Origin: Nymphaea colorata
Lineage: Eukaryota > Streptophyta > Magnoliopsida > Nymphaeales > Nymphaeaceae
DNA: 64,000 bases
Assembly (NCBI RefSeq): GCF_008831285.2
Contig: NC_045145.1
Span: 10,662,802 to 10,726,801 of the forward strand
Reading direction: 5' to 3'
The translations under genes and the position numbers were made by a program. This document shows, one piece after another, positions 1-64,000 of the stretch. Under the pieces are notes generated by a model. That model ran no database searches. It worked only from the letters and a program-made list of their open reading frames with translations, and was not told the origin of the DNA. The first letter of the stretch is position 1; each line of letters begins with the position of its first letter.

Positions 1-1090
1 GACTAATTGGGGCTTCAGATTATGTTGTCGCCTCCTGCACCCTCCTTTTGGAATTGAGTGGAGCAGAAGCTTACTGATCGCCTTCAGTGTTGGCAGAGAA
101 AACTGCTTTCTCTCCCAGGTCGTATTACTCTGGCTAAGTACTGCCTCGCGTCGGTCCCTCTTCATGCTTTGGTTGTCTTTTGGCCTCCTGTGGCTGTTTT
201 GCGTAGGTTTGATAAGCTTATTCGTAAGTTTATTTGGAATGGTGATCGACCTTCTGATCGCCTCACGGATTGGGATGTGATTGCCTTTTTGCGTCTTCTT
301 GGTGGTGCTGGGGTTACCAACCTTAGTCGGGCTAGCAAGACTTCTCTATGTTCTTGGTGGTGGCGGTTAGCAATTGAACATTTTCCTATAACCCAATTCA
401 TTAGTTCCAAATTCGACATGTCTTCCCCTAGCGTTTGGAATGCTTCTATCTCTCACACCTCCCCCTCTCACTTTTGGTGCGACATGCTTTCTGTCCTTAC
501 TCTTTTCCTCCGCCTTGCTGACCTCTCATCGTCCACGTCCCCATCCTGGCCTCTTTCACCTACCCGTGAGTTCACATTTTCTTCTTGCTAACTGGCCTCC
601 TTTGGTCCTTTTGTCGCGTCGTTCCCACCCCGGTCCCTTTGGTCTCCTGGCCCGTCTCCCCGTGCCATTGCTTTTGTCTGGCTTCTTCTTACTGGTCATA
701 TCAACACTTTTGACCACCTGCAACGCCTTGGCATCAGTTTGGCTAACTAGTGTCTCCTTTGTCTTGTCGCGACTGAGTCTCGGGTTCACCTTTTAACTTC
801 TTGCCATTTTTTTTCTAGTGTCCCTGCTTATGTCTGGCATTCCCTTGTTTGTAGTCTTCCAAATTCGCCTTCCATTCGTCTTCTTTTTCTCTTTTGTCTT
901 TCCCCCCACCTGACTGCTTCCTGGGTTCATGTCTGGAGGCCGTGGCTCATTTCAGCTTGGTGGCGCATTTGGGAGGAGCGCAACAACAGAGTCATCAGGG
1001 ACACCTTCTCTTCGCCAGATTCTGTGGCTTGTCTTGTGCAAGGGGATGTCCAGTTTGCCATTCGATTGAAGCGCCGCTGTCCGTTTGCGA
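1..1090 (+). pseudogene. LINE (non-LTR retrotransposon) 3' remnant, reverse-transcriptase C-terminus and zf-RVT region
   Basis: Translation of 58-420 gives the region after the catalytic core of plant LINE reverse transcriptases: WQRKLLSLPGRITLAK, then the LIRKFIWNGD block, then a GGAGVTNLSRASKTSL block with WWWRL. Around 660-740 another frame reads IAFVWLLLTGHINTFDHLQ, the zf-RVT domain, and 900-1085 reads WRIWEERNNRVIRD, the usual C-terminal block. The blocks are in the right order but in different frames with stops between them, so the copy is dead. The catalytic part lies left of the window or is lost. No poly-A tail or target duplication was identified at the 3' end. The family is recognised from general knowledge; the exact clade is not determined. 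Confidence 0.85.
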
Positions 1091-1250
1091 CTGGGTGACT
1101 GTGCCGCGCCGCCTTTCCTCTCTCTCTTATTTTTCTATGCATTGTATTGTATATATCCTCTTCCTGATTCTGTTTTTGCGGTTTGTTTTTTTGTGGATGT
1201 ACCTAGGGGATCTCTTGTCCCCAAATTTTGTTATATATTCCCATTTTATC

Positions 1251-1255
<5 letters not shown>

Positions 1256-1295
<40 letters not shown>

Positions 1296-1437
1296 CAATT
1301 CCAGACTCTCTGCACGGAGGGCTTATGAGAGCTCCCCAAAACTATCCGCGTAGAGGGTCTCTCTCTCTCTCTCCCCAATTCCAGACTCTCTGCACGGAGG
1401 GCTTATGAGAGCTCCCCAAAACTATCCGCGTAGAGGG
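1256..1437. repeat. (TC)n microsatellite plus 80-bp tandem duplication
   Basis: A pure TC run (about 1256-1292) is followed by CCCCAATTCCAGACTC and unique sequence to 1357. The same 80-bp unit, including a short TC run, is repeated almost perfectly from about 1359 to 1437. It lies just beyond the LINE remnant. Confidence 0.9.
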
Positions 1438-1439
1438 TT

Positions 1440-2090
1440 GAAACAGTCTACGGTGCAGTGGTTGGGGGAGAATGTCACTATGGGAGAGTGTGCATCCTTC
1501 CAATCTCCTAATGGTCATTTTTTAGAATTCCAGAGTGAAAATGTTTGGAACCAAGTGCAATGGTTAGATTTTTCATTGCCAATTTGATAAAATTGGAGTT
1601 TGACGAAACTGGTATGAATTTCAAATATTTGAATTTTATTCCTGCTCTACAGAAAATTTTGGACAAGCAAACATACCCAAAGAGTTCTGACCACAGATAA
1701 AACTCCGACCTCGTCTCGTCGTTTTCTTCCGCTATATTTTATTTCTTTTTTGTTCATTCCCTTCTTTATATTTTCTTCATTTTTTCGTTGAGCAGATGGA
1801 ACTAAAATGTAGCTAGATGGGCTTGTGTCAGGTGAAAAAGCAGAGATGGAGAGCAAGAAAACATAGAAAATTACATAAGAACAAAAGAGGAAATATTTGA
1901 TTCTCTCTTTTTGTCTTATTATTTTTTTATAGAGAAATGTTTTGGTGGGGAACGGGGAAAACCCGATCAGACTTTGGGATTTGTACTCTCAAGAAGAGAT
2001 ATGCTTGATAGTGTGGTTCAGATTTTTTTCCCCCCATTAATTGGGCATAAAAGCTTTCTGCCGTAGAATGCAAAGCCTGGTTCATGAGCT
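1440..2090. other. No recognisable gene
   Basis: AT-rich sequence between the tandem repeat and the CTCGAG-rich block. Only short unsupported ORFs; I see no domain, TIR or LTR here. Confidence 0.5.
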
Positions 2091-2091
2091 T

Positions 2092-2580
2092 AAAGGAGTT
2101 CAGCTCGAGCTTGGGCATAGTCCACCGAGTCGAGGTCGAGCTACCTTTTCAAAGCTCGACTCCAGTTCTAGCTGAGCATTATATGAGGGGGCTCATGTAC
2201 ATCGATCAGGGTTGGTGAGCTAAGGGTATTTGGAGATGTCAACAAACCTGAGCATTATATGAGGGGGCTCATGTACATCAATCAGGGTTATGAGCTAAGG
2301 GCAATTGCAGATGTCAACAAAGAATTATGAATAGCAAATGCCGGGCTGTCGTCGGGTACTTCATAGTCGGCCCGACTTAGGCCCAAGAAAACATGACCCG
2401 GGCTGGCCCGATAAGCTCTGATCGGGTTGATAATAATTTTTTTTATTAATATATATATATATATATATATTATATTTAAAAAATATCTTTTTTTTAATGT
2501 AATTGAGTCGAGCTAGAACTCAAGTTTTCAAGCCCGAGTTTTAGATGTCCGACTGGCTCGGGTCTAACTCGTTATTAAAC
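2092..2580. repeat. Diverged GAGCTCGA-rich repeat with a 76-bp tandem duplication
   Basis: The block is rich in AGCTCGAGC, GTCGAGCT and CCCGAG words like those in the hAT MITE at 52389-52860 and the degenerate stretch at 54481-54790. Inside it, 2172-2247 is repeated in tandem at 2248-2321 (both begin CTGAGCATTATATGAGG). An AT run is at about 2449-2471. No termini were found, so the class is inferred from composition only. Confidence 0.55.
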
Positions 2581-2623
2581 CGGATCGACCCTTGGCCCAA
2601 GGGAAGCGAATTTGTGACAATAA

Positions 2624-2639
2624 GGCCACGTTTGATGGC
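2624..2639 (+). repeat. Harbinger left terminal inverted repeat
   Basis: GGCCACGTTTGATGGC, preceded directly by TAA. It matches the right end base for base in inverted orientation. Confidence 0.95.
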
Positions 2640-2753
2640 TGGGGGAAAGACTGTTGAAGAGGAAAAACATGAAAAAAATGTACGATTTCAACCGGTGTTA
2701 TCAAACACCGGTAACTTTTTCCGGGTAAAAAGGTTGATCCAGGGTAATTTTTC

Positions 2754-2987
2754 CCTGGAAAAAAGTCGGACCCTCCAGGGTCCGACTTTTTTGCGCAGAT
2801 AAATTTTTTGCCCGTTAGGGCTTCCTCCTCACTCTTGATCCTGTTTGATCACTCGCCTGACCGCTCGCTGTGCTCTCCACCACCGCCGCTGCTCTGCCTC
2901 TCGCCCGACCGCTCGCTGTGCTCTCCACCACCGCCGCTGCTCTGCCCAGTTGAGCCGTCGTGGTCTTCCGAAGAAGTTGAGGTACGC
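2754..2987 (+). repeat. Leader-like segment, copy 1 (direct repeat of 8315-8551)
   Basis: It begins with a 16-bp hairpin (2759-2774 pairs with 2777-2792, two-base loop), then GCCCGTTAGGGCTTCCTC. Next comes a 48-bp C-rich minisatellite repeated twice (from 2862 and 2910). It ends GAAGAAGTTGAGGTACGC, which looks like a splice donor (GAG|GTACGC at 2981). The same order occurs at 8315-8551. Its place between the left end and ORF1 suggests a non-coding first exon of the ORF1 transcript; that is inference. Confidence 0.8.
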
Positions 2988-5276
2988 TGTTGTCTCTCTC
3001 CCTATTCTGCGTTCTCCCTATTCTATGATGATGAAGATTTTATGTTCAGAGGACAGGGAGGCATGTGATGATGGTGATGAGTCTGACGCCATGCTCGGCA
3101 TCCCCTTTATGATCATCATCATCATGCAAACGCCCAAAACGCTTTTTATCCTGCTTTCTTTCCATGATTGTCTTTGCAGATAACCCTCGCTATCTCTTGC
3201 TCTCTCTGTTTTTTCCTCTTTATATATATTCATTCCCCTCGTTCATTCCCTCCATGTCTTCCACATCCCCTCTACTGTTTCCCTCTTTTCCTCTCAGAAA
3301 TTTTGAGCTTGGATTGTTTCAGATAAAAGTAGGAGAAGTTGCCATCCCCTCTTTTGCTTCTTTTTGATATATTTTATATTTTCACCGTTCAAACCTCATG
3401 GTTCGTTTGTTAACTGCTCTTCTTTGTCATGGGCTTTTGTTGTTCACTTATTTCTTTCTTTTCCGATTCTTCATTGAGTTGGGTTGGGTTTCCCTACATG
3501 AAGATAATAACTCATTCTGCCTTTTGGCATGGGCTTTTTGTATACTTCTTTCGTTGGTTTCTGTTTTTCTTTTTCATCTGTCTTAATGCTGGTATGCTTA
3601 GCACATAGCTTCACCACATTTATGAAGTCTGTCACCGTGTTTTGGGCTTTTGGCAGATGTAAGAATCTTGTGTGCAAATATTACATAATGCTATGACAGA
3701 CTTTATCTAATTTCCCCCGGTAGCATTGGTCCCCAAGTGTGACCCTCTTCTTAAATGCACGAAACTGTCCCCACTAGTATCCATTTTTCTTCTGATAACA
3801 ATAAAAAAAATATGTCTCATTCAGCGGTTTGGAGACCCATTTAATGCTCACTGCTATTATGAAGAGAGAAGTACCTTGTTAGAATTCTAATCCTGCTAAC
3901 TCCCACAGTTCAGTTTCATTATAGGCTGTAAGATGTTGTTGTAGGGTACTCGAGAAGGTTTTTCTGCTGATATCTGTTCTTGTTTTAAGAACTTTTCAAC
4001 ATAATTTAGGAATTGAATCATATATAAAAGTCAGCTCTCCTGGATTTGGTTTTCTATCTGATTTCTTAAGATCTCAATGCGCCAGAACAACTGGTAGATT
4101 TAGATATGATCGTCTCATTCACATTCTTCCAGGCCCCATAGGACCTCATTACCAAACCTATTAACTTCAACTTTGGGACATCTCTTTGAGAGTTAGTGGA
4201 ATGGGACCTGCAGTCCCACCTTGTCCTGTTTTCATTGACGTGGAAGGGGACCCATTAGGAGTTCATCTTGTCCTATAAACTGGTTGAGAGAGGGAGGAGG
4301 GAGAAGAGGCAAGGCAGAGATGATTGGGGTATTGCCCATAGCAGTGCAACAGGAGATTGAATAATTTTTATACATTCATGAAGTTGACGCCCGTTACCAA
4401 TCACTGCGACCTCCCTTTCTCCAACCTGGTAATGAATTCCTAGAATCTTATGTTGCACGCAGACTTTGAACATTCACCTAAATCTGCTTATGTTGGAAGT
4501 ATATTGAAAACTGGCTTTCCTTGGAGCAATACATTTTATCAAAGCAGAATAATGTCTGAGCCATGCTTTCTTCTTTAAAATATCTGAACTTTCTAGTTAC
4601 ATGAACTTTTGAAACATGCTTTTTTTCTTGAACATGACTCTGCCAATCCTTTAAATATCAGCAAGGTTAGCCTTCTAGCCGAAACAAGAATTCTGTTCCT
4701 GGATACGTAGACATGATTCCTTATACATTCATAGTTTCATACACTCAAACCTGCGTTTAAAAATTTTTTTCTTCAATTCTGACTTTTATTTCTTGCTTGT
4801 CGCCTCAGCTATAATTTATTGGTCATCCATAATGCCAGTTCTGCTCAAAGAAACTGGATATGATAGACATTCACCTAGTTGATCCCGAAAAAATCTGAAA
4901 ACCAGCAATATTTTGTATTGCTCATCGAGATCAATATGAATGATAAACGTTGGTATCAATGGGGTCTTTGCATCTTTTACATATTTTTCCTACCACCAAC
5001 CTCTGTACCCATAGTAGTATAGTTGTTTGATATTAAAAATTTTGATGAAAATTCATTTGAGCAGAACTGGCATATTTTAAATATTTTTGATGAAAATTCA
5101 CATTTTAATTTATTGGTTTATTAATGCACGTGCATGTGTGATAAAAAAACTGTTTGTTATTGGCCAGTCATTATTCTTACAATTGAAAATGCAAGTTAGT
5201 ATTGTCAATTTTGTTTACACATACGTTTTCATATTCAATGTTGTAGTTGTGAAGGAATATTGTGCAAATCATTAAC
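2988..5276 (+). other. Harbinger 5' interior without a recognised gene
   Basis: About 2.3 kb of AT-rich sequence between the leader-like repeat and ORF1. It could be a long 5' UTR intron, given the donor-like end of 2754-2987. I find no protein match in any frame. Confidence 0.45.
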
Positions 5277-6274
5277 ATGGAGGATAGTGGTACATCAAGG
5301 GAGAATCTTACATGGACTGAAGCACAAATGGACTACTTAGTCCAGCTTCTTTTGGAGCAATCACGCATTCCTGGTATGAAGTCTGGTGGAGGTTTGAAGG
5401 CAAAAGCATACACAGCAATAGAAAGAAGCATGATAGACCGCTTCGGAAGGGACTTCACTAAGGACAAAATAAAAAATAAACTGAAATATGCAAAACCAAA
5501 CTTGACAGTGTTGAAGGAAATGATGAACACAAGCGGGTTTGGATATGACCCTACTAACAAATGCATTGAAGTTGACCCCCAGGTTTGGAGTGAGTACATT
5601 GAGGTATGTTAAAGAAATCGTAATTTTAGGTTTTGTCTTACGTGTCTTTTTTTCTGTAAATGTTGAACCTATTAAAATTTTTTCAGAAATACCCTAATAG
5701 AAAAAAGTACAAAGGACCAAAGTTTTGGAGATACTATGATGAGTTTCTTGAGATATTTGGTGATTCTCACGCAACTGGGAACACAGCAGACACGTGCAAC
5801 AGCATGTTATTAGAGGATATTATTGAACCATTCCCAACAACACCTGCTTCCCAATCGACTCCATTTCACATGGAACCTGAAAATACACAATCATTCACAC
5901 AGATGCTTCATGAAGATAGTCCTTCAATACAATCGCCAACATCTGCAACTCCTACACCTCAACATCCCACCATGACAACCAACAGGACTACAAATAGGTC
6001 TAAAAGGAACAGGTCAGACTATGATGAAGAATACTATAATTTGTTGCACCGTATTGCTGACGATGTGCATACCATGACAAATGGAAGTAAAGGGGTTCAA
6101 TTTGTCCAGTGTTGTGAAATACTTCAAGAATTGGTTGAGACAGGACAAATTGATTCTGAAACACATGTGAAGAGTTTTGATTTGTTGGCTGAGGGCACGA
6201 ACCCCATGATCTTCGTCAATATTCCATCTTCACAACGGGTGCCATGGTTGACACGTAAACTGAATGGGTCGTAG
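5277..6274 (+). CDS. Harbinger ORF1: Myb/SANT-like DNA-binding protein, 304 aa
   Basis: In PIF/Harbinger elements the Myb/SANT-like ORF1 protein binds element DNA and helps the transposase enter the nucleus. The CDS is join(5277..5603, 5697-frame exon starting 5687..6274): donor GAG|GTATGT at 5604 and acceptor TTTTTTCAG at 5686 keep the frame, giving 304 codons and a TAG stop. The N-terminus has the Myb/SANT-like helix pattern (LTWTEAQMDYLVQLLLEQ, then AYTAIERSMIDRFGRDFT, then KNKLKYAKPNLTVLKEMM, and VWSEYIE before the intron). After the intron comes KYPNRKKYKGPKFWRYYDEF, then a polar Thr/Pro/Ser linker with a basic KRNRSDYDEEYY patch. The C-terminal helical part ends WLTRKLNGS. The start is the ATG at 5277; an upstream in-frame codon at 5262 is not an ATG. 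No stops or frameshifts are seen. Confidence 0.88.
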
Positions 6275-6548
6275 GTAAGAACTCATTGTTAATTATATGT
6301 TCAACGGTACATTAGTTGCACATTGCTCATTTTATATATGTTCCATCTATTATTTTGTGTCTTATGTGTTATTGGATGAAGTTTGCAATGGTTGTTTTTT
6401 ATGTATTCATGTTCTTTAAGTATTCATGTTGACTGTATTAGCAAATGCATTGTTTTTGGATGATGTTTGCAATGGTTGTTTGTACACTTTTTTTCACGAC
6501 ATGTTCTTCAATATTTTTTGTTATTATGTTTCATGCAGTTTAGTTGAA

Positions 6549-7991
6549 ATGGCTGACATCGACATGTTCTATGATGACGAAGAACTAGAGTGTTATTTGA
6601 TTCGGATAGTGTTCGTCTTCATCTTTTTTTGGTTAAGACAACTACCTCATACTAGGAGGATTGTTCATCCCTTTCGAGAAGCTGGTTCTTCTTTTGTTCA
6701 ACTCATGCTTGAAGGTCATCCTAGAAATTGTATGGACTTACTTCGCATGGATCGGCACACATATATGACATTGTGTACCACTCTCAAAACTAGGAATTTA
6801 TTGGAGGATGCTCGTGAGATTAGTCTAGAAGAACAAGTAGCTATATTTTTATTGACCATTGGACATAATGAACGCAATCGTGCAACTCAGAATACGTTTC
6901 AACATTCTGGACAAACAATAAGTAAATATGTCAGCCTTGTCCTACGAGCATTATGTATATTGGGTAGGGATTTCATCCGGCGCCCCAACATTGAGATGCC
7001 AAGTAGTATTCGGCGATCTGAAAGATTTTTTCCATATTTTCAGGTATTTTCATAAACGTAAACATTTTATGACACGTGCATATATGTCTAACCAGTATAT
7101 ATACTATATAGGATTGCTTAGGTGCAATCGATGGCACCCATGTACCTGCATGGGTCTCAGCGTCAGATCAAGCAAGATTTCGCAATAGAAAAGGAGTCAT
7201 TTCTCAAAATGTCATGGCTGTAGTTGGATTCGACACTCGATTCCACTACGTCTTGGCGGGATGGGAAGGAAGTGCAACAGACTCAAGAGTATTATACAAT
7301 GCACTTGATCATCCAACTGACCCATTTGTTGTGCCAGAAGGTACGTACTTCCACTCAACATTGCATACCTTCTTATGGGCATTTCACAAACTTTTACGAA
7401 TTTGTGTTCACTTGTAGGAAAATATTATCTTGCTGATGGGGGTTATCCAAACATTGTCGGTTTGCTAACACCTTATCGAGGGCATCGATATCATATGTCT
7501 GAATTTAGTGCACCAGGGGCACGCACACCTAGAACTCAAGAGGAATTATTCAACCATAGGCATTCATCACTACGAAATGTAGTAGAAAGAACTTTCGGCA
7601 TGTTGAAAGGACGTTTTCCAATACTAAAAATGCAAGTGCACTATCCATTGAAAAAACAAGTTCAAATTGTTCTTGCTACGTGTGTACTGCACAACTTCAT
7701 AATTGAACACAATCCGAATGCCGAACAATTTGTTGATGAAGAAACTCAGTCGAATGATAATGTTTTCTTAAGCGAACCAGAAATCGCAAGACAAACACAT
7801 CAACGAGGAAGCAACAATCTTCTGAGAACAGCTATAACAGGTCAAATGTTTACAGATTATCAGTTGAATAGTAAGTTCATTTATCAGTTATAACGAAGTT
7901 CATTTATCAGTTATTTGTTGATGTATAACAAGTTAAATGTTTAATGTATGTTTGACATCTACTTTGTTTTTAAATAGGACAACGAAGATGA
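6549..7991 (+). CDS. PIF/Harbinger DDE transposase, 396 aa
   Basis: This is the catalytic protein that cuts and joins the element ends. Four exons, join(6549..7043, 7112..7340, 7418..7870, 7978..7991), are bounded by consensus GT-AG sites and sum to 1191 nt without a stop. Residues 1-160 hold the HTH-like N-terminal region (LRMDRHTYMTLC, then EISLEEQVAIFLLTIGHNER). Exon 2 opens with the first catalytic Asp in GAIDGTHVPAW, followed by RNRKGVISQNVMAVVGFD and GWEGSATDSRVL. Exon 3 has the second Asp in YLADGGYP and the Glu in VVERTFGMLKGRFPIL, then VLATCVLHNFI. This is the Tnp4-type DDE fold of plant PIF transposases. The last exon adds only four residues and is the least certain; without splicing the ORF would end at 7893 instead. 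Length and motifs are normal for the family. Confidence 0.9.
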
Positions 7992-8113
7992 AGCATCAAC
8001 ATATATATTACAACGAAGATGAAGCATCTATTTTGTTTTGTGATGAAGCATCTATTTTGTAAAGTGCAGCAAAGAACAAGAAGATTACAATGAAGATGAA
8101 GCATCTATTTTAA
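7978..8113 (+). repeat. GAAGATGAAGCATC short repeats in the transposase 3' UTR
   Basis: The word GATGAAGCATC recurs four times (about 7987, 8020, 8042, 8094), usually after ACAACGAA or ACAATGAA. It lies directly after the transposase stop codon. Confidence 0.75.
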
Positions 8114-8314
8114 GATTGTCTGTTTTGTTTTTTGGATGTATACTCTTTAAACTCATATACTAGATGGGTAACCAATACTTTTTTGGATGTGAACTAACAA
8201 TATGGGCACCTACTTGAATGTTGGACAATACTCTTTAATGTATATTCCGCCCAAGTTTCTGTATAAATGTATATATGTTATCAACTCTTTCTTTTCTTGT
8301 TGATTGCTTATGGG

Positions 8315-8551
8315 CCTGGAAAAAAGTCGGACCCTGAAGGGTCCGACTTTTTGGCGGAGACAAATTTTCTGCCCGTTAGGGCTTCCTCATCACCATCATT
8401 CGCTTCAGCCTCCAGCCGTCGTCCGCTCGCCATGCTCTCCACCACCGCCGCTGCTCTGCCTCCAGTCGTCGTCCGCTCACCGTGCTCTCCACCACTACCG
8501 CTGCTCTGCCTCCAGCCGTCGTCGTGGTATTTCGAAGAAGTTGAGGTACGC
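8315..8551 (+). repeat. Leader-like segment, copy 2 (direct repeat of 2754-2987)
   Basis: It has the same order of parts as the 5' copy: a hairpin (8320-8335 with 8338-8352), GCCCGTTAGGGCTTCCTC, two C-rich minisatellite units (from about 8424 and 8474, 50-bp period), and GAAGAAGTTGAGGTACGC ending in a donor-like site. The hairpin loop differs (GA instead of CC) while the stem is kept. No TIR precedes it, so it is an internal duplication rather than the start of another element. It lies directly upstream of the captured exons and in the same orientation. Confidence 0.82.
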
Positions 8552-8730
8552 CATCCCTATATGCATATTTTGATGATGGCCTGTGGCCCTACCTTCCTTG
8601 AATCAGGCCATTGTATCTGGGGTCGCAAGAGTAGCCTTTGGTAAGAATTATGTTTGGGACATGTTAATTTAAAGAGTGCACTTTTCTGGGTCAGCATTTA
8701 TCACTGCAAACGTTTGTGTCATGATTTTTG

Positions 8731-9584
8731 TCATCATAGCGGGTAGTGTCCTTGGATTTCAAAGTGGATGGCCTGGTTATGCCCTTTCCAATGGGTAAGG
8801 GAAAAGTGCACTCTAGATGGTTATGCACTTTTAACTTTTTCTCCTATATGCATTGGAACTATTTTTATGAGAAATTCTCAATTCATTTCTTGGTTTTGTT
8901 GAAGGTGGTTGAAGCTGGAGATTTAATCTATGTTCTTGTTGTGGTTCTAGGTACTTTCCTTTTGGAGTTAATGGGATGCTTGCTGGATCCGCTACTGTTT
9001 TCTTTGCATATATAGGCTTTGATGCGGTTGCAAACACGGCTGAGGAGGTATATTGCTATTTACATAATTATGAATGTCATTCAACCCATTTTTGCTTCAT
9101 TCCATGTGACAAAAATTTTTGAAGTTGGATATAGCAGAAACAATTCGTTATTAACTTTCATAGGCACTTGTTAGTCAAAGCTTTTATTGTAAATATAGCC
9201 TGATATTTGTAGTCAGTTCACTTCATGCTTGACGCTCATCCTATCTTGCAGGTGAAGAATCCACAACGTGATTTGCCATTGGGAATTGGAAAGGGATTTT
9301 ATCCCTAGCTGTGTCTTGTACATGCAGGTATCTGTGGTTATAGTTGGTTTGGTGCCTTATTATGCAATGGATCCTGACACACCAATTTCATCTGCTTTCT
9401 CCAGCCATGGGATGCAGTGGACAGTGTAAGTCAGCTTTAATGGAAATCGTGTGGTTTTTTGTAGGTTAGCCAAATGACTGTGGTTGGCTTAATTCATCTG
9501 CGTTTTGTTTTAGGTACATTATCACTGCCGGTGCAATTACTTACTGCTCTCTGTGCAACATTGTTGGGTTCAATCCTTTCCCAG
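8731..9584 (+). pseudogene. Captured fragment of a vacuolar cationic amino-acid transporter gene (CAT2/3/4-like)
   Basis: Four consecutive exon-like blocks with their introns match the middle of plant cationic amino-acid transporters (APC family, tonoplast type). Block a, 8731-8794, reads AGSVLGFQSGWPGYALSNG. Block b, 8951-9047, reads YFPFGVNGMLAGSATVFFAY then IGFDAVANTAEE. Block c, 9252-9425, reads VKNPQRDLPLGIG and later VGLVPYYAMDPDTPISSAF then SSHGMQW. Block d, 9514-9584, reads YIITAGAIT and ALCATLLGSILSQ. Junctions are in phase (for example GG|G across a/b and GT|G across c/d). Block c is frameshifted after GIG with an in-frame TAG. Block d has a 4-bp tandem duplication (ACTTACT), and its donor is GC. 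Both ends of the transporter are missing, so no working protein is possible. It lies inside the Harbinger element, so it was acquired. Confidence 0.87.
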
Positions 9585-9775
9585 GCAAGTTCTTCGCAGC
9601 TTGAAAATATAGTTAACCAATGAGATTGCATACCATTGGAATTATTTAGTAATCATGTATTTGCTTGTTTTTTGTCCTGTACATGTAAAACATGTGTTGG
9701 AAACAACGTTAACGATTTGTTTTAGGAGCATTAATCTTTGTTTAAACTAATGTTTCTGTATTCCATAACTTGTAG

Positions 9776-9865
9776 ATGATTCCAGTGGCTTTGAACGATG
9801 TAGCGTTTTCAACACACGCGGTTTTGTTGACAGGATTCACAGTTTTGCAAGTTTTAATCTATGAA
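9776..9865 (+). pseudogene. Captured single exon of a cystinosin-like cystine transporter
   Basis: A 30-codon open block lies between a good acceptor (AACTTGTAG at 9775) and a donor (GAA|GTAATT). It reads MIPVALNDVAFSTHAVLLTG then FTVLQVLIYE, which matches the conserved IPVAANDVAF-type segment of plant cystinosin homologues (PQ-loop lysosomal/vacuolar cystine exporters). The exon itself is undamaged, but no neighbouring cystinosin exons are visible on either side. It follows the transporter fragment in the same orientation within the Harbinger element, so it is a second captured host fragment. The identification rests on one short exon from memory of the family. Confidence 0.72.
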
Positions 9866-10300
9866 GTAATTGGATCATCTAACGGAACCTTCTTTTTTTC
9901 CTGTCTTCTCCTGGTTTTCGTGCAGTTTTATAGAGGATGGCTTGTTATCAATTTTAATAGATGATGTTTACAACTTTCTAGCGTTTATGTTGTACATTAC
10001 AAAGGGTTTTATGTAATAACTCTATTATTGAATGGCTTTAAATATTTTTTCCATGGCTGAATTGCATATCTATGTGTAGGTGGTGGACGGTCAATTGCAG
10101 TTTTTGACCATGACAAAAAACGGTCAAAAAATTTTTCCTTGAAAAAATTTTCTTGCCTAACAAACTAGGCATTTTTTCCTTTGGAAAAAAGTTCCAGACC
10201 ATCAAACATGGTCTGAAACAAGAAGAAGGGAATTTTACCCTTCTGTCATTTTTTCAGGGTAAAATTACCGTAGAAAAAGTTCCCCCTCTAAAAAATCGGT
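9866..10300 (+). other. Harbinger 3' subterminal region
   Basis: No coding match. From about 10085 it contains nested short palindromes (AGACCATCAAACATGGTCTG around 10196-10216, and GGAATTTTACCC...GGGTAAAATTACC at 10230-10270) that echo the TIR word CATCAAAC. Such subterminal repeats may be transposase or ORF1 binding sites; that is inference. Confidence 0.6.
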
Positions 10301-10316
10301 GCCATCAAACGTGGCC
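10301..10316 (-). repeat. Harbinger right terminal inverted repeat
   Basis: GCCATCAAACGTGGCC, the exact inverted match of 2624-2639, followed by TAA at 10317-10319. Confidence 0.95.
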
Positions 10317-10366
10317 TAACGGAAAGATGGGCGGAGATTTTGGGGAAACGATTCCCTCCAGTATCG

Positions 10367-10790
10367 GGGAATATATATATATTCTTTTTCGTCAGGAGAC
10401 GATGAGAAAAAGTTTCCTCTTTTCCGTCCTTTTCCGCGTATTTCCTCGTCCTCAAACGCGAGACCTATCCTCCACGCTGTTTCTTTCTCTGATAGTTGAC
10501 CTGCAGTTACGGAGGGAAGCGGGAAACCTTCTGGTACACTCTCTGTGAAGCCCTAGCTCGACTCTTGAGACTCTCTAGTTTGGAGGTTTTCGCTTTTCTT
10601 TTTTTCTGCTCAATTGGTTTTGTGAAGTCTTTGGGCGAAGTAATTGTACAAGGTTTGGAAGACACCTATTTTTTTGGGAATCATCTCGTGCCTTTTCAAG
10701 TTAAACCCGGGGCTCAATTAGGGTTTCGGACTATTTTCTTCTTCGTTCTTTCTTCCCCCAAAATGTTCTCCATTTCTGGTTTCTCCTAGT
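10367..10790 (+). promoter_or_regulatory. Putative core promoter and 5' leader of a plus-strand host gene
   Basis: A TATA-like GAATATATATATATTC (10369-10384) is followed by pyrimidine-rich sequence, then a leader-like stretch with TGAAGCCCTAGCTCG (10546-10560), a common look of plant 5' UTRs. No long ORF begins here. It could be the first exon of the Myb/SANT gene whose coding exons start at 24378, or of an unrelated or dead transcript. Transcript evidence would be needed to choose. Confidence 0.35.
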
Positions 10791-12657
10791 TCATTCTTTT
10801 CCTTTCTTGGAACGTTGAACCTTAGTCTTCGAATCATGTTCTTAAAAGTAAATTTGACCTCCCTGTTCAACCTAGTTGAGTTAGCTAGTGCTTCACATGA
10901 TTCCATGACTTTCATCCGAAAGAACTGTTTGGTTCAGGCTTGTAGTGTGAAGACGCGTTAGTTTCCAGTGTCAACTATTTACTTCATCGGATAAAACAAC
11001 ACCTTTGTCGCCGGAGTTCTCTCTATCCTGGATAAAGTCTAGTCATTTGTCGGAATATGAAAGTAGAAAGGAGCCAGAAGGTCTTGACAAGGTCATGAAA
11101 ATATAACAGAAATTCAAGGTTAGAGGACAACCCCGGTCCCCTTTCATGTTTCAGTTTCGTATATATTTTACCTGTTACTTCCATATACTGCTACGTGTTC
11201 TTATCTTTCTCCTGTTCCATTCGCGTCTATGTTCATAATTTTTGTGGCAATCTTTTCTGTTTAAAACATTAACATTGACCATGTAGAAATCAAGTAAATC
11301 CACGTTTAGAAGGGCACTTAGTTGTGCACCATTTGTTGGAGAAATGACTATTTGGGATGTGTTGGTCGTGAGTTCTTCGAAATGTAGCTAGGCATTTATG
11401 TAAAGCTTATTTTGCTTTAATAATTGTATTCTGTGTACCTAAAATTGCTAATGGGTGACTAGGTGGTACAACTAGGCCTAAGCCACTGGTTCAAATAATT
11501 AAAATGGTGAAAACCCATGATAAAACAAATAACTATTATTATGACTTGAGTAAAGCTCGTTGTAATACATGTAAATGTAAAAGTTTATGATAATGAACCA
11601 AGTTACACATATCTAATGTTATGAGTCTATGACTCCATAGGCAAAGTAAGTCACTAGTTTAGTCAAAAAGGAGGGAACAAAAAATTAAAACCTAATTGAT
11701 GTGAACAAACGTACCTGTGTCACACAGGCAGAGCGTATGGAATTTTTGAGAAAGACTTGGATGTGGGTGTGCCGACAGTGTAGGTGTCTGTGCATATATA
11801 TATATATATATATAGTTATATATATATGTAGCGAGAGAGAGAGAGAGGAACCAGAAGCAGTCGGTGGTTGCTAGAATGATGGAATCGCTGGTCGCCAAAG
11901 AAAAAAAAAAGAATTCATGTTCTTTCAAGTTCCTTTCCCCTTTCTCAAAACAATTAATATATATCATTATATCTATTTTTTTGACGTTTCTTTTAATAGT
12001 TTAATAACTATTTGAATTTTGATCTATGTGCTTATAAGAAACTTAGTAGAAAACTGAAAGTTTGATGTTTCTTTTTCTGCTTTTTTTATATTTCTAAAAT
12101 GTTGGAGCCCCAAGATTCTTTTGAGGAAAACAAGATTTCCTCTTTAATACCCTAAGAAACGTCACTGATAAAAATATGGAACCATATTTGTGACCGTGGT
12201 ATATACTATATACATAACTGAAGTACTTGTATATAGATATATCTAAGAAATATGGTTCTTAAAACAATTTCTGTCTAGCCATGTTGTGCGAACTATAATT
12301 GAAGTTTTGTATTGGTGCATCAAATCTTATACTCTTCATGATTTATTTGATATAAATAATGCCTTAGATCATGTCATTTGGACGTAAAAATGAGGAACTT
12401 AGTAAGTCTTAAGAATTGGTATATTGTGGGCTATTAGTTTTCCAAGATATCAAGATACAGTACTTATGTTAAAATTACATAAACTAAAGCTCATTTCCCA
12501 ACAAATATACATAAATCACATTTACAAAGGTTGAACGAAAAAAAACACTTATGAACAATGTTTTCTTAAGCAGTGCAGCTGCAATAAGAGCACAGTGTCA
12601 TTACTCTCTTTCTCTCCTTCCCTCTCTTATATACATGTACATCTGTGTATGTATAAG
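10791..12657. other. AT-rich interval without recognised gene
   Basis: It contains an AT/GA microsatellite at about 11794-11847 and poly-A/T runs. Only short unsupported ORFs. It may be intronic if the putative leader at 10367-10790 belongs to the downstream gene. Confidence 0.5.
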
Positions 12658-12919
12658 CATTGTCACAAATATCGTTCTCGGGCTTTTAGTGGCAAGATTT
12701 TTCTTGGGGTTTTAACGGCAAAGTTGTATTTTGGGGGAAAATCTCGGGAAAAACTTGAAAAATTTTTAAAAATAAAAAATAGGTATAAATGAAATAAATG
12801 AGAAACTAACAGGAAAACATAAATAAAACTATATAAAAGTGATAAAATGAATGTTTTAATGATAATAAAAATGATGAAAATAATTTAGTTTAAGTTTATA
12901 TTTGAGTCATGGTAATGTT

Positions 12920-13139
12920 TGTTGAATAATATTTATGTTAGGTGGTGTTTTGAATATTTAATAGTGTAGGAACAGCTCTTTATTAATAATTGTTCTAGTC
13001 GTGGACTTATTTGCAATTTGTTTGTTTCACCGTAATTCTCATTTAACATGAGATTAAGGCAGATTAATCAAATACGAATTTCAGTTTTCTCTCTCCCTTT
13101 CTCGACCTCTTCTCTTCTCCCATCTGACTTCATGCAACA
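12920..13139 (+). repeat. 5' LTR of Copia element 12920-18473
   Basis: 220 bp, begins TGTTGAATAATATTTATG and ends TTCATGCAACA. Direct partner at 18254-18473. Confidence 0.93.
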
Positions 13140-13843
13140 TGGTATCAGAGCCCAACCCTTCTTGGGACTGACACCTATTTCTCTCCATCTCATCGTACCC
13201 ATCTTCTTCCTCTTCTTCTGTTTTCATTGTGGGTTTTGTGGATCCAACTGTTGGATCATGCATATTGGGCTCGATCTAGGGTTTTCTCAACAAAAGATTA
13301 AAACCCTAGATCGATGGCTTGTTGAAGTGGACATGGTTGCAGAATAGTTAATTGTTCTTCAAGCTGGATGGATGTCAAAATATATTAGTCGAGCAGCATG
13401 GTTCAGAGTTTAAGTCAAAAATCGCATGCGTGTCTTCTTCCTTGTCGCTGGTCACTTTGTGCTAAATTCTGGCGTCTCTCTTGCCTTCAACATTTGATCG
13501 AATATATAGTGGCTTCCTGCTAAGCGTGGAACAACAGTAAGTGTTAAAAACATCTGATCTTGTCAGTAGAATATGTGACCAGTCCTCAAGTAGTGGCTTG
13601 ACGTGGATGTTAGGTCTGATATATGGTTTCAAACTGTCGTGATTTACATGTGGAGTTAAATGGAGCATGAAAAAGAGGCCTACAATGACCGGTTACTTGC
13701 CTGCCGTGGACCAGCCCTATACGTTATGAAGTGTTTTTTTTTTTTTTTCTAACAGCAGAAAGTTCTTTATCATCTGCTGCTGCATATCTGTTTACTGCTG
13801 TATATTCTAGTCAGTTGGCGTAGTTCTGTTTTTTGTGTTTACG

Positions 13844-14665
13844 ATGGACCTTGGACAGCAGTGTAATATGGCAGACAACCCTAAGATTGAGTCTCATAAT
13901 GAATACAAATTTGTTGGGAATCCAGTCTTCTATGGTTCTACTGTGAAATTAGATGGTCACAACTATGAAATTTGGTCACGTATGTTCATGATGTCTGTAG
14001 TAGGACATTGAAAAGACGATATTATCAAAGAAGATGAACCGAGTGTTAAAACAGGAAAGTATACCACATGGAAAGAAGATAACAATATAGTTATGTCATG
14101 GATTATGAACAGTGTGCAATCTGATATTGGTTCCACACTTGCTTATTACATGACTACGAAACACATGTGGACATTCTTGAGACAGATTTATTCTCATGAC
14201 AAGAATGTGTCAAAAATTTTACAAGTAGAGGAGGAGTTATTCAAACTGCAGTAATGTGACTTAGAATTGTCTCAATAATTTGCTTCAGTTAAAGAACGAT
14301 TGAAGGCTCTTTGACCTCCTTGTCAGGCATGTTACAAGACTCATTTTGAGCAGACAATGGTAGCAAAGTTCTTCGCTGGTCTGTCCCCTAAATATGAGGT
14401 AGCTAAAGTATAGATGCTATCTGGAGCAGAAATTCCAGATCTTGCTGAGGCATATAATAGACTCAGTAGATTGGCTATATCTCTCTCTCAGCCCCAGAAT
14501 GAGGCTCATGCTGCTGCCTTAGCTGTGTCTGGAAGGCGTGGACAGGCCACAAGGGAAAGAGGCTCACGTCGCGGTGTAGGGGGTAGGGGAGATTTCAGTG
14601 TACATACTGTGGAAAATTGGGACATTTAGAAGACATGTGTTGGGACAAACATGGTCGTCCTGCTT
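13844..14665 (+). pseudogene. Copia gag remnant
   Basis: Starting at the ATG at 13844 the translation shows the gag N-terminal region (VKLDGHNYEIWSRMFMMSV, later WIMNSVQSDI and ILQVEEELFKLQ) broken by several stops. The end has a zinc knuckle, CTYCGKLGHLEDMC, at about 14600-14640 (C-x2-C-x4-H-x4-C). Not functional as a continuous frame. Confidence 0.85.
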
Positions 14666-14889
14666 CCATTTCCCATGGTAGGAGATTTACTACCTCAGGT
14701 GGCAGAGGGACCTTCACTTCTCAGACTCCTGTAGGTTCAGCCCGAGCTACTACACCACTTGGAGACACTTCTTCCATGATGACTTCTGATAGCTCTACTG
14801 TGACCATGAGCAACGTATAGTATGATCACCTTATGGCTCAGCGTCTCTCCCTGCCACGACGTCTGTAGCTGCCTCCTCTGTTGTGTTAT

Positions 14890-17800
14890 CTGTTGGTAGT
14901 ACTTGTTGATTATGGTGCTTCTGGTGCTTTGAAACATTTTTGTAGTCAGCCTCACTTATTTACCTCATTGCATCGTTTTGCACAACCTCAACATGTTTGA
15001 CTTGCTAACGGGAGACTTTCTCCTATTATGGGAGTTGGGAATGTGAAACTCTCTAGTTCTATCATTCTTTCCTATGTTTTTTATGCTCCAGAGTTTCCTG
15101 CTAATCTTCTGTCTGTTATTCAGTTGACGAATGATTTGTGCTGTAGAGCCATATTTGATCCTAATTCATGCCTTTTTCAGGACTTGTAAACTGGGAAGGT
15201 GATTGGTGGCCGCCATGAGCACAAACTCGTTTACATACTGTCGGAACCAGTGGAGATTGTGGCATCTATTGCTCTGTCTAAGCGTACCTCGTATCAGTGG
15301 CATCTCCGACTAGATCATCCAACAGTGTCCAAGCTTCGTAGGGTTCTCCGTAATGTTTTTGTGTCTGAGTCATTTCAATGTGAAGCCTGTCAATTAGGCA
15401 AACACACTAGAAGTAGTTAACCTTCCAGTATTAGCCTGTCTAGTCATACAGTTTTCGATCTTCTTCATGTTGATGTTTGTGGGCCTAGCCAGGTTGTAAG
15501 CCAGACCAAGTTTAGGTATTACCTTGTTATTATTGATGATTTTTCTCGTCTAAGTTGAGTATTCTTGTTAAAAGATAGCTCTGAAGTTATCTGTATTCTT
15601 CAAAATTTCATTATTGAAATAAAGATTCAGTTTGGTTCCATTGTCAAAAACATTCACACTTATAATGCTTGTGAATTCAAATCCAATACATTGCTGCACT
15701 TTTACTTCAAATATGGAATTTGCTCTCAATTCACTTGTCCCCATACTTCTCGATAAAATGGTATTGCTGAACGTAAACATCGTCAGTTACTTGATATGGC
15801 TCGTACTCTCATGATACATAGCTATGTTCCAGCCCAATTTTGGGGTGATGCCATTCTCACTGCATGTTACCTGATTGACCATCTTCCATCATCGTCTATT
15901 GGAAATCAAATACCTATTCAACCCAAAGTCTTTGGGTTACTTGTTTTGTTCACATCTTTGGCCCCAATAGATACAAACTTGGTGCTCAATCAATTAAATG
16001 CATTTTCATTGGCTACCTAAAACACCAAAAGGGTTATATTTGTTTTGACTCTCATACCCATAAACAGTACATCAGTGCGAATGTTACATTCTTTGAGTTT
16101 CATCTTTATTTCTAGTCTACTCCATCACTATCAAACAGGTCATCGTCTATTCCTTTACCTATACCACCTGTTCCCCTGCAGTATATTCCTTGTGATTCAT
16201 CGCCCAATGTCAGCAGATTCTATGATCCTCCACTGGTATACACCTGCCGACATGCTTCTGCTCATGACTGCCCACCGGTTGCTTCTCATGATGTAAGTAT
16301 ACTTGACCTCACTAATCCTCCTCCTCAAGATGCTTTTGAAATATCTTTGGACTTACCTATTGCCTTAAGTAAAGACAAATGACAGTGTACTCGTCATCCT
16401 ATCTCTAAGTTTGTTTCTACTGACAGTATTGGTGGTAGCCTGCAGCAGTTTGTGTCAGCCTTGTCAGTGCATTCTATTCCCTCTAGTCACCAACAGACAT
16501 TACTTGACCCAAAGTGGTGGCAAGCTATGCAAGATGAGATGGAGACTCTACTGCAACAGGGGACATGAGATTTGGTTGATCCCCCTTTTGGTTGTGATGT
16601 TGTTGGCTCCAAATGAGTTTTTACTATAAAGTATCTATCCAATGGCTCAGTGGAGCGCTACAAAGTTCGCTTTGTAGCAAAAGCATAAACATATGGTGTT
16701 GATTTCTTTGAGACCTTCTCTCTGTGGCCAGGATGGAGACCATATGTCTTATTGTGTCAGTCACTGTATATTATGATTGACCCTTATATCAGTTGGATGT
16801 CAAAAATTATTTCTTATATGAGGATCTTGATGAAACTGTTATATGCAGTAGCCTCTGGGCTTTGAATGTCAGGGGGAGTGTGTTAAGGTATGGTTGAAGA
16901 AAACTATATATGGTTTAAAACAAAGTCCTTGTGCCTGGTTTCACAAATTCTCCGAAGTTGTGATAGAATGTGGCTTTAAGAGGTCTCAGCTGGACCATTC
17001 ATTGTTCATCAAGAAAGGATCTAGAGGTACGGTTGTGCTAGTGGTGTATGTTCATGATATTGTTTTGACAGGTGAATGTGAGCAGGAGGTAGCACTAACA
17101 AAGACACTTCTCCAAAAACATTTTGTTACGAAAGATATTGGTCAGCTACAGTATTTCCTTGGCATTGAAGTGGCTCGTAGTAGCGAGTCTTTGTACTTGG
17201 TTTCACAAATTCTCCGAAGTTGTGATAGAATGTGGCTTTAAGAGGTCTCAACTGGACCATTCATTGTTCATCAAGAAAGAATCTAGAGGTACGGTTGTGC
17301 TAGTGGTGTATGTTCATGATATTGTTTTGACAGGTGAATGTGAGTAGGAGGTAGCATTAACAAAGACATTTCTCTAAAAACTTTTTGTTACGAAAGATAT
17401 TGGTCAGCTACAGTATTTCCTTGGCATTGAAGTGGCTCGTAGTAGTGAAAGAGTGGTGGTATGTTCTTGATCTTTTACTGGACACAGGGATGTTAGGAGC
17501 TAAACTTGCGACTCTTCCTATGAACCCTCGGCTACATCTGTATGATGATGACTCAGAAGAGATAACTTCACAAGCTTACAGATTGCTGATTGGTAAACTT
17601 CTTTATGTAATAGTGACTCAGCCATATATTAACTTTGTTGTGGGAAAATTAAGTCAATTCATGGAAAGACAAAAAAAAGTCACATTGGGATGCAACTATG
17701 TTAATTGTCAAGTATTTAAAGTCCTCCCTTGGCAAAGGTCTTTTCTTTAAAAAAGGTACATCCCTTGATGTTGAAGCTTATAGCGATGCAGATTATGCAT

Positions 17801-18226
17801 GCTCAATTGATGACAGGAACTCTACCAGAGGGTTTTGTGTGTTTGTCGGAGGAAATCTTATATCTTGGAGAAGTAAGAAACAAAATGTTGTTTCTAGGTC
17901 CAGTGCTGGATTCAGAATATCGTGCTACGACTCAAGCTGTTGCCGAAATGACTTGGTCTAGATCCTTACTTGAGAGTCTTGGTATTTCTATTTCTATACC
18001 TATAAAAATGTTTTGTGATAACAGGGCTGTCACTTACATTGCTAATAATCCCGTATTTCATGAGAGGATAAAACACATTGAAGTAGATTGCCATTACATT
18101 CGTGATATGGTTCAAGGGGAAATCATTTCCACCATGGAGCCTCAGAAGATCAAACAACTGATATCTTTACTAAAATCTTGCTTATTGCAGAGTTTTCCAG
18201 ATGTTGTGACAAACTTAGTATGATTA
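14890..18226 (+). pseudogene. Copia pol remnant (protease, integrase, RT, RNase H)
   Basis: The order of domains is that of Copia. A damaged protease site (VDYGASGALKHF, about 14908) has Tyr in place of the usual Ser of the DSGA motif. The integrase zinc finger (WHLRLDHPTVSKL...CEACQLGKH, 15300-15410), integrase core (VIIDDFSRL; GIAERKHRQLLDMARTLM) and QFWGDAILTACYLIDHLP follow. RT parts run from about 16490 to 17700 (KTIYGLKQSPCAWFHKF; VVYVHDIVL, with His where YVDD has Asp). RNase H is at 17770-18200 (AYSDADYACS; CDNRAVTYIANNPVFHERIK). Many stops and frameshifts. Confidence 0.87.
16936..17446 (+). repeat. 262-bp tandem duplication inside the Copia RT region
   Basis: The stretch starting TGGTTTCACAAATTCTCC at 16936 recurs 262 bp later (from about 17198) with a handful of substitutions, up to GTGGCTCGTAGTAG. 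It duplicates the RT block around VVYVHDIVLTGE, a post-insertion rearrangement in a dead element. Confidence 0.9.
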
Positions 18227-18253
18227 ACATCTATGCTTTAGCTTGAGGGGGAG

Positions 18254-18473
18254 TGTTGAATAATATTTATGTTAGGTGGTGTTTTGAATATTTAATAGCG
18301 TAAAAACAACTCTTTATTAATAATTGTTCTAGTCGTGGGCTTATGTGTAATTTGTTTGTTTCACCCTAATTTTCATTTAACATGAGATTAGGGCAGATTA
18401 ATCAAATACGAATTTCAGTTTTCTCTCTCCCTTTCTCGACCTCTTCTCTTCTCCCATCTGACTTTACGCAACA
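18254..18473 (+). repeat. 3' LTR of Copia element 12920-18473
   Basis: 220 bp, TGTTGAATAATATTTATG to TTTACGCAACA, preceded by the polypurine tract. Confidence 0.93.
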
Positions 18474-18742
18474 ATGTCAATGGTAAAAAAATAGGAAAAT
18501 GAAAAATGATGAAAAAATCGCTAAAAAACATGATAATAACTTGATGAATATTTTTTCCCCATTTTTTCAAAATATCACGATTTTTCCTTTTTTTTTGTTT
18601 TTCTTATTTTGGCGTTAATATCACGATATTTTCAAAAATACCGTGTTATCTGTGACATTGTAATAATATAAGTAAGCATTGAGTGCAGCCTAGGTGATTA
18701 GTTAAACCTAGAGCCTAGACAAGTCTAGGTACATTCAGTTAC

Positions 18743-18789
<47 letters not shown>

Positions 18790-19018
18790 GAGTGAAAGGT
18801 GACTCAAGTTATTCAGAGTCACCCAACCGTCTAACCAGGGCCATCCATCTGATACAAATGATGGTTGAGAGAAAAAGGTGAAAAATGAAAGTAGATGATG
18901 AAAATGTCCATCACCTTTTTCTCCTTGTTTTTCTCTTAACCATCTATTATGATGGATTGAACGGCCCTGATTAGATGGCTGGTTGACTCTAAAAAGCTAG
19001 AGTCACCATTCAATTTTC
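18790..19018. mobile_element. MITE with GACTCTAGCTTTTTAGAGTC-type ends, copy 1
   Basis: The ends form a long inverted repeat: the left GAGTGAAAGGTGACTC and the right end (read inverted) GAAAATTGAATGGTGACTC lead into AACCAGGGCC / AATCAGGGCC. Each arm also folds on itself (ACTCTAGCTTTTTAGAGT). A second copy in the opposite orientation is at 36419-36660. AT microsatellites flank both copies, so a target duplication cannot be read. Superfamily not assigned. Confidence 0.78.
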
Positions 19019-19020
19019 TT

Positions 19021-19215
19021 ATATATATATATATATATAATATGGATTTTACACACACACACAGATATATATATATATTTATATATATATATATATATAT
19101 ATGTTATACATCATTGTCACATACATCGTTTATGGGTATTATATGGCAAGAAATTTCTCGAAAGTTGTATCTCTCGGGAAAATCTTGACAAATTTTATAA
19201 AAAAATCCTTAAAAA
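19021..19215. repeat. AT/AC microsatellites and partial copy of the CATTGTCACAAATAT MITE
   Basis: AT runs (19021-19039, 19066-19101) and ACACACACAC (19051-19060) precede CATTGTCACATACATCG at 19112. That is the left end of the MITE family at 12658, followed by the related GGCAAGAAATTTCTCG and TCTCGGGAAAATCTTGACAA. The right end is missing. Confidence 0.6.
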
Positions 19216-19760
19216 ATTATATAAAAATAAAATAAATGAGAAATAAAAAACATTGAAAAATGAGTAGATAATCAACAAATGAAAATTGGAAAATGAAAAC
19301 TAACAGTTTGGCAAATACATAACTAACAACTTGCGTATAGGATTTAAATTTTAAAACCTCAAACAATTCATAAGTCATAACCAGCAAACAGATTATAAAT
19401 TTATCACAAGCTAGCTTACGTCTCATATTGCATAAAAGCGAGTACGGTGCAATATACAGCAGCATATGAAATTTAAAACCAGCAAACAGATTATAAGATC
19501 AAAATAAAAGAGAACGATGAAACATAGAGTATCATATTAGTTATTAGATGAATAAAACAGTAACCATCAATCAACACAACAAAACGTGAATAAAATGAAG
19601 AGAAGAACCGTGGAAATGATGAACATAAAGTTATGAAACATGAACATAATAAAATATTTCTAGAATATACAGCACCATATTAGTTAATATTTATTGGGTG
19701 AAGATCCTACCTTATTATGTCCAACGACTCCTATGGTTGTGGCTGCTTGTAGGCTTCAAG

Positions 19761-20157
19761 CTAAGTCACACGGGTGGGGGTGCGATACAGGGATACGGGT
19801 ACGGACACGACAATTTTCACAATTCTCGGATACGCGGATACGACAAATATAATATTATCAAAAATTATAAATTGAAAAAAAAACATTAAATTAATAGTTC
19901 ACTATTAAAGTCACAAACAAAACATTGTTTATCACAAAACATTGTTTATCAATATCATCATTCTAGTCATTTATCAGAAAAACAGAAAAAAAAACCCCAA
20001 AGAGAAAGGGAGAAGAGCTCAACTTAAAATCTGTTTTTTTTGGTTCGGATTGGGTCTAATCCAGACTCGATCCAAAACGTATCCATGCCGTATCCGCACC
20101 CATATTCCCGTATTGACACAGATACGTGGGCCAAATAGGCGTATCCGTGTGACTTAG
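19761..20157. mobile_element. hAT-like MITE, 397 bp, TIR CTAAGTCACACGG
   Basis: The left end CTAAGTCACACGG and the right end CCGTGTGACTTAG are a perfect 13-bp inverted repeat, flanked by the 8-bp target duplication GCTTCAAG (19753-19760, 20158-20165). The ends carry repeated GGATACGGGTACGG / CGTATCC words. The 8-bp duplication is typical of hAT. A diverged relative is at 36877-37231. Confidence 0.88.
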
Positions 20158-20165
20158 GCTTCAAG

Positions 20166-20685
20166 CCTTCAACGGTTCAACCTAACTAACGTTTGACGAC
20201 AACTTAGCATCAGTCCTGCGACTTCCGTCGATGCTTGCAGCTTGCAAGCTTCAACTTCTCACAATCAGCCTCCGCCCTTTGACCCCACTCAGCTTTCGTC
20301 CGTCTGGCGACTCCCCTCCCAACTTCAAAGTTCAAAACCCCTTTTCACCCGAATGATTTTTTATTTCAATCTAATCTCTCTTTTCTACCTAAAAGTACCT
20401 TTTTGCCATTAAAAGGGACAGTCAAGTTTAAAAAGAACCAACTTTTCTTCAATATTACATGTGGTGCCATTGTTTAAAAAGCACACCTCGTGCTTAAAAA
20501 AAAGTTCGTGGTAGTTTAAAAAACATGAAACACGTATTATATGCGTTTTTAATTTTTTGGCATTTTTTTAAAAAAGATGCATCTAATTGCCGTTTATTCG
20601 ACTTTTTTTTTCCATATTTAACACATTTTTCTTCGATTAATATGCGTTTTCTGTGACAATGTTATATGTATGTATAATCTATATT

Positions 20686-20729
<44 letters not shown>

Positions 20730-21905
20730 AAACAAAAAAATAAAATTTAAGATATTAGAAAGACTTATATTATTTAAATTGGTAAGTACAGTAATCTGTT
20801 GTCCATAATGCTGTCTATGGTATGATCCATTATGTTACATATTATAATTATGGAAGAAAACCATACAATGCACCCCAAAAACTAGGTAGGGGTGTAGTAT
20901 CCATATCAAATTGGATGTAGCTTGTGATACGTATTTGAGGTGACTTGCTAGTTGCAATACATCAAAAAACGTAAAAAGCTGTGAAAAAGGCTTTTTTTTT
21001 TGAAATTTATATAATTTTATTAAGGCTGGACATTAATTTTTTTATGAAAGGCTTTCTTTCACATTTAAAGTTTTACAAAGTAAAATTATGGTTGATTTCA
21101 TGCAACAAACTTAGAGTTTGTATAGTATCCTATAATGGCCTTTGCCTATCCTTAAAAATAAAAAGTTTCAAATTTTATAACTATTAAGTTGTTTAAAGAT
21201 TCCAAATTAGTAAGTAATAAATAACAAACATTTATTTCTTTTGTTACTATTTAAGTACTGAAACTAATTTAAGTGGACAATTTTGATTGTTTTTGATGAA
21301 AACATGCATGTGATAGTGCCATACATTTTCTTTTTTTATGTCTATACAATTCATGTTTTTTCATAGAGAGATATTTTCCTTTTCTTTTCTTAATTTTGTT
21401 GTTATTTGTATTTTTTTCTGACTGTTCTTATTCTTGCTGAATTTTACTACTAAAAAAGTTTTGTGAATTTTTATATTATGGTATCTAACTTTGGACCCAA
21501 CTGATACATGTTGCATGTCACAGCAGTAGTACACAATAAGTATATTAAACATACTAATGACGTACAATACACACCCAAAACTACATAACATACAATGCAT
21601 ACTCCAAAGTCCAAACTACATTAATAGATCGGGTTATAGAATATAACTAGTCAACATGTATAAGTAACGTAGAATGCATACTCTATTTTTTATGTGTATT
21701 CCGCATGGACACACACACACACACACAAAAAGACAAAGTAAATGTTGATAAACTGCAATCAACATCTTTGGTTTTTTTTTCATGACAAGCAGTTGGACAT
21801 CTTATAGCAACAATCGTGTAGATTGCTGTGTGAGAGCCATCACTTTGTATAACAAAAAGCATGTTGCTTTGATGTTTTTTAATCTTTAATGATTTGCATG
21901 AATTT
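20166..21905. other. AT-rich interval, no recognised feature
   Basis: An AT microsatellite is at about 20690-20722 and AC repeats at 21711-21726. No protein domain, TIR or LTR recognised. Confidence 0.5.
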
Positions 21906-21913
21906 CAATAATG

Positions 21914-22218
21914 TATTGCCACAAATATCATTCTTAGGCATGGCTTGGAAAGTTTACTTTTGTAGGGAAATCTTGGGAATTCGAAAGATTTGAAAATAAA
22001 AAATTATGAAAAAACTAGGTTTCTACTTTTTTTCTTACAAAAACATTGAGAAACATTTGAAATACTTATAAAATGTTAAAAGAAACCTCAAAAAAATTGA
22101 AATATATATTAAAAAACATGAAAAGGCAATAAAAATCTGGGAATTCTTTCATATTTTCACCCTTTATTTTAGTCTTTTTTTTTGCTTTTTTGAAAAAAGG
22201 CTGACATTTGTGATAATG
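21914..22218. mobile_element. hAT-like MITE, CAYTGTCACAAATAT family, about 305 bp
   Basis: The left end TATTGCCACAAATATCATT and the right end (inverted) CATTATCACAAATGTC match the family ends at 12658 and 37386. It is flanked by CAATAATG (21906-21913) and CAATAATA (22219-22226), a 7-of-8 target duplication. Confidence 0.75.
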
Positions 22219-22757
22219 CAATAATATAACTGCTTATAGAATCTACTTTGGGTCATAGGACAGCCATTTTAGTACTACATAGCATCATTAATATCGTTAT
22301 CAGGTTTTTAACGACGAGATTTTTCTTAGGTTTACAACAGGAAAGTTTTTTTTTTTGAGAAAATCTTGGAAAAAACTTTAAAAAATTAAAAAATTAGGTA
22401 TAAATGAAATAAATCGGAAACTAATAGGAAAACATAAATAAAACTATATAAAAGTGATAAAAGGAATGTTGTAATAATGATAAAAGTGATGAAAAAATAA
22501 TTTAGTTTAACTTTAAATTTGAATCCATGGTAGTATCAATGCTAAAAATAGAAAAATGAAAAAAGGGGAAAAAATATGAAAAAAACACAATAAATATTTT
22601 TTCGCTTTTGTCTTTATTTTCTTATTTTTCACGTTATTATCACAATATTTTTGAAAATATCGCGATATCTGTGACACTAGTAATACTAAAATGGCTGTCC
22701 TATGACCCAAAGTAGATTCTATAAGCAGTTATATTGTTGCATTATTACACAAATTAG
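22206..22757. repeat. Inverted repeat of about 75-bp arms enclosing another MITE copy
   Basis: The left arm (22206-22282) contains ACTGCTTATAGAATCTACTT and GGGTCATAGGACAGCCATTT. The right arm (22679-22757) is its near-exact reverse complement (AAATGGCTGTCCTATGACCC, AAGTAGATTCTATAAGCAGT). Between them, about 22282-22679, lies a copy of the CAYTGTCACAAATAT MITE (AATATCGTTATCAGG ... GATATCTGTGACAC). The left arm overlaps the right end of the MITE at 21914-22218. Confidence 0.88.
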
Positions 22758-22908
22758 TTAAGTCATACCGACAAAAGACTTGACAAATATAGCAAAAAGT
22801 AACAAATGGTAAAAATATATTTAGTAATCATTCATTGAGTTTGTGGTTCAGTCTAAACTTTAGTCTGATGATCATTGACAAAATGTTAAAGAAAAATACC
22901 AAAAGCCA

Positions 22909-23036
22909 ATATTTCATGTAACATGTCATGTATATCTTCAATAAAATTAACTTGTCAAAAGACTCTCAAAATATTTCATGTAACATGTCATGTATATCTT
23001 CAATAAAATTAATTTGCCAAAAGACTCAAAATATTT
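22909..23036 (+). repeat. 62-bp tandem duplication
   Basis: ATATTTCATGTAACATGTCA plus about 40 bp occurs at 22909 and again 62 bp later with a few changes. Confidence 0.88.
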
Positions 23037-23039
23037 CTA

Positions 23040-24377
23040 AGCAGATGAGTTCCAGCACCAACAAAATGATTGTCTAGTGGCCTAAAGTTGCCAAGGTTTG
23101 ATAAGGTCCTTATTTGTGTCTTCTCTGTCACTTGGTTTGCCACATTTCCTTGGTCCTAGTCCAACTACCCTTGCACTTCTACGTGATAGTAAGTTGAAGG
23201 TTGAACTGCCCAATTGCACGTAGTACAATGATTGAGAAATAGTAGATGCTACAAAAGAGAAAGGGGAAGAAGGGATGTGCATTGACCATGTAATGAGGCT
23301 GATATGGACCACCTTGTAACATTGGATGATTGCTTAGTCATTCCATGCAAGATGCTAATTGATGGCAATGTCTTCATATAATAAATACCTACCTGTTGAA
23401 GATACACATCTCCAAAACATAGTAAGGGCCGTAAGGCATACTTTCGAGCCTTACATGTTATACAGGAACTATTCATGAAAAGAAAACATAGGCATTGCTG
23501 AATGTGTTTCTTGTTGTAAATGACAAAAGAAACCTGGTAAGGGAAAACAACAAAGAAAGCCTAGACGTGGCACCAGTAGAAATGGAAAAGCTAACTGGTG
23601 TACGTGTAAGCAGTAAAGGTCTGTCAAGAGATCGGAAAAACTGGAATATGAAGAGATGGGAATGTCTATGTATATGTATATACACATAATAAACATAGAT
23701 AGATGATGAAATTCTCATTCAGCTATTTATCATTTTAGAAAATCTGTTCTGCCTTTCTACTGCAGTAGCTAAGTAACATGGACTCTTCAAAACTGTGGCT
23801 GCACCTGAGTCGTGTTGGGTGAAGCAACAAGCAAATTGCTTTAATTTTAATTGAATCATTGACCAAGCCATAGTTTGTTAGTCATTAATTGTTGTTTTTA
23901 TTACTTGTGAACAATTTATTGTTTGTTTTTTATGTTTGTAGACAACATATAGATAATGAATATATCTATCCTCACTGCACCTGCACCCATGTTTTTTTAA
24001 AAAGCGCCCACCCACACTAGCATCGATACCTCACACCTGTGTGACATATAGGTAAATATATAAAATCAATTGCCTAAGATACATCTATCTGGTTGTGAGG
24101 TTATTTTAAATATTTAGTGAGTTTGAATCTAAAACCCTACTTGATCTCTAAGTCTAAAACATGCAGTACTTTTGTAGTATGATTGATCTTGCCTTATCGG
24201 TGCCAATGGTATACATGCCATTTCTAGATAATAAGCATCCTTTGGTTTCCATCTTGTTCTATTTTTTTACTAAAAACCTTGGCCTCTTGTTGCATGCTAG
24301 ACGACACAACAGATCTTTAACATGTGCTTGCGTTCTGTTCTCATGTGTTTTCATGTTCAGATCTGCAGCAGAAAGGA
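23040..24377. other. No recognised gene upstream of the Myb/SANT exon
   Basis: Short unsupported ORFs only. A plausible splice acceptor (TTTCATGTTCAG) ends at 24360, so at least the right part is probably an intron or 5' leader of the gene starting at 24378. Confidence 0.45.
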
Positions 24378-27300
24378 ATGGAGGGCCCAGCTGTGGGTCG
24401 TAACAGAAAGAACATAAGTTGGACACCACTTATGGATGACTATTTCATTAACCTCATGGTAAAAGAGGTTCACAGAGGCACAAAGGTAGAAAATTCGTTT
24501 GCCAAGCATGGTTGGAGCCACATGGAGAGATTGTTTCAGCAAAAATTTGGAGCTCTTTACAACAAGGACTGTATGAAAAATCGTGTAAAGACTTTAAAGA
24601 AGCAATACAATGCTATAAAATCTCTATGTGAACAAAGTGGAATTGTTTGGAATCATGAGTCTCAAATGTTAGTAGTCAATGATGAGGCTACATGGGAAGC
24701 TTATAGCAAGGTGTGTCATGTACAAATTATATCATTATATGTGATTTAGTAGTATAAAGATTGTTAGTAGCTAAGACCTAGTATTGCAGGATCATCCTGA
24801 AGTGCAAAAGTATAGAGATAGGTGCATACCACATTATGAAGATCTATATCTTATATTCTCATATATCCCTGCTGATGAAGAAGACAATATTGTCGGAGCT
24901 TCTGCAAAAGGGGTTAGTACAGAGGTGGAAACCATGGATATGCGTGCTTCACCTATATCTTATGCTCATGATTATATACTTGATGATGTGCGAGGTTCAC
25001 CCTCGTCAAAATCAGGTGATGGTACAAATATTACATGCGTCAATCATTGTTTTCTGATATAAGCCAATAATGTCAAGCTTATGTCTTAAGTACAATTCTT
25101 GTGATTGTTCTGTCTTTGTCTGTTGTGACCTAGTCTCATTAATTTGTTACTGCAGAAAAGATATGTTTTTTGAGCTTACAATTAGCTTTTAAAATCAACA
25201 AATTCAAGGAGAAATGTACAATAATATTTATCACAGGTAGGTGGACTGTCTTTCCACCTAATCCTGTTTGCACAACATCTCAAAATTTTTGTTGTTCCAA
25301 CCACACTAAATGCAGACTGACATGCATTCTGAGGCTTGAAAGCTTAGAGCATTCTGAGCTGTACTACAGTGTTAGTTTTGGGCAGGTGGCACAACTGCAT
25401 CCTGCATTCTGTAGCCATTTTGCTCAATAGTTCATTTACTAGTTATTTTGGAGGTTCATCTAAGCTTAATGTTCCTGCTGAGAACTGAAGTGAGCAATTT
25501 GGCTTCATATCTGCCATGTTTGGGCTAAGACTGCTGTTTAGACAAGTCCTCACCAGCTCAGCTGGCACCACCACCATGGGACTTGAGTCAGCGCTAAAAA
25601 AGCTGGGGGCATACATGGCTAGGTTATAGGTGGACTTAAAACATTTAAGCTGCAGTTGGTCCATCTGACTTAAATTGAGTATCCTAGGTCTAGATGTATT
25701 GGTATCTCACACAAGGTGTTGAAGTTTTGGCTGTCTTTCTTGCACAGGCCTAGTTTATTATTTCTAGAATTCTTGGTTTGATCTGTTCTCCATGTCATCT
25801 GATGTAAGGCTGATGGAATGGCCCTTTCAATGTTTAGAACAATAGAATCTTGTGGCTTTTAGTTCTTTAAGGTCATTGAATCTGGTTTATGTTGACCCTG
25901 CGTGTATGAAGCTTCTGAAATTCCATATGCTTTCAATCCCTAGTGGCTAGTGCCTAGTGGAACTTGCTCTATTTATACTAGTAAAACGTTAATCCTTTTT
26001 TGTGTTTTCTAGCGGGTGGTTTGGTGGTGGGAGGGGTGTGAGTCAATGTTGTAAAACACGTATCGTAAGCCGTATCGGTCGGGCTTTAAGATATGCCGTA
26101 AGTATCGTAATTTTTTTTTAAAAAATAATAATAAATCAGAAAAAATATAAAAAAATCGAAAAATTCATAAAAAAAATCAGAAAAAATTAAAAATAATAAA
26201 TTCTTCATAGAAAACATGTTTTAGATAATGATAGACTTATTATTGCTAAATGCTATAAACTTACGCGTTCACGGTTCATCATTCATACTTCATAGACATC
26301 AAAATTCATAACAATATCATTCAATTTCAATCAGCAAAGCATAAGCCATAAAGTGATAAAACATTCAAGTGTTCAACAACCATAGATTCATAACTCTTAA
26401 GTCATTCGATACATATAATGATTCATCATTCATAATCTTCATCATCTTCGTCTTCATCTTCTTCTTCATCTTCATCGTCAAGAATTGAAAGATCCTCGCC
26501 AACATATTCAGCAGCAGCAGTAGCACTAGCAGACTCTCCTTCATCAACAAAGCCTTTTGTTGCTTCAGCTTCAAGGTTGAAGCATTCAAGATTTTCATCA
26601 TCAAATATTGTAGCTGGTTCTTCCTCAATCCATGGCTCTAGATCGTCAAAGTTTTCCAAGCTGATAGGATCGAACTGAGATGTGTGCTTCCTTGCTGCTG
26701 TTTTTTGTAATTCTCTACGTTACATAAGAGAAAACTTGTTAATATATAATTTCATATAAGTATATTGTACAAAAAATGTAAACATTAAGCTATATTACCT
26801 TTGTTTCAACCTCATATTATATCGAACAAAGACAAGGTCATTCAACCTTTTATGTTCGAGCCTATTCCTTTTTTTGCTATGGATATGTTGGAACACACTC
26901 CAGTTCCTTTCGCATCCACTAGTACTGCATGTTTGGCTGAGGACTTTGATTGCAAAACGTGCTAGGTTTGGACAATCAAACCCATACCTATTCCACCACA
27001 AATCTAAACAAAAATATATATAACATTATAACAAATCAATGTGAAAGTTCTAAAAGAATCAAATGTAACAAATGCAAAGTAATTTAAAGTTATTAAACAT
27101 TTATATGTATTTACCTGGATGCATGGTTGTCCTGGCTCAAACAGTGACAGGTTGTCCCATGCCCCGATAAGAAGTATCATATAGATCCAACTCATTGCTG
27201 ACGGCATCTTGTTCTCTAGAATCTGCCACTAACACGTTAATACAATCCAACAAACCACACAAGACTTCTCTGTCCTTCTTAAAATGTAGGAGAAAATCTA

Positions 27301-30300
27301 ATTGCAGGATTTAGATAGTAAGCTGCTGCATGAAGAGGTTGATGAAGCTGTCCAGTCCACCTTTTATCTATCATCTTCCATATGGGTATATATAACTTTT
27401 TCTTTCCTTTTAAGTTGTTTCGAATTGTCTCTTTTGCTTTATCCATGGCCTCATATAAGTACCATACGGAAGACCTATCCTCGTCGTCAGCTAACCTGAG
27501 GACTTTCACTAATGGAACACAGACCTTCAATAGCTTCAGACATGATTCCCAAAATTCGTTATTAAATATGATATCCACAACTAAAGAAGCATTTCTTTTA
27601 TGAGCATGTGGATATGCAGCCCATTCTTCACTAGCGAACATCTGCCTCAAAGTAGTTCTTTGTTTCACTACACTCTGCACAATCAATACATTTGTGGCAA
27701 ATCTAGTTTGTGCAGGTCGTATCAATTCAACTCTTTTTGTAAACTTTCTCATCAAACTCAATACATATGCATGATTATAGATAAATTTTGTTACCTCTTG
27801 ACATTGGTCAATGGCTGATTTCATATCATGCATCTCATTAAGATCTTGAAGCATAAGATTAACACAATGAGTGACACATGAACTCCAAAAAAACATTTCA
27901 TACTTTTGAAATAACAAATTTCCTGCAGCTTTATAATTTGCAACATTATCTGTAATAAATTGTACAATGTTTGCAGATCCAACTTCTTGTACGACATTAT
28001 CAAAAACATTGAACAAAATCTTAGCAGTGTTAGGAACATCAGACAAGTTAAGAGATTTCAAGAACATTGTACCTTTAGGGCAATAAACAAGAAAATTTAC
28101 AAGTGTTCTTAACCTTGTATTAGTCCATCTGTTTGACATAATGGAGCAACCTGTTTCCTTCCAAGATAATTTCAATTGATCGCAATGTTCAGACACTTCT
28201 TTCACCGTATCTTGAAGAATTTTACTCTTCAACTGATGATATGATGACATTTGAATCCGGGGCCTATAGAAGCAATTGCATCTGCCATGGCTTGGAATTG
28301 AAAAGAATTAGCTGCATTAAATGAAATACATGCATCATAAAACCATTTCCCTACCATCTTTTGTGCTTGATATAACATATCTTTAGATGTCATAGCAGCA
28401 CGAATCTGCGGCTGACCACTTGGACTAGTATCACGCCTAGCCCCAATATCTGTTGTGCCTCTTCTCTTCCTGTTATGTCAGATCGACCTCCTTCATACAT
28501 GATCCCTTTTCCTCTACGATCTCTACCTCTTGAGGTCTCCAAATCTGTTCTTAGACTGCTATCATCTTCATCATCACATTCATAAGCTTCTTCCTCTTCT
28601 TCTTCATCTTCCAAAGGCTCATTATAGCCTACATCAGCCTCTTCAATTTCTTTTTGTATCTTCTTTTGACGTAAAGCATGAAACATATCTAAACATTGCT
28701 GACGCACAAATGGAGGCAAAGGTTTGTTTGGTCCTCCAACACAAGGAGACACATCTTTGGAGGTCCCTGCCAAATGGTGTTTCATTCTACTAATCCCTCC
28801 TGAAAATGTATTCCCACAAAAGCTACATTTGAGTTTCAAGCGGTTATTCTCCTTCACCTTTTCGCACCATTGCCATGTAGGATCCATATCTTCAAAAAAA
28901 AAAAAAAAAAAAAAAAAACGAAATCCTATGGTAAACTTAATGAAAAACATTCAAAATCTTTCAATCTACGATTGTACGGTAAAAAATTATAAATATATGG
29001 TAAAAACATGAGATTTCATACCTTACGATGAAGAAATGAAGAAAACCCCTTTCCTCCCAATGAAAATCAACCACCCACGCACAAATCGACCCCTTAATCT
29101 TCGATTTTACGGTGAAAATCAACTTTTTGATGGTGAAAATGGACGATCCCCTCCTTGACGACAGTATCCGAGCGTGAGAAATGAAGAACGAAGGGTATTT
29201 TTCAAAAAGAAGTCGAATAAGTAGGTATCGGGCGGGTTTCTGTGAAATCAGCCTGTAAACACCCCTATTTACGATATGGGGGGTGTATCGTACCGTATTT
29301 TCAAAACGGTACGATACGTATCATACGATACGTACAACACTGGTGTGAGTTGCTAGAGCAGTCCGTATAGTGAACTCACCATATATTATTAGATGATGAA
29401 GTGGACAGCTATAGTGCATGTAACTCATCGTTTAAACAATTTTGAGAGTTTTTCACTAGACTTTGAGTGTTTTATTGGTGGATTAAGGCTGTGGCTTATA
29501 TAGGGACCTGGTAATTAGTATACCATGTGAAGATATGGTCTAGTTAATGCTACAGGGGCTAGATTTGATGTCAATCCAATATATAACCTGACTCAAAATA
29601 GTTTCACCTGTTTAGCTTTTCTAAGCATGTCAAATTATTTCAGGACATGGACATAAATATCAGTATTTTTTCTTAAATAATACAAGAAAATGGAAAAAGA
29701 TATCCCACCAATAAATATCTAAAGTAAATCCATTTTCAAAAAATTGCCGAACCTCAAATTTTGTAATGAAACCATAGATTGTACTTTATCATTTGAAAAT
29801 GAAACAACTTTATATGGGTTATTTAGGGATTAGAAAATTGTAGGAAGGACTTAGAGTTATTAGAATCTTTCTTTTTATTTTGGGACTGGCCTTTCTGTCT
29901 TTGTCTCTCATGGAAGGGGAAGAAGAAAAGCACCAATTTTTCTCCTTTTCTATTTTTTACTAAATCCTCTTGTCTTCCTTTTCTTTCATGACTATGTTAG
30001 TAGATTATAGTATATGGATAAGTTTTGGCATGCTTAACCCATTTTGGATGGTTAGTGATGAGTTTTTGCTTTGAATAACTTGTTGAAAATGTTTGTTGAA
30101 AATCAAGTAAAGATATGTACCAAATTATAAAGTCCTACTCTCTAGTGAAGTACTGAGCATGGGTTGTTCTGTAGGGAACAGGTATAAAAACTTAATTTGA
30201 ACTCCTCAAGTACTAAGGTAAGGCTTTGTCAATCAATGGAATTGAATGTTCCCAAAGATGGGATCAAATCAGTATATGAATCATTTCAATCAAGCTAAAC

Positions 30301-30745
30301 TAACAAAAAGAAACCAACTAGAGCTAAATCCTAAGCTAATGCAACTATTTTCAAGCTCAAACTCCAATGCGGGGCTTCAACTCACAAAATCAAAGTACAA
30401 AATCACAGTACAACCCAAAGACAAGATCAAACAATAGCCAGTACTTCTAATAAAGTTAGTGAACCTACATGAACATCTATTTACACAATGGGTATAAAAG
30501 CCCATTGACTGATTTTTTTCCCCTTTCCGGACATCTCGTTCTCTCTCTGCTCTCCAAGGGTTGAGAGAAGAGATGTTCATGCTGGATCTTTAGCCTACTC
30601 CTACGACTGATGAACCGGCGAAAGGAGGTTGTGGCATCAAAGCAAGAGAAAACCCAATGCCATGGACAGGTGGGTTTCTTGAAGATTTTCATTGTCATTG
30701 TTTTTTTTTTTTTTGACACCGGAAAAAAATGATGGCCGTCACCAG

Positions 30746-30781
<36 letters not shown>

Positions 30782-33713
30782 AGAGTTTGTTGCTGGAAGC
30801 CCTCGATGCAGAGTGTTTTAGACAACCGAATGGAGGGCTTCGGTCATCAAGAACCCTATGCACAAATCGAGGGTTTCCAGTGCATGATACTAAGAAATAG
30901 TTTTTTTTCCTTTTAAATTTATTCACACCAAAAAAGGGGCTGCCAGAGCAGCGTTTGTGCCCGATGTAGCTCTGTCAAGTGCCTTTGTTTCTTCTTTTTT
31001 TGTTTTATTTATTCACACTGGAAAAGGGGCTGCCAGAGAAGCCCCTGCGCCTGATGCATCTGGCGGACATCTTTGTTTCTTTTTTTGTTTTTTCCACACC
31101 GGACCGATGCTACAATGTTGGGCGTTAAACGTTGCAGCCTGATGCTGCAATGACTAATTTTTTCATGCTGAGAAGCTCGTCCCACCCCTTGGCTGGGACA
31201 ATGATTTCAAGATGCTAATCCTGGAATCCTTCAACAGGCAGAATTTCCATCCAGCGTTTGCTAGACAGGGATCAAATTTAAAAATCTGAATCTCCATTCC
31301 TCTTCTACACTGGGATTCCAGCAGAGCAAACGTGCCAATAGTTATGTACGATATAATAAGAACCATTTTCTCTTTCCCTTTCTATTCTACAGTGGAGGTT
31401 TGAGTGGGAGGTGTTGGAAGAGTTTCGGCATCTTACTTCATGTGGAACCATGTTTGTGTTATCTATTACTTGCGAGTAATAGATAACACATTGTTATCTA
31501 TTTGGATGATAGTATCAGAACCTATGCCACGACAATATATTTCAAGAAGATGGAGAGATGAGAAAGAGCATGCTTACAACTTGCTTTTAAGCATCCATAA
31601 CCTATCCTTAATTAGGCCTTTGGTAAATAGATGAGCGACCTCCTCGGAGTGGATAAACTTGGCTTCAGTCCTTGTCTTCTATCTTTTGCCTCACAAAATG
31701 TTTTCCGGATATGTTTGGCATGACTATGGTGAACAAGTTTAAAAGATATGTTTATACACTATAGCTATCACACCATAAAACACATTGTGAAATCTCTCTC
31801 CCATTTCAGTCAACAAGTGATAAACCCATGTGGCTTCAGCAATGGCTGCAAAAGTGGGCCTATATTCAGCATTAGTATTAGACCTAACCATGGTTTTTTG
31901 TTTCTTGCTGCTCCATGACACCAAATTTTTGCCTATGGATACACTAGACCCTAAAATAGACTGCCTTTCATTAGGTTATCAATGGTGTAGTTTATGGTCA
32001 AACATTGTTAGGAGGAGAAAAGCATGAATTGAGCTACTTGACTGAGTGCACAATGTTAAGGTATGTGAAAGTCAAGTATTACACCATACCAACAATGCTA
32101 CAATATTAAGTGGGATAGTAATGCAACTCTCCAACATGGACTGCTATCCTGTGATTAGAATGTTGGGAGTTGCTAGGGTCTATCCTGTGATTAGAGTGTT
32201 GGGAGTTGCTATGGTTTTTCAATCCTTCATGCTCACTCTACTTAAAACATTAATAAGATATTTGTATTGGGTAAGTGTCATATTCAATCACTTAGTTTGT
32301 CAATCTCAACCTTAAGAAAGCAGTGCAGTTCTTGAAGATCCTTTAGTTTCAATCTCAAGCTCAAGACAGTAGCACAGTTCTTGAAGTTCCTTCAGTCTCC
32401 AACATCTTCACCTCATTAATGTGGTCATGTAAACTACTTGTAATAATAATGTCATCCACATATACCAACAATAAGGTAGTGATACTTGACTACTAGTAGG
32501 TGAATAGGAAGTGGTCCAGGTGGGATGTTTGAAAGCCATGATTTTGGATTTCAGATGAAAAACTATCAAACCACGACTGCAAAACTTGCTTCAAACCATA
32601 TATTGCCCCTTTAATATGTAGATATGACCCCTTGAATCTCTTTTCATGTACCAGGTAGTTTGCTCAATGTATGCTTCCGCCTTTAGATGTATGAATGCAT
32701 TGTTGACATTCAATTGACTAAGTGATCAGTTATGTGCCCAGCAAGTGCTGAAATAATCCGCATGGTGCTCGTTCTGATAATTGCACTAAATATTTCATCA
32801 TATTCTTGTCTAGCTTGCTGAGTAAAACCTTCGTCAACAAGTCGTACTTTATACCTTTCGATACTCTCTTTGGGTTTATATTAATTTTTATATTCCCACT
32901 TACATTCCACAACATTCTTGTCAGGTAGTTGGGTACAATCTCCCAAATGCCACATTCATGTAGAGCCTCTATCTCGTCATTCATGGCTTTAATCCACTTC
33001 CTTGAGTTCACAACTTGATATGATAGGTTTGTCCTCTTTGGCTGAAGTCGCTAAAAGCACCTGAAAATCCATGGAGGACTTGTCATAGTTTATCCATGGC
33101 TCAATCAGATTATGAGCTCTGGTAGAGTGTTAGAAATCAGATACATGGGATGGCAAGGGAGATGGGCTGCTTTTGAGAGTAAATAAGCAAAGGGGATAGG
33201 TGTTCCTTTCCTTGATGAGTGTAAGTAATGTCCTTGAGTCATAGCCACAAATATCCCGATATATTCGAAAATATCGCAATACTTTTGATAAAAACAAGAA
33301 CAACAAAAAAAACAGAAAAATACCGTGATATTTCAAAATATCGCCAAAAAATATATATCACATTTTTATTGTGATAAAATCAGTATAAAGACACGACTTC
33401 ATCGCATTTTTTTTGTTGCTGTTTAAACCTGTGCTCAAACAGGGGCGTTCTTGGTATTTTTTGAAAAAATTTTAAACTTGAACCTGCACGTGCTCCATTT
33501 CCTTTTTAAAAAGGGTAATTTTTTGTAAAGAAAAAACTTTAAAAGGGCAGATATGAACTCTTTTCTTCTTTTTAATTGGTAAAAATGGAAAACGGAAAAG
33601 TTCAGGATTAGGGTTTCCAAGCCCTCTTTTTCCATCTCGATAGGGACTGGGTGTCGCGGCTCTTTAGTGAACCTGGGAAGAAACCACCTGCAGTAGGTTA
33701 TATTTTTTTGTCT

Positions 33714-33744
<31 letters not shown>

Positions 33745-36661
33745 GAATCTTCTTTGCAGTTTTCCCTTCACTCCCACCTGGCCCTGTCTTTTAACTATTT
33801 AATAGAGGAGAAGCAAGCTTTATGAGAATAGACTTCAAGTTCTGTTTTTCTTTTTTTCAATGTGTGGCATGTGACTTTTTTATATTTTTTTCTGTTTTTC
33901 TTTTTTTCAAAGTGTGGCATGTGACTTTTTTATATTTTTTTAAAAAATTGCCGAGATTTTCTTGAGAAAAATAGCTTCGCCAAAAAATACCCAAGAAAAC
34001 CATGTGGAAGAATCTTTTGAGAAAGTAGCTTTTCATGATCAAGCTGGTTATGCTGCTGCAAGCAACTTGGAGTGCAACCTCCATTAGTGGTGGCAAAAAG
34101 CTCTACACTACGCTGTGAATTGTACACATCAACCATGGGTAGTAAGGCACAACTCTCATCAACTTGATGTCCAAAGTCAGTTCATCGAAGATGATGTTAC
34201 ACGATGTTTTTATGGTGGGTCATAACATCTATATTCCTTGTCATTTGCACATCCCATAAACTTGTAGTTGATAGCTTTATCTTAAAAGTTAAAACTTTGT
34301 GCCACAGGCCCTTGTCAACATGAATATAACAACACTTCAAAAAACATTCAAGTTGTTACAAAGGGTGGAAACCAAACAGTGCAAAATAGGAGCTTTATCC
34401 TCAAGGATGTTCATCAGCTACTTGTTTATCACATGTACTATGGTGTAAACTGTAAAGCACTTCTGTCTATAGGGAGGTTGGAAGATTGTTGTAGCATGTC
34501 ATACTTATGGCACTCTAGACAATATGTGTGCGTTTGTGCTTGGCAATCCCATCTTGTTGACTATCCATGCAAGACACCTTTTCCCTATGCCATTACTCTT
34601 AAGATAATTTATGAAATCACTAGCCGTGAATTCACCTCCTCTATTAGAGTGGAAAGCTAAATAGATTTGAAAAATTGGGTTTTGACAAGAGCATGAAAGA
34701 GTTGAAATAGGGGAAAAAAACTTCAATTTTTTTTTTCTGACCTCATCTTTAATGCCAAATCTCTGACCTGACCACATTTTGCAAGTCTGATCAGATTGCA
34801 GGCATGAGATGTCAATTTGTTGTGCCTTGAGAAAATGTGAGAAAAGGACAGAATGTGTTGGGTAGATGAATACCGAAAAAGAATTAATATTCTGAACAAA
34901 TCAGACGTGGAGAAAATACCAAGACAGGAGGAATGTGAAAGAACAGCAGGGCACAGGACAGATGCATCTACATCTTAAACAAATCAAAGCAAAATAGGGT
35001 CTTGAAGTATGAAACACACAGAACTGATTAATATAGCAACCATACACATCAGAAGAGGAGTATATGAAGAGAAATAAGAGGCATTGAGAAATAGCTCACA
35101 GATCAGAGGAAAAGGAAAACAGATAGAGAAGATGTCGATTGAAGAGGAAGAAAACTGAGCACCAACCATAAGAAAGGACAGATATTTAGGGGAAATGAAC
35201 AGAAATCAGATATTAAGAAAGATACTCACAAAAGTAGATTCTGAGCTATGTCACATACATATATAGAAGTTAAAGTGAAGAAAAAAGAGGGAAGTCGGAC
35301 ATTAAAATGAGGGTTTCGAAAATTTTAATGTTAAAATGGTTTAAGTTAAAATGTAAAAATCGTTAACATTAAAATCGGACAAATTTGGACTCTGTCAACT
35401 TTGACCGAGTCTGAAAAAGGTCAACAATGACCTTGGGTGCGTTGACTGCACCCGGTACGGTCAACGCAGTACCCTGCCGTACCTGTACCCATACCCGTGT
35501 CGTACCCGTACCGTGTGGGTACTCCTCCTTAGGAGGAGTACCCGTGTGACAGAGTTTCTGAGAGAAAGAATAATCCAAGATCTCGCTCTTGAAGCAAGCA
35601 AGGAATCTTCAATGCCACGCCTTTGCAAGAAACTGGCCCAGATCTATGGCTTTGGTAAGTCCAGATTTGTTCACGGTTATGAAGAGGATACAAGATGGAA
35701 GGGGATTTCTCAACAGCAAATGGATTGCCTTAAGAGAGTCAGGCATGCCAACTCATTAATATAAAACAGATTTTACATGAATAAGTAATACAATGGAGAA
35801 TACAAAACCTACAAGTCTACCTCTGTTTACACACATCCATGAAACAGAACATATGACCCACTGGATCCAAACCCAAAGACAAATACATCTTTTCAATAAA
35901 TACCATGACTTCGACCTTTTTTAATAAAATTACACATTATCAGGAACGAGTGCTTCTATGGCGAATTTTGTGATATTTGTGGGAATAATTACTGGCACAA
36001 AATACCTTTTAATGTCAGAAATACTAATTATTTTTGTAGTGGCAATGGGGATGGTATTAGCTCCTATTTATTCTTTATCTAGTGAACACATTCTAGGCAT
36101 GTCTCAATGAATTTTAAGATTTTATGCTTCTGTTGTTATATCCTTTGCATCAACATAACATAGGCTGCGGATTTCTCTTTTCTTTTTTCATCATGGTTAA
36201 ACAAAAACCTACTGTTTCTTATGTACACTGAGTTGTCTGGAAAGGCGCTGCACCTATGTTGACACAGCTGGACATAGATGCAGGTGTAGGACACAGCTTG
36301 GACACGTTAAATTGATACTTGTAATTTCCTGTGTATATGGTATTTTTTGTTTATCAGTACTTTATGAAAATGAATAATATGTGTGTGTGTGTATATATAT
36401 ATATGTATGTATGTATAGGAAAATTGAATGGCGACTCTAGCTTTTTAGAGTCACCCAGCCATCTAATCTGCACCGTCCAATTTAACATGATGGACGGTTA
36501 AGAGAAAAATAAGGAAAAAAAGGTGATGGGCATTTTCGTCATTTAATATTAGTTTACACATTTTTTTCGTTGTTTTTCTTTCAACCATCCATCTGCTTTA
36601 GATGAAAGGTCTTGGTTAGATGACTAGGTAACTTTAGATAACCAGAGTCATCATTCACTCA

Positions 36662-36732
<71 letters not shown>

Positions 36733-37997
36733 CAAGCTGTTTGAAATTGCTTTGCTCTATATCTGCATGCTTACCCACGCCCATGTGACATAAATCTTTG
36801 TTATGTGACCTAAATGTAGTGGATTTGTTCTTCTATTACATCAGGAGTAGCTTTATAAATATGTTTGTCTGCTGACCTAAAACATGTGGGTACGGGTACA
36901 GACACAACAACTTTAAAAACATGTGGGTACGGGGATACGGCAGAATATATGGGTACGGGTGTATGGCAGAATATATGTATATATGCAAAATAACACAAAA
37001 AAATCAAAATGAAAGCAACATTTTAATAAACAAGTGATATAAATAAGAACATTATACGGTAATGAACAATAACTCTAAGAATAGAATGAAAAGTAAGGTG
37101 AAAAAAATTAAATCAAAGTAAAATTAAGCAGTTTCCATCTATAGGTACCCAAGTGTGTCCAAGTACCCATTTTGGGTACGGGTACGGCGACACAGGTACG
37201 TGGACCTTACTGAAGTACCCATGTGACTTAGGTCACAGCCTTGTTGACATTTCAGGACATGAGACACTGTCATAGCCACGTTGGATCCATTCAATCCATT
37301 TGTACTGTTTTTTTGTCCAATTTGAGACTCAATCAACTTTGACCAAAGTTTTTTTTTTCTGGGTTTTTAACTTTTAAGTTTTTAGCACTGTTACAAATAT
37401 CATGAGATTCTTGAAAATCTCGTGATATTGATGAGGAAAACAAGTCAAATAAAAAAAACGGAATTTCTCATGAGATTTTGAAAATTTAGGCTAAAAAGAA
37501 AATCTGACGATTTTCTTTGCAATTTGTTTGTGACTTTTTGGTGATTTTTTGCCTTTTTGTTTTTCAATTATTAGCTTCTTATTTAATCTCTAATTTTTAA
37601 GGTTTTTCACTTTTTAAAATTTGCTAAGATTTTTCCCAAAATTTTCCCTAGAGAATCAACTTTGTTGAAAAATGCCCGAGAGAAATCTCACCGATATTTT
37701 CCTGTGAACAATATTTGTGACAATGGCTTGTAGTTATCTTTTTTTATTTTCTTATTTGTATTATCTTTTTCTCTAAAACCTATTAATTGCAAACACTTTT
37801 ATGTTATGTTTGTTTATCAACTTGTCAACTATTTTTTTGACAATCTTGTTCTTGACAATCTTGTGCATACATATATATTATTTATATATAATATGTTTCT
37901 ATCTATATATATTATTTATATATAATATGTTGCATCGGTCTGCATGTGTGAGACATTCGACATCTAGATGGATGGATGGCCGGAGGATTTCAGCTTC

Positions 37998-38077
<80 letters not shown>

Positions 38078-39339
38078 TCAATTTTTTAATAATTGGTCTG
38101 CACCCTCTACCCATGCCTGCATCCATGTGACAATTAAAATCGTTCGACAAACTTGGTTTTACCATCAAAACAAGTATCTTCAATATGGTCTTGGACTCTT
38201 GATGTTAGTACCTGATTTTTAGTGTAATCAAATGGATTGTTTCATGCTATTGAGTATAAAATAATATGCTTCCACAAATTCATTTGGATATTTTTCACTT
38301 TCTTATGTACAAGAATAATGGGTTTACAGGTAGTGAAGGGACAGAAAGCCCAGCCACCAATCGTGATAGGAAGAAATTGAATTGGACTCCGCTCATGGAT
38401 CGTTATTTCATAAGTCTTATGGTAGAAGAAGTTCACAGAGGTACCAGGAATGATGACTCATTCAGTACGCATGGTTGGAACCGTATAGAGAGGGAATTTC
38501 AGAAGAGATTTGGCATTCAATTCCATAGGGACTCAATGAGAGTTCGGCTAGAGAGTTTAAGAAAGCAGTTTAATTGCATGAAGACCTTAAGTGAGGAAAG
38601 AGGATTTGTTTGGAATCATGAGATACAAATGATCACAGCTTCTGATGAGAGCTTGTGGGATGACTACACGAAGGTCTCTTATTTTTCATGTTTCCAGACT
38701 CGGTAGTAACATAGGAAGATAAAGTTGCAGATATTTTTGACATGTTGATGAATGCAGGTACACCCTGAAGCACGTGAATACAAAGGTACAAAACTACCAT
38801 ATTATGAAGATCTGTGTTCTATATTTTCTCCTCTGATTGTCAATGGAAGATACAACACAACAGGGGCTGATCTTCACAGAAAAGAAATTGTCCTTGCTAT
38901 GGAAGCTGTTAGAGCTGCTGGACATCCATTATCTTCCCTTATATCTAGTGGTCGTGGACATCAAGCCAATGGTGTACAAGACTCATCAGAATTGGCTGTG
39001 GATAAAGATATATCAAACAAGCGAAGGAAGCATTTATGTGTGACCCCACCAAGTTTAGATTGTTCAAGGAAATCTTATGCAGTTACTTGTGATGTGGTGA
39101 AAGCTCTTCAGCAGATGGCAGCTGCTGTTAATGGCTTAGCAAGTGCATTTAAAGAGGTCAAGAACTGTCAACTTGTAGAGAAGTATATTTCTGCTCTCAG
39201 TGAGATACCTGGCATGGATCCAGATCTCTTTTTAGCTGCTTGTGATCTTCTGGAGGATGAAAGAAAAGCTAGGACATTTTTAGCACTTAACATGGACCTA
39301 CGGAAGAGATGGTTGATTAAAAAGCTTCGTCCTTTCTAA
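24378..39339 (+). CDS. Host Myb/SANT-like repeat protein, 494 aa, four exons
   Basis: Predicted join(24378..24710, 24790..25015, 38330..38673, 38758..39339), 1485 nt with a TAA stop. Exons 1+2 and exons 3+4 each encode one Myb/SANT-like domain with the same motif order. These are NISWTPLMDDYFINLMVKEV / KLNWTPLMDRYFISLMVEEV, then VHRGT, HGW, KNRVKTLKKQYNAIK / RVRLESLRKQFNCMK, GIVWNHESQM / GFVWNHEIQM and HPEVQKYRD / HPEAREYKG. The repeat resembles Arabidopsis multi-repeat Myb/SANT-like proteins (AT2G24960 type). Every splice junction is consensus, and intron 3 is phase 1 on both sides (Ser-G|GT), which supports joining the halves across 13.3 kb. The C-terminus has a helical region (YISALSEIPGMDPDLFLAAC, then LRKRWLIKKL). 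Likely a nuclear DNA-binding protein; target unknown. Alternative: two separate genes, or extra repeat exons upstream. Confidence 0.75.
25016..26035 (+). other. Left part of the 13.3-kb intron, no transposon recognised
   Basis: It begins with donor GTGATGG after exon 2. AT-rich text with no coding match. Conserved third-domain exons were looked for by eye here and not seen. Confidence 0.45.
26044..29342 (-). mobile_element. hAT DNA transposon, 3.3 kb, with 8-bp target duplication
   Basis: The left end CAATGTTGTAAAACACG and the right end, read inverted, CAGTGTTGTACGTATCG are imperfect inverted repeats. GTGTGAGT flanks both sides (26036-26043, 29343-29350). Near the ends are clustered words CGTATCGTA, GTATCGGTCGG and TATCATACGATACGTA, many palindromic. 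The minus strand encodes a hAT transposase with BED finger. The ends match, in the opposite orientation, the short elements at 43521-44278 and 62822-63540. It lies in the long intron of the Myb/SANT gene, antisense to it. Confidence 0.93.
26426..28887 (-). pseudogene. hAT transposase (BED finger, DUF659, hAT dimerisation), inactivated
   Basis: Read on the minus strand as exons 28887-27115, 27003-26799 and 26714-26426, with consensus splice sites. The start is MDPTWQWCEKV. The BED-type finger has KLKCSFCGNTFSGGISRMKH (C-x2-C...H), then an acidic/basic linker. The RNase H-like core follows: DAIASIGPGFK, SSYHQLKSKILQDTV, then a DUF659 part with FITDNVANYKAAG and WSSCVTHCVNLMLQDL. The C-terminal dimerisation block is CSTSGCERNWSVFQHIHSKK then RNRLEHKRLNDLVFVRYN. 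The last exon is a Glu/Asp-rich tail. It is broken by frameshifts near 28446, 28252 and 27280, and by a stop at 27137-27139. A poly-A run at 28894-28918 lies just before the start. It could not make the protein without repair, but the damage is light. Confidence 0.87.
29351..31639. other. Intron stretch with degenerate 85-bp tandem units and microsatellites
   Basis: No coding match. A TC/TG microsatellite lies at 30747-30781. From about 30921 to 31110 a unit starting ATTCACAC(C/T)... GGGGCTGCCAGAG... TTTGTTTC recurs two to three times with decay. Confidence 0.5.
31640..34790 (-). pseudogene. Old Copia retrotransposon remnant, minus strand
   Basis: Copia pol pieces occur in the right order on the minus strand. 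The integrase core (SNRGGEFTASDFINYLKSNG, about 34700-34620) comes first. The integrase C-terminus (YKFMGCANDKEYRCYDPP, about 34270-34210) is next. RT start (RKWIKAMNDEIEALHECGIW, about 33003-32940) and the RT catalytic site (LLLVYVDDIIIT, about 32480-32440) follow. RNase H (VSWSSKKQKT...NAEYR, about 31920-31850) is last. Frames are broken throughout and no LTR could be found. The interval 33060-34100 contains inserted or unrelated AT-rich sequence, including words of the CACAAATAT MITE (33244-33360). Confidence 0.8.
33841..33940. repeat. 50-bp tandem duplication
   Basis: TCTGTTTTTCTTTTTTTCAA plus 30 bp (TGTGGCATGTGACTTTTT) occurs at 33841 and again at 33891. Confidence 0.88.
34791..36418. 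other. Intron stretch with a compact palindrome
   Basis: No gene recognised. 35385-35550 is rich in GGTACGGGTAC-type words and ends in a 13-bp-arm palindrome, GGGTACTCCTCCT / AGGAGGAGTACCC, with a one-base centre (about 35516-35542). It may be the end of a degraded MITE related to 36877-37231. Confidence 0.5.
36419..36660. mobile_element. MITE with GACTCTAGCTTTTTAGAGTC-type ends, copy 2
   Basis: The left end GAAAATTGAATGGCGACTCT and the right end (inverted) GAGTGAATGATGACTCTGG match, in the reverse orientation, the copy at 18790-19018. The interior word GAGAAAAATAAGG...GGTGATGG is shared. It is followed by a TC and AT microsatellite (36661-36730). Confidence 0.78.
36661..36730. repeat. (TC)n(TA)n microsatellite
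   Basis: Pure TC then TA dinucleotides adjoining the MITE's right end. Confidence 0.95.
36877..37231. mobile_element. Diverged MITE related to 19761-20157
   Basis: The left CTAAAACATGTGGGTACGG and the right GTACCCATGTGACTTAG are an imperfect inverted repeat, with GGTACGGGTACGG words as in the 19761 element. I could not see a matching target duplication, so the copy is old or the borders are off. Confidence 0.55.
37386..37725. mobile_element. hAT-like MITE, CAYTGTCACAAATAT family, 340 bp
   Basis: The left CACTGTTACAAATATC and the right (inverted) CATTGTCACAAATATTG are the family ends. Flanks GTTTTTAG and GCTTGTAG agree at 6 of 8 positions. Near the left end there is an internal palindrome, GAGATTCTTGAAAATCTCG. 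Confidence 0.72.
38002..38074. repeat. (AT)n microsatellite
   Basis: Pure AT dinucleotide run of about 73 bp, 255 bp upstream of exon 3 of the Myb/SANT gene. Confidence 0.97.
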
Positions 39340-41111
39340 CAATAACATTGTTGGTATGTCTGTTTTTTTTTTTTCCATTTTTGCTTTCATCTGATGTGTA
39401 ATTATGTGATAGAAGTTTCTTCTGATAACCTTAAATCCTTTTTAAACATGACACTATTAGTAATTGATTGTCTAATACACCTTTTTTTTTACATGGTAGA
39501 GACATTGTTACGCAATTCCATCTTTGATTTTTGACATCATATCTCCATGTTACCTTGGATTTAATTTAGTTCAATAATTTGGTTGTAGCTTTATTTACTA
39601 TCCTGGAGATATTTTGCTCTTTGTTGGTGTGGATGTTAGCTATTTAAGCATTTCTATAGATAGTTGATTTCAAGGTTCTTTAATTAAGAGCAAACCTCGT
39701 CTTAAAGTTTGCATCTTTGAAAGTCAGCGGCAGTGAAGTCATCAATGATGGTGAGATGCTGAGCCATATGATGCAGAATGTAGTTCATTTGCAAAGAAAT
39801 TGAATCCAGCTATAGCTGTGCGTCCGCTGGAGTGTAGAAGTGCCTGCCCTGCAGCTCGGCAGAACTTGAGTAATGCAATTTATTTGCTGCAATTTGTCAG
39901 CTCATAAAAATGAATCTGTTGCTGTTATGGTAGCATTTATCTGTACGGAGATATTAAGGTTTTGAGGTTTGGAATTATTCATGAACAAGGAAAATGAGAG
40001 TGAAAAACGATTAAAGCTTCTATGGACATGTTCTCCTTGACAGAAAAGAGTAGCAAGGAATATGGTACATGACAGCTTATACGTGCCAAAATCACAACTT
40101 CATGGGATCCTAATCAGAAGAGTTTAGTTTATGTTTTGAGCCCACAATAACAAATGTTACTTCAACTACTGAATCCATCGTGATTGAAAAATTCGTAGGG
40201 GATGAATAGAGTTGGCTTAGTCAGAGTTGCACCATCAAGATTCAAGACGGAGGTTGCCTTCAATTTGCTTTCTTTCCGACGCAAACCTGCAGGGAGTCGA
40301 GGCCTCCCTTGACCATTTTATTTAACAAAAATTGGAGCTATACACAAAGCTACAGAAACAGCTGAGGCAAAGTGCACGTACATTATGGGCAACCAAAACG
40401 AGTGTACCGACGCTATACAGCAGAGAACATTAGAAAGTAAGCCCCCACAGGGGAAAGCTGACGTACAGTTCCTCGCATCGAAAGGATAGTCCTTTCCAGA
40501 ATCTGGAGAGGAATGTTTCCGTCATCAATTTGGGGTGCCCAAGCCTTCTTCAAAATGTTAGTTAAGGATCTGAGGACCGAAGTCCTTCCTTCAATGGATC
40601 TGCAGCAAAAAGGGATTTCCACTTCTGTTATTGGAGAAAATCCCTATTCGAGAATAGGAGTCATCTATGTTGGAGAGACATTGGGAAAGGGCAACCATCT
40701 CCGGAAAAAGGAGTTCCTCGCCATTGACTATATGAGTAACATGATATGCATCATGGGAGCCCTTGCTGATCACTGCACCAATAAAACCTGTTTGGAATTG
40801 AGAGTAAGGGAGATAATGAAGATGAGAAGTTCATGTTTGCCATTGGAAGGCAACGGTCCACATTGGATACCAGTTTATCCAAAAATCAACCTCCTTAGTG
40901 AGATCTTGCCAATCAATGGATAGGATGTGCTCAATGCAACTTCGCCTAGATGTAAAGCTTCATTTCTGAGGTTCCAGATCTTCCAGATAGAAAAGAGGGA
41001 AAAATTGTAATCCAGCACCTACCTAGCCAGCCTCTTCAATTTCAAAGGGGTGGGACTGTTATTCTCAATGTTATCCCTTGACGTGAAATTAAGTGGTTCT
41101 GCAATTCGAAA
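39340..41111. other. 3' flank of the Myb/SANT gene and an unassigned minus-strand block
   Basis: 39340-40300 looks like 3' UTR and spacer. From about 40930 down to 40290 the minus strand reads like the end of a transcript: an open stretch ending ILERTILSMRGTVRQLSPVG and stop at about 40413, then pyrimidine-rich sequence and AAATAAAATGG (about 40316-40326 on the plus-strand complement), a possible poly-A signal. A 136-codon ORF also exists on the plus strand (40513-40923). I recognise neither protein; this may be a captured or retroposed fragment. Confidence 0.35.
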
Positions 41112-41533
41112 CAATGTTATCAAAATTAGTTTGTGAATCGAATCAGAAAGCAAATCGGGATTGGAAAATCGTTTGTGAATCGGATTAATTAAAACATACT
41201 TTTTTAAGATATATTTTTTATGATTAGAATGCACATTTTAGATAATAATAATAATAATTTGTAATAGTCAAAATAATAACGTAATAATAACACCTCGATA
41301 ATAATATTTTCATAGAAAAAAATATATTTTTGTTCTTATTTCACAGGCGAAGGCTCCTGCCCCACTTTTATCTATATTCCCTAATATTCCTTCCCTTTTT
41401 AGGAAGGACATTTTTTCCCCATCACAACAGGAAGACTGGAATTTGAACGATTCTTTGAGGCTTTGGAATCAGATGCTCCATTGAAGAGGATCTGATTCGA
41501 TTCGGCCGATTCAGTCCGATTTTGACAACACGG
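41112..41533. mobile_element. Probable hAT-like MITE with CAATGTTATCAAAAT ends
   Basis: The left CAATGTTATCAAAATTAG and the right end inverted CCGTGTTGTCAAAATCGG are imperfect inverted repeats. Both are followed inward by GAATCG / CGATTC words. The flanks (ATTCGAAA, GCTTGAAA) agree at only 5 of 8 positions. Confidence 0.6.
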
Positions 41534-43512
41534 GCTTGAAATTCTACTGATTCCAAGTACCGCGATTTCCCAGGTAACTAACGGAGGAACATAGGCCGCA
41601 CTTTTGGATGCTTATGGAGGCAATTAATTGATTTATTTGAAAGTCATAACATTCAAATTCAAAATCAACAATTTCAAACTGCATAACGTTTCCCACATAA
41701 CTTGAATGTTTTATGAAGATGCATAAATCAAGATCACAACACCATAAAAAAATATGAGTAAGAGCAAAGAAGTTTCTCAACTCGACTGTCACATAACAGC
41801 AGTAAATCGATACACAAGTATAAACTAGAGAGCTTTTATGACACATGCAACAAAATTGTCTTGGTTGCAGGCCCTATGCATACTGCAAGAAGCTTAATGA
41901 AAAGAAATTCCGGGCAGAATATGTTGAAAGAAATCACCTTTCACATCTAATTTTGCCTTTGAAATTAGATTAAAAATTTGGAGTTCATAAAAGTTTGTCA
42001 AAAATCACAATCTAGGTTGACTAATGAACATGGCCAAATGTGGAGGCGACGCTTTATTCAAAATGTGCAGTGGGTTTTTATGACATTTGGATCAAATATT
42101 TACTTATTGAGCTAAGGTTTTCTTCCTATTGCTTTTTACAATAAATTTTGAAACTATTTTAAGTCAAATATCTCAAAATAATTATGCAACACAAATACTC
42201 CCATTTAGTCATGGTAAGAACTCAAACGAGTCAAGTCATTGGATTAATGCTTTAGGTTCAATTCCATATAAATAGCACTATGCGTCCACTTCAAAATTAT
42301 GAAATTAAGGAATCTGGTCCGTTTGTTTGGCATCAAAAATTGTGCTAACAAAGATCATCTCGCGTGACATTTTTATTCCACAACAAATACAGGTCAATAG
42401 ATGCACGTTAGACTTTATCAGTGACTCTGACTAAGGATAAGCACTTAAAGATGTGTTTCAGGCCTTCTCACCACACCAGAATAAAAACCAAACTCAAGCT
42501 ATAACTAATTTATAGGAGGTTCCACCTTACTCTCAAACCTGGACCATGCTTTCCTATTTGATAAAACAATCAAAAGATAATTTTCTTTGGACTCGAACTA
42601 CCAATTGAGGCTGCAGATTCAATCCACCACACAGGATTAAAGTTTGAAGATGGTGACGCTATTAAATAAGAAAATGTCATTTTGTAAATGCCCTTAGGTT
42701 TGAGCAGTGACCCAGCAAATGAAAAATGAACATTCCAGAAGCATCCTTGACTTGTTTTCATAACTAAAATGCTTTATGGTATGCCACGACTGATTTTCGT
42801 ACTTGCCACCTTTATTTCGGCAAATCGTCTTGCTTTCTCATTTCTAAATGCAACAACTTCACTTTCCCTGTTCGACGTTGGAAACTAATCGACTCCACAC
42901 ACGATGACGAATACTTACAAACGTGTTAAACATTGAACAAAGGCATTTAAAGGTTGGAAAGTAAAGGAGATTATATTGGTCAATTCGTCATGATTATGTC
43001 CAATGAAAATATAGGTTGTTACAATTGACATGCCAGCACATTTATAATCATATGTGCCATAATATACTTGAACAGCACATATAAAACCATTGCCATTATT
43101 TTAGCATCAAGTATGTCTAAAATTCCAAACAGTGTCATTAGTTCAGATGATATCTTCTATGCTAATAAAGTTGCAATGAGATACCTCATTTAGCTATGGC
43201 AGATATGCTGACTTAGTAGTGGCAAAGTAACTTTAAATGTATCATTGTGAACATGTACGTTCGATGTATCAATGTATAACATTATCATTCTATTATAGTT
43301 ATATTATACTAATTTATATGACTGCACAACTATATTATAGTAACTACAAAACCAAGCTTCTTATATAATATATAAATTCTATAAAATACTATTAACATTA
43401 TAATGACATACATTGTCATTTTAGTGGTGAGTTACATATAACTTTAACCAAACCATTGCTTGATGCAAGCATCTTATAGAATGCTAGATCAAATTTATGT
43501 GGCATTACTACT
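41534..43512. other. No recognised gene or repeat
   Basis: AT-rich spacer with unsupported short ORFs. Confidence 0.5.
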
Positions 43513-43520
43513 GTTGTAAT

Positions 43521-44278
43521 CAATGTTATCTGTATCGTACGATACGTATCGTATATGTCAAAGAAACCTATACGATACGTGTTCAATACACGATACGCGT
43601 GTGTATCGTACCCGTTCCAGCCGTATCGTACGATACGGGCGATACACCCCCGTATCGTACGATACGGGAGAAAACATAAAATTCTTTATTTTTTAAAAGT
43701 TTAAACACTCCTTCCTCTCTCTCTTCTTGTATTTAAAGACTCCAATAGACATAGGAAGGAGAAATTTTGCGTATTTTCATAAAAATTAATCGATGATTCA
43801 TCGATTTGGGAGATATCATCGTTCAATCATGAAATATGATAACTATATGTTTGAACTTATAAAATTCTGATGTAATCTAAGTCTTAAAACTCCAAGACTT
43901 AAGACTCTAAGTCCTCAAATTTTATAAAATTTTCAAGTTTAAAATTGTGATAGATGCTTATTGTGTTAATTTGAATATTTGATTTCTTATTTTTGAATGT
44001 GTTGTTGATAGTATACACAAGAATGTTCCTTATGTATGATGATCTTTTTTATATTTGAATACATTTTTTTATTTTTCTTGATTTCTGATTTTTTGTTCAT
44101 TGTTTTCAGATTTTTGAGAATTTTTGTCTATTTTTTCTGATTTTTAAATATTTTTTAAAATTAAAAAAATAATTTTACGATACGTTATGCTACGTTTACG
44201 ATACGTTATGATACGGCGTATAGGTCGGCCCGACCGATACGCGATACGCTACGCCTTTTATAACATTGGTTGTAATCA
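43521..44278 (+). mobile_element. Non-autonomous hAT element, 758 bp, relative of the hAT at 26044-29342
   Basis: Ends CAATGTTATCTGTATCG and (inverted) CAATGTTATAAAAGGCG are flanked by a perfect 8-bp target duplication GTTGTAAT (43513-43520, 44279-44286). The left end is packed with CGTATCGTACGATACG palindromes and GATACACCCCCGTATCG. The right end has TAGGTCGGCCCGACCGATACG. Both ends match the ends of the transposase-bearing hAT, read along its transposase sense strand. The interior (TTTAAACACTCC..., an AT-rich 500 bp) has no coding capacity and matches the copy at 62822-63540. Confidence 0.93.
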
Positions 44279-44286
44279 TACCACAC

Positions 44287-46389
44287 TAGTGTTTAGACAA
44301 ATGTAACATTTTTATAGACATTGTTACTATTATGACAATATACAATGTTTAGCTAATTTGTCACCTGTAAGAGCAGTTCTAAAGGCTGTCAATGACGATA
44401 ATGATGACACAAATGACATAGTGGTTCACTTGTGATTGAAGATGATTTCCAACATAAGAAAAATATCCTTGATGCACATGGAATAGAAGAAAGTGTTTAA
44501 ACAATAGGGCATATGCACTAATAAAATAGTTGCGAGTTTTATTATGTATGCAATGATGATCTTGATGTACATAGATAGGAAAATGTTCTAGTAGATGTGC
44601 AGTATGTTTGAGAGAACACAATATGAGTTTGGTGTATGCAAAGATCATCACGATGCAGAAAAGGGGATAGCTAGATGTGAGAATCTACAAACAATGCAGT
44701 AGTGAGTTTTATGAATGCAAGCATCCTCTTGACATGCATAGACAAGATAAAAGCATTCTAATGAATACGAACATGCATGAACAGGGTGGAGATGATTTTG
44801 TCATTCCATGTGTTGGAATGGGGTTTAGTAACAACAAAGATGCCATCATATGTTGGAATAGGTTTATACTCACCCATGGGTTTAGCATTAGGAGCGTAAA
44901 AAAAAAAATGAAAATAGATTACTGTAAAAAAACATGTATGTCAGAAAGGTGGATTGCTATAGCATAGTAAGACCAACAAAATCCATAGCGGATGCCTTGC
45001 AAAGATGGTAGCGAGAAGACTTCCAAATGACATTTTTTTTGTTAGGAGTTCGATTGCTAATCACAACATCCCTTAGTTTCTCTTCAGCTTGCATGCATGT
45101 TGAGGTTTCATCAAAAAATAACATCCATTCATTCACCAATTGGAGAGTAGTGCCTAATGCTAGTGTTCCTTTTAGGCAGACATGCAACTAAATCAACATG
45201 TGGATGGTAGGTGTGAGAATGCACCATCTAAAGAGCCATCTTCAATAAAGGAGAGTGAATATTATGAAGAGTGGTAAAATACATCTCTTTACAGGTCATC
45301 TCCAAAAGAAGTCAAACATAGACCCCAACTTTAGTGCCCTTCAGTTGAATAAGGATGATAATGTAACAAACATGTGTTGGGTGCACACTCATTCACCACT
45401 ATGCTACAAGTGCTTCAATGATGTTTTTCCATTTGAAATTTTGGAAGTTCTTTCCTTAGCTCTTTGCAATTCTCTTCTTTTTCTTCTTTTTTTCCAACAT
45501 TGGGGGCAAGTTCCTTCTTCAACTTCTACTCTTCAAAGGAGGATGAGGAGACCTCTTGGGAGACATCCTTAACACCTTGGAGGCTCATTTGGGAGACTTC
45601 TGGATCATCCGAAAACGAAATTTCATTTTCTTCAGCCAATCTATTTAGAGGTATGTAGTCAATATTTCAATCGTTTTTTTTTTCTTTTTCCCTTCTTCAT
45701 CTTTCCATAATCATATAAGATAGCTCTAAAATCTCCTCTTTAAAGTTAAAAGCTATTCTTGAGTGCACTGAGAGCATGAGCAAGGTGAAATAAAATTTTA
45801 TTTTTCATTCTAAGATCAAAATATATTTCTTTCTTTTCTTTGTTCATTGAATGTGTGCATTGTTTATGTTTGAGATGATGTTCATGCATAAGTTGATTGA
45901 TTTTTCAATTAATATTGAATGAGCGGTAAGATGAGTGCTTGGTTGGGATTTCTTTGACATTATGTTAATTTTGAATTGAGATTTGTCCAACTCGAAAAAA
46001 CCTTTACAAATGTGTACATGTTTAAATGCATTTTTATGACATTCTTACATTTAATATTTCTCTTAATCACCCGATTATGGATCAAAAGGAGAGCTTTATT
46101 ACATTATTAACCTTTTATTTATGTATTTTTTATTTTCTCCCATACCCAAAAATGGAAGAAATAAGTTTCCTTGTAATATAAAAAATACCTATTGTTTTAC
46201 ATGATCATATAAAAATATTTTAAATCTCATTTTCAAAAGAGAGTTCCAAAAAAGAAGAAGAAAAAAAAACCTCTTTAATGAGGCCTTAGACATTTAGCCT
46301 AAGATCTTGCATGAGCTTAAGTTCCTCTCCAGCCTACATAGAAAAATTAAAATCTAAAATACATTAAGTTATTTTTTTTATTTTAATTG
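44287..46389. other. No recognised gene or repeat
   Basis: AT-rich spacer; ORFs of up to 105 codons, none recognisable. Confidence 0.5.
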
Positions 46390-46558
46390 GCATATATATA
46401 TATGCATATATACACATATATATACATATATATGTACATAAATATCTCCATCTATTTTTCTCTTTGATTTAAAATATCCTTTTATGGACTTTCGTATACG
46501 TATATATATAAATATATGTACATGTATATTACACACACACTCTCTAGAATGGTCTTCT

Positions 46559-46613
<55 letters not shown>

Positions 46614-46714
46614 GATTTAAGATCTTATTTTTATAAAGTTTCTTGTACATATACGTATTATATACTTATATCTCTCTCTTTATTTTTAGAATCTTCTTTT
46701 CTTTGATTTAAGAT

Positions 46715-46805
<91 letters not shown>

Positions 46806-47098
46806 GACACACACACTCTTATGTCTTTCTCTTTTTCTGGAATCTTCTTTTATCTCTCTCATTGATTTAAAATCTTTTATAAATTTATACACACACACAT
46901 ATATAGCTATCTCTTCCTATAATCTCTCTCTCTCTCTCTCTCTCTCTTTGATTTAAAGTCTTCTATTATAAATTTTCACATAAGTATATATATACATATA
47001 TACATATGTATATCTCTATCGTTTTAAAATCTCCCTCTTTCCAAAAATCTTTTCTCTTTCTCTCTATTTTTTTGGCTTAAAATAATTTTTTATGAATG

Positions 47099-47189
<91 letters not shown>

Positions 47190-47190
47190 T
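46390..47190. repeat. Dense microsatellite cluster (AT, TC, AC)
   Basis: Alternating AT runs (notably 46718-46805 and 47101-47189), TC runs (46561-46611, 46923-46947) and short AC runs are separated by the recurring phrase TTGATTTAA(A/G)(A/G)TC. The phrase precedes or follows each run (46471, 46613, 46703, 46863, 46950), so the cluster may have grown from an amplified unit. Confidence 0.92.
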
Positions 47191-48082
47191 ATCTTTATTA
47201 TTCTTTCTTTCACTCGTCCAAATATCTTTTTTCTAGGACCTAAAAATTTAATTTTTATTTGTTGACTTCATTAAGACTAAAACTCAAGTAATGACCTAAT
47301 GTTGAAATTATGCTTGATTGTTTATAATCCTATTTTACTTTAAAAAACTTTTTTTTTACAAGAATATTCATGTCAAAATTACAGAAAATACGCAAATGTA
47401 GGAAATTTAGATGTATGTGATGGTAGAAATGCTCATACATGTATGTTATGATATGAATGAACAATTTATTTTCAAGTATATAAAATGAATGGATTTATGT
47501 ATCCACAATCACTTATGAAATTCACTAATGATCACAAGCATTTTCTTAGTGAACTTAAGCAAGATAAGATAGAACTGTGGGTAGATAGTAACCAAATTAG
47601 AGCAATATCTCAAAAGGACAATAAACAGGATGAGTATAAAGATTTGTGACCCTTAGCTTTATTCGTTCTTAAATGGGTACTCAACTGAACAATAAGTTTC
47701 TTTACCTATCCAATTTCTAATTGATCAACCAACTTAATGTTTCAAGGAAACACTAAGTGATTTCAAAGAAATTTTCCAAAATATCAACATTAGCTTTTCA
47801 AGATTTTCAAATATTACTTGCAAAGATCTCCTGATTTTAAAATTTCTTAGATTAAAAGGGTTTATCCTCTCAAATGATACTTCAAAATTTTCTCATCCAA
47901 TATCAGTCTTCAAAAGTATTTCCAAGCAACACATCACATTTAGGGTAAAGAAGATATTTAAGTAAAAATAAAATGCATTAAGAATAAGCATAGTCCTTGG
48001 ATTAATTACATCCGTTAAAGGTACCGGGAATAGCCAATCCTCGTACCGACGGAAAAGATATGGATTTTATAATTAATAAGAG

Positions 48083-48540
48083 CTCCTTGGATTCCTCTGC
48101 TTCTCTAGATTATGCCTGTAAAGTTTTATAATTTTTGAAGTCGTCTATAAAAAAATATGGATTTTTGAATGACTGTCTGTCGCTGGAGTGTTTTCTGCGA
48201 CATAAAATCTGAAAACTACATCAGATTCCAGCGACCGGCGCTGCTAGCTCCGGTGTCAAAAAATAACAAATAAGCACTCGTTGGATTTGCCTGATTCTGA
48301 AGATTACTCTTGTAAAATTTCATAATTTTTGGATAAGCGGTTGAGGAGATACGGATTTTTGAGTGACCGCCTATCGCTGGAATGCTTTCCTGTAAAACCA
48401 GAAACTGAACGGTATTCCGGTGGCTGGCGCTGTCAGTTCCGCTTTCGGAAATTATCGAGCATGAGCTCGTTGGATTTACTTGCTTCTGAAGATTATCTCG
48501 GAAAAATTTCATAATTTTGAAAAACCCGATGAAGATATAT
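48083..48540 (+). repeat. Degenerate tandem array of about 190-bp units
   Basis: Three unit starts are seen: GAGCTCCTTGGATTCCTCTG (about 48087), GCACTCGTTGGATTTGCCTG (about 48273) and GAGCTCGTTGGATTTACTTG (about 48461). Each is followed by CTT/TCTGAAGATTA, AAATTTCATAATTTTTG, TTTTTGAATGACTG and CGCTGGA(G/A)TG. The units are diverged. Similar text in plants is often LTR or satellite derived; I see no LTR borders here. Confidence 0.78.
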
Positions 48541-48549
48541 TAATTTTTG

Positions 48550-51500
48550 AATGACTGTTGATTGAAACAGGAAAAAGAGGGAGGTGCTCCCGTGAGGGGA
48601 GAGAAAGACCAGCAAGAAATGAAAAGAGGGCTAGGGTTGGACCAAATTTATATCAAATTTAAAAAATTACAAGAATGGTCCACCTTAGTAGTGTAGTTTT
48701 CGGAAAAGCGGTTATATTTTTCAAATATTCATGTCGCAACGTTTTTGCTAAAAACTTTTTCAAGAAGAGGCATGTGTTATTTTCAGCATGAGTCGGATAT
48801 TTCATACGAAATAGCGAATTGGTACCCTCTAAGTCCTTAAAATGTCCAAAAGAGAGTTTTTATTAAATTGTTTGCAATTTCAGTGAAAAAGTGAAATATT
48901 ATGTTGTATTTGCTCTATAATGCCTTTAGTTTTGTTTGAAATTTCAGAAAAAGGGTTCTGAGATCTCTTGTTTCTATATAATGATTACAATATTATTATT
49001 TGAATTTTTGGATGTGAGATACTATGTATTGTTGCATGTTTACTCGACTTTGTTTTGTTGCCATTAAATCAAGTTATAAAATGGCTTATTTTTGTTGTAT
49101 GAGAAACCGAGCCTAAGGGCAGTTTTTGTGAGAGGTAATAGACGATGTCTAATGATGAGAAACCCTCACATTTGAAATTCGAAGGCGAAACGTTGACTGT
49201 GTGCAACAGTTTATGTGAGTGGGAGCTTGTGTTTTTGCCCAGTGTTTGGCTTTGTCTCGGGAGGTGGTGGTGTGCGATAGCTCATTGTTGGCGCACACTC
49301 CTCTGTCTGTACTGGAGGGTCCATAGGGTATTGGGTGGCATAAGGGTCTGGGATTTTGTTGTTGTTGTTGGAGAGCGAGGCGTCTCCTGGTCCCTCAACC
49401 CGGGTGCCTAGAGGTGGCATGCTGCTGCAGCGGCGATCTGGGATATCTCAGGAAGCTTCACTACATGTTACCCTCGATCTGTTGGATCGCCTGGTGAAGA
49501 TGTGTTCTGTTTTGCCCGTCAGTGCCTATGGGGTTTTCTATTGTTGCTCAGCACGATGACCATGACATTGTCAGAGAACCACGGTTGGAAGCCTACAAAA
49601 TTTTGAAGGTTGTACACACCTCATTTTGTTTCTGATAATGAGACGTAACTTTTTGTGTGTTAAGATTTGGGTACTTATGGCTGTTGATCATAGGGACTCA
49701 TTCGTTTTTGTTTGAAGAGATAAAATATTACTTTGTTGGGCCATGTTCCATTTATAGCTGAATTTTTCCATACTTAGAGGAATTTTGACCCTTCTTTCTA
49801 TCTCTACAGATAGTTCTTGAGGGTTTGTAGCTATTAGATCGACCTTCTCATGCTTGTGATGGACGGGCATTGGCAGTCTGGACACTGCGTCGGATTTGGG
49901 CTTAGTGGTTATTTTAGTTGTTTGGGTCCAAGTGTTTTTATTGTTGAAATCAATAAGAAGTTGTATGTTACACCTGTTGCAAAACATGTTTCAACAAACA
50001 AAAATACCAGGTAAAACATATTAAGTAAAAATTCATTGACTTTATGCACTAGAATGAGTAGTAATGTCATCTGTTAGATGTTGAAGGTGATGCTTTGAGG
50101 GGTGGAGCATATGCTGATTTGTTATAGCTGGCAATAAAAGAGACAATAGGTTATATGTCCATATGTCCTCAATAGAGAACAAGTACTTATTTCATTTGTT
50201 ACACATTATACATGATGCATTTGATGGAGTTGAAAGATGTTTTATTGTACCATAGTTTAAATGAAGTAGATGTTGATTTGCCACTACCACAACCAACAAA
50301 GCAGACAATAGGTTGTAGTCATCTATTCTACTATACTTGAACATCTATAGAAATGTCGTTATTTGAGACTAAATCAATCATACAATGCTGCTATTGATTG
50401 AATGTCTTGTGTCTTGCATTCAGTACAAGCAATATTCACTGCCTTCGCATGACTTGTGTATGTCATTTGTTACACACAAGGGTGCAAGTTGAAGATGATT
50501 CTATTGAAGCATAGTTAGCTGAAACAGATGCTCAAGGAGTCACCAACAGTTAAAATAAATGATCAGTGGTAGACTGTGAAATGCCAAAGGCAACCATACA
50601 GTTAGCATATAGGCAAATGTGGATTGGAACTGAAAGGCTTCAATCCTAGATTAAATTGGTTCATAAATTTGGTAATCTTCACATAAATAATTTGTTTTTG
50701 AAGTTCACATGCTCATGAAGCTTGAATTAAGCATTCCTCAATTGATTAGATGTTTATAAAAAATTTGGAGTACCTATTAGTAATGATTTGTGATATATAT
50801 GGTAAGTTGTATGCACTCACATGCTTCATAAAAGTATGCACCAAATGTTTGAACAGTGGCCAATCATCAGTTCTGTTTATTTTATGTTGTCATTTTTTGA
50901 ATTCACAACCATTCTCACCAATCATTTCCAGCTTATTGAGTAGGATCTTTTATTTATACATGCATGCATTCAAAAGACAACCATAAGCTTTGTGATATGC
51001 AACTGTTGTATCATGTATATAAAGTACATGACATGCTCTATTTATTGGTATGACTTTTTGCTTTGATTCACAAATCCAAAAGTAGACTTGTGCATGCTTC
51101 TTAAGCTTTTGTGCTGTACACCTTTGGAGTAATTGTGCTGTACACCTTTGGAGTAAGTAACTTGCTATTGGTAGTTGGAGAACTAGATGGGAAGACCTTA
51201 TAAGTGAATGCTAAATGGAATAGCGATGTGCACCCATATGCAACCCAGAAAAAAAGAAGTTGAGTTGAGGACAATCTTTTGGGGAACTTCACCGTACATA
51301 AAATATGTAAGTATTTGGTATTAAATAATACATCTTATGTCTGTTGCTACATTTTACAACCCATGTGTATAACAAATGTTGCAGAGACTATCAATTGATT
51401 TGCACTTTAGTTATGCAAAGATCCTTATCCCCATAAGCAAGGGAAAATGTTTTGAAAATATTCTACTGTTGATTAGAGAAAGTGGTGTGAATCTGGAGGC

Positions 51501-51600
51501 AAATTAAAAATAGGGAAACAAAATTTAGGAAAAGGGAAAAATATTTGTTTGCTTGCATATAGAAAGTCATGTCAAGGTTGATTTCCAGCTTGGAAATAAA
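48550..51600. other. No recognised gene
   Basis: A G-rich stretch at 49200-49560 has ORFs of up to 88 codons, unrecognised. A 24-bp tandem duplication (GTGCTGTACACCTTTGGAGT) lies at 51111-51158. Confidence 0.45.
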
Positions 51601-51609
51601 ATCCACATC

Positions 51610-53505
51610 TACTACAAAAAATAGCAGTTTTATTGACGTGAAGGAAATGTCAAAAGAAAAAGCAAAACCGTCAGTAATATATATATTAATGGCACACTGC
51701 ACCTGTAACGTAGATGGTGTCGCTGAAGAAACTGCGAAACCGTCATTGTTTTACCGACAGCATAGTAATGTTAGTAAACTTTGCACTATTACTGACAGGT
51801 ACTCTATGTGGTAAAAAGTTCGTTTTGTATTGACGTTTCCAGACCCTTAAAATAGTGGACAGCTAGACGAGCACAATCAGACCACGAATATATTCTAGTT
51901 AAAATAGCTTGTCGCCCACTGGACAAAGGCAGCGAAGTGTAAATGATGATGATTGATAGGACGGTGCACAAAATTGTAGGTTGCAGTTGCATTAAAGTGA
52001 ACGGTTGTAGATGGATAGGTTGTTGAAGCAGTAAAATGATCTACCATGAAATATTGAAATGCTTTCCAATCTAATTTACATAAACTAAAAAAGTAGAGAA
52101 TTAGAGCTGTGTGTGAGCATCAGAAGCGCGGTAACTAAATGAAAAGGGAAAACGAGCGTGTGTGAGCGTCGGGAGCAGCTAATTAGAGCAGAGAATTTGT
52201 GCAGAGGAAACCTCATTACACACTGCCCTAACAGATGGCCGATGAAGGTGGGTGCACTTGTTACTGACCGTGGCCAGTGAAGGTGGGTGCGATATGGACG
52301 ACGGTGGCCAGTGGAGGTGGGTCGCCAATGGAGGTCGTCACATCGACGGTGTGCAGCTTCATTGCTGGAGGTAAAGAAGACCTGCAGTTAGGGCTGCACA
52401 GGAGCCGAGTCGAGCCCAAGCTTGGCCAGTTCAAATTTGACTCGTCTGAAAACACTCGAGCTCGAGCTTGGCTCTAAAGTCTTGACTCGAGCTCCTTATA
52501 GCAAGCTCGATCTCGAGTTGCCTACGCAAAATCGAGCTGGAACTCGATTAGTTTAACCCATTTAATTCGTTTAATATTAACTCGTGTAAGCATTAACTCG
52601 CTCAACTTGTGTAAGCATTAACTCGTTTAACTCTATAACTTGTAAAACCGGTTTTGACAATATTATATAGAGTATTGGTTTGCGAGTTGAGTTGAGTATA
52701 AACGAATCGAGTTCCTGAAACTCCAATTCGACTCGTTTATCATTTCGAGTATCATTATAAACTCGAACTCAGCTCATTTATAAACGAGTCGAGCACAAGC
52801 TGAGTTTTTTCGAGCGAATACTAGTTGAGCCCGAATGACTGGGTTACTTGTGCAGCCATACCTGCAGTGAGAAAACAGAAAGTAGAAAGGGGGAAAGGGA
52901 ATCCGATGGAGAAAATAAGGGTTAGCATTGATTGACTGGAACAGCAGAACCGTCAGTAAGAGAGGCTACATTGATGCGCACCGAAACCTATCAGTAAAAC
53001 GAACATACACTGAGGGCAAGGGAAACTTTAGTGATAAACTTATAAATACTGATGACTCAAGAAAAAAATGTCAATAATAAACAGAAAAATACTGACGACG
53101 CAAGTGATAATCAATCAACAATGACGATTGACGAAGGCCATCAGTAAAAGTTGAATCCTTACCGACATGCACGAAATACATTAGAACCTATTCCCTCCGC
53201 GAGGGACACCATTACTGTTACTGACAGGCACCCATAAGGTCAGTGAAACATTGACCACTGACGAGTATAGTCAAACGAGACTATTGGCTGAAATGAATAT
53301 TGATTATCCGTTAGTTCATCAGTAAATATCCAGTTTTTAGTGACGACTCTTTCCGGAAATCAGCAAATATGAAGCTTTTCTGAAAACTATATCCGACTGT
53401 AGATAAAAGCTTTTTTTATTGATACCATTGGGACGCCGCCGACGAAATCCTTTTTTAACAGACGGTTTTGTTTCCCGTCAGTAAAAGTTCGCTTTGTTTG
53501 TAGTG
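51610..53505. mobile_element. CACTA-like (EnSpm) remnant, non-coding
   Basis: The left end TACTACAAAAAATAGCAG and the right end (inverted) CACTACAAACAAAGCG resemble CACTA termini; the left has lost its first CA. Both ends lead into ACTGACGG / ATTGACG. The word CGTCAGTAA or CATCAGTAA recurs many times in the flanking 0.5 kb at each side (for example 51668, 52955, 53145, 53475), as subterminal repeats do. Flanking triplets ATC and ATT differ at one base. No transposase is present. A hAT MITE (52389-52860) is nested inside. Confidence 0.72.
52389..52860. mobile_element. hAT (Ac-like) MITE, 472 bp, nested in the CACTA remnant
   Basis: The left TAGGGCTGCACAGG and the right end (inverted) TATGGCTGCACAAG are flanked by a perfect 8-bp target duplication CCTGCAGT (52381-52388, 52861-52868). 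The interior is full of GAGCTCGAGC / AACTCGTTTAACTC words in both orientations. Non-coding. Diverged relatives are probable at 2092-2580 and 54481-54790. Confidence 0.9.
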
Positions 53506-54849
53506 ATTTGATTTACTTGGGAAGTTGTTTCTTTCAACTTCTTGCATATGGATGTATATACCTAGTGTTGACCTCATTCACACTTTTAATTTAAACAACC
53601 AAGGGCTCTGTTTGGGAGCTAGCATTCAAATGAAAACCTCACAACCTTTTTGGGTGCTCTACTTTTGATATCTCGCCAAGCTACCAGGACACGGATTCTT
53701 TGCAAAGAACTAATTTAATTGAGCTGGCTAACATGGCGTCCTACATTGTTGCATGGTAGTAACTAGGGACTTTCACATATAAAGGTCCATACTGGAGAGA
53801 GAGATCGAAAAAATTTGTAAAGAGAGAAAGGTAGATGAATAAATCGATTGATCACCAGACGTCGGGAGAGAAAGAGGGACAGAAACAGCGGTTCTAGAAA
53901 GCAAGTGGAAGACCTTTTTTTCTCAGACGACCTTTTCGACTCGGCACTTCCTTAAGCTCCATTCTCTAACCATGTCTTTGGATTCCATTGCTCGTCAAAA
54001 GAGGTGGATTATTAAACTTTGATATGCCAAGTTGATCGATCGGCAAAGAGAGGCAGATGAGAGAGAGAGAGAGAGAGAAATCTGATTGTCACTCTGAGTC
54101 GGAGGGATATGATTGTCAGTCGGTAATTTGGCACCAGAAGAACATATTCTAACTTCGTATGTGGGGGCTGCACGAGCAGAATATCTGTAGAACGATAGAT
54201 ACATCCTTCGAATCAATGCATTGTTCTAGGATCTGCACACGATACGAGGGGAACGTGGCATGAAAGGAACAAGGGGTGAAATGGTTTGCCTCCAAGGCAG
54301 ATTCGTAATTAATGTCTTTGATGAGAAGTCGATGCGTTTTACCATTATAGGAATGGTTAGGCTCTTAGAGTCTTCGGTCAGGTCCACTCTTCGGTAAGAA
54401 GGTGAAGCGTTTTACCATTATTGAAATGAGCGAGTTGAAAGACGGGCCTCTTCCATAGGTTTTCCGTAGGAATGTATAACGAGCGAGTTGAGTTTGCTTG
54501 AGATTGGCTCAACCTTAACTGTAGTTCAAGTCAAACTTTATAAGGCGAGTTTGAGCTTGGAAAATGAAATCCGAGCTCTAGCTTGGCTCATTTAAACTCA
54601 TGTCACTTGAAGAAAATGATAACTAATAGAAAGGGTGATAAAATTCATTAACAAATTATCGAAATGCCTTTAATAATTGGTAAACAAGGAAACATGAGTC
54701 GAATGGGGTTTAAACGAGTTGAGTTGGAATAACTCGAAAATGACTTAGTTTATAACTCGAGTTTTAAATTAAGTTGGAGCTCGACTGGTTTATGGTGGGG
54801 TTGTGGTAATTGGACGCCTCCAAGCACGTGGAGTTGCGGGAGGAAACCC
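53506..54849. other. Spacer with diverged GAGTTGAG/GAGCTC-rich repeat
   Basis: 54481-54790 resembles the interior of the 52389 MITE (GAGCGAGTTGAG, CTCGAGTTTTAAATTAAG, GGAGCTCGACTGG) without recognisable ends. GCGTTTTACCATTAT recurs at 54333 and 54407. No gene recognised. Confidence 0.5.
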
Positions 54850-55027
54850 CAGTGACGTCCTTTGTTCGGGAAACGAACATATGGCTGCATGGAAGCATCT
54901 AACGCGACCCAAAAAGCTTTCCGGAACAACCACCGAATATTCGGCCTCTCGTTAACCACTCAGACTCCCGCGTACTTCCTTGGTCCCGTGTCCATCTTCA
55001 TACGGAGTGCGCGAAAATCGAGCTACG

Positions 55028-55072
<45 letters not shown>

Positions 55073-55232
55073 TCGTCGAGGCAACAAATATTAGGTTCCT
55101 CAATAATGGGGCACAATGGTATTTCTCTAATCATTATCTGTTTGTGGAGGTCCTTGTTTCTCCTTTTAATTCATTAGGGTTCTGTGTCATGTCTAGTTGA
55201 ATTAGTTTTGACTTGTTTTGCCCTATGCATGA
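54850..55232 (+). promoter_or_regulatory. Probable promoter/5' leader of the inositol-monophosphatase gene
   Basis: GC-rich, CG-containing sequence (54850-55030), unusual in this AT-rich window, is followed by a CT microsatellite (55032-55069), which is frequent in plant 5' leaders. It lies directly upstream of the first recognisable exon. No clear TATA box was chosen. Confidence 0.45.
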
Positions 55233-57151
55233 ACCCAAAAAGATGTTGTCGGAACGTACCTGATTGTGGCGATTGAAGCGGCGAAAGGAGCTGGAGATGT
55301 AAGAGATTCTTTCCCCCCCTTGCAAATTGGTAAAGTTGGTGCTTGGCAGTGTTCTGGTTGGAGTTCTAATTTTGATTGGTTGGTGATATTTAGGTGATCC
55401 GTAAAGGATTTTACCAATCAAAACATGTAGAGCATAAAGGCCAGGTAATTATTTTAGGAGTGCATTGTGGTACCTAAGCTATTTGGGTTGTTTTTATTCT
55501 GGTTGTTATATGTTTGTTGCGCTCCTTAGGTTGTGATTCTTTTATGCATTCAAGTTCTGTGAAAGTGAAAACGAACTATTTTCCCTCAATATGGAGATTA
55601 CTGTGAGCAATGGTTTTTCCCCTAAACTACTGGGTTCTGTTCCGTATTAATCGTCTACCGCTGGTACTTCTTGCACGTCTTGTTTCTCAGGTGTGGTTTG
55701 AATTTTTGGTTTTTCTACTCGTGTCCTTTTATTGGTCCTGTTTTTGTTCTCGTCCTTTTATTGGTCTTGATTTGCTTGTGGGTCTTTCTAGAATCAGATG
55801 TGGAATTCGATGAGGGCAACTAATGTTTGTGTGTGTGTGTGTGTGTATGAACACCTTCTAGGCGTAACCCAAATACTATTTTTTTTTTTTTACACAGTTT
55901 GGCATGGTGATACTAATTAATTAGTCCATTGGACAATGATTGAAAGCTTCCCTTCTGTTCAAGTTTGTGAACGGCACTTGTCATTCTTTTGCAATGAAAA
56001 TTGTTCCTCTACATTATGCCAAAGAATATCGATTGTTGAAAACGTTGATTCCCCCATGAAGGTGGTATCAGTAGTTTAAATGTTGACTGATAATATGTAC
56101 ATGACTTGGTTCCCGTATAGGAATTCAATTTAGTCTGTGTTTGCTTTTGTGGCAACCAATTCCTGGTAACCGAGACTGCTTTATTTCATTAGTGTATTTG
56201 AATGTCAGTTAAATTTATTTCTCTTATTGGAGATCATTGCATGTGCAATACTTTTGTTCAATGTCTGGATAATTTAGTCTAATCTAGTAACGCTTTAATC
56301 TTTATAGGGAATACCATATTAGCTTGTTTTTGTTGCGTTTGATGCTTGCTAAACATTTGGCTTTTGTATGCTTGGACTATTTACACTGATGTGTTTTTCT
56401 TTACATTCCTTTTAATGTCCCATCTTTTCTCGATTTGTTTCCTTTCTCCACTTTTCTTTTCATCTGTTTTCTTTGTTTGATCCCTGGGGAGCACAAATCC
56501 ACCTATGCTTTGGCTTTTACGCCAGACCACAAACACTGTATTCAAGCTGGAGATGCCTCCTTAACTTTTGAAAATTTAGCTGATTACCAGGCCATATGTG
56601 TATACGTTTCCTTTTCCCATTCTTTCAGTGACTCCTTTTTTTCTTTTTTTTATCCCATTGAAGGTTGATCTGGTTACCGAGACTGATAAGGCCTGTGAAG
56701 AGCTTATATTCAATCATCTCAAAAAGCATTTTTCTGACCATAAGGTATTATATGTGGGTAAATTTCCACTGGATAGGGAATGGAGAGAGCTGTTACTGAA
56801 CCGTCATTATCATGATGACCATTTCTATTTTCAAAGTTTATAGGAGAAGAAACTTCTGCATCACTTGGAACTGTAGAACTGACTGATGATCCTACTTGGA
56901 TAGTTGATCCTCTTGATGGAACAACCAATTTTGTTCATGGGTATGGACTGGTTCCGTTTTCTTGTGTTCTTTACATTTAGAATATTTTCTTGCAAGATTT
57001 CAATGGACTACACACTCAAAGTCTGCAAAGTGCTTGATGCTTATCTTAATGATGGGTGTTTTTCAGGTTCCCTTTTGTTTGTGTTTCAATTGGCCTTACA
57101 ATCGGAAAAATTCCTACTGTTGGTGTTATATACAACCCAATAATCAATGAG
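55233..57151 (+). CDS. Inositol-monophosphatase family protein (L-galactose-1-phosphate phosphatase/VTC4-like), 5' part
   Basis: Family members hydrolyse myo-inositol-1-phosphate and, in plants, L-galactose-1-phosphate of the ascorbate pathway, using Mg2+. The exons are 55233?-55298 ([15 protein letters not shown]), 55394-55444 ([17 protein letters not shown]), 56664-56744 ([14 protein letters not shown]...HFSDHK), 56837-56940 and 57067-57151. The fourth has [10 protein letters not shown] with the metal-binding Glu, and [15 protein letters not shown], the family signature with two Asp ligands. The fifth reads [20 protein letters not shown] then IYNPIINE. All junctions are consensus and in phase. 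In the first exon no ATG is in frame: a TGA at 55230 precedes it, and ATGs at 55225 and 55229 are in other frames. So either an upstream exon holds the start (acceptor AAAAAG at 55242) or one base was gained in the A5 run. The 3' half, about two thirds, is beyond the window, after an intron with two insertions. Confidence 0.87.
56488..56590 (+). other. Unassigned open block inside intron 2
   Basis: Between the second and third exons of the phosphatase gene, an open stretch reads [20 protein letters not shown] then [13 protein letters not shown]. It has near-normal codon use and a possible donor-like end. It matches nothing in the phosphatase family and I do not recognise it. It may be a captured exon or chance. 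Confidence 0.3.
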
Positions 57152-57223
57152 GTAAGCATATGTATGCTTGTGATGTTTATATTTTTATGTGCTTAATTAT
57201 CAAGCATTCCAGGCAATAGAAAC

Positions 57224-57466
57224 TGTTGACGGATCTTGGTGTTTGGGTTCGGGTCTGGACCCGATCCAGTATGTCCTAATTAGGGCATACTTATATCATT
57301 GTAAACCCTAATCTAAAGTTTTAATGAAATCTTAAAAGAGAGAGAGTCTGGTCGCTAGTGGGCGCCAGTTCCTCCTCGTTCGTGGTTTTTTTCTTCAAGC
57401 TGAGGGTTTTTCCACGTTACATCATGTTAATCGTATTCCTTTATTCTTGATCTTCGTGTTTCTACA
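57224..57466 (+). repeat. 5' LTR of Copia element 57224-62763
   Basis: 243 bp, TGTTGACGGATCTTGG to CTTCGTGTTTCTACA. Partner at 62521-62763. Confidence 0.96.
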
Positions 57467-58240
57467 TGGTATCAGAGCCGTGAAGTTCCGGCGTGTCTGA
57501 TTCGCGTTTTGTTTCTGTTGTGGTCGTGTGAGAGGAGGACTCGTGCCGGCACTGTTCATTGACCATCGCCCGACGCCGTGCCGTTAGTGTTTGCTGCCCG
57601 ATGGGGACGCGGTCATCGCCCGACGCTGTTGGTGTTCAGGCATCTATTCCAACAACTCACTCGGCGCCGTTGGAGTTCCGGCGTCTTTTCTAGCGCCTCA
57701 CTCGACGCCGTTGGAGCTCCGGCGACGCCTCGACGCCCTCTGGAGTTCTTTCCGGAGACTCTGTTTCTGCCCTGCTTGCCGCTGTGAAGCTCCGGTGGAC
57801 CTCGACGAAGGCTGTTGTGCCCGACGGTGCATCTTCTGGCTGCATCGCCTGAGAACGTTGCCGCCGCCGCCCCCAGCGTCTCCAACTGCGTCGCCCGTTG
57901 TTACTCCATCGCCTGGTGGAGTCCCTGCGTCGCCCGGTGGAGTCCCAGCGTCACCAGCTGTTGCCGCCCTGCCGCTGCCTAGCCTCTGCCGCCCTGCTTC
58001 TGACGCTCCGCCCTGCTGCCTCAGCGTCGCCCGACGCTCCTTGTCGCCCTGTTGCCTCAACGTCGCCCGACGCTCCCTGTCCGTTGCTTCTTGCCCCCCC
58101 TTCACCGTCTGCCTTGCCTGCTGCCTTGCCTTGCCTGCTTCATCGTCTGCCGTTGTGCCTTGCCTTGCCTACTTCATCGTCTGCCGCTGCTCGCTGCTAC
58201 TGTTCCTTTTCTGCTCTCTTTATAGCGCTGGTCTGTGATT
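57467..58240 (+). other. Copia primer-binding site and long GC-rich leader
   Basis: TGGTATCAGAGC (57467-57478) is the initiator-tRNA primer site. The 760-bp leader before gag is strikingly C/G-rich for this window. It contains repeated CGTCGCCCG(A/G) words (for example 57926-57950, 58023-58075) and overlapping Pro/Ala-rich ORFs that I take to be fortuitous. Confidence 0.85.
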
Positions 58241-59278
58241 ATGGCAGCGTCTTCCTCGTCCACCGTCAACACTGATCAATCTGAAATTGGGTCTTATAGA
58301 CCTGAGAATGTTCCCGTTCAAGTCACAACTATTCGCCTTACCAAGGAGAACTATGTCTCGTGGTCGGCTGCTATGACTATGGGGATTGCAGGCCGCGGTC
58401 GGATTGCCTATATCAATGGAAGAAAACCTGAACTGGCAGAGACAAGTGGTGTGTGGGACACTTGGTTTCTTGAGGATAATCAAGTAAAAACTTGGATTGT
58501 CAACTCTGTTTCAGCTGATATCCAACCCCTTATTCTTCGAAAGAAGACTGCGAGAGACATGTGGGTGATTTTGGAGCAAATGTATGGCCAGAAGAAAACA
58601 ACTATCCGGACTTACCAACTCATGAAGACTGTCTATGGAATTCGTCAAAGGAACTTATCTGTTGCAGATTATTATGGGGCTTTGAAAGCCAAGTGGGAGG
58701 TTCTTGATTATTATTATGACATTAAGTGGCATTGTCCTTATGATCAGGCACTTCATGTTGCTAAAGAGTGGGAAAATAGGGTGTTCCTCTTATTAGCTGG
58801 TTTAAATGATGAGTTTGAAGGTGTTAGAAGCCAGATTCTGAATTCAGGAGAAGTGTCGAGTATTGAGGATGTGTATTCTCGTGTTGAAGCTGAAGAACAG
58901 AGGAGGCTGGTTACTGCTGGGGGAAAGAGAAATCTCATGTCATATAATGAGAGATCTGCTCTTGTTAGTCGGGGTCCTGGACGCACCACTAGATCTCTTC
59001 GTAGATGTACTCATTGCAAGAAGAATGGTCATACTGTGGATTTTTGTTGGGGTCTTCATCCCGAGAAAAAGGGTAACAAAGGGAAATCATCTAATGGGAA
59101 GCCGACTGTCTCTGAGGAGACAAAATCTAGTGGAGGAAAGATCTCCATTTCTGCTGAACAACTTCGGGAACTGAGGGCTTATTTGGGTCGGATCGATGTC
59201 AATCAGGTTGAGGCATCAGATGAGATAAAGGCTAGTCATGCTCTTGCCATTGTAGGGATAAAGGTAACTCTTGTGTAG
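58241..59278 (+). CDS. Copia gag protein, 345 aa
   Basis: The ATG at 58241 (MAASSSSTVNTDQSE) opens a frame to the TAG at 59276-59278. The N-terminal half has the gag core (YVSWSAAMTMGIAGRGRIAY, WIVNSVSADIQPLILRKKTA, YQLMKTVYGIRQRNLSVADY). A zinc knuckle, CTHCKKNGHTVDFC (C-x2-C-x4-H-x4-C), sits near residue 260. It forms the retrotransposon particle and binds RNA. The frame is undamaged. Protease follows three bases later in another frame, so this copy would make gag alone unless ribosomes shift. Confidence 0.9.
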   Translation: MAASSSSTVNTDQSEIGSYRPENVPVQVTTIRLTKENYVSWSAAMTMGIAGRGRIAYINGRKPELAETSGVWDTWFLEDNQVKTWIVNSVSADIQPLILRKKTARDMWVILEQMYGQKKTTIRTYQLMKTVYGIRQRNLSVADYYGALKAKWEVLDYYYDIKWHCPYDQALHVAKEWENRVFLLLAGLNDEFEGVRSQILNSGEVSSIEDVYSRVEAEEQRRLVTAGGKRNLMSYNERSALVSRGPGRTTRSLRRCTHCKKNGHTVDFCWGLHPEKKGNKGKSSNGKPTVSEETKSSGGKISISAEQLRELRAYLGRIDVNQVEASDEIKASHALAIVGIKVTLV

Positions 59279-59280
59279 GG

Positions 59281-62200
59281 GAATGGATTGTGGACAGTGG
59301 TGCTACTCACCACATGACGGGTAACCCTAAATTGTTTCATGAGTATAAGTTGTCTTCTGGAAGGGAACGTGCATCTCTTGCAGATGGTTCCTCTACATCT
59401 GTGGCCAGAGAAGGGAGTTTGTCCTTGTTGGACAAATTTCATGTGCGAAGAGCATTACATGTCTCTCAGTTTCCCTTAAATCTCTTGTCAGTCAGTAAAC
59501 TTACTAAAGAGTTGAATTGTGAACTCATCTTTTCTGCAACTCGTTGTATTTTGCAGGACTTGGCGACAGGGAAGAGGATTGAGATTGGTTTGGCGTCTGA
59601 TGACTTATATCGTCTTCCCATACGCGTGGCCACGGCTCTTGTGACAGCGATCAGCATGACAGAAAAGCACAGAGAAGATTGTCTTCAGTCCTTCTTGTAT
59701 TGGCATGAACGCCTTGGGCATTTACCTTTTGGGATTTTGAAACAGTTGTTTCCCGATTTGTGTTCCACTCTGAATTTGTCGTTGATTTCTTGTGATGTAT
59801 GTCAGTTTGCCAAACATGTGAGGGCTTCGTACCCTATTTCTACTAGTCGTGTTAATGAAGCTTTTTCCTTGGTTCACTCTGATGTGTGGGGGCCTTCGGG
59901 AATTCATACCCGTCAAAGTTTTCAATATTTTATAACTTTTATTGATGACTTCTCTCGGACCACCTTTGTGTACTTGTTAAAGGATCGAAGTGAGGTACCT
60001 CATATCATAGAAACCTTCATTCTACTTGTGCAAACTCAATATGGTGGAACGGTTAAACCTTTCGGTCGGATAATGCCCGTGAGTATATGTGTCAGCCAGT
60101 TGAGGAGTTCTTTCGAAAAAAGGGGATTGTTCACGAGACGTCCTGTAGTTATACTCCCCCACAAAACGGGGTGGCTGAGAGAAAGAATCGCCAGCTCCTT
60201 AATGTCACCAGAGCCCTTTTATTTCAGAGGAATCTTCCAAAGCACTATTGGGGTGATGCAGTTCTCACTAGTGTGTATCTCATCAACCGCATGCCCAGTT
60301 GTGTGTTGAATGGTCGGACTCCCCATTCTTTAATTTCGAGAAGTCGTCAACCTTTTCTCCTCCCTCCTCGTGTTTTTGGCTGGGTGTGTTTTATTCATGA
60401 TCACAGTCCCAATGTCAAGAAACTTGATCCCCGGTCTATTAAGGGTGTGTTTGTTGGGTATTCTCCTACTCAGAAAGGGTATAAGTGTTTTGATCCTACC
60501 ACTGGTCGAGTTTATGTTACACGGGATGTTACCTTCTTGGAACATGCCTCTTACTTTTGTGAGAATCCTCTTCAGGGGGAGAAGTTTGTGGTTAGGGAAG
60601 AGTATTCTCAAAGTCAGGAGATTCAATTTACAGAATTTTTAGACTATAAGAAAGGAGAACCTCTCACAGTTGTTGATGTACCTGAGAAGGAGGAAGGATG
60701 TGACACTGGAACTGAGAAGGAAGGTCATCGTTTGTTTGGACAGGTCTACTCTAGACGAGGTGCTCGGACAGAGGAGGTGACTTGTGGTGCGAGATCTACT
60801 TTCAATCCCAATGCCATTCCTTCCCTGGATGAACCAAGTCCTACCTTGAAGATTCAAGATGGGGTTGAAAAGAAAAATGAAGATCTTCCCATTGCCCTGA
60901 GGAAAGGTGTCAGGTCATGCACTCAACACCCGATTGGTAATTTTGTATCTTATTTTAGACTTAGCAAAGATTACAAGTGTTTTGTATCTTCTCTTTCTTT
61001 GGCTGTGATTTCCAGGACCGTTGCTGAAGCTCAAAGTGATTCCAAGTGGGCGGATGCTATGAAAGAAGAAATGGAAGCCTTGAGAAGAAACATGTCATGG
61101 GAAGTTGTGGAGATTCCTGAGGCAGCTCACTTGGTTGGATCCAAGTGGGTGTATACCATTAAGTACAAACCCGATGGAAGTGTTGAAAGATACAAAGCTC
61201 GTCTTGTGGCCAAGGGGTTTAGTAAAAAATATGAGATTGATTATTTAGAGACTTTTGCTCCAGTTGCAAAAATGAAGACAGTTAGAGTTGTTATGTCTCA
61301 ATGAGTGGAGGATGTACCAACTCGATGTTAAGAATGCTTTTCTCAATGGTGATCTCGAAGAAGAAGTGTATATGCATATGCCCCCAGGATATGAAGAATC
61401 AGAGAATTGCTGTAAGCTAAAAAAGGCTTTATATGGCCTCAAGCAGTCGCCTAGAGCATGGTTCGAACGACTCCGACGAGTGATGCAACATCATGGGTAC
61501 AATCAAAGGAATGGAGACCACACTCTATTTGTGAAGAAAAAGGAGGGCAGAGTCACACTTTTACTTGTATATGTTGATGACATGATTGTCACGGATGATG
61601 ATGAGGAGATCTTCAAGTTAAAAGTGTTACTGGCTACTGAATTTGATCTCAAGGATCTTGGCAAACTGAAGTATTTTCTTGGTATTGAGATTGCTAGATC
61701 TAGTATTGGCCTTGTACTAAACCAAAGGAAATATACATTAGATCTATTGGAGGAGACTGGTAAACTGAGATGTAGACCCGCTTCTACCCCACTTGATACT
61801 GGACACAAGCTAAGCCTTAAAGATGGAGAGCTGCTCTGTGAAGAAGTTAAGGGAAGATATCAACGTCTGGTTGGAAAGTTGATTTATCTTACCCTTACAA
61901 GACCAGATATTACGTTTGCGGTGAATGTACTGAGTCAGTTCATGCATGCATCTACTGATATACACCTGAAGGCTGTGGACAAAATATTGTGCTATTTGAA
62001 GAGAAATCCTGGCAAGGGACTCTTGTATGTGAAACAAGAGAATGTAGAGATTGAGGGATACTCCGATGCAGACTGGGCAGGTTGTGCTGATACCAGACGG
62101 TCTACCACAGGATATTGTGTCTACTTGGGAGGAAATCTTGTTGTCTGGAGGAGCAAGAGGCAGGATGTGTGTTCTCGATCTAGTGCAGAGGCAGAGTATA

Positions 62201-62526
62201 GAGCCATTGCTATGGGAGTGTCAGAGTTGCTATGGCTGAAAATATTGCTGACTGATATCGGAATAAAGGTTGAAGGGCCAATGAAGATGTATTGTGACAA
62301 CAAGTCTGCAATCAACTTAGCCAATAACCCTGTTCTACACGACAGAACAAAGCATGTTGAGATTGATCATCACTTCATTGCTAAAGAGTTAATTTTACCT
62401 TACATGAAGTCTGAAGACCAAACCGCTGATATTCTGACGAAAGCTCTATCTTCAACTTCATTCGAGAGAAATGTATCCAAGTTGGGCATGTTTGATATGT
62501 ATGCCCAACTTGAGGGGGAGTGTTGA
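59281..62526 (+). pseudogene. Copia pol (protease, integrase, RT, RNase H) with two internal frame breaks
   Basis: Protease DSGATHHMTG starts at 59293. The integrase zinc finger is at 59702-59815 (HERLGHLPFG...CDVCQFAKH) and the integrase Asp in HSDVWGPSG at 59877. Near 60055 the frame changes; the next frame gives RSDNARE (second Asp), then NGVAERKNRQ (Glu) and HYWGDAVLTSVYLINRMPS. RT begins EEMEALRRNMSWEVVEI. A second break near 61295 precedes YQLDVKNAFLNGDLEEEVYM, and LLLVYVDDMIV at 61561-61590 is the RT catalytic site. RNase H (EGYSDADWAGCADTRRSTTG; CDNKSAINLANNPVLHDRTK) ends with a TGA at 62524-62526, six bases into the 3' LTR. All catalytic motifs are intact; only the frame is broken. 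Confidence 0.9.
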
Positions 62527-62763
62527 CGGATCTTGGTGTTTGGGTCCGGGTCTGGACCCGATCTAGTATGTCCTAATTAGGGCATACTTATATCATTGGA
62601 AACCCTAATCTAAAGTTTTAATGAAATCTTAAGAGAGAGAGAGTCTGGTCGCTAGTGGGCGCCAGTTCCTCCTCGTTCGTGGTTTTTTTCCTCAAGCTGA
62701 GGGTTTTTCCACGTTACATCATGTTCATCGTATTCCTTTATTCTTGGTCTTCGTGTTTCTACA
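62521..62763 (+). repeat. 3' LTR of Copia element 57224-62763
   Basis: 243 bp, same ends as the 5' LTR, followed by the GAAAC target duplication. Confidence 0.96.
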
Positions 62764-62821
62764 GAAACTTAAAATTTTTTTGATGGTACTTTGATGTAGA
62801 TTGTAGTTCCTATTAGTGAAG

Positions 62822-63540
62822 CTGTTATCCGTATCGTACGATACGTATCATATATGTTAAAGAAACCTATATGATACGTATTCGATATGCGATACGCGTG
62901 CGTATCGTGCGATACGGGCGCTGTATCGCACGATACGGGGTGATACACCCCCGTATCGTACAATACAGGTTAAAACACAATTTTTTTTATTTTTTAAAGT
63001 TTAAACACTCCTCCCTCTCTCTCTTTTTGTATTTAAAGACTTCAAGAGATGTATGAGGGAGAGATTTTGCACATTTTTATAAAAAATAACCAAGGATTCA
63101 TCGATTTGGGAGATATTATTGTTAAATCATGAAAGATGATAGCTATATATTTTGAACTTATAAAATTGTGGTGTAATCTAAGTCCTAAAACTCCAAGTCC
63201 TAAGACTCTAAGTCTTAAGATTCTATAAAATTTTCAAGTTTAAAATTGTGATGAATGATTATTATGTTATTTTGAATATTTAATTTCTTATTTTTGAATG
63301 TGTTGTTGATACACATGAATGTTCCTTATGTATGATGATCTTTTTTATATTTGAATACATTTTTCTTGATTTCTGATTTTTTGTTCATTTTTTCAGATTT
63401 TTAATAATTTTTCTCTATTTTTTCTGATTTTTAAATATTTTTTAAAATTAAAAAATTAATTTTACGATTACGATACGTTACGATACGGCGTATAGGTCGG
63501 CCCGACCGATACGCGATATGCTACGCCTTTTATAACATTG
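62822..63540 (+). mobile_element. Non-autonomous hAT element, 719 bp, second copy
   Basis: It matches 43521-44278 along its length (CGTATCGTACGATACG cluster, GTTTAAACACTCC, GGTCGGCCCGACCGATACG, TTTTATAACATTG). The target duplication AGTGAAGG follows it (63541-63548) and AGTGAAG precedes it (62815-62821). The first few bases of the left end are lost. It sits 53 bp after the Copia target site, in the same phosphatase intron. Confidence 0.9.
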
Positions 63541-63548
63541 AGTGAAGG

Positions 63549-63802
63549 TATTCTCTTTTAACATTTGTGACTTTTGAAAATAGAATAAAATCCTTTTCAT
63601 TCCTGAAGATACTTTAGGGAATGATATGAATAGTCATGACTGAACTACAGAGAGAGTGGCAGTTGGTCCCCATAAGAAAACATTGACACATATAAATATA
63701 AAATTGTGGACATTCATGCAGGTTTAGACACTGGTGCCAAACATTTAAGAAACTTGGGTGCAGTGACAAGGCCGTACACATACATATATATTATACATAT
63801 AA

Positions 63803-63881
<79 letters not shown>

Positions 63882-64000
63882 AACAATAAGATCTGCAGCA
63901 ACCAAGCACATATATTCATAGTTTATATTTATAAAATATAAAATCATTATACAAAAAATAACACATTATACTAAAAAATTCAAAAAATCAATCGGCCATG
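63549..64000. other. Intron continuation with AC/GA microsatellite
   Basis: (AC)n 63803-63819 then (AG)n to 63880. No exon of the phosphatase gene recognised before the window ends. Confidence 0.7.

Follow-up and report, generated by a model that had tools for sequence, protein, structure and literature searches.

A PIF/Harbinger element of Nymphaea colorata is very probably a composite, in which a transposase-bearing element was fused to a Pack-type relative that already carried fragments of host DNA as cargo. The element occupies positions 2624-10316 (about 7.7 kb) of the window, the whole stretch of 64,000 nucleotides that was analysed (C8 10662802-10726801 of a 407.8-Mb assembly). Most likely the transposase-bearing element did not capture the host genes itself, and captured DNA can end up in this way on an element that encodes its own transposase.

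A single mobile unit at two genomic sites

The ends of the element consist of perfect terminal inverted repeats (TIRs), flanked by a target site duplication (TSD):

2621-2623, unstranded: left TSD, TAA
2624-2639, plus strand: 5' TIR, GGCCACGTTTGATGGC, perfect, 16 bp
10301-10316, minus strand: 3' TIR, GGCCACGTTTGATGGC inverted, perfect, 16 bp
10317-10319, unstranded: right TSD, TAA

A second full-length copy (7694 bp) was found at C3:11295885-11303578, with 99.9% identity to the window element from end to end, the two copies being separated by six differences (five substitutions and one indel). The TSD of the C3 copy is TCA instead of the TAA found at the window element, and the flanks of the two copies are without meaningful similarity. 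Given that each of the two sites has its own TSD and unrelated flanks, window 2624-10316 is a single mobile unit, and this unit has moved at least once after the fusion, giving two insertion sites. Only the window and C3 copies matched in full length either a cargo query (best 40 of 112 candidates scored) or a fusion-point query (best 40 of 185 candidates scored); as only these best candidates were scored, all genome match counts are lower bounds.

An earlier note, made from the letters of the window only, had described one complete element with perfect TIRs and a TAA duplication and had suggested looking for copies with the same ends, and the C3 copy bears it out on both counts. The note had named as its refutation that two separate elements might flank host DNA that had never moved; as far as the present unit is concerned, the C3 copy with its own TSD excludes this. 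In a broader form, two separate insertions flanking host DNA, or a duplication in the assembly, would account for the second 5' module present inside the element (see below), but the unit occurs twice, each time with another TSD and other flanks and with six differences between the copies, and the donor loci of the two transporter fragments in the cargo are on other chromosomes, which makes this explanation barely credible.

PIF/Harbinger elements generate 3-bp TSDs with a preference for TWA, and a matching 3-bp TSD was present in all ten family elements tabulated (TTA in four, TAA in four and TCA in two), a table that left out one relative with a truncated 5' end (PackB, below). With a plant substitution rate of 6.5e-9 per site per year, the five substitutions in 7.69 kb give an estimate of about 50 thousand years ago for the last move.

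The element's own genes

Two genes were identified in the transposase-bearing part:

5277-6274, plus strand: ORF1, Myb/SANT-like protein of 304 aa, exons 5277-5603 and 5687-6274 (PF12776)
6549-7893, plus strand: transposase of 399 aa, exons 6549-7043, 7112-7340 and 7418-7893 (PF13359)

Both frames are open in the window copy and read through GT-AG introns, as the earlier note had it. The ORF1 protein contains a Myb/SANT-like domain (PF12776, E 2.2e-15, Pfam), and the transposase contains DDE_Tnp_4 (PF13359, E 5.7e-25, Pfam) at residues 171-334 of 399 aa, with a profile match that spans the whole DDE model; two motif patterns for the catalytic acidic residues were also found. Several of its relatives in a protein search (best 120 of 1682) are named HARBI1 or ALP1-like. 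The traits of PIF/Harbinger that are present are a DDE_Tnp_4 transposase, a Myb/SANT-like second protein, and short TIRs with a 3-bp TSD.

Among the four copies read (window, C3, C2 and C14), both frames are open only in the window copy: in the C3 copy a premature stop interrupts the transposase, in a relative on C2 (C2:28057029-28063319) one interrupts ORF1, and in a transposase copy on C14 both frames are broken. At least 36 further places match the transposase part at 85-88% (best 40 of 185 candidates scored). Judging from its open frames the window element would be able to mobilize itself; given the premature stops in the C3 and C2 copies and the many related transposase places, movement may also be supplied in trans, so that the element would have been moved either by its own proteins or by those of relatives.

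A cargo matching four loci

All cargo pieces lie on the plus strand behind the transposase, in a cargo-bearing half that begins at the fusion point (8315) and ends with the 3' TIR (10316):

8553-8616, plus strand: remnant shared with C12:18577183-18577246, 64/64 bp identical
8620-8677, plus strand: captured callose-synthase piece, consisting of an exon end and the adjoining splice donor, donor locus C9:11957984-11958041, 93% (PF14288)
8702-9720, plus strand: captured segment of a cationic amino-acid transporter (CAT) gene, comprising four exon blocks and their introns, donor C1:19812703-19813719, 94.2%
9715-9913, plus strand: captured cystinosin segment, donor on C2 near 7.0024 Mb, 93.0%

The CAT exon blocks (a to d) begin near 8712, 8952, 9252 and 9515, and a 118-aa CAT reading, joined by hand across frames and containing one X, matches structures of vacuolar CAT4 (E 3.8e-42). 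The cystinosin exon at 9776-9865 is intact, with 30 codons, it matches a cystinosin homolog (E 5.9e-7), and its splice borders are identical to those at the C2 cystinosin donor locus. At both the CAT and the cystinosin donor loci the exons are in open frames, as judged from ORF lists inspected by eye and from Pfam searches with joined readings, not from full gene models. Because introns are retained in the cargo, capture took place at the DNA level. The C12 locus gave no Pfam family at E 0.1 in the five open frames tried. A search of a plasmid collection returned one 67-bp match (80.6%) to a Niallia plasmid, inside the CAT part.

These matches uphold most of what the earlier note had read between 8315 and 9865, namely a four-block CAT fragment with introns retained followed by a clean 30-codon exon of a cystinosin-like gene, all in the same orientation, and the donor search that it had proposed led to the CAT locus on C1 and the cystinosin locus on C2. 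Its description of the CAT frames as damaged holds for blocks c and d of the four, and its span does contain the CAT and cystinosin blocks, but the cargo-bearing half runs on to 10316. Likewise, CAT and cystinosin are indeed sources of cargo, but the note had counted these two host genes only and the cargo matches four loci, including the C9 callose synthase and the C12 stretch. With four loci matched by the cargo the vacuolar-transporter theme becomes weaker; the note had allowed that it may be coincidence, and coincidental it looks, so that a functional theme of two vacuolar amino-acid exporters was set aside in view of the callose-synthase and C12 sequences in the cargo.

Relatives of both parents

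The comparison with other family members divided the element as follows:

2624-8314, plus strand: transposase-bearing backbone, 95.0% (2621-4599) and 97.3% (4975-8317) identical to C2:28057029-28063319
2754-2987, plus strand: first 5' subterminal module, with a foldback, a leader and a splice-donor-like end (GAG/GTACGC), recognized by eye
8286-8317, plus strand: tail of a callose-synthase piece of the backbone lineage, 32 bp against the C9 locus L028, longer in the C2 relative
8315-8317, plus strand: fusion point between the backbone and the Pack-type element, CCT in both the C2 relative and PackA
8315-8551, plus strand: second 5' module, start of the cargo half, 82% identical to 2754-2987
9914-10316, plus strand: 3' end assigned to the Pack-type parent, grouped by identity to PackA and PackB

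The C2 relative is 6,291 bp long with a TSD of TAA, and it diverges from the window element after 8317; no CAT or cystinosin match was found in its 3' part, and for window 4600-4974 only a short piece was matched in it, among the matches listed. The relatives of the other half are two elements on C8, PackA (2,966 bp, TSD TTA, TIRs diverged) and PackB (5' TIR truncated). Both have the order 5' module, C12 piece, callose synthase, CAT, cystinosin and 3' end, and neither matched the transposase part of the window element among the matches listed. PackA, with captured coding DNA and without transposase, fits Pack-TYPE although its TIRs have diverged, and PackB is built in the same way but is truncated at its 5' end, whereas the window element is not classed as Pack-TYPE because both of its own genes are open. 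Since the TIRs of PackA have diverged and the 5' end of PackB is truncated, the true Pack parent is not among the loci read.

The module at 8315-8551 is 92-98% (by piece) identical to PackA and PackB, against 82% to the first module of the same element. From 9715 to the 3' end, identity is 96.0% to PackA and 95.6% to PackB, and 10025-10319 is 89% identical to the transposase-bearing C2 relative. By these identities the left part of the composite groups with the C2 element, and its right part, including the internal 5' module, with the Pack elements; a second 5' module would be found inside because the fused Pack-type relative brought its own copy. The earlier note had noticed neither this second module nor a fusion. 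The composite also lacks about 350 bp that PackA has between CAT and cystinosin, and its cargo is a shortened version of that of PackA, reduced by two internal deletions at which the alignments overlap by 8 and 6 bp.

The opposite history, in which the transposase-bearing element itself captured CAT and cystinosin and the Pack elements are its internal-deletion offspring, has in its favor that internal deletion is a frequent origin of non-autonomous elements and that the 3' ends of the composite, PackA and PackB are closely alike. However, PackA has 567 aligned bp of the C12 locus, against the 64-bp remnant in the window element, together with CAT blocks c and d in frame and the roughly 350 bp absent from the composite; this additional cargo and the in-frame blocks make the composite cargo the derived, shorter version. 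Moreover, the 5' ends of the Pack elements are only about 80% identical to the 5' end of the composite where aligned, and match its internal module instead, and the C2 relative is a backbone without CAT and cystinosin. We thus regard capture by the transposase-bearing element itself as highly unlikely, and favor fusion with a relative that was already loaded.

The C2 transposase element carries two callose-synthase pieces of its own, of 97 and 27 aligned bp. One and the same callose-synthase exon (L028, C9:11953000-11962999) was used twice: the C2 transposase element contains donor positions 4854-4948, the Pack elements contain 4959-5016, and 10 bp separate the two stretches in the donor. This double uptake may reflect either two captures from the same donor or a single old capture that was split afterwards.

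Proposed joining of the two parents

According to the scheme that we propose, a Pack-type relative without transposase would first have gathered DNA matching the C12, C9, C1 and C2 loci. An element encoding ORF1 and transposase would have lost its own 3' end and the Pack-type parent its first 125-130 bp, the truncated transposase-bearing element being then joined to the Pack-type relative at a 3-bp match, a length little above what chance would give. As each parent supplied one outer TIR and these two match, the whole 7.7 kb would be mobile as one element. The most likely course would be a deletion between two adjacent insertions of like orientation, which removed the intervening DNA together with the inner TIRs, and we consider such a neighbour fusion to be slightly favored as the way in which the parents were joined. 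The loci read included no such pair of adjacent parents, although an intermediate of this kind would be expected.

Alternatively, the fusion could have arisen by template switching, when gap repair after excision was interrupted and continued by copying a Pack element located elsewhere. Alignments overlap at all three internal joins, by 3 bases at 8315-8317, 8 at 8553-8560 and 6 at 9715-9720, short shared sequences have been described for gap filling in the available part of one report (PMC8277862), and the break is located at the edge of a foldback. On the other hand, the same marks are left by end joining after a deletion, and neighbour fusion accounts for the presence of the second parent all the way from its 5' module to its TIR. 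Template switching is therefore possible but, in our judgment, rather less likely than the loss of DNA between two neighbours. As to the foldbacks, the first 5' module has one at 2746-2805, with 29-nt arms that are 83% complementary and a 2-nt spacer, and the fusion point lies at the edge of its second copy, where a reverse self-match was found at 8321-8352.

Possible exchange of halves elsewhere in the family

The 3' part of the C2 element also has matches on C7 and C10, at places absent from the lists of element matches, in which only the best candidates appear. A group of six loci (L014, L015, L016, L017, L021 and L022) comprises non-autonomous elements of about 2.7-3.0 kb, each with a matching 3-bp TSD. 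All six contain the 3' filler of the C2 element plus a common 3' end, as well as 43 bp from the cystinosin exon region seen in the cargo, and a 94-bp piece of ORF1 is present in four of them. The 5' 2.6 kb of the backbone was found combined with the 3' half of this group on C10 near 8.855 Mb and, twice, on C8 near 24.22 Mb, and a shorter 5' part of the backbone is combined with the 3' end of the group on C10 near 8.07 Mb; the other two of the five further loci read showed no such hybrid. The C8 hybrids (L032 and L036, near 24.216-24.224 Mb) are two head-to-tail copies with identical flanks (aagtttta / ttaaagaa), which looks like a tandem duplication of the locus and not like two insertions.

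The different host sequence in the C2 relative and the hybrids on C10 and C8 suggest that exchange has occurred more than once, and the exchange of halves may not be a single accident, although the C10 and C8 hybrids could also have arisen by deletion within longer elements since lost. It is a tentative and rather doubtful extension of this idea that the family has exchangeable halves in general, with Pack cargo reaching transposase-bearing members through end-to-end fusion, and with the internal 5' module making it an extra transcription unit within a self-moving element.

Comparison with known systems

The earlier note had called it unusual for a transposase-bearing element to carry host gene fragments, and this was overstated, since a precedent exists in grapevine. 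The PIF elements of the Pifvine-3 kind, described in 2008, have ORF1 and a transposase and often contain extra DNA identical to host exons and introns, and according to the available text the cargo is in some cases common to several copies, so that transposition was not stopped by it (PMC2528002). The window element resembles them in combining a transposase with host exons and retained introns, and in being present in two copies. In Pifvine-3, however, the extra DNA is located in the long 5' region, whereas here it lies behind the transposase and next to a second 5' module, and the part of that paper available to us contains no description of a fusion with a Pack element (PMC2528002).

Subgroup B1 of maize Pack-PIF cluster 18 has PIF TIRs that enclose pieces from more than one gene, and the AB and BB groups of rice Pack-Mariner cluster 217 were inferred in 2022 to be two fused family members, fusion by loss of the DNA between two neighbours having been proposed for Pack-TYPE elements in the sections available from the same study (PMC8903248). 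Neighbour fusion is also described for Pack-CACTA in the accessible portion of a 2026 review of gene capture in plants. In contrast to the window element, with both genes open, Pack-TYPE elements are non-autonomous by definition, and the Pack-PIF 18 and Pack-Mariner 217 groups average 311-535 bp, whereas here one parent brings a whole transposase half (PMC8903248, as far as its available text goes). Fused elements of the present kind would be missed by Pack-type surveys because a transposase match marks them as 'autonomous' (PMC8903248, same sections).

Chenopodium CACTA elements are similar in that their ends, complete or almost so, enclose captured fragments, which in the AP2 case lie next to a coding domain of the element, but these elements belong to another superfamily, and no fusion of two family members was found in the available part of that report (PMC8978399). 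Animal Pack-TIRs, attributed to gap filling or FoSTeST, likewise show short shared sequences at joins and occur in multiple copies with different TSDs, but they are animal elements and a transposase-bearing partner is not mentioned in the available text (PMC8277862). A literature search, with subscription journals mostly outside its scope, found no description of the window element and no paper on Nymphaea colorata with Harbinger.

Host-DNA capture by a transposase-bearing PIF and the fusion of neighbouring elements, inferred in rice, are both known already. In the sources as available we found no description of an end-to-end fusion between an element encoding transposase and a Pack element, with the join, relatives of both parents and donors all visible and with transposition after the fusion. 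The presence of donors, relatives of the parents, fusion point and later transposition in one genome makes the neighbour-fusion model of gene capture checkable.

Frame damage and annotation of the cargo

In the composite, CAT blocks c and d are frame-broken, whereas the same blocks are open in PackA and PackB; overall, CAT frames are open in four of four blocks of PackB and in three of four of PackA, in which block a has a 28-bp deletion. The composite has 21 private changes in 958 cargo sites, compared with 6 in PackA and 4 in PackB, and these are not fewer in exons (11/392) than in introns (10/566). Divergence from the donor is 13/419 in exons versus 34/593 in introns for the window element, 10/420 versus 27/603 for PackB and 7/392 versus 31/576 for PackA. 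Constraint on the cargo was rejected, given that lower exon divergence fits a constrained donor with a free copy and that the private changes show no saving in exons. Deamination was not supported as the source of the extra changes of the composite, as their spectrum is mixed, with C>T or G>A in 6 of 21; relaxed constraint may account for them. The frame damage in CAT is clustered, with seven private changes and a 1-bp insertion within 16 bp (window 9292-9307) and a 4-bp insertion within about 9515-9584 that is a tandem duplication (TTAC), and it looks more like repair scars than like scattered decay.

It could be supposed that the internal 5' module, in which the leader and the splice-donor-like end are repeated, drives expression of the cargo as a functional new gene, the more so as the cargo of PackB and PackA is present in NCBI as proteins of 149 and 106 aa. 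Against this, CAT exons c and d are broken in the composite, private changes are no rarer in its exons than in its introns, and the NCBI protein models are possibly gene-finder output. We find a functional cargo very improbable, and it is reasonable to suppose that the cargo is a passive, decaying passenger that does nothing for the element.

Annotation is affected as well. The 149-aa 'cationic amino acid transporter 2, vacuolar-like' of N. colorata (P0121) has the private residues of the PackB cargo (L010/L011), and the 106-aa 'cationic amino acid transporter 3, mitochondrial-like' (P0131) has those of the PackA cargo (L012), both being listed on a contig as long as C8; these predicted proteins are Pack-type transposon cargo, named as amino-acid transporters in Nymphaea colorata. 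A 173-aa protein of Victoria cruziana (P0122) shares the start methionine of the PackB cargo model and the same CAT exons, at 91%, and could be either a gene-model fragment or an independent capture. In Nymphaea thermarum, a '60S ribosomal protein L26-1' (P0028) has N-terminal PIF transposase sequence, and is either a mis-joined gene model or a host gene beside or inside a PIF element.
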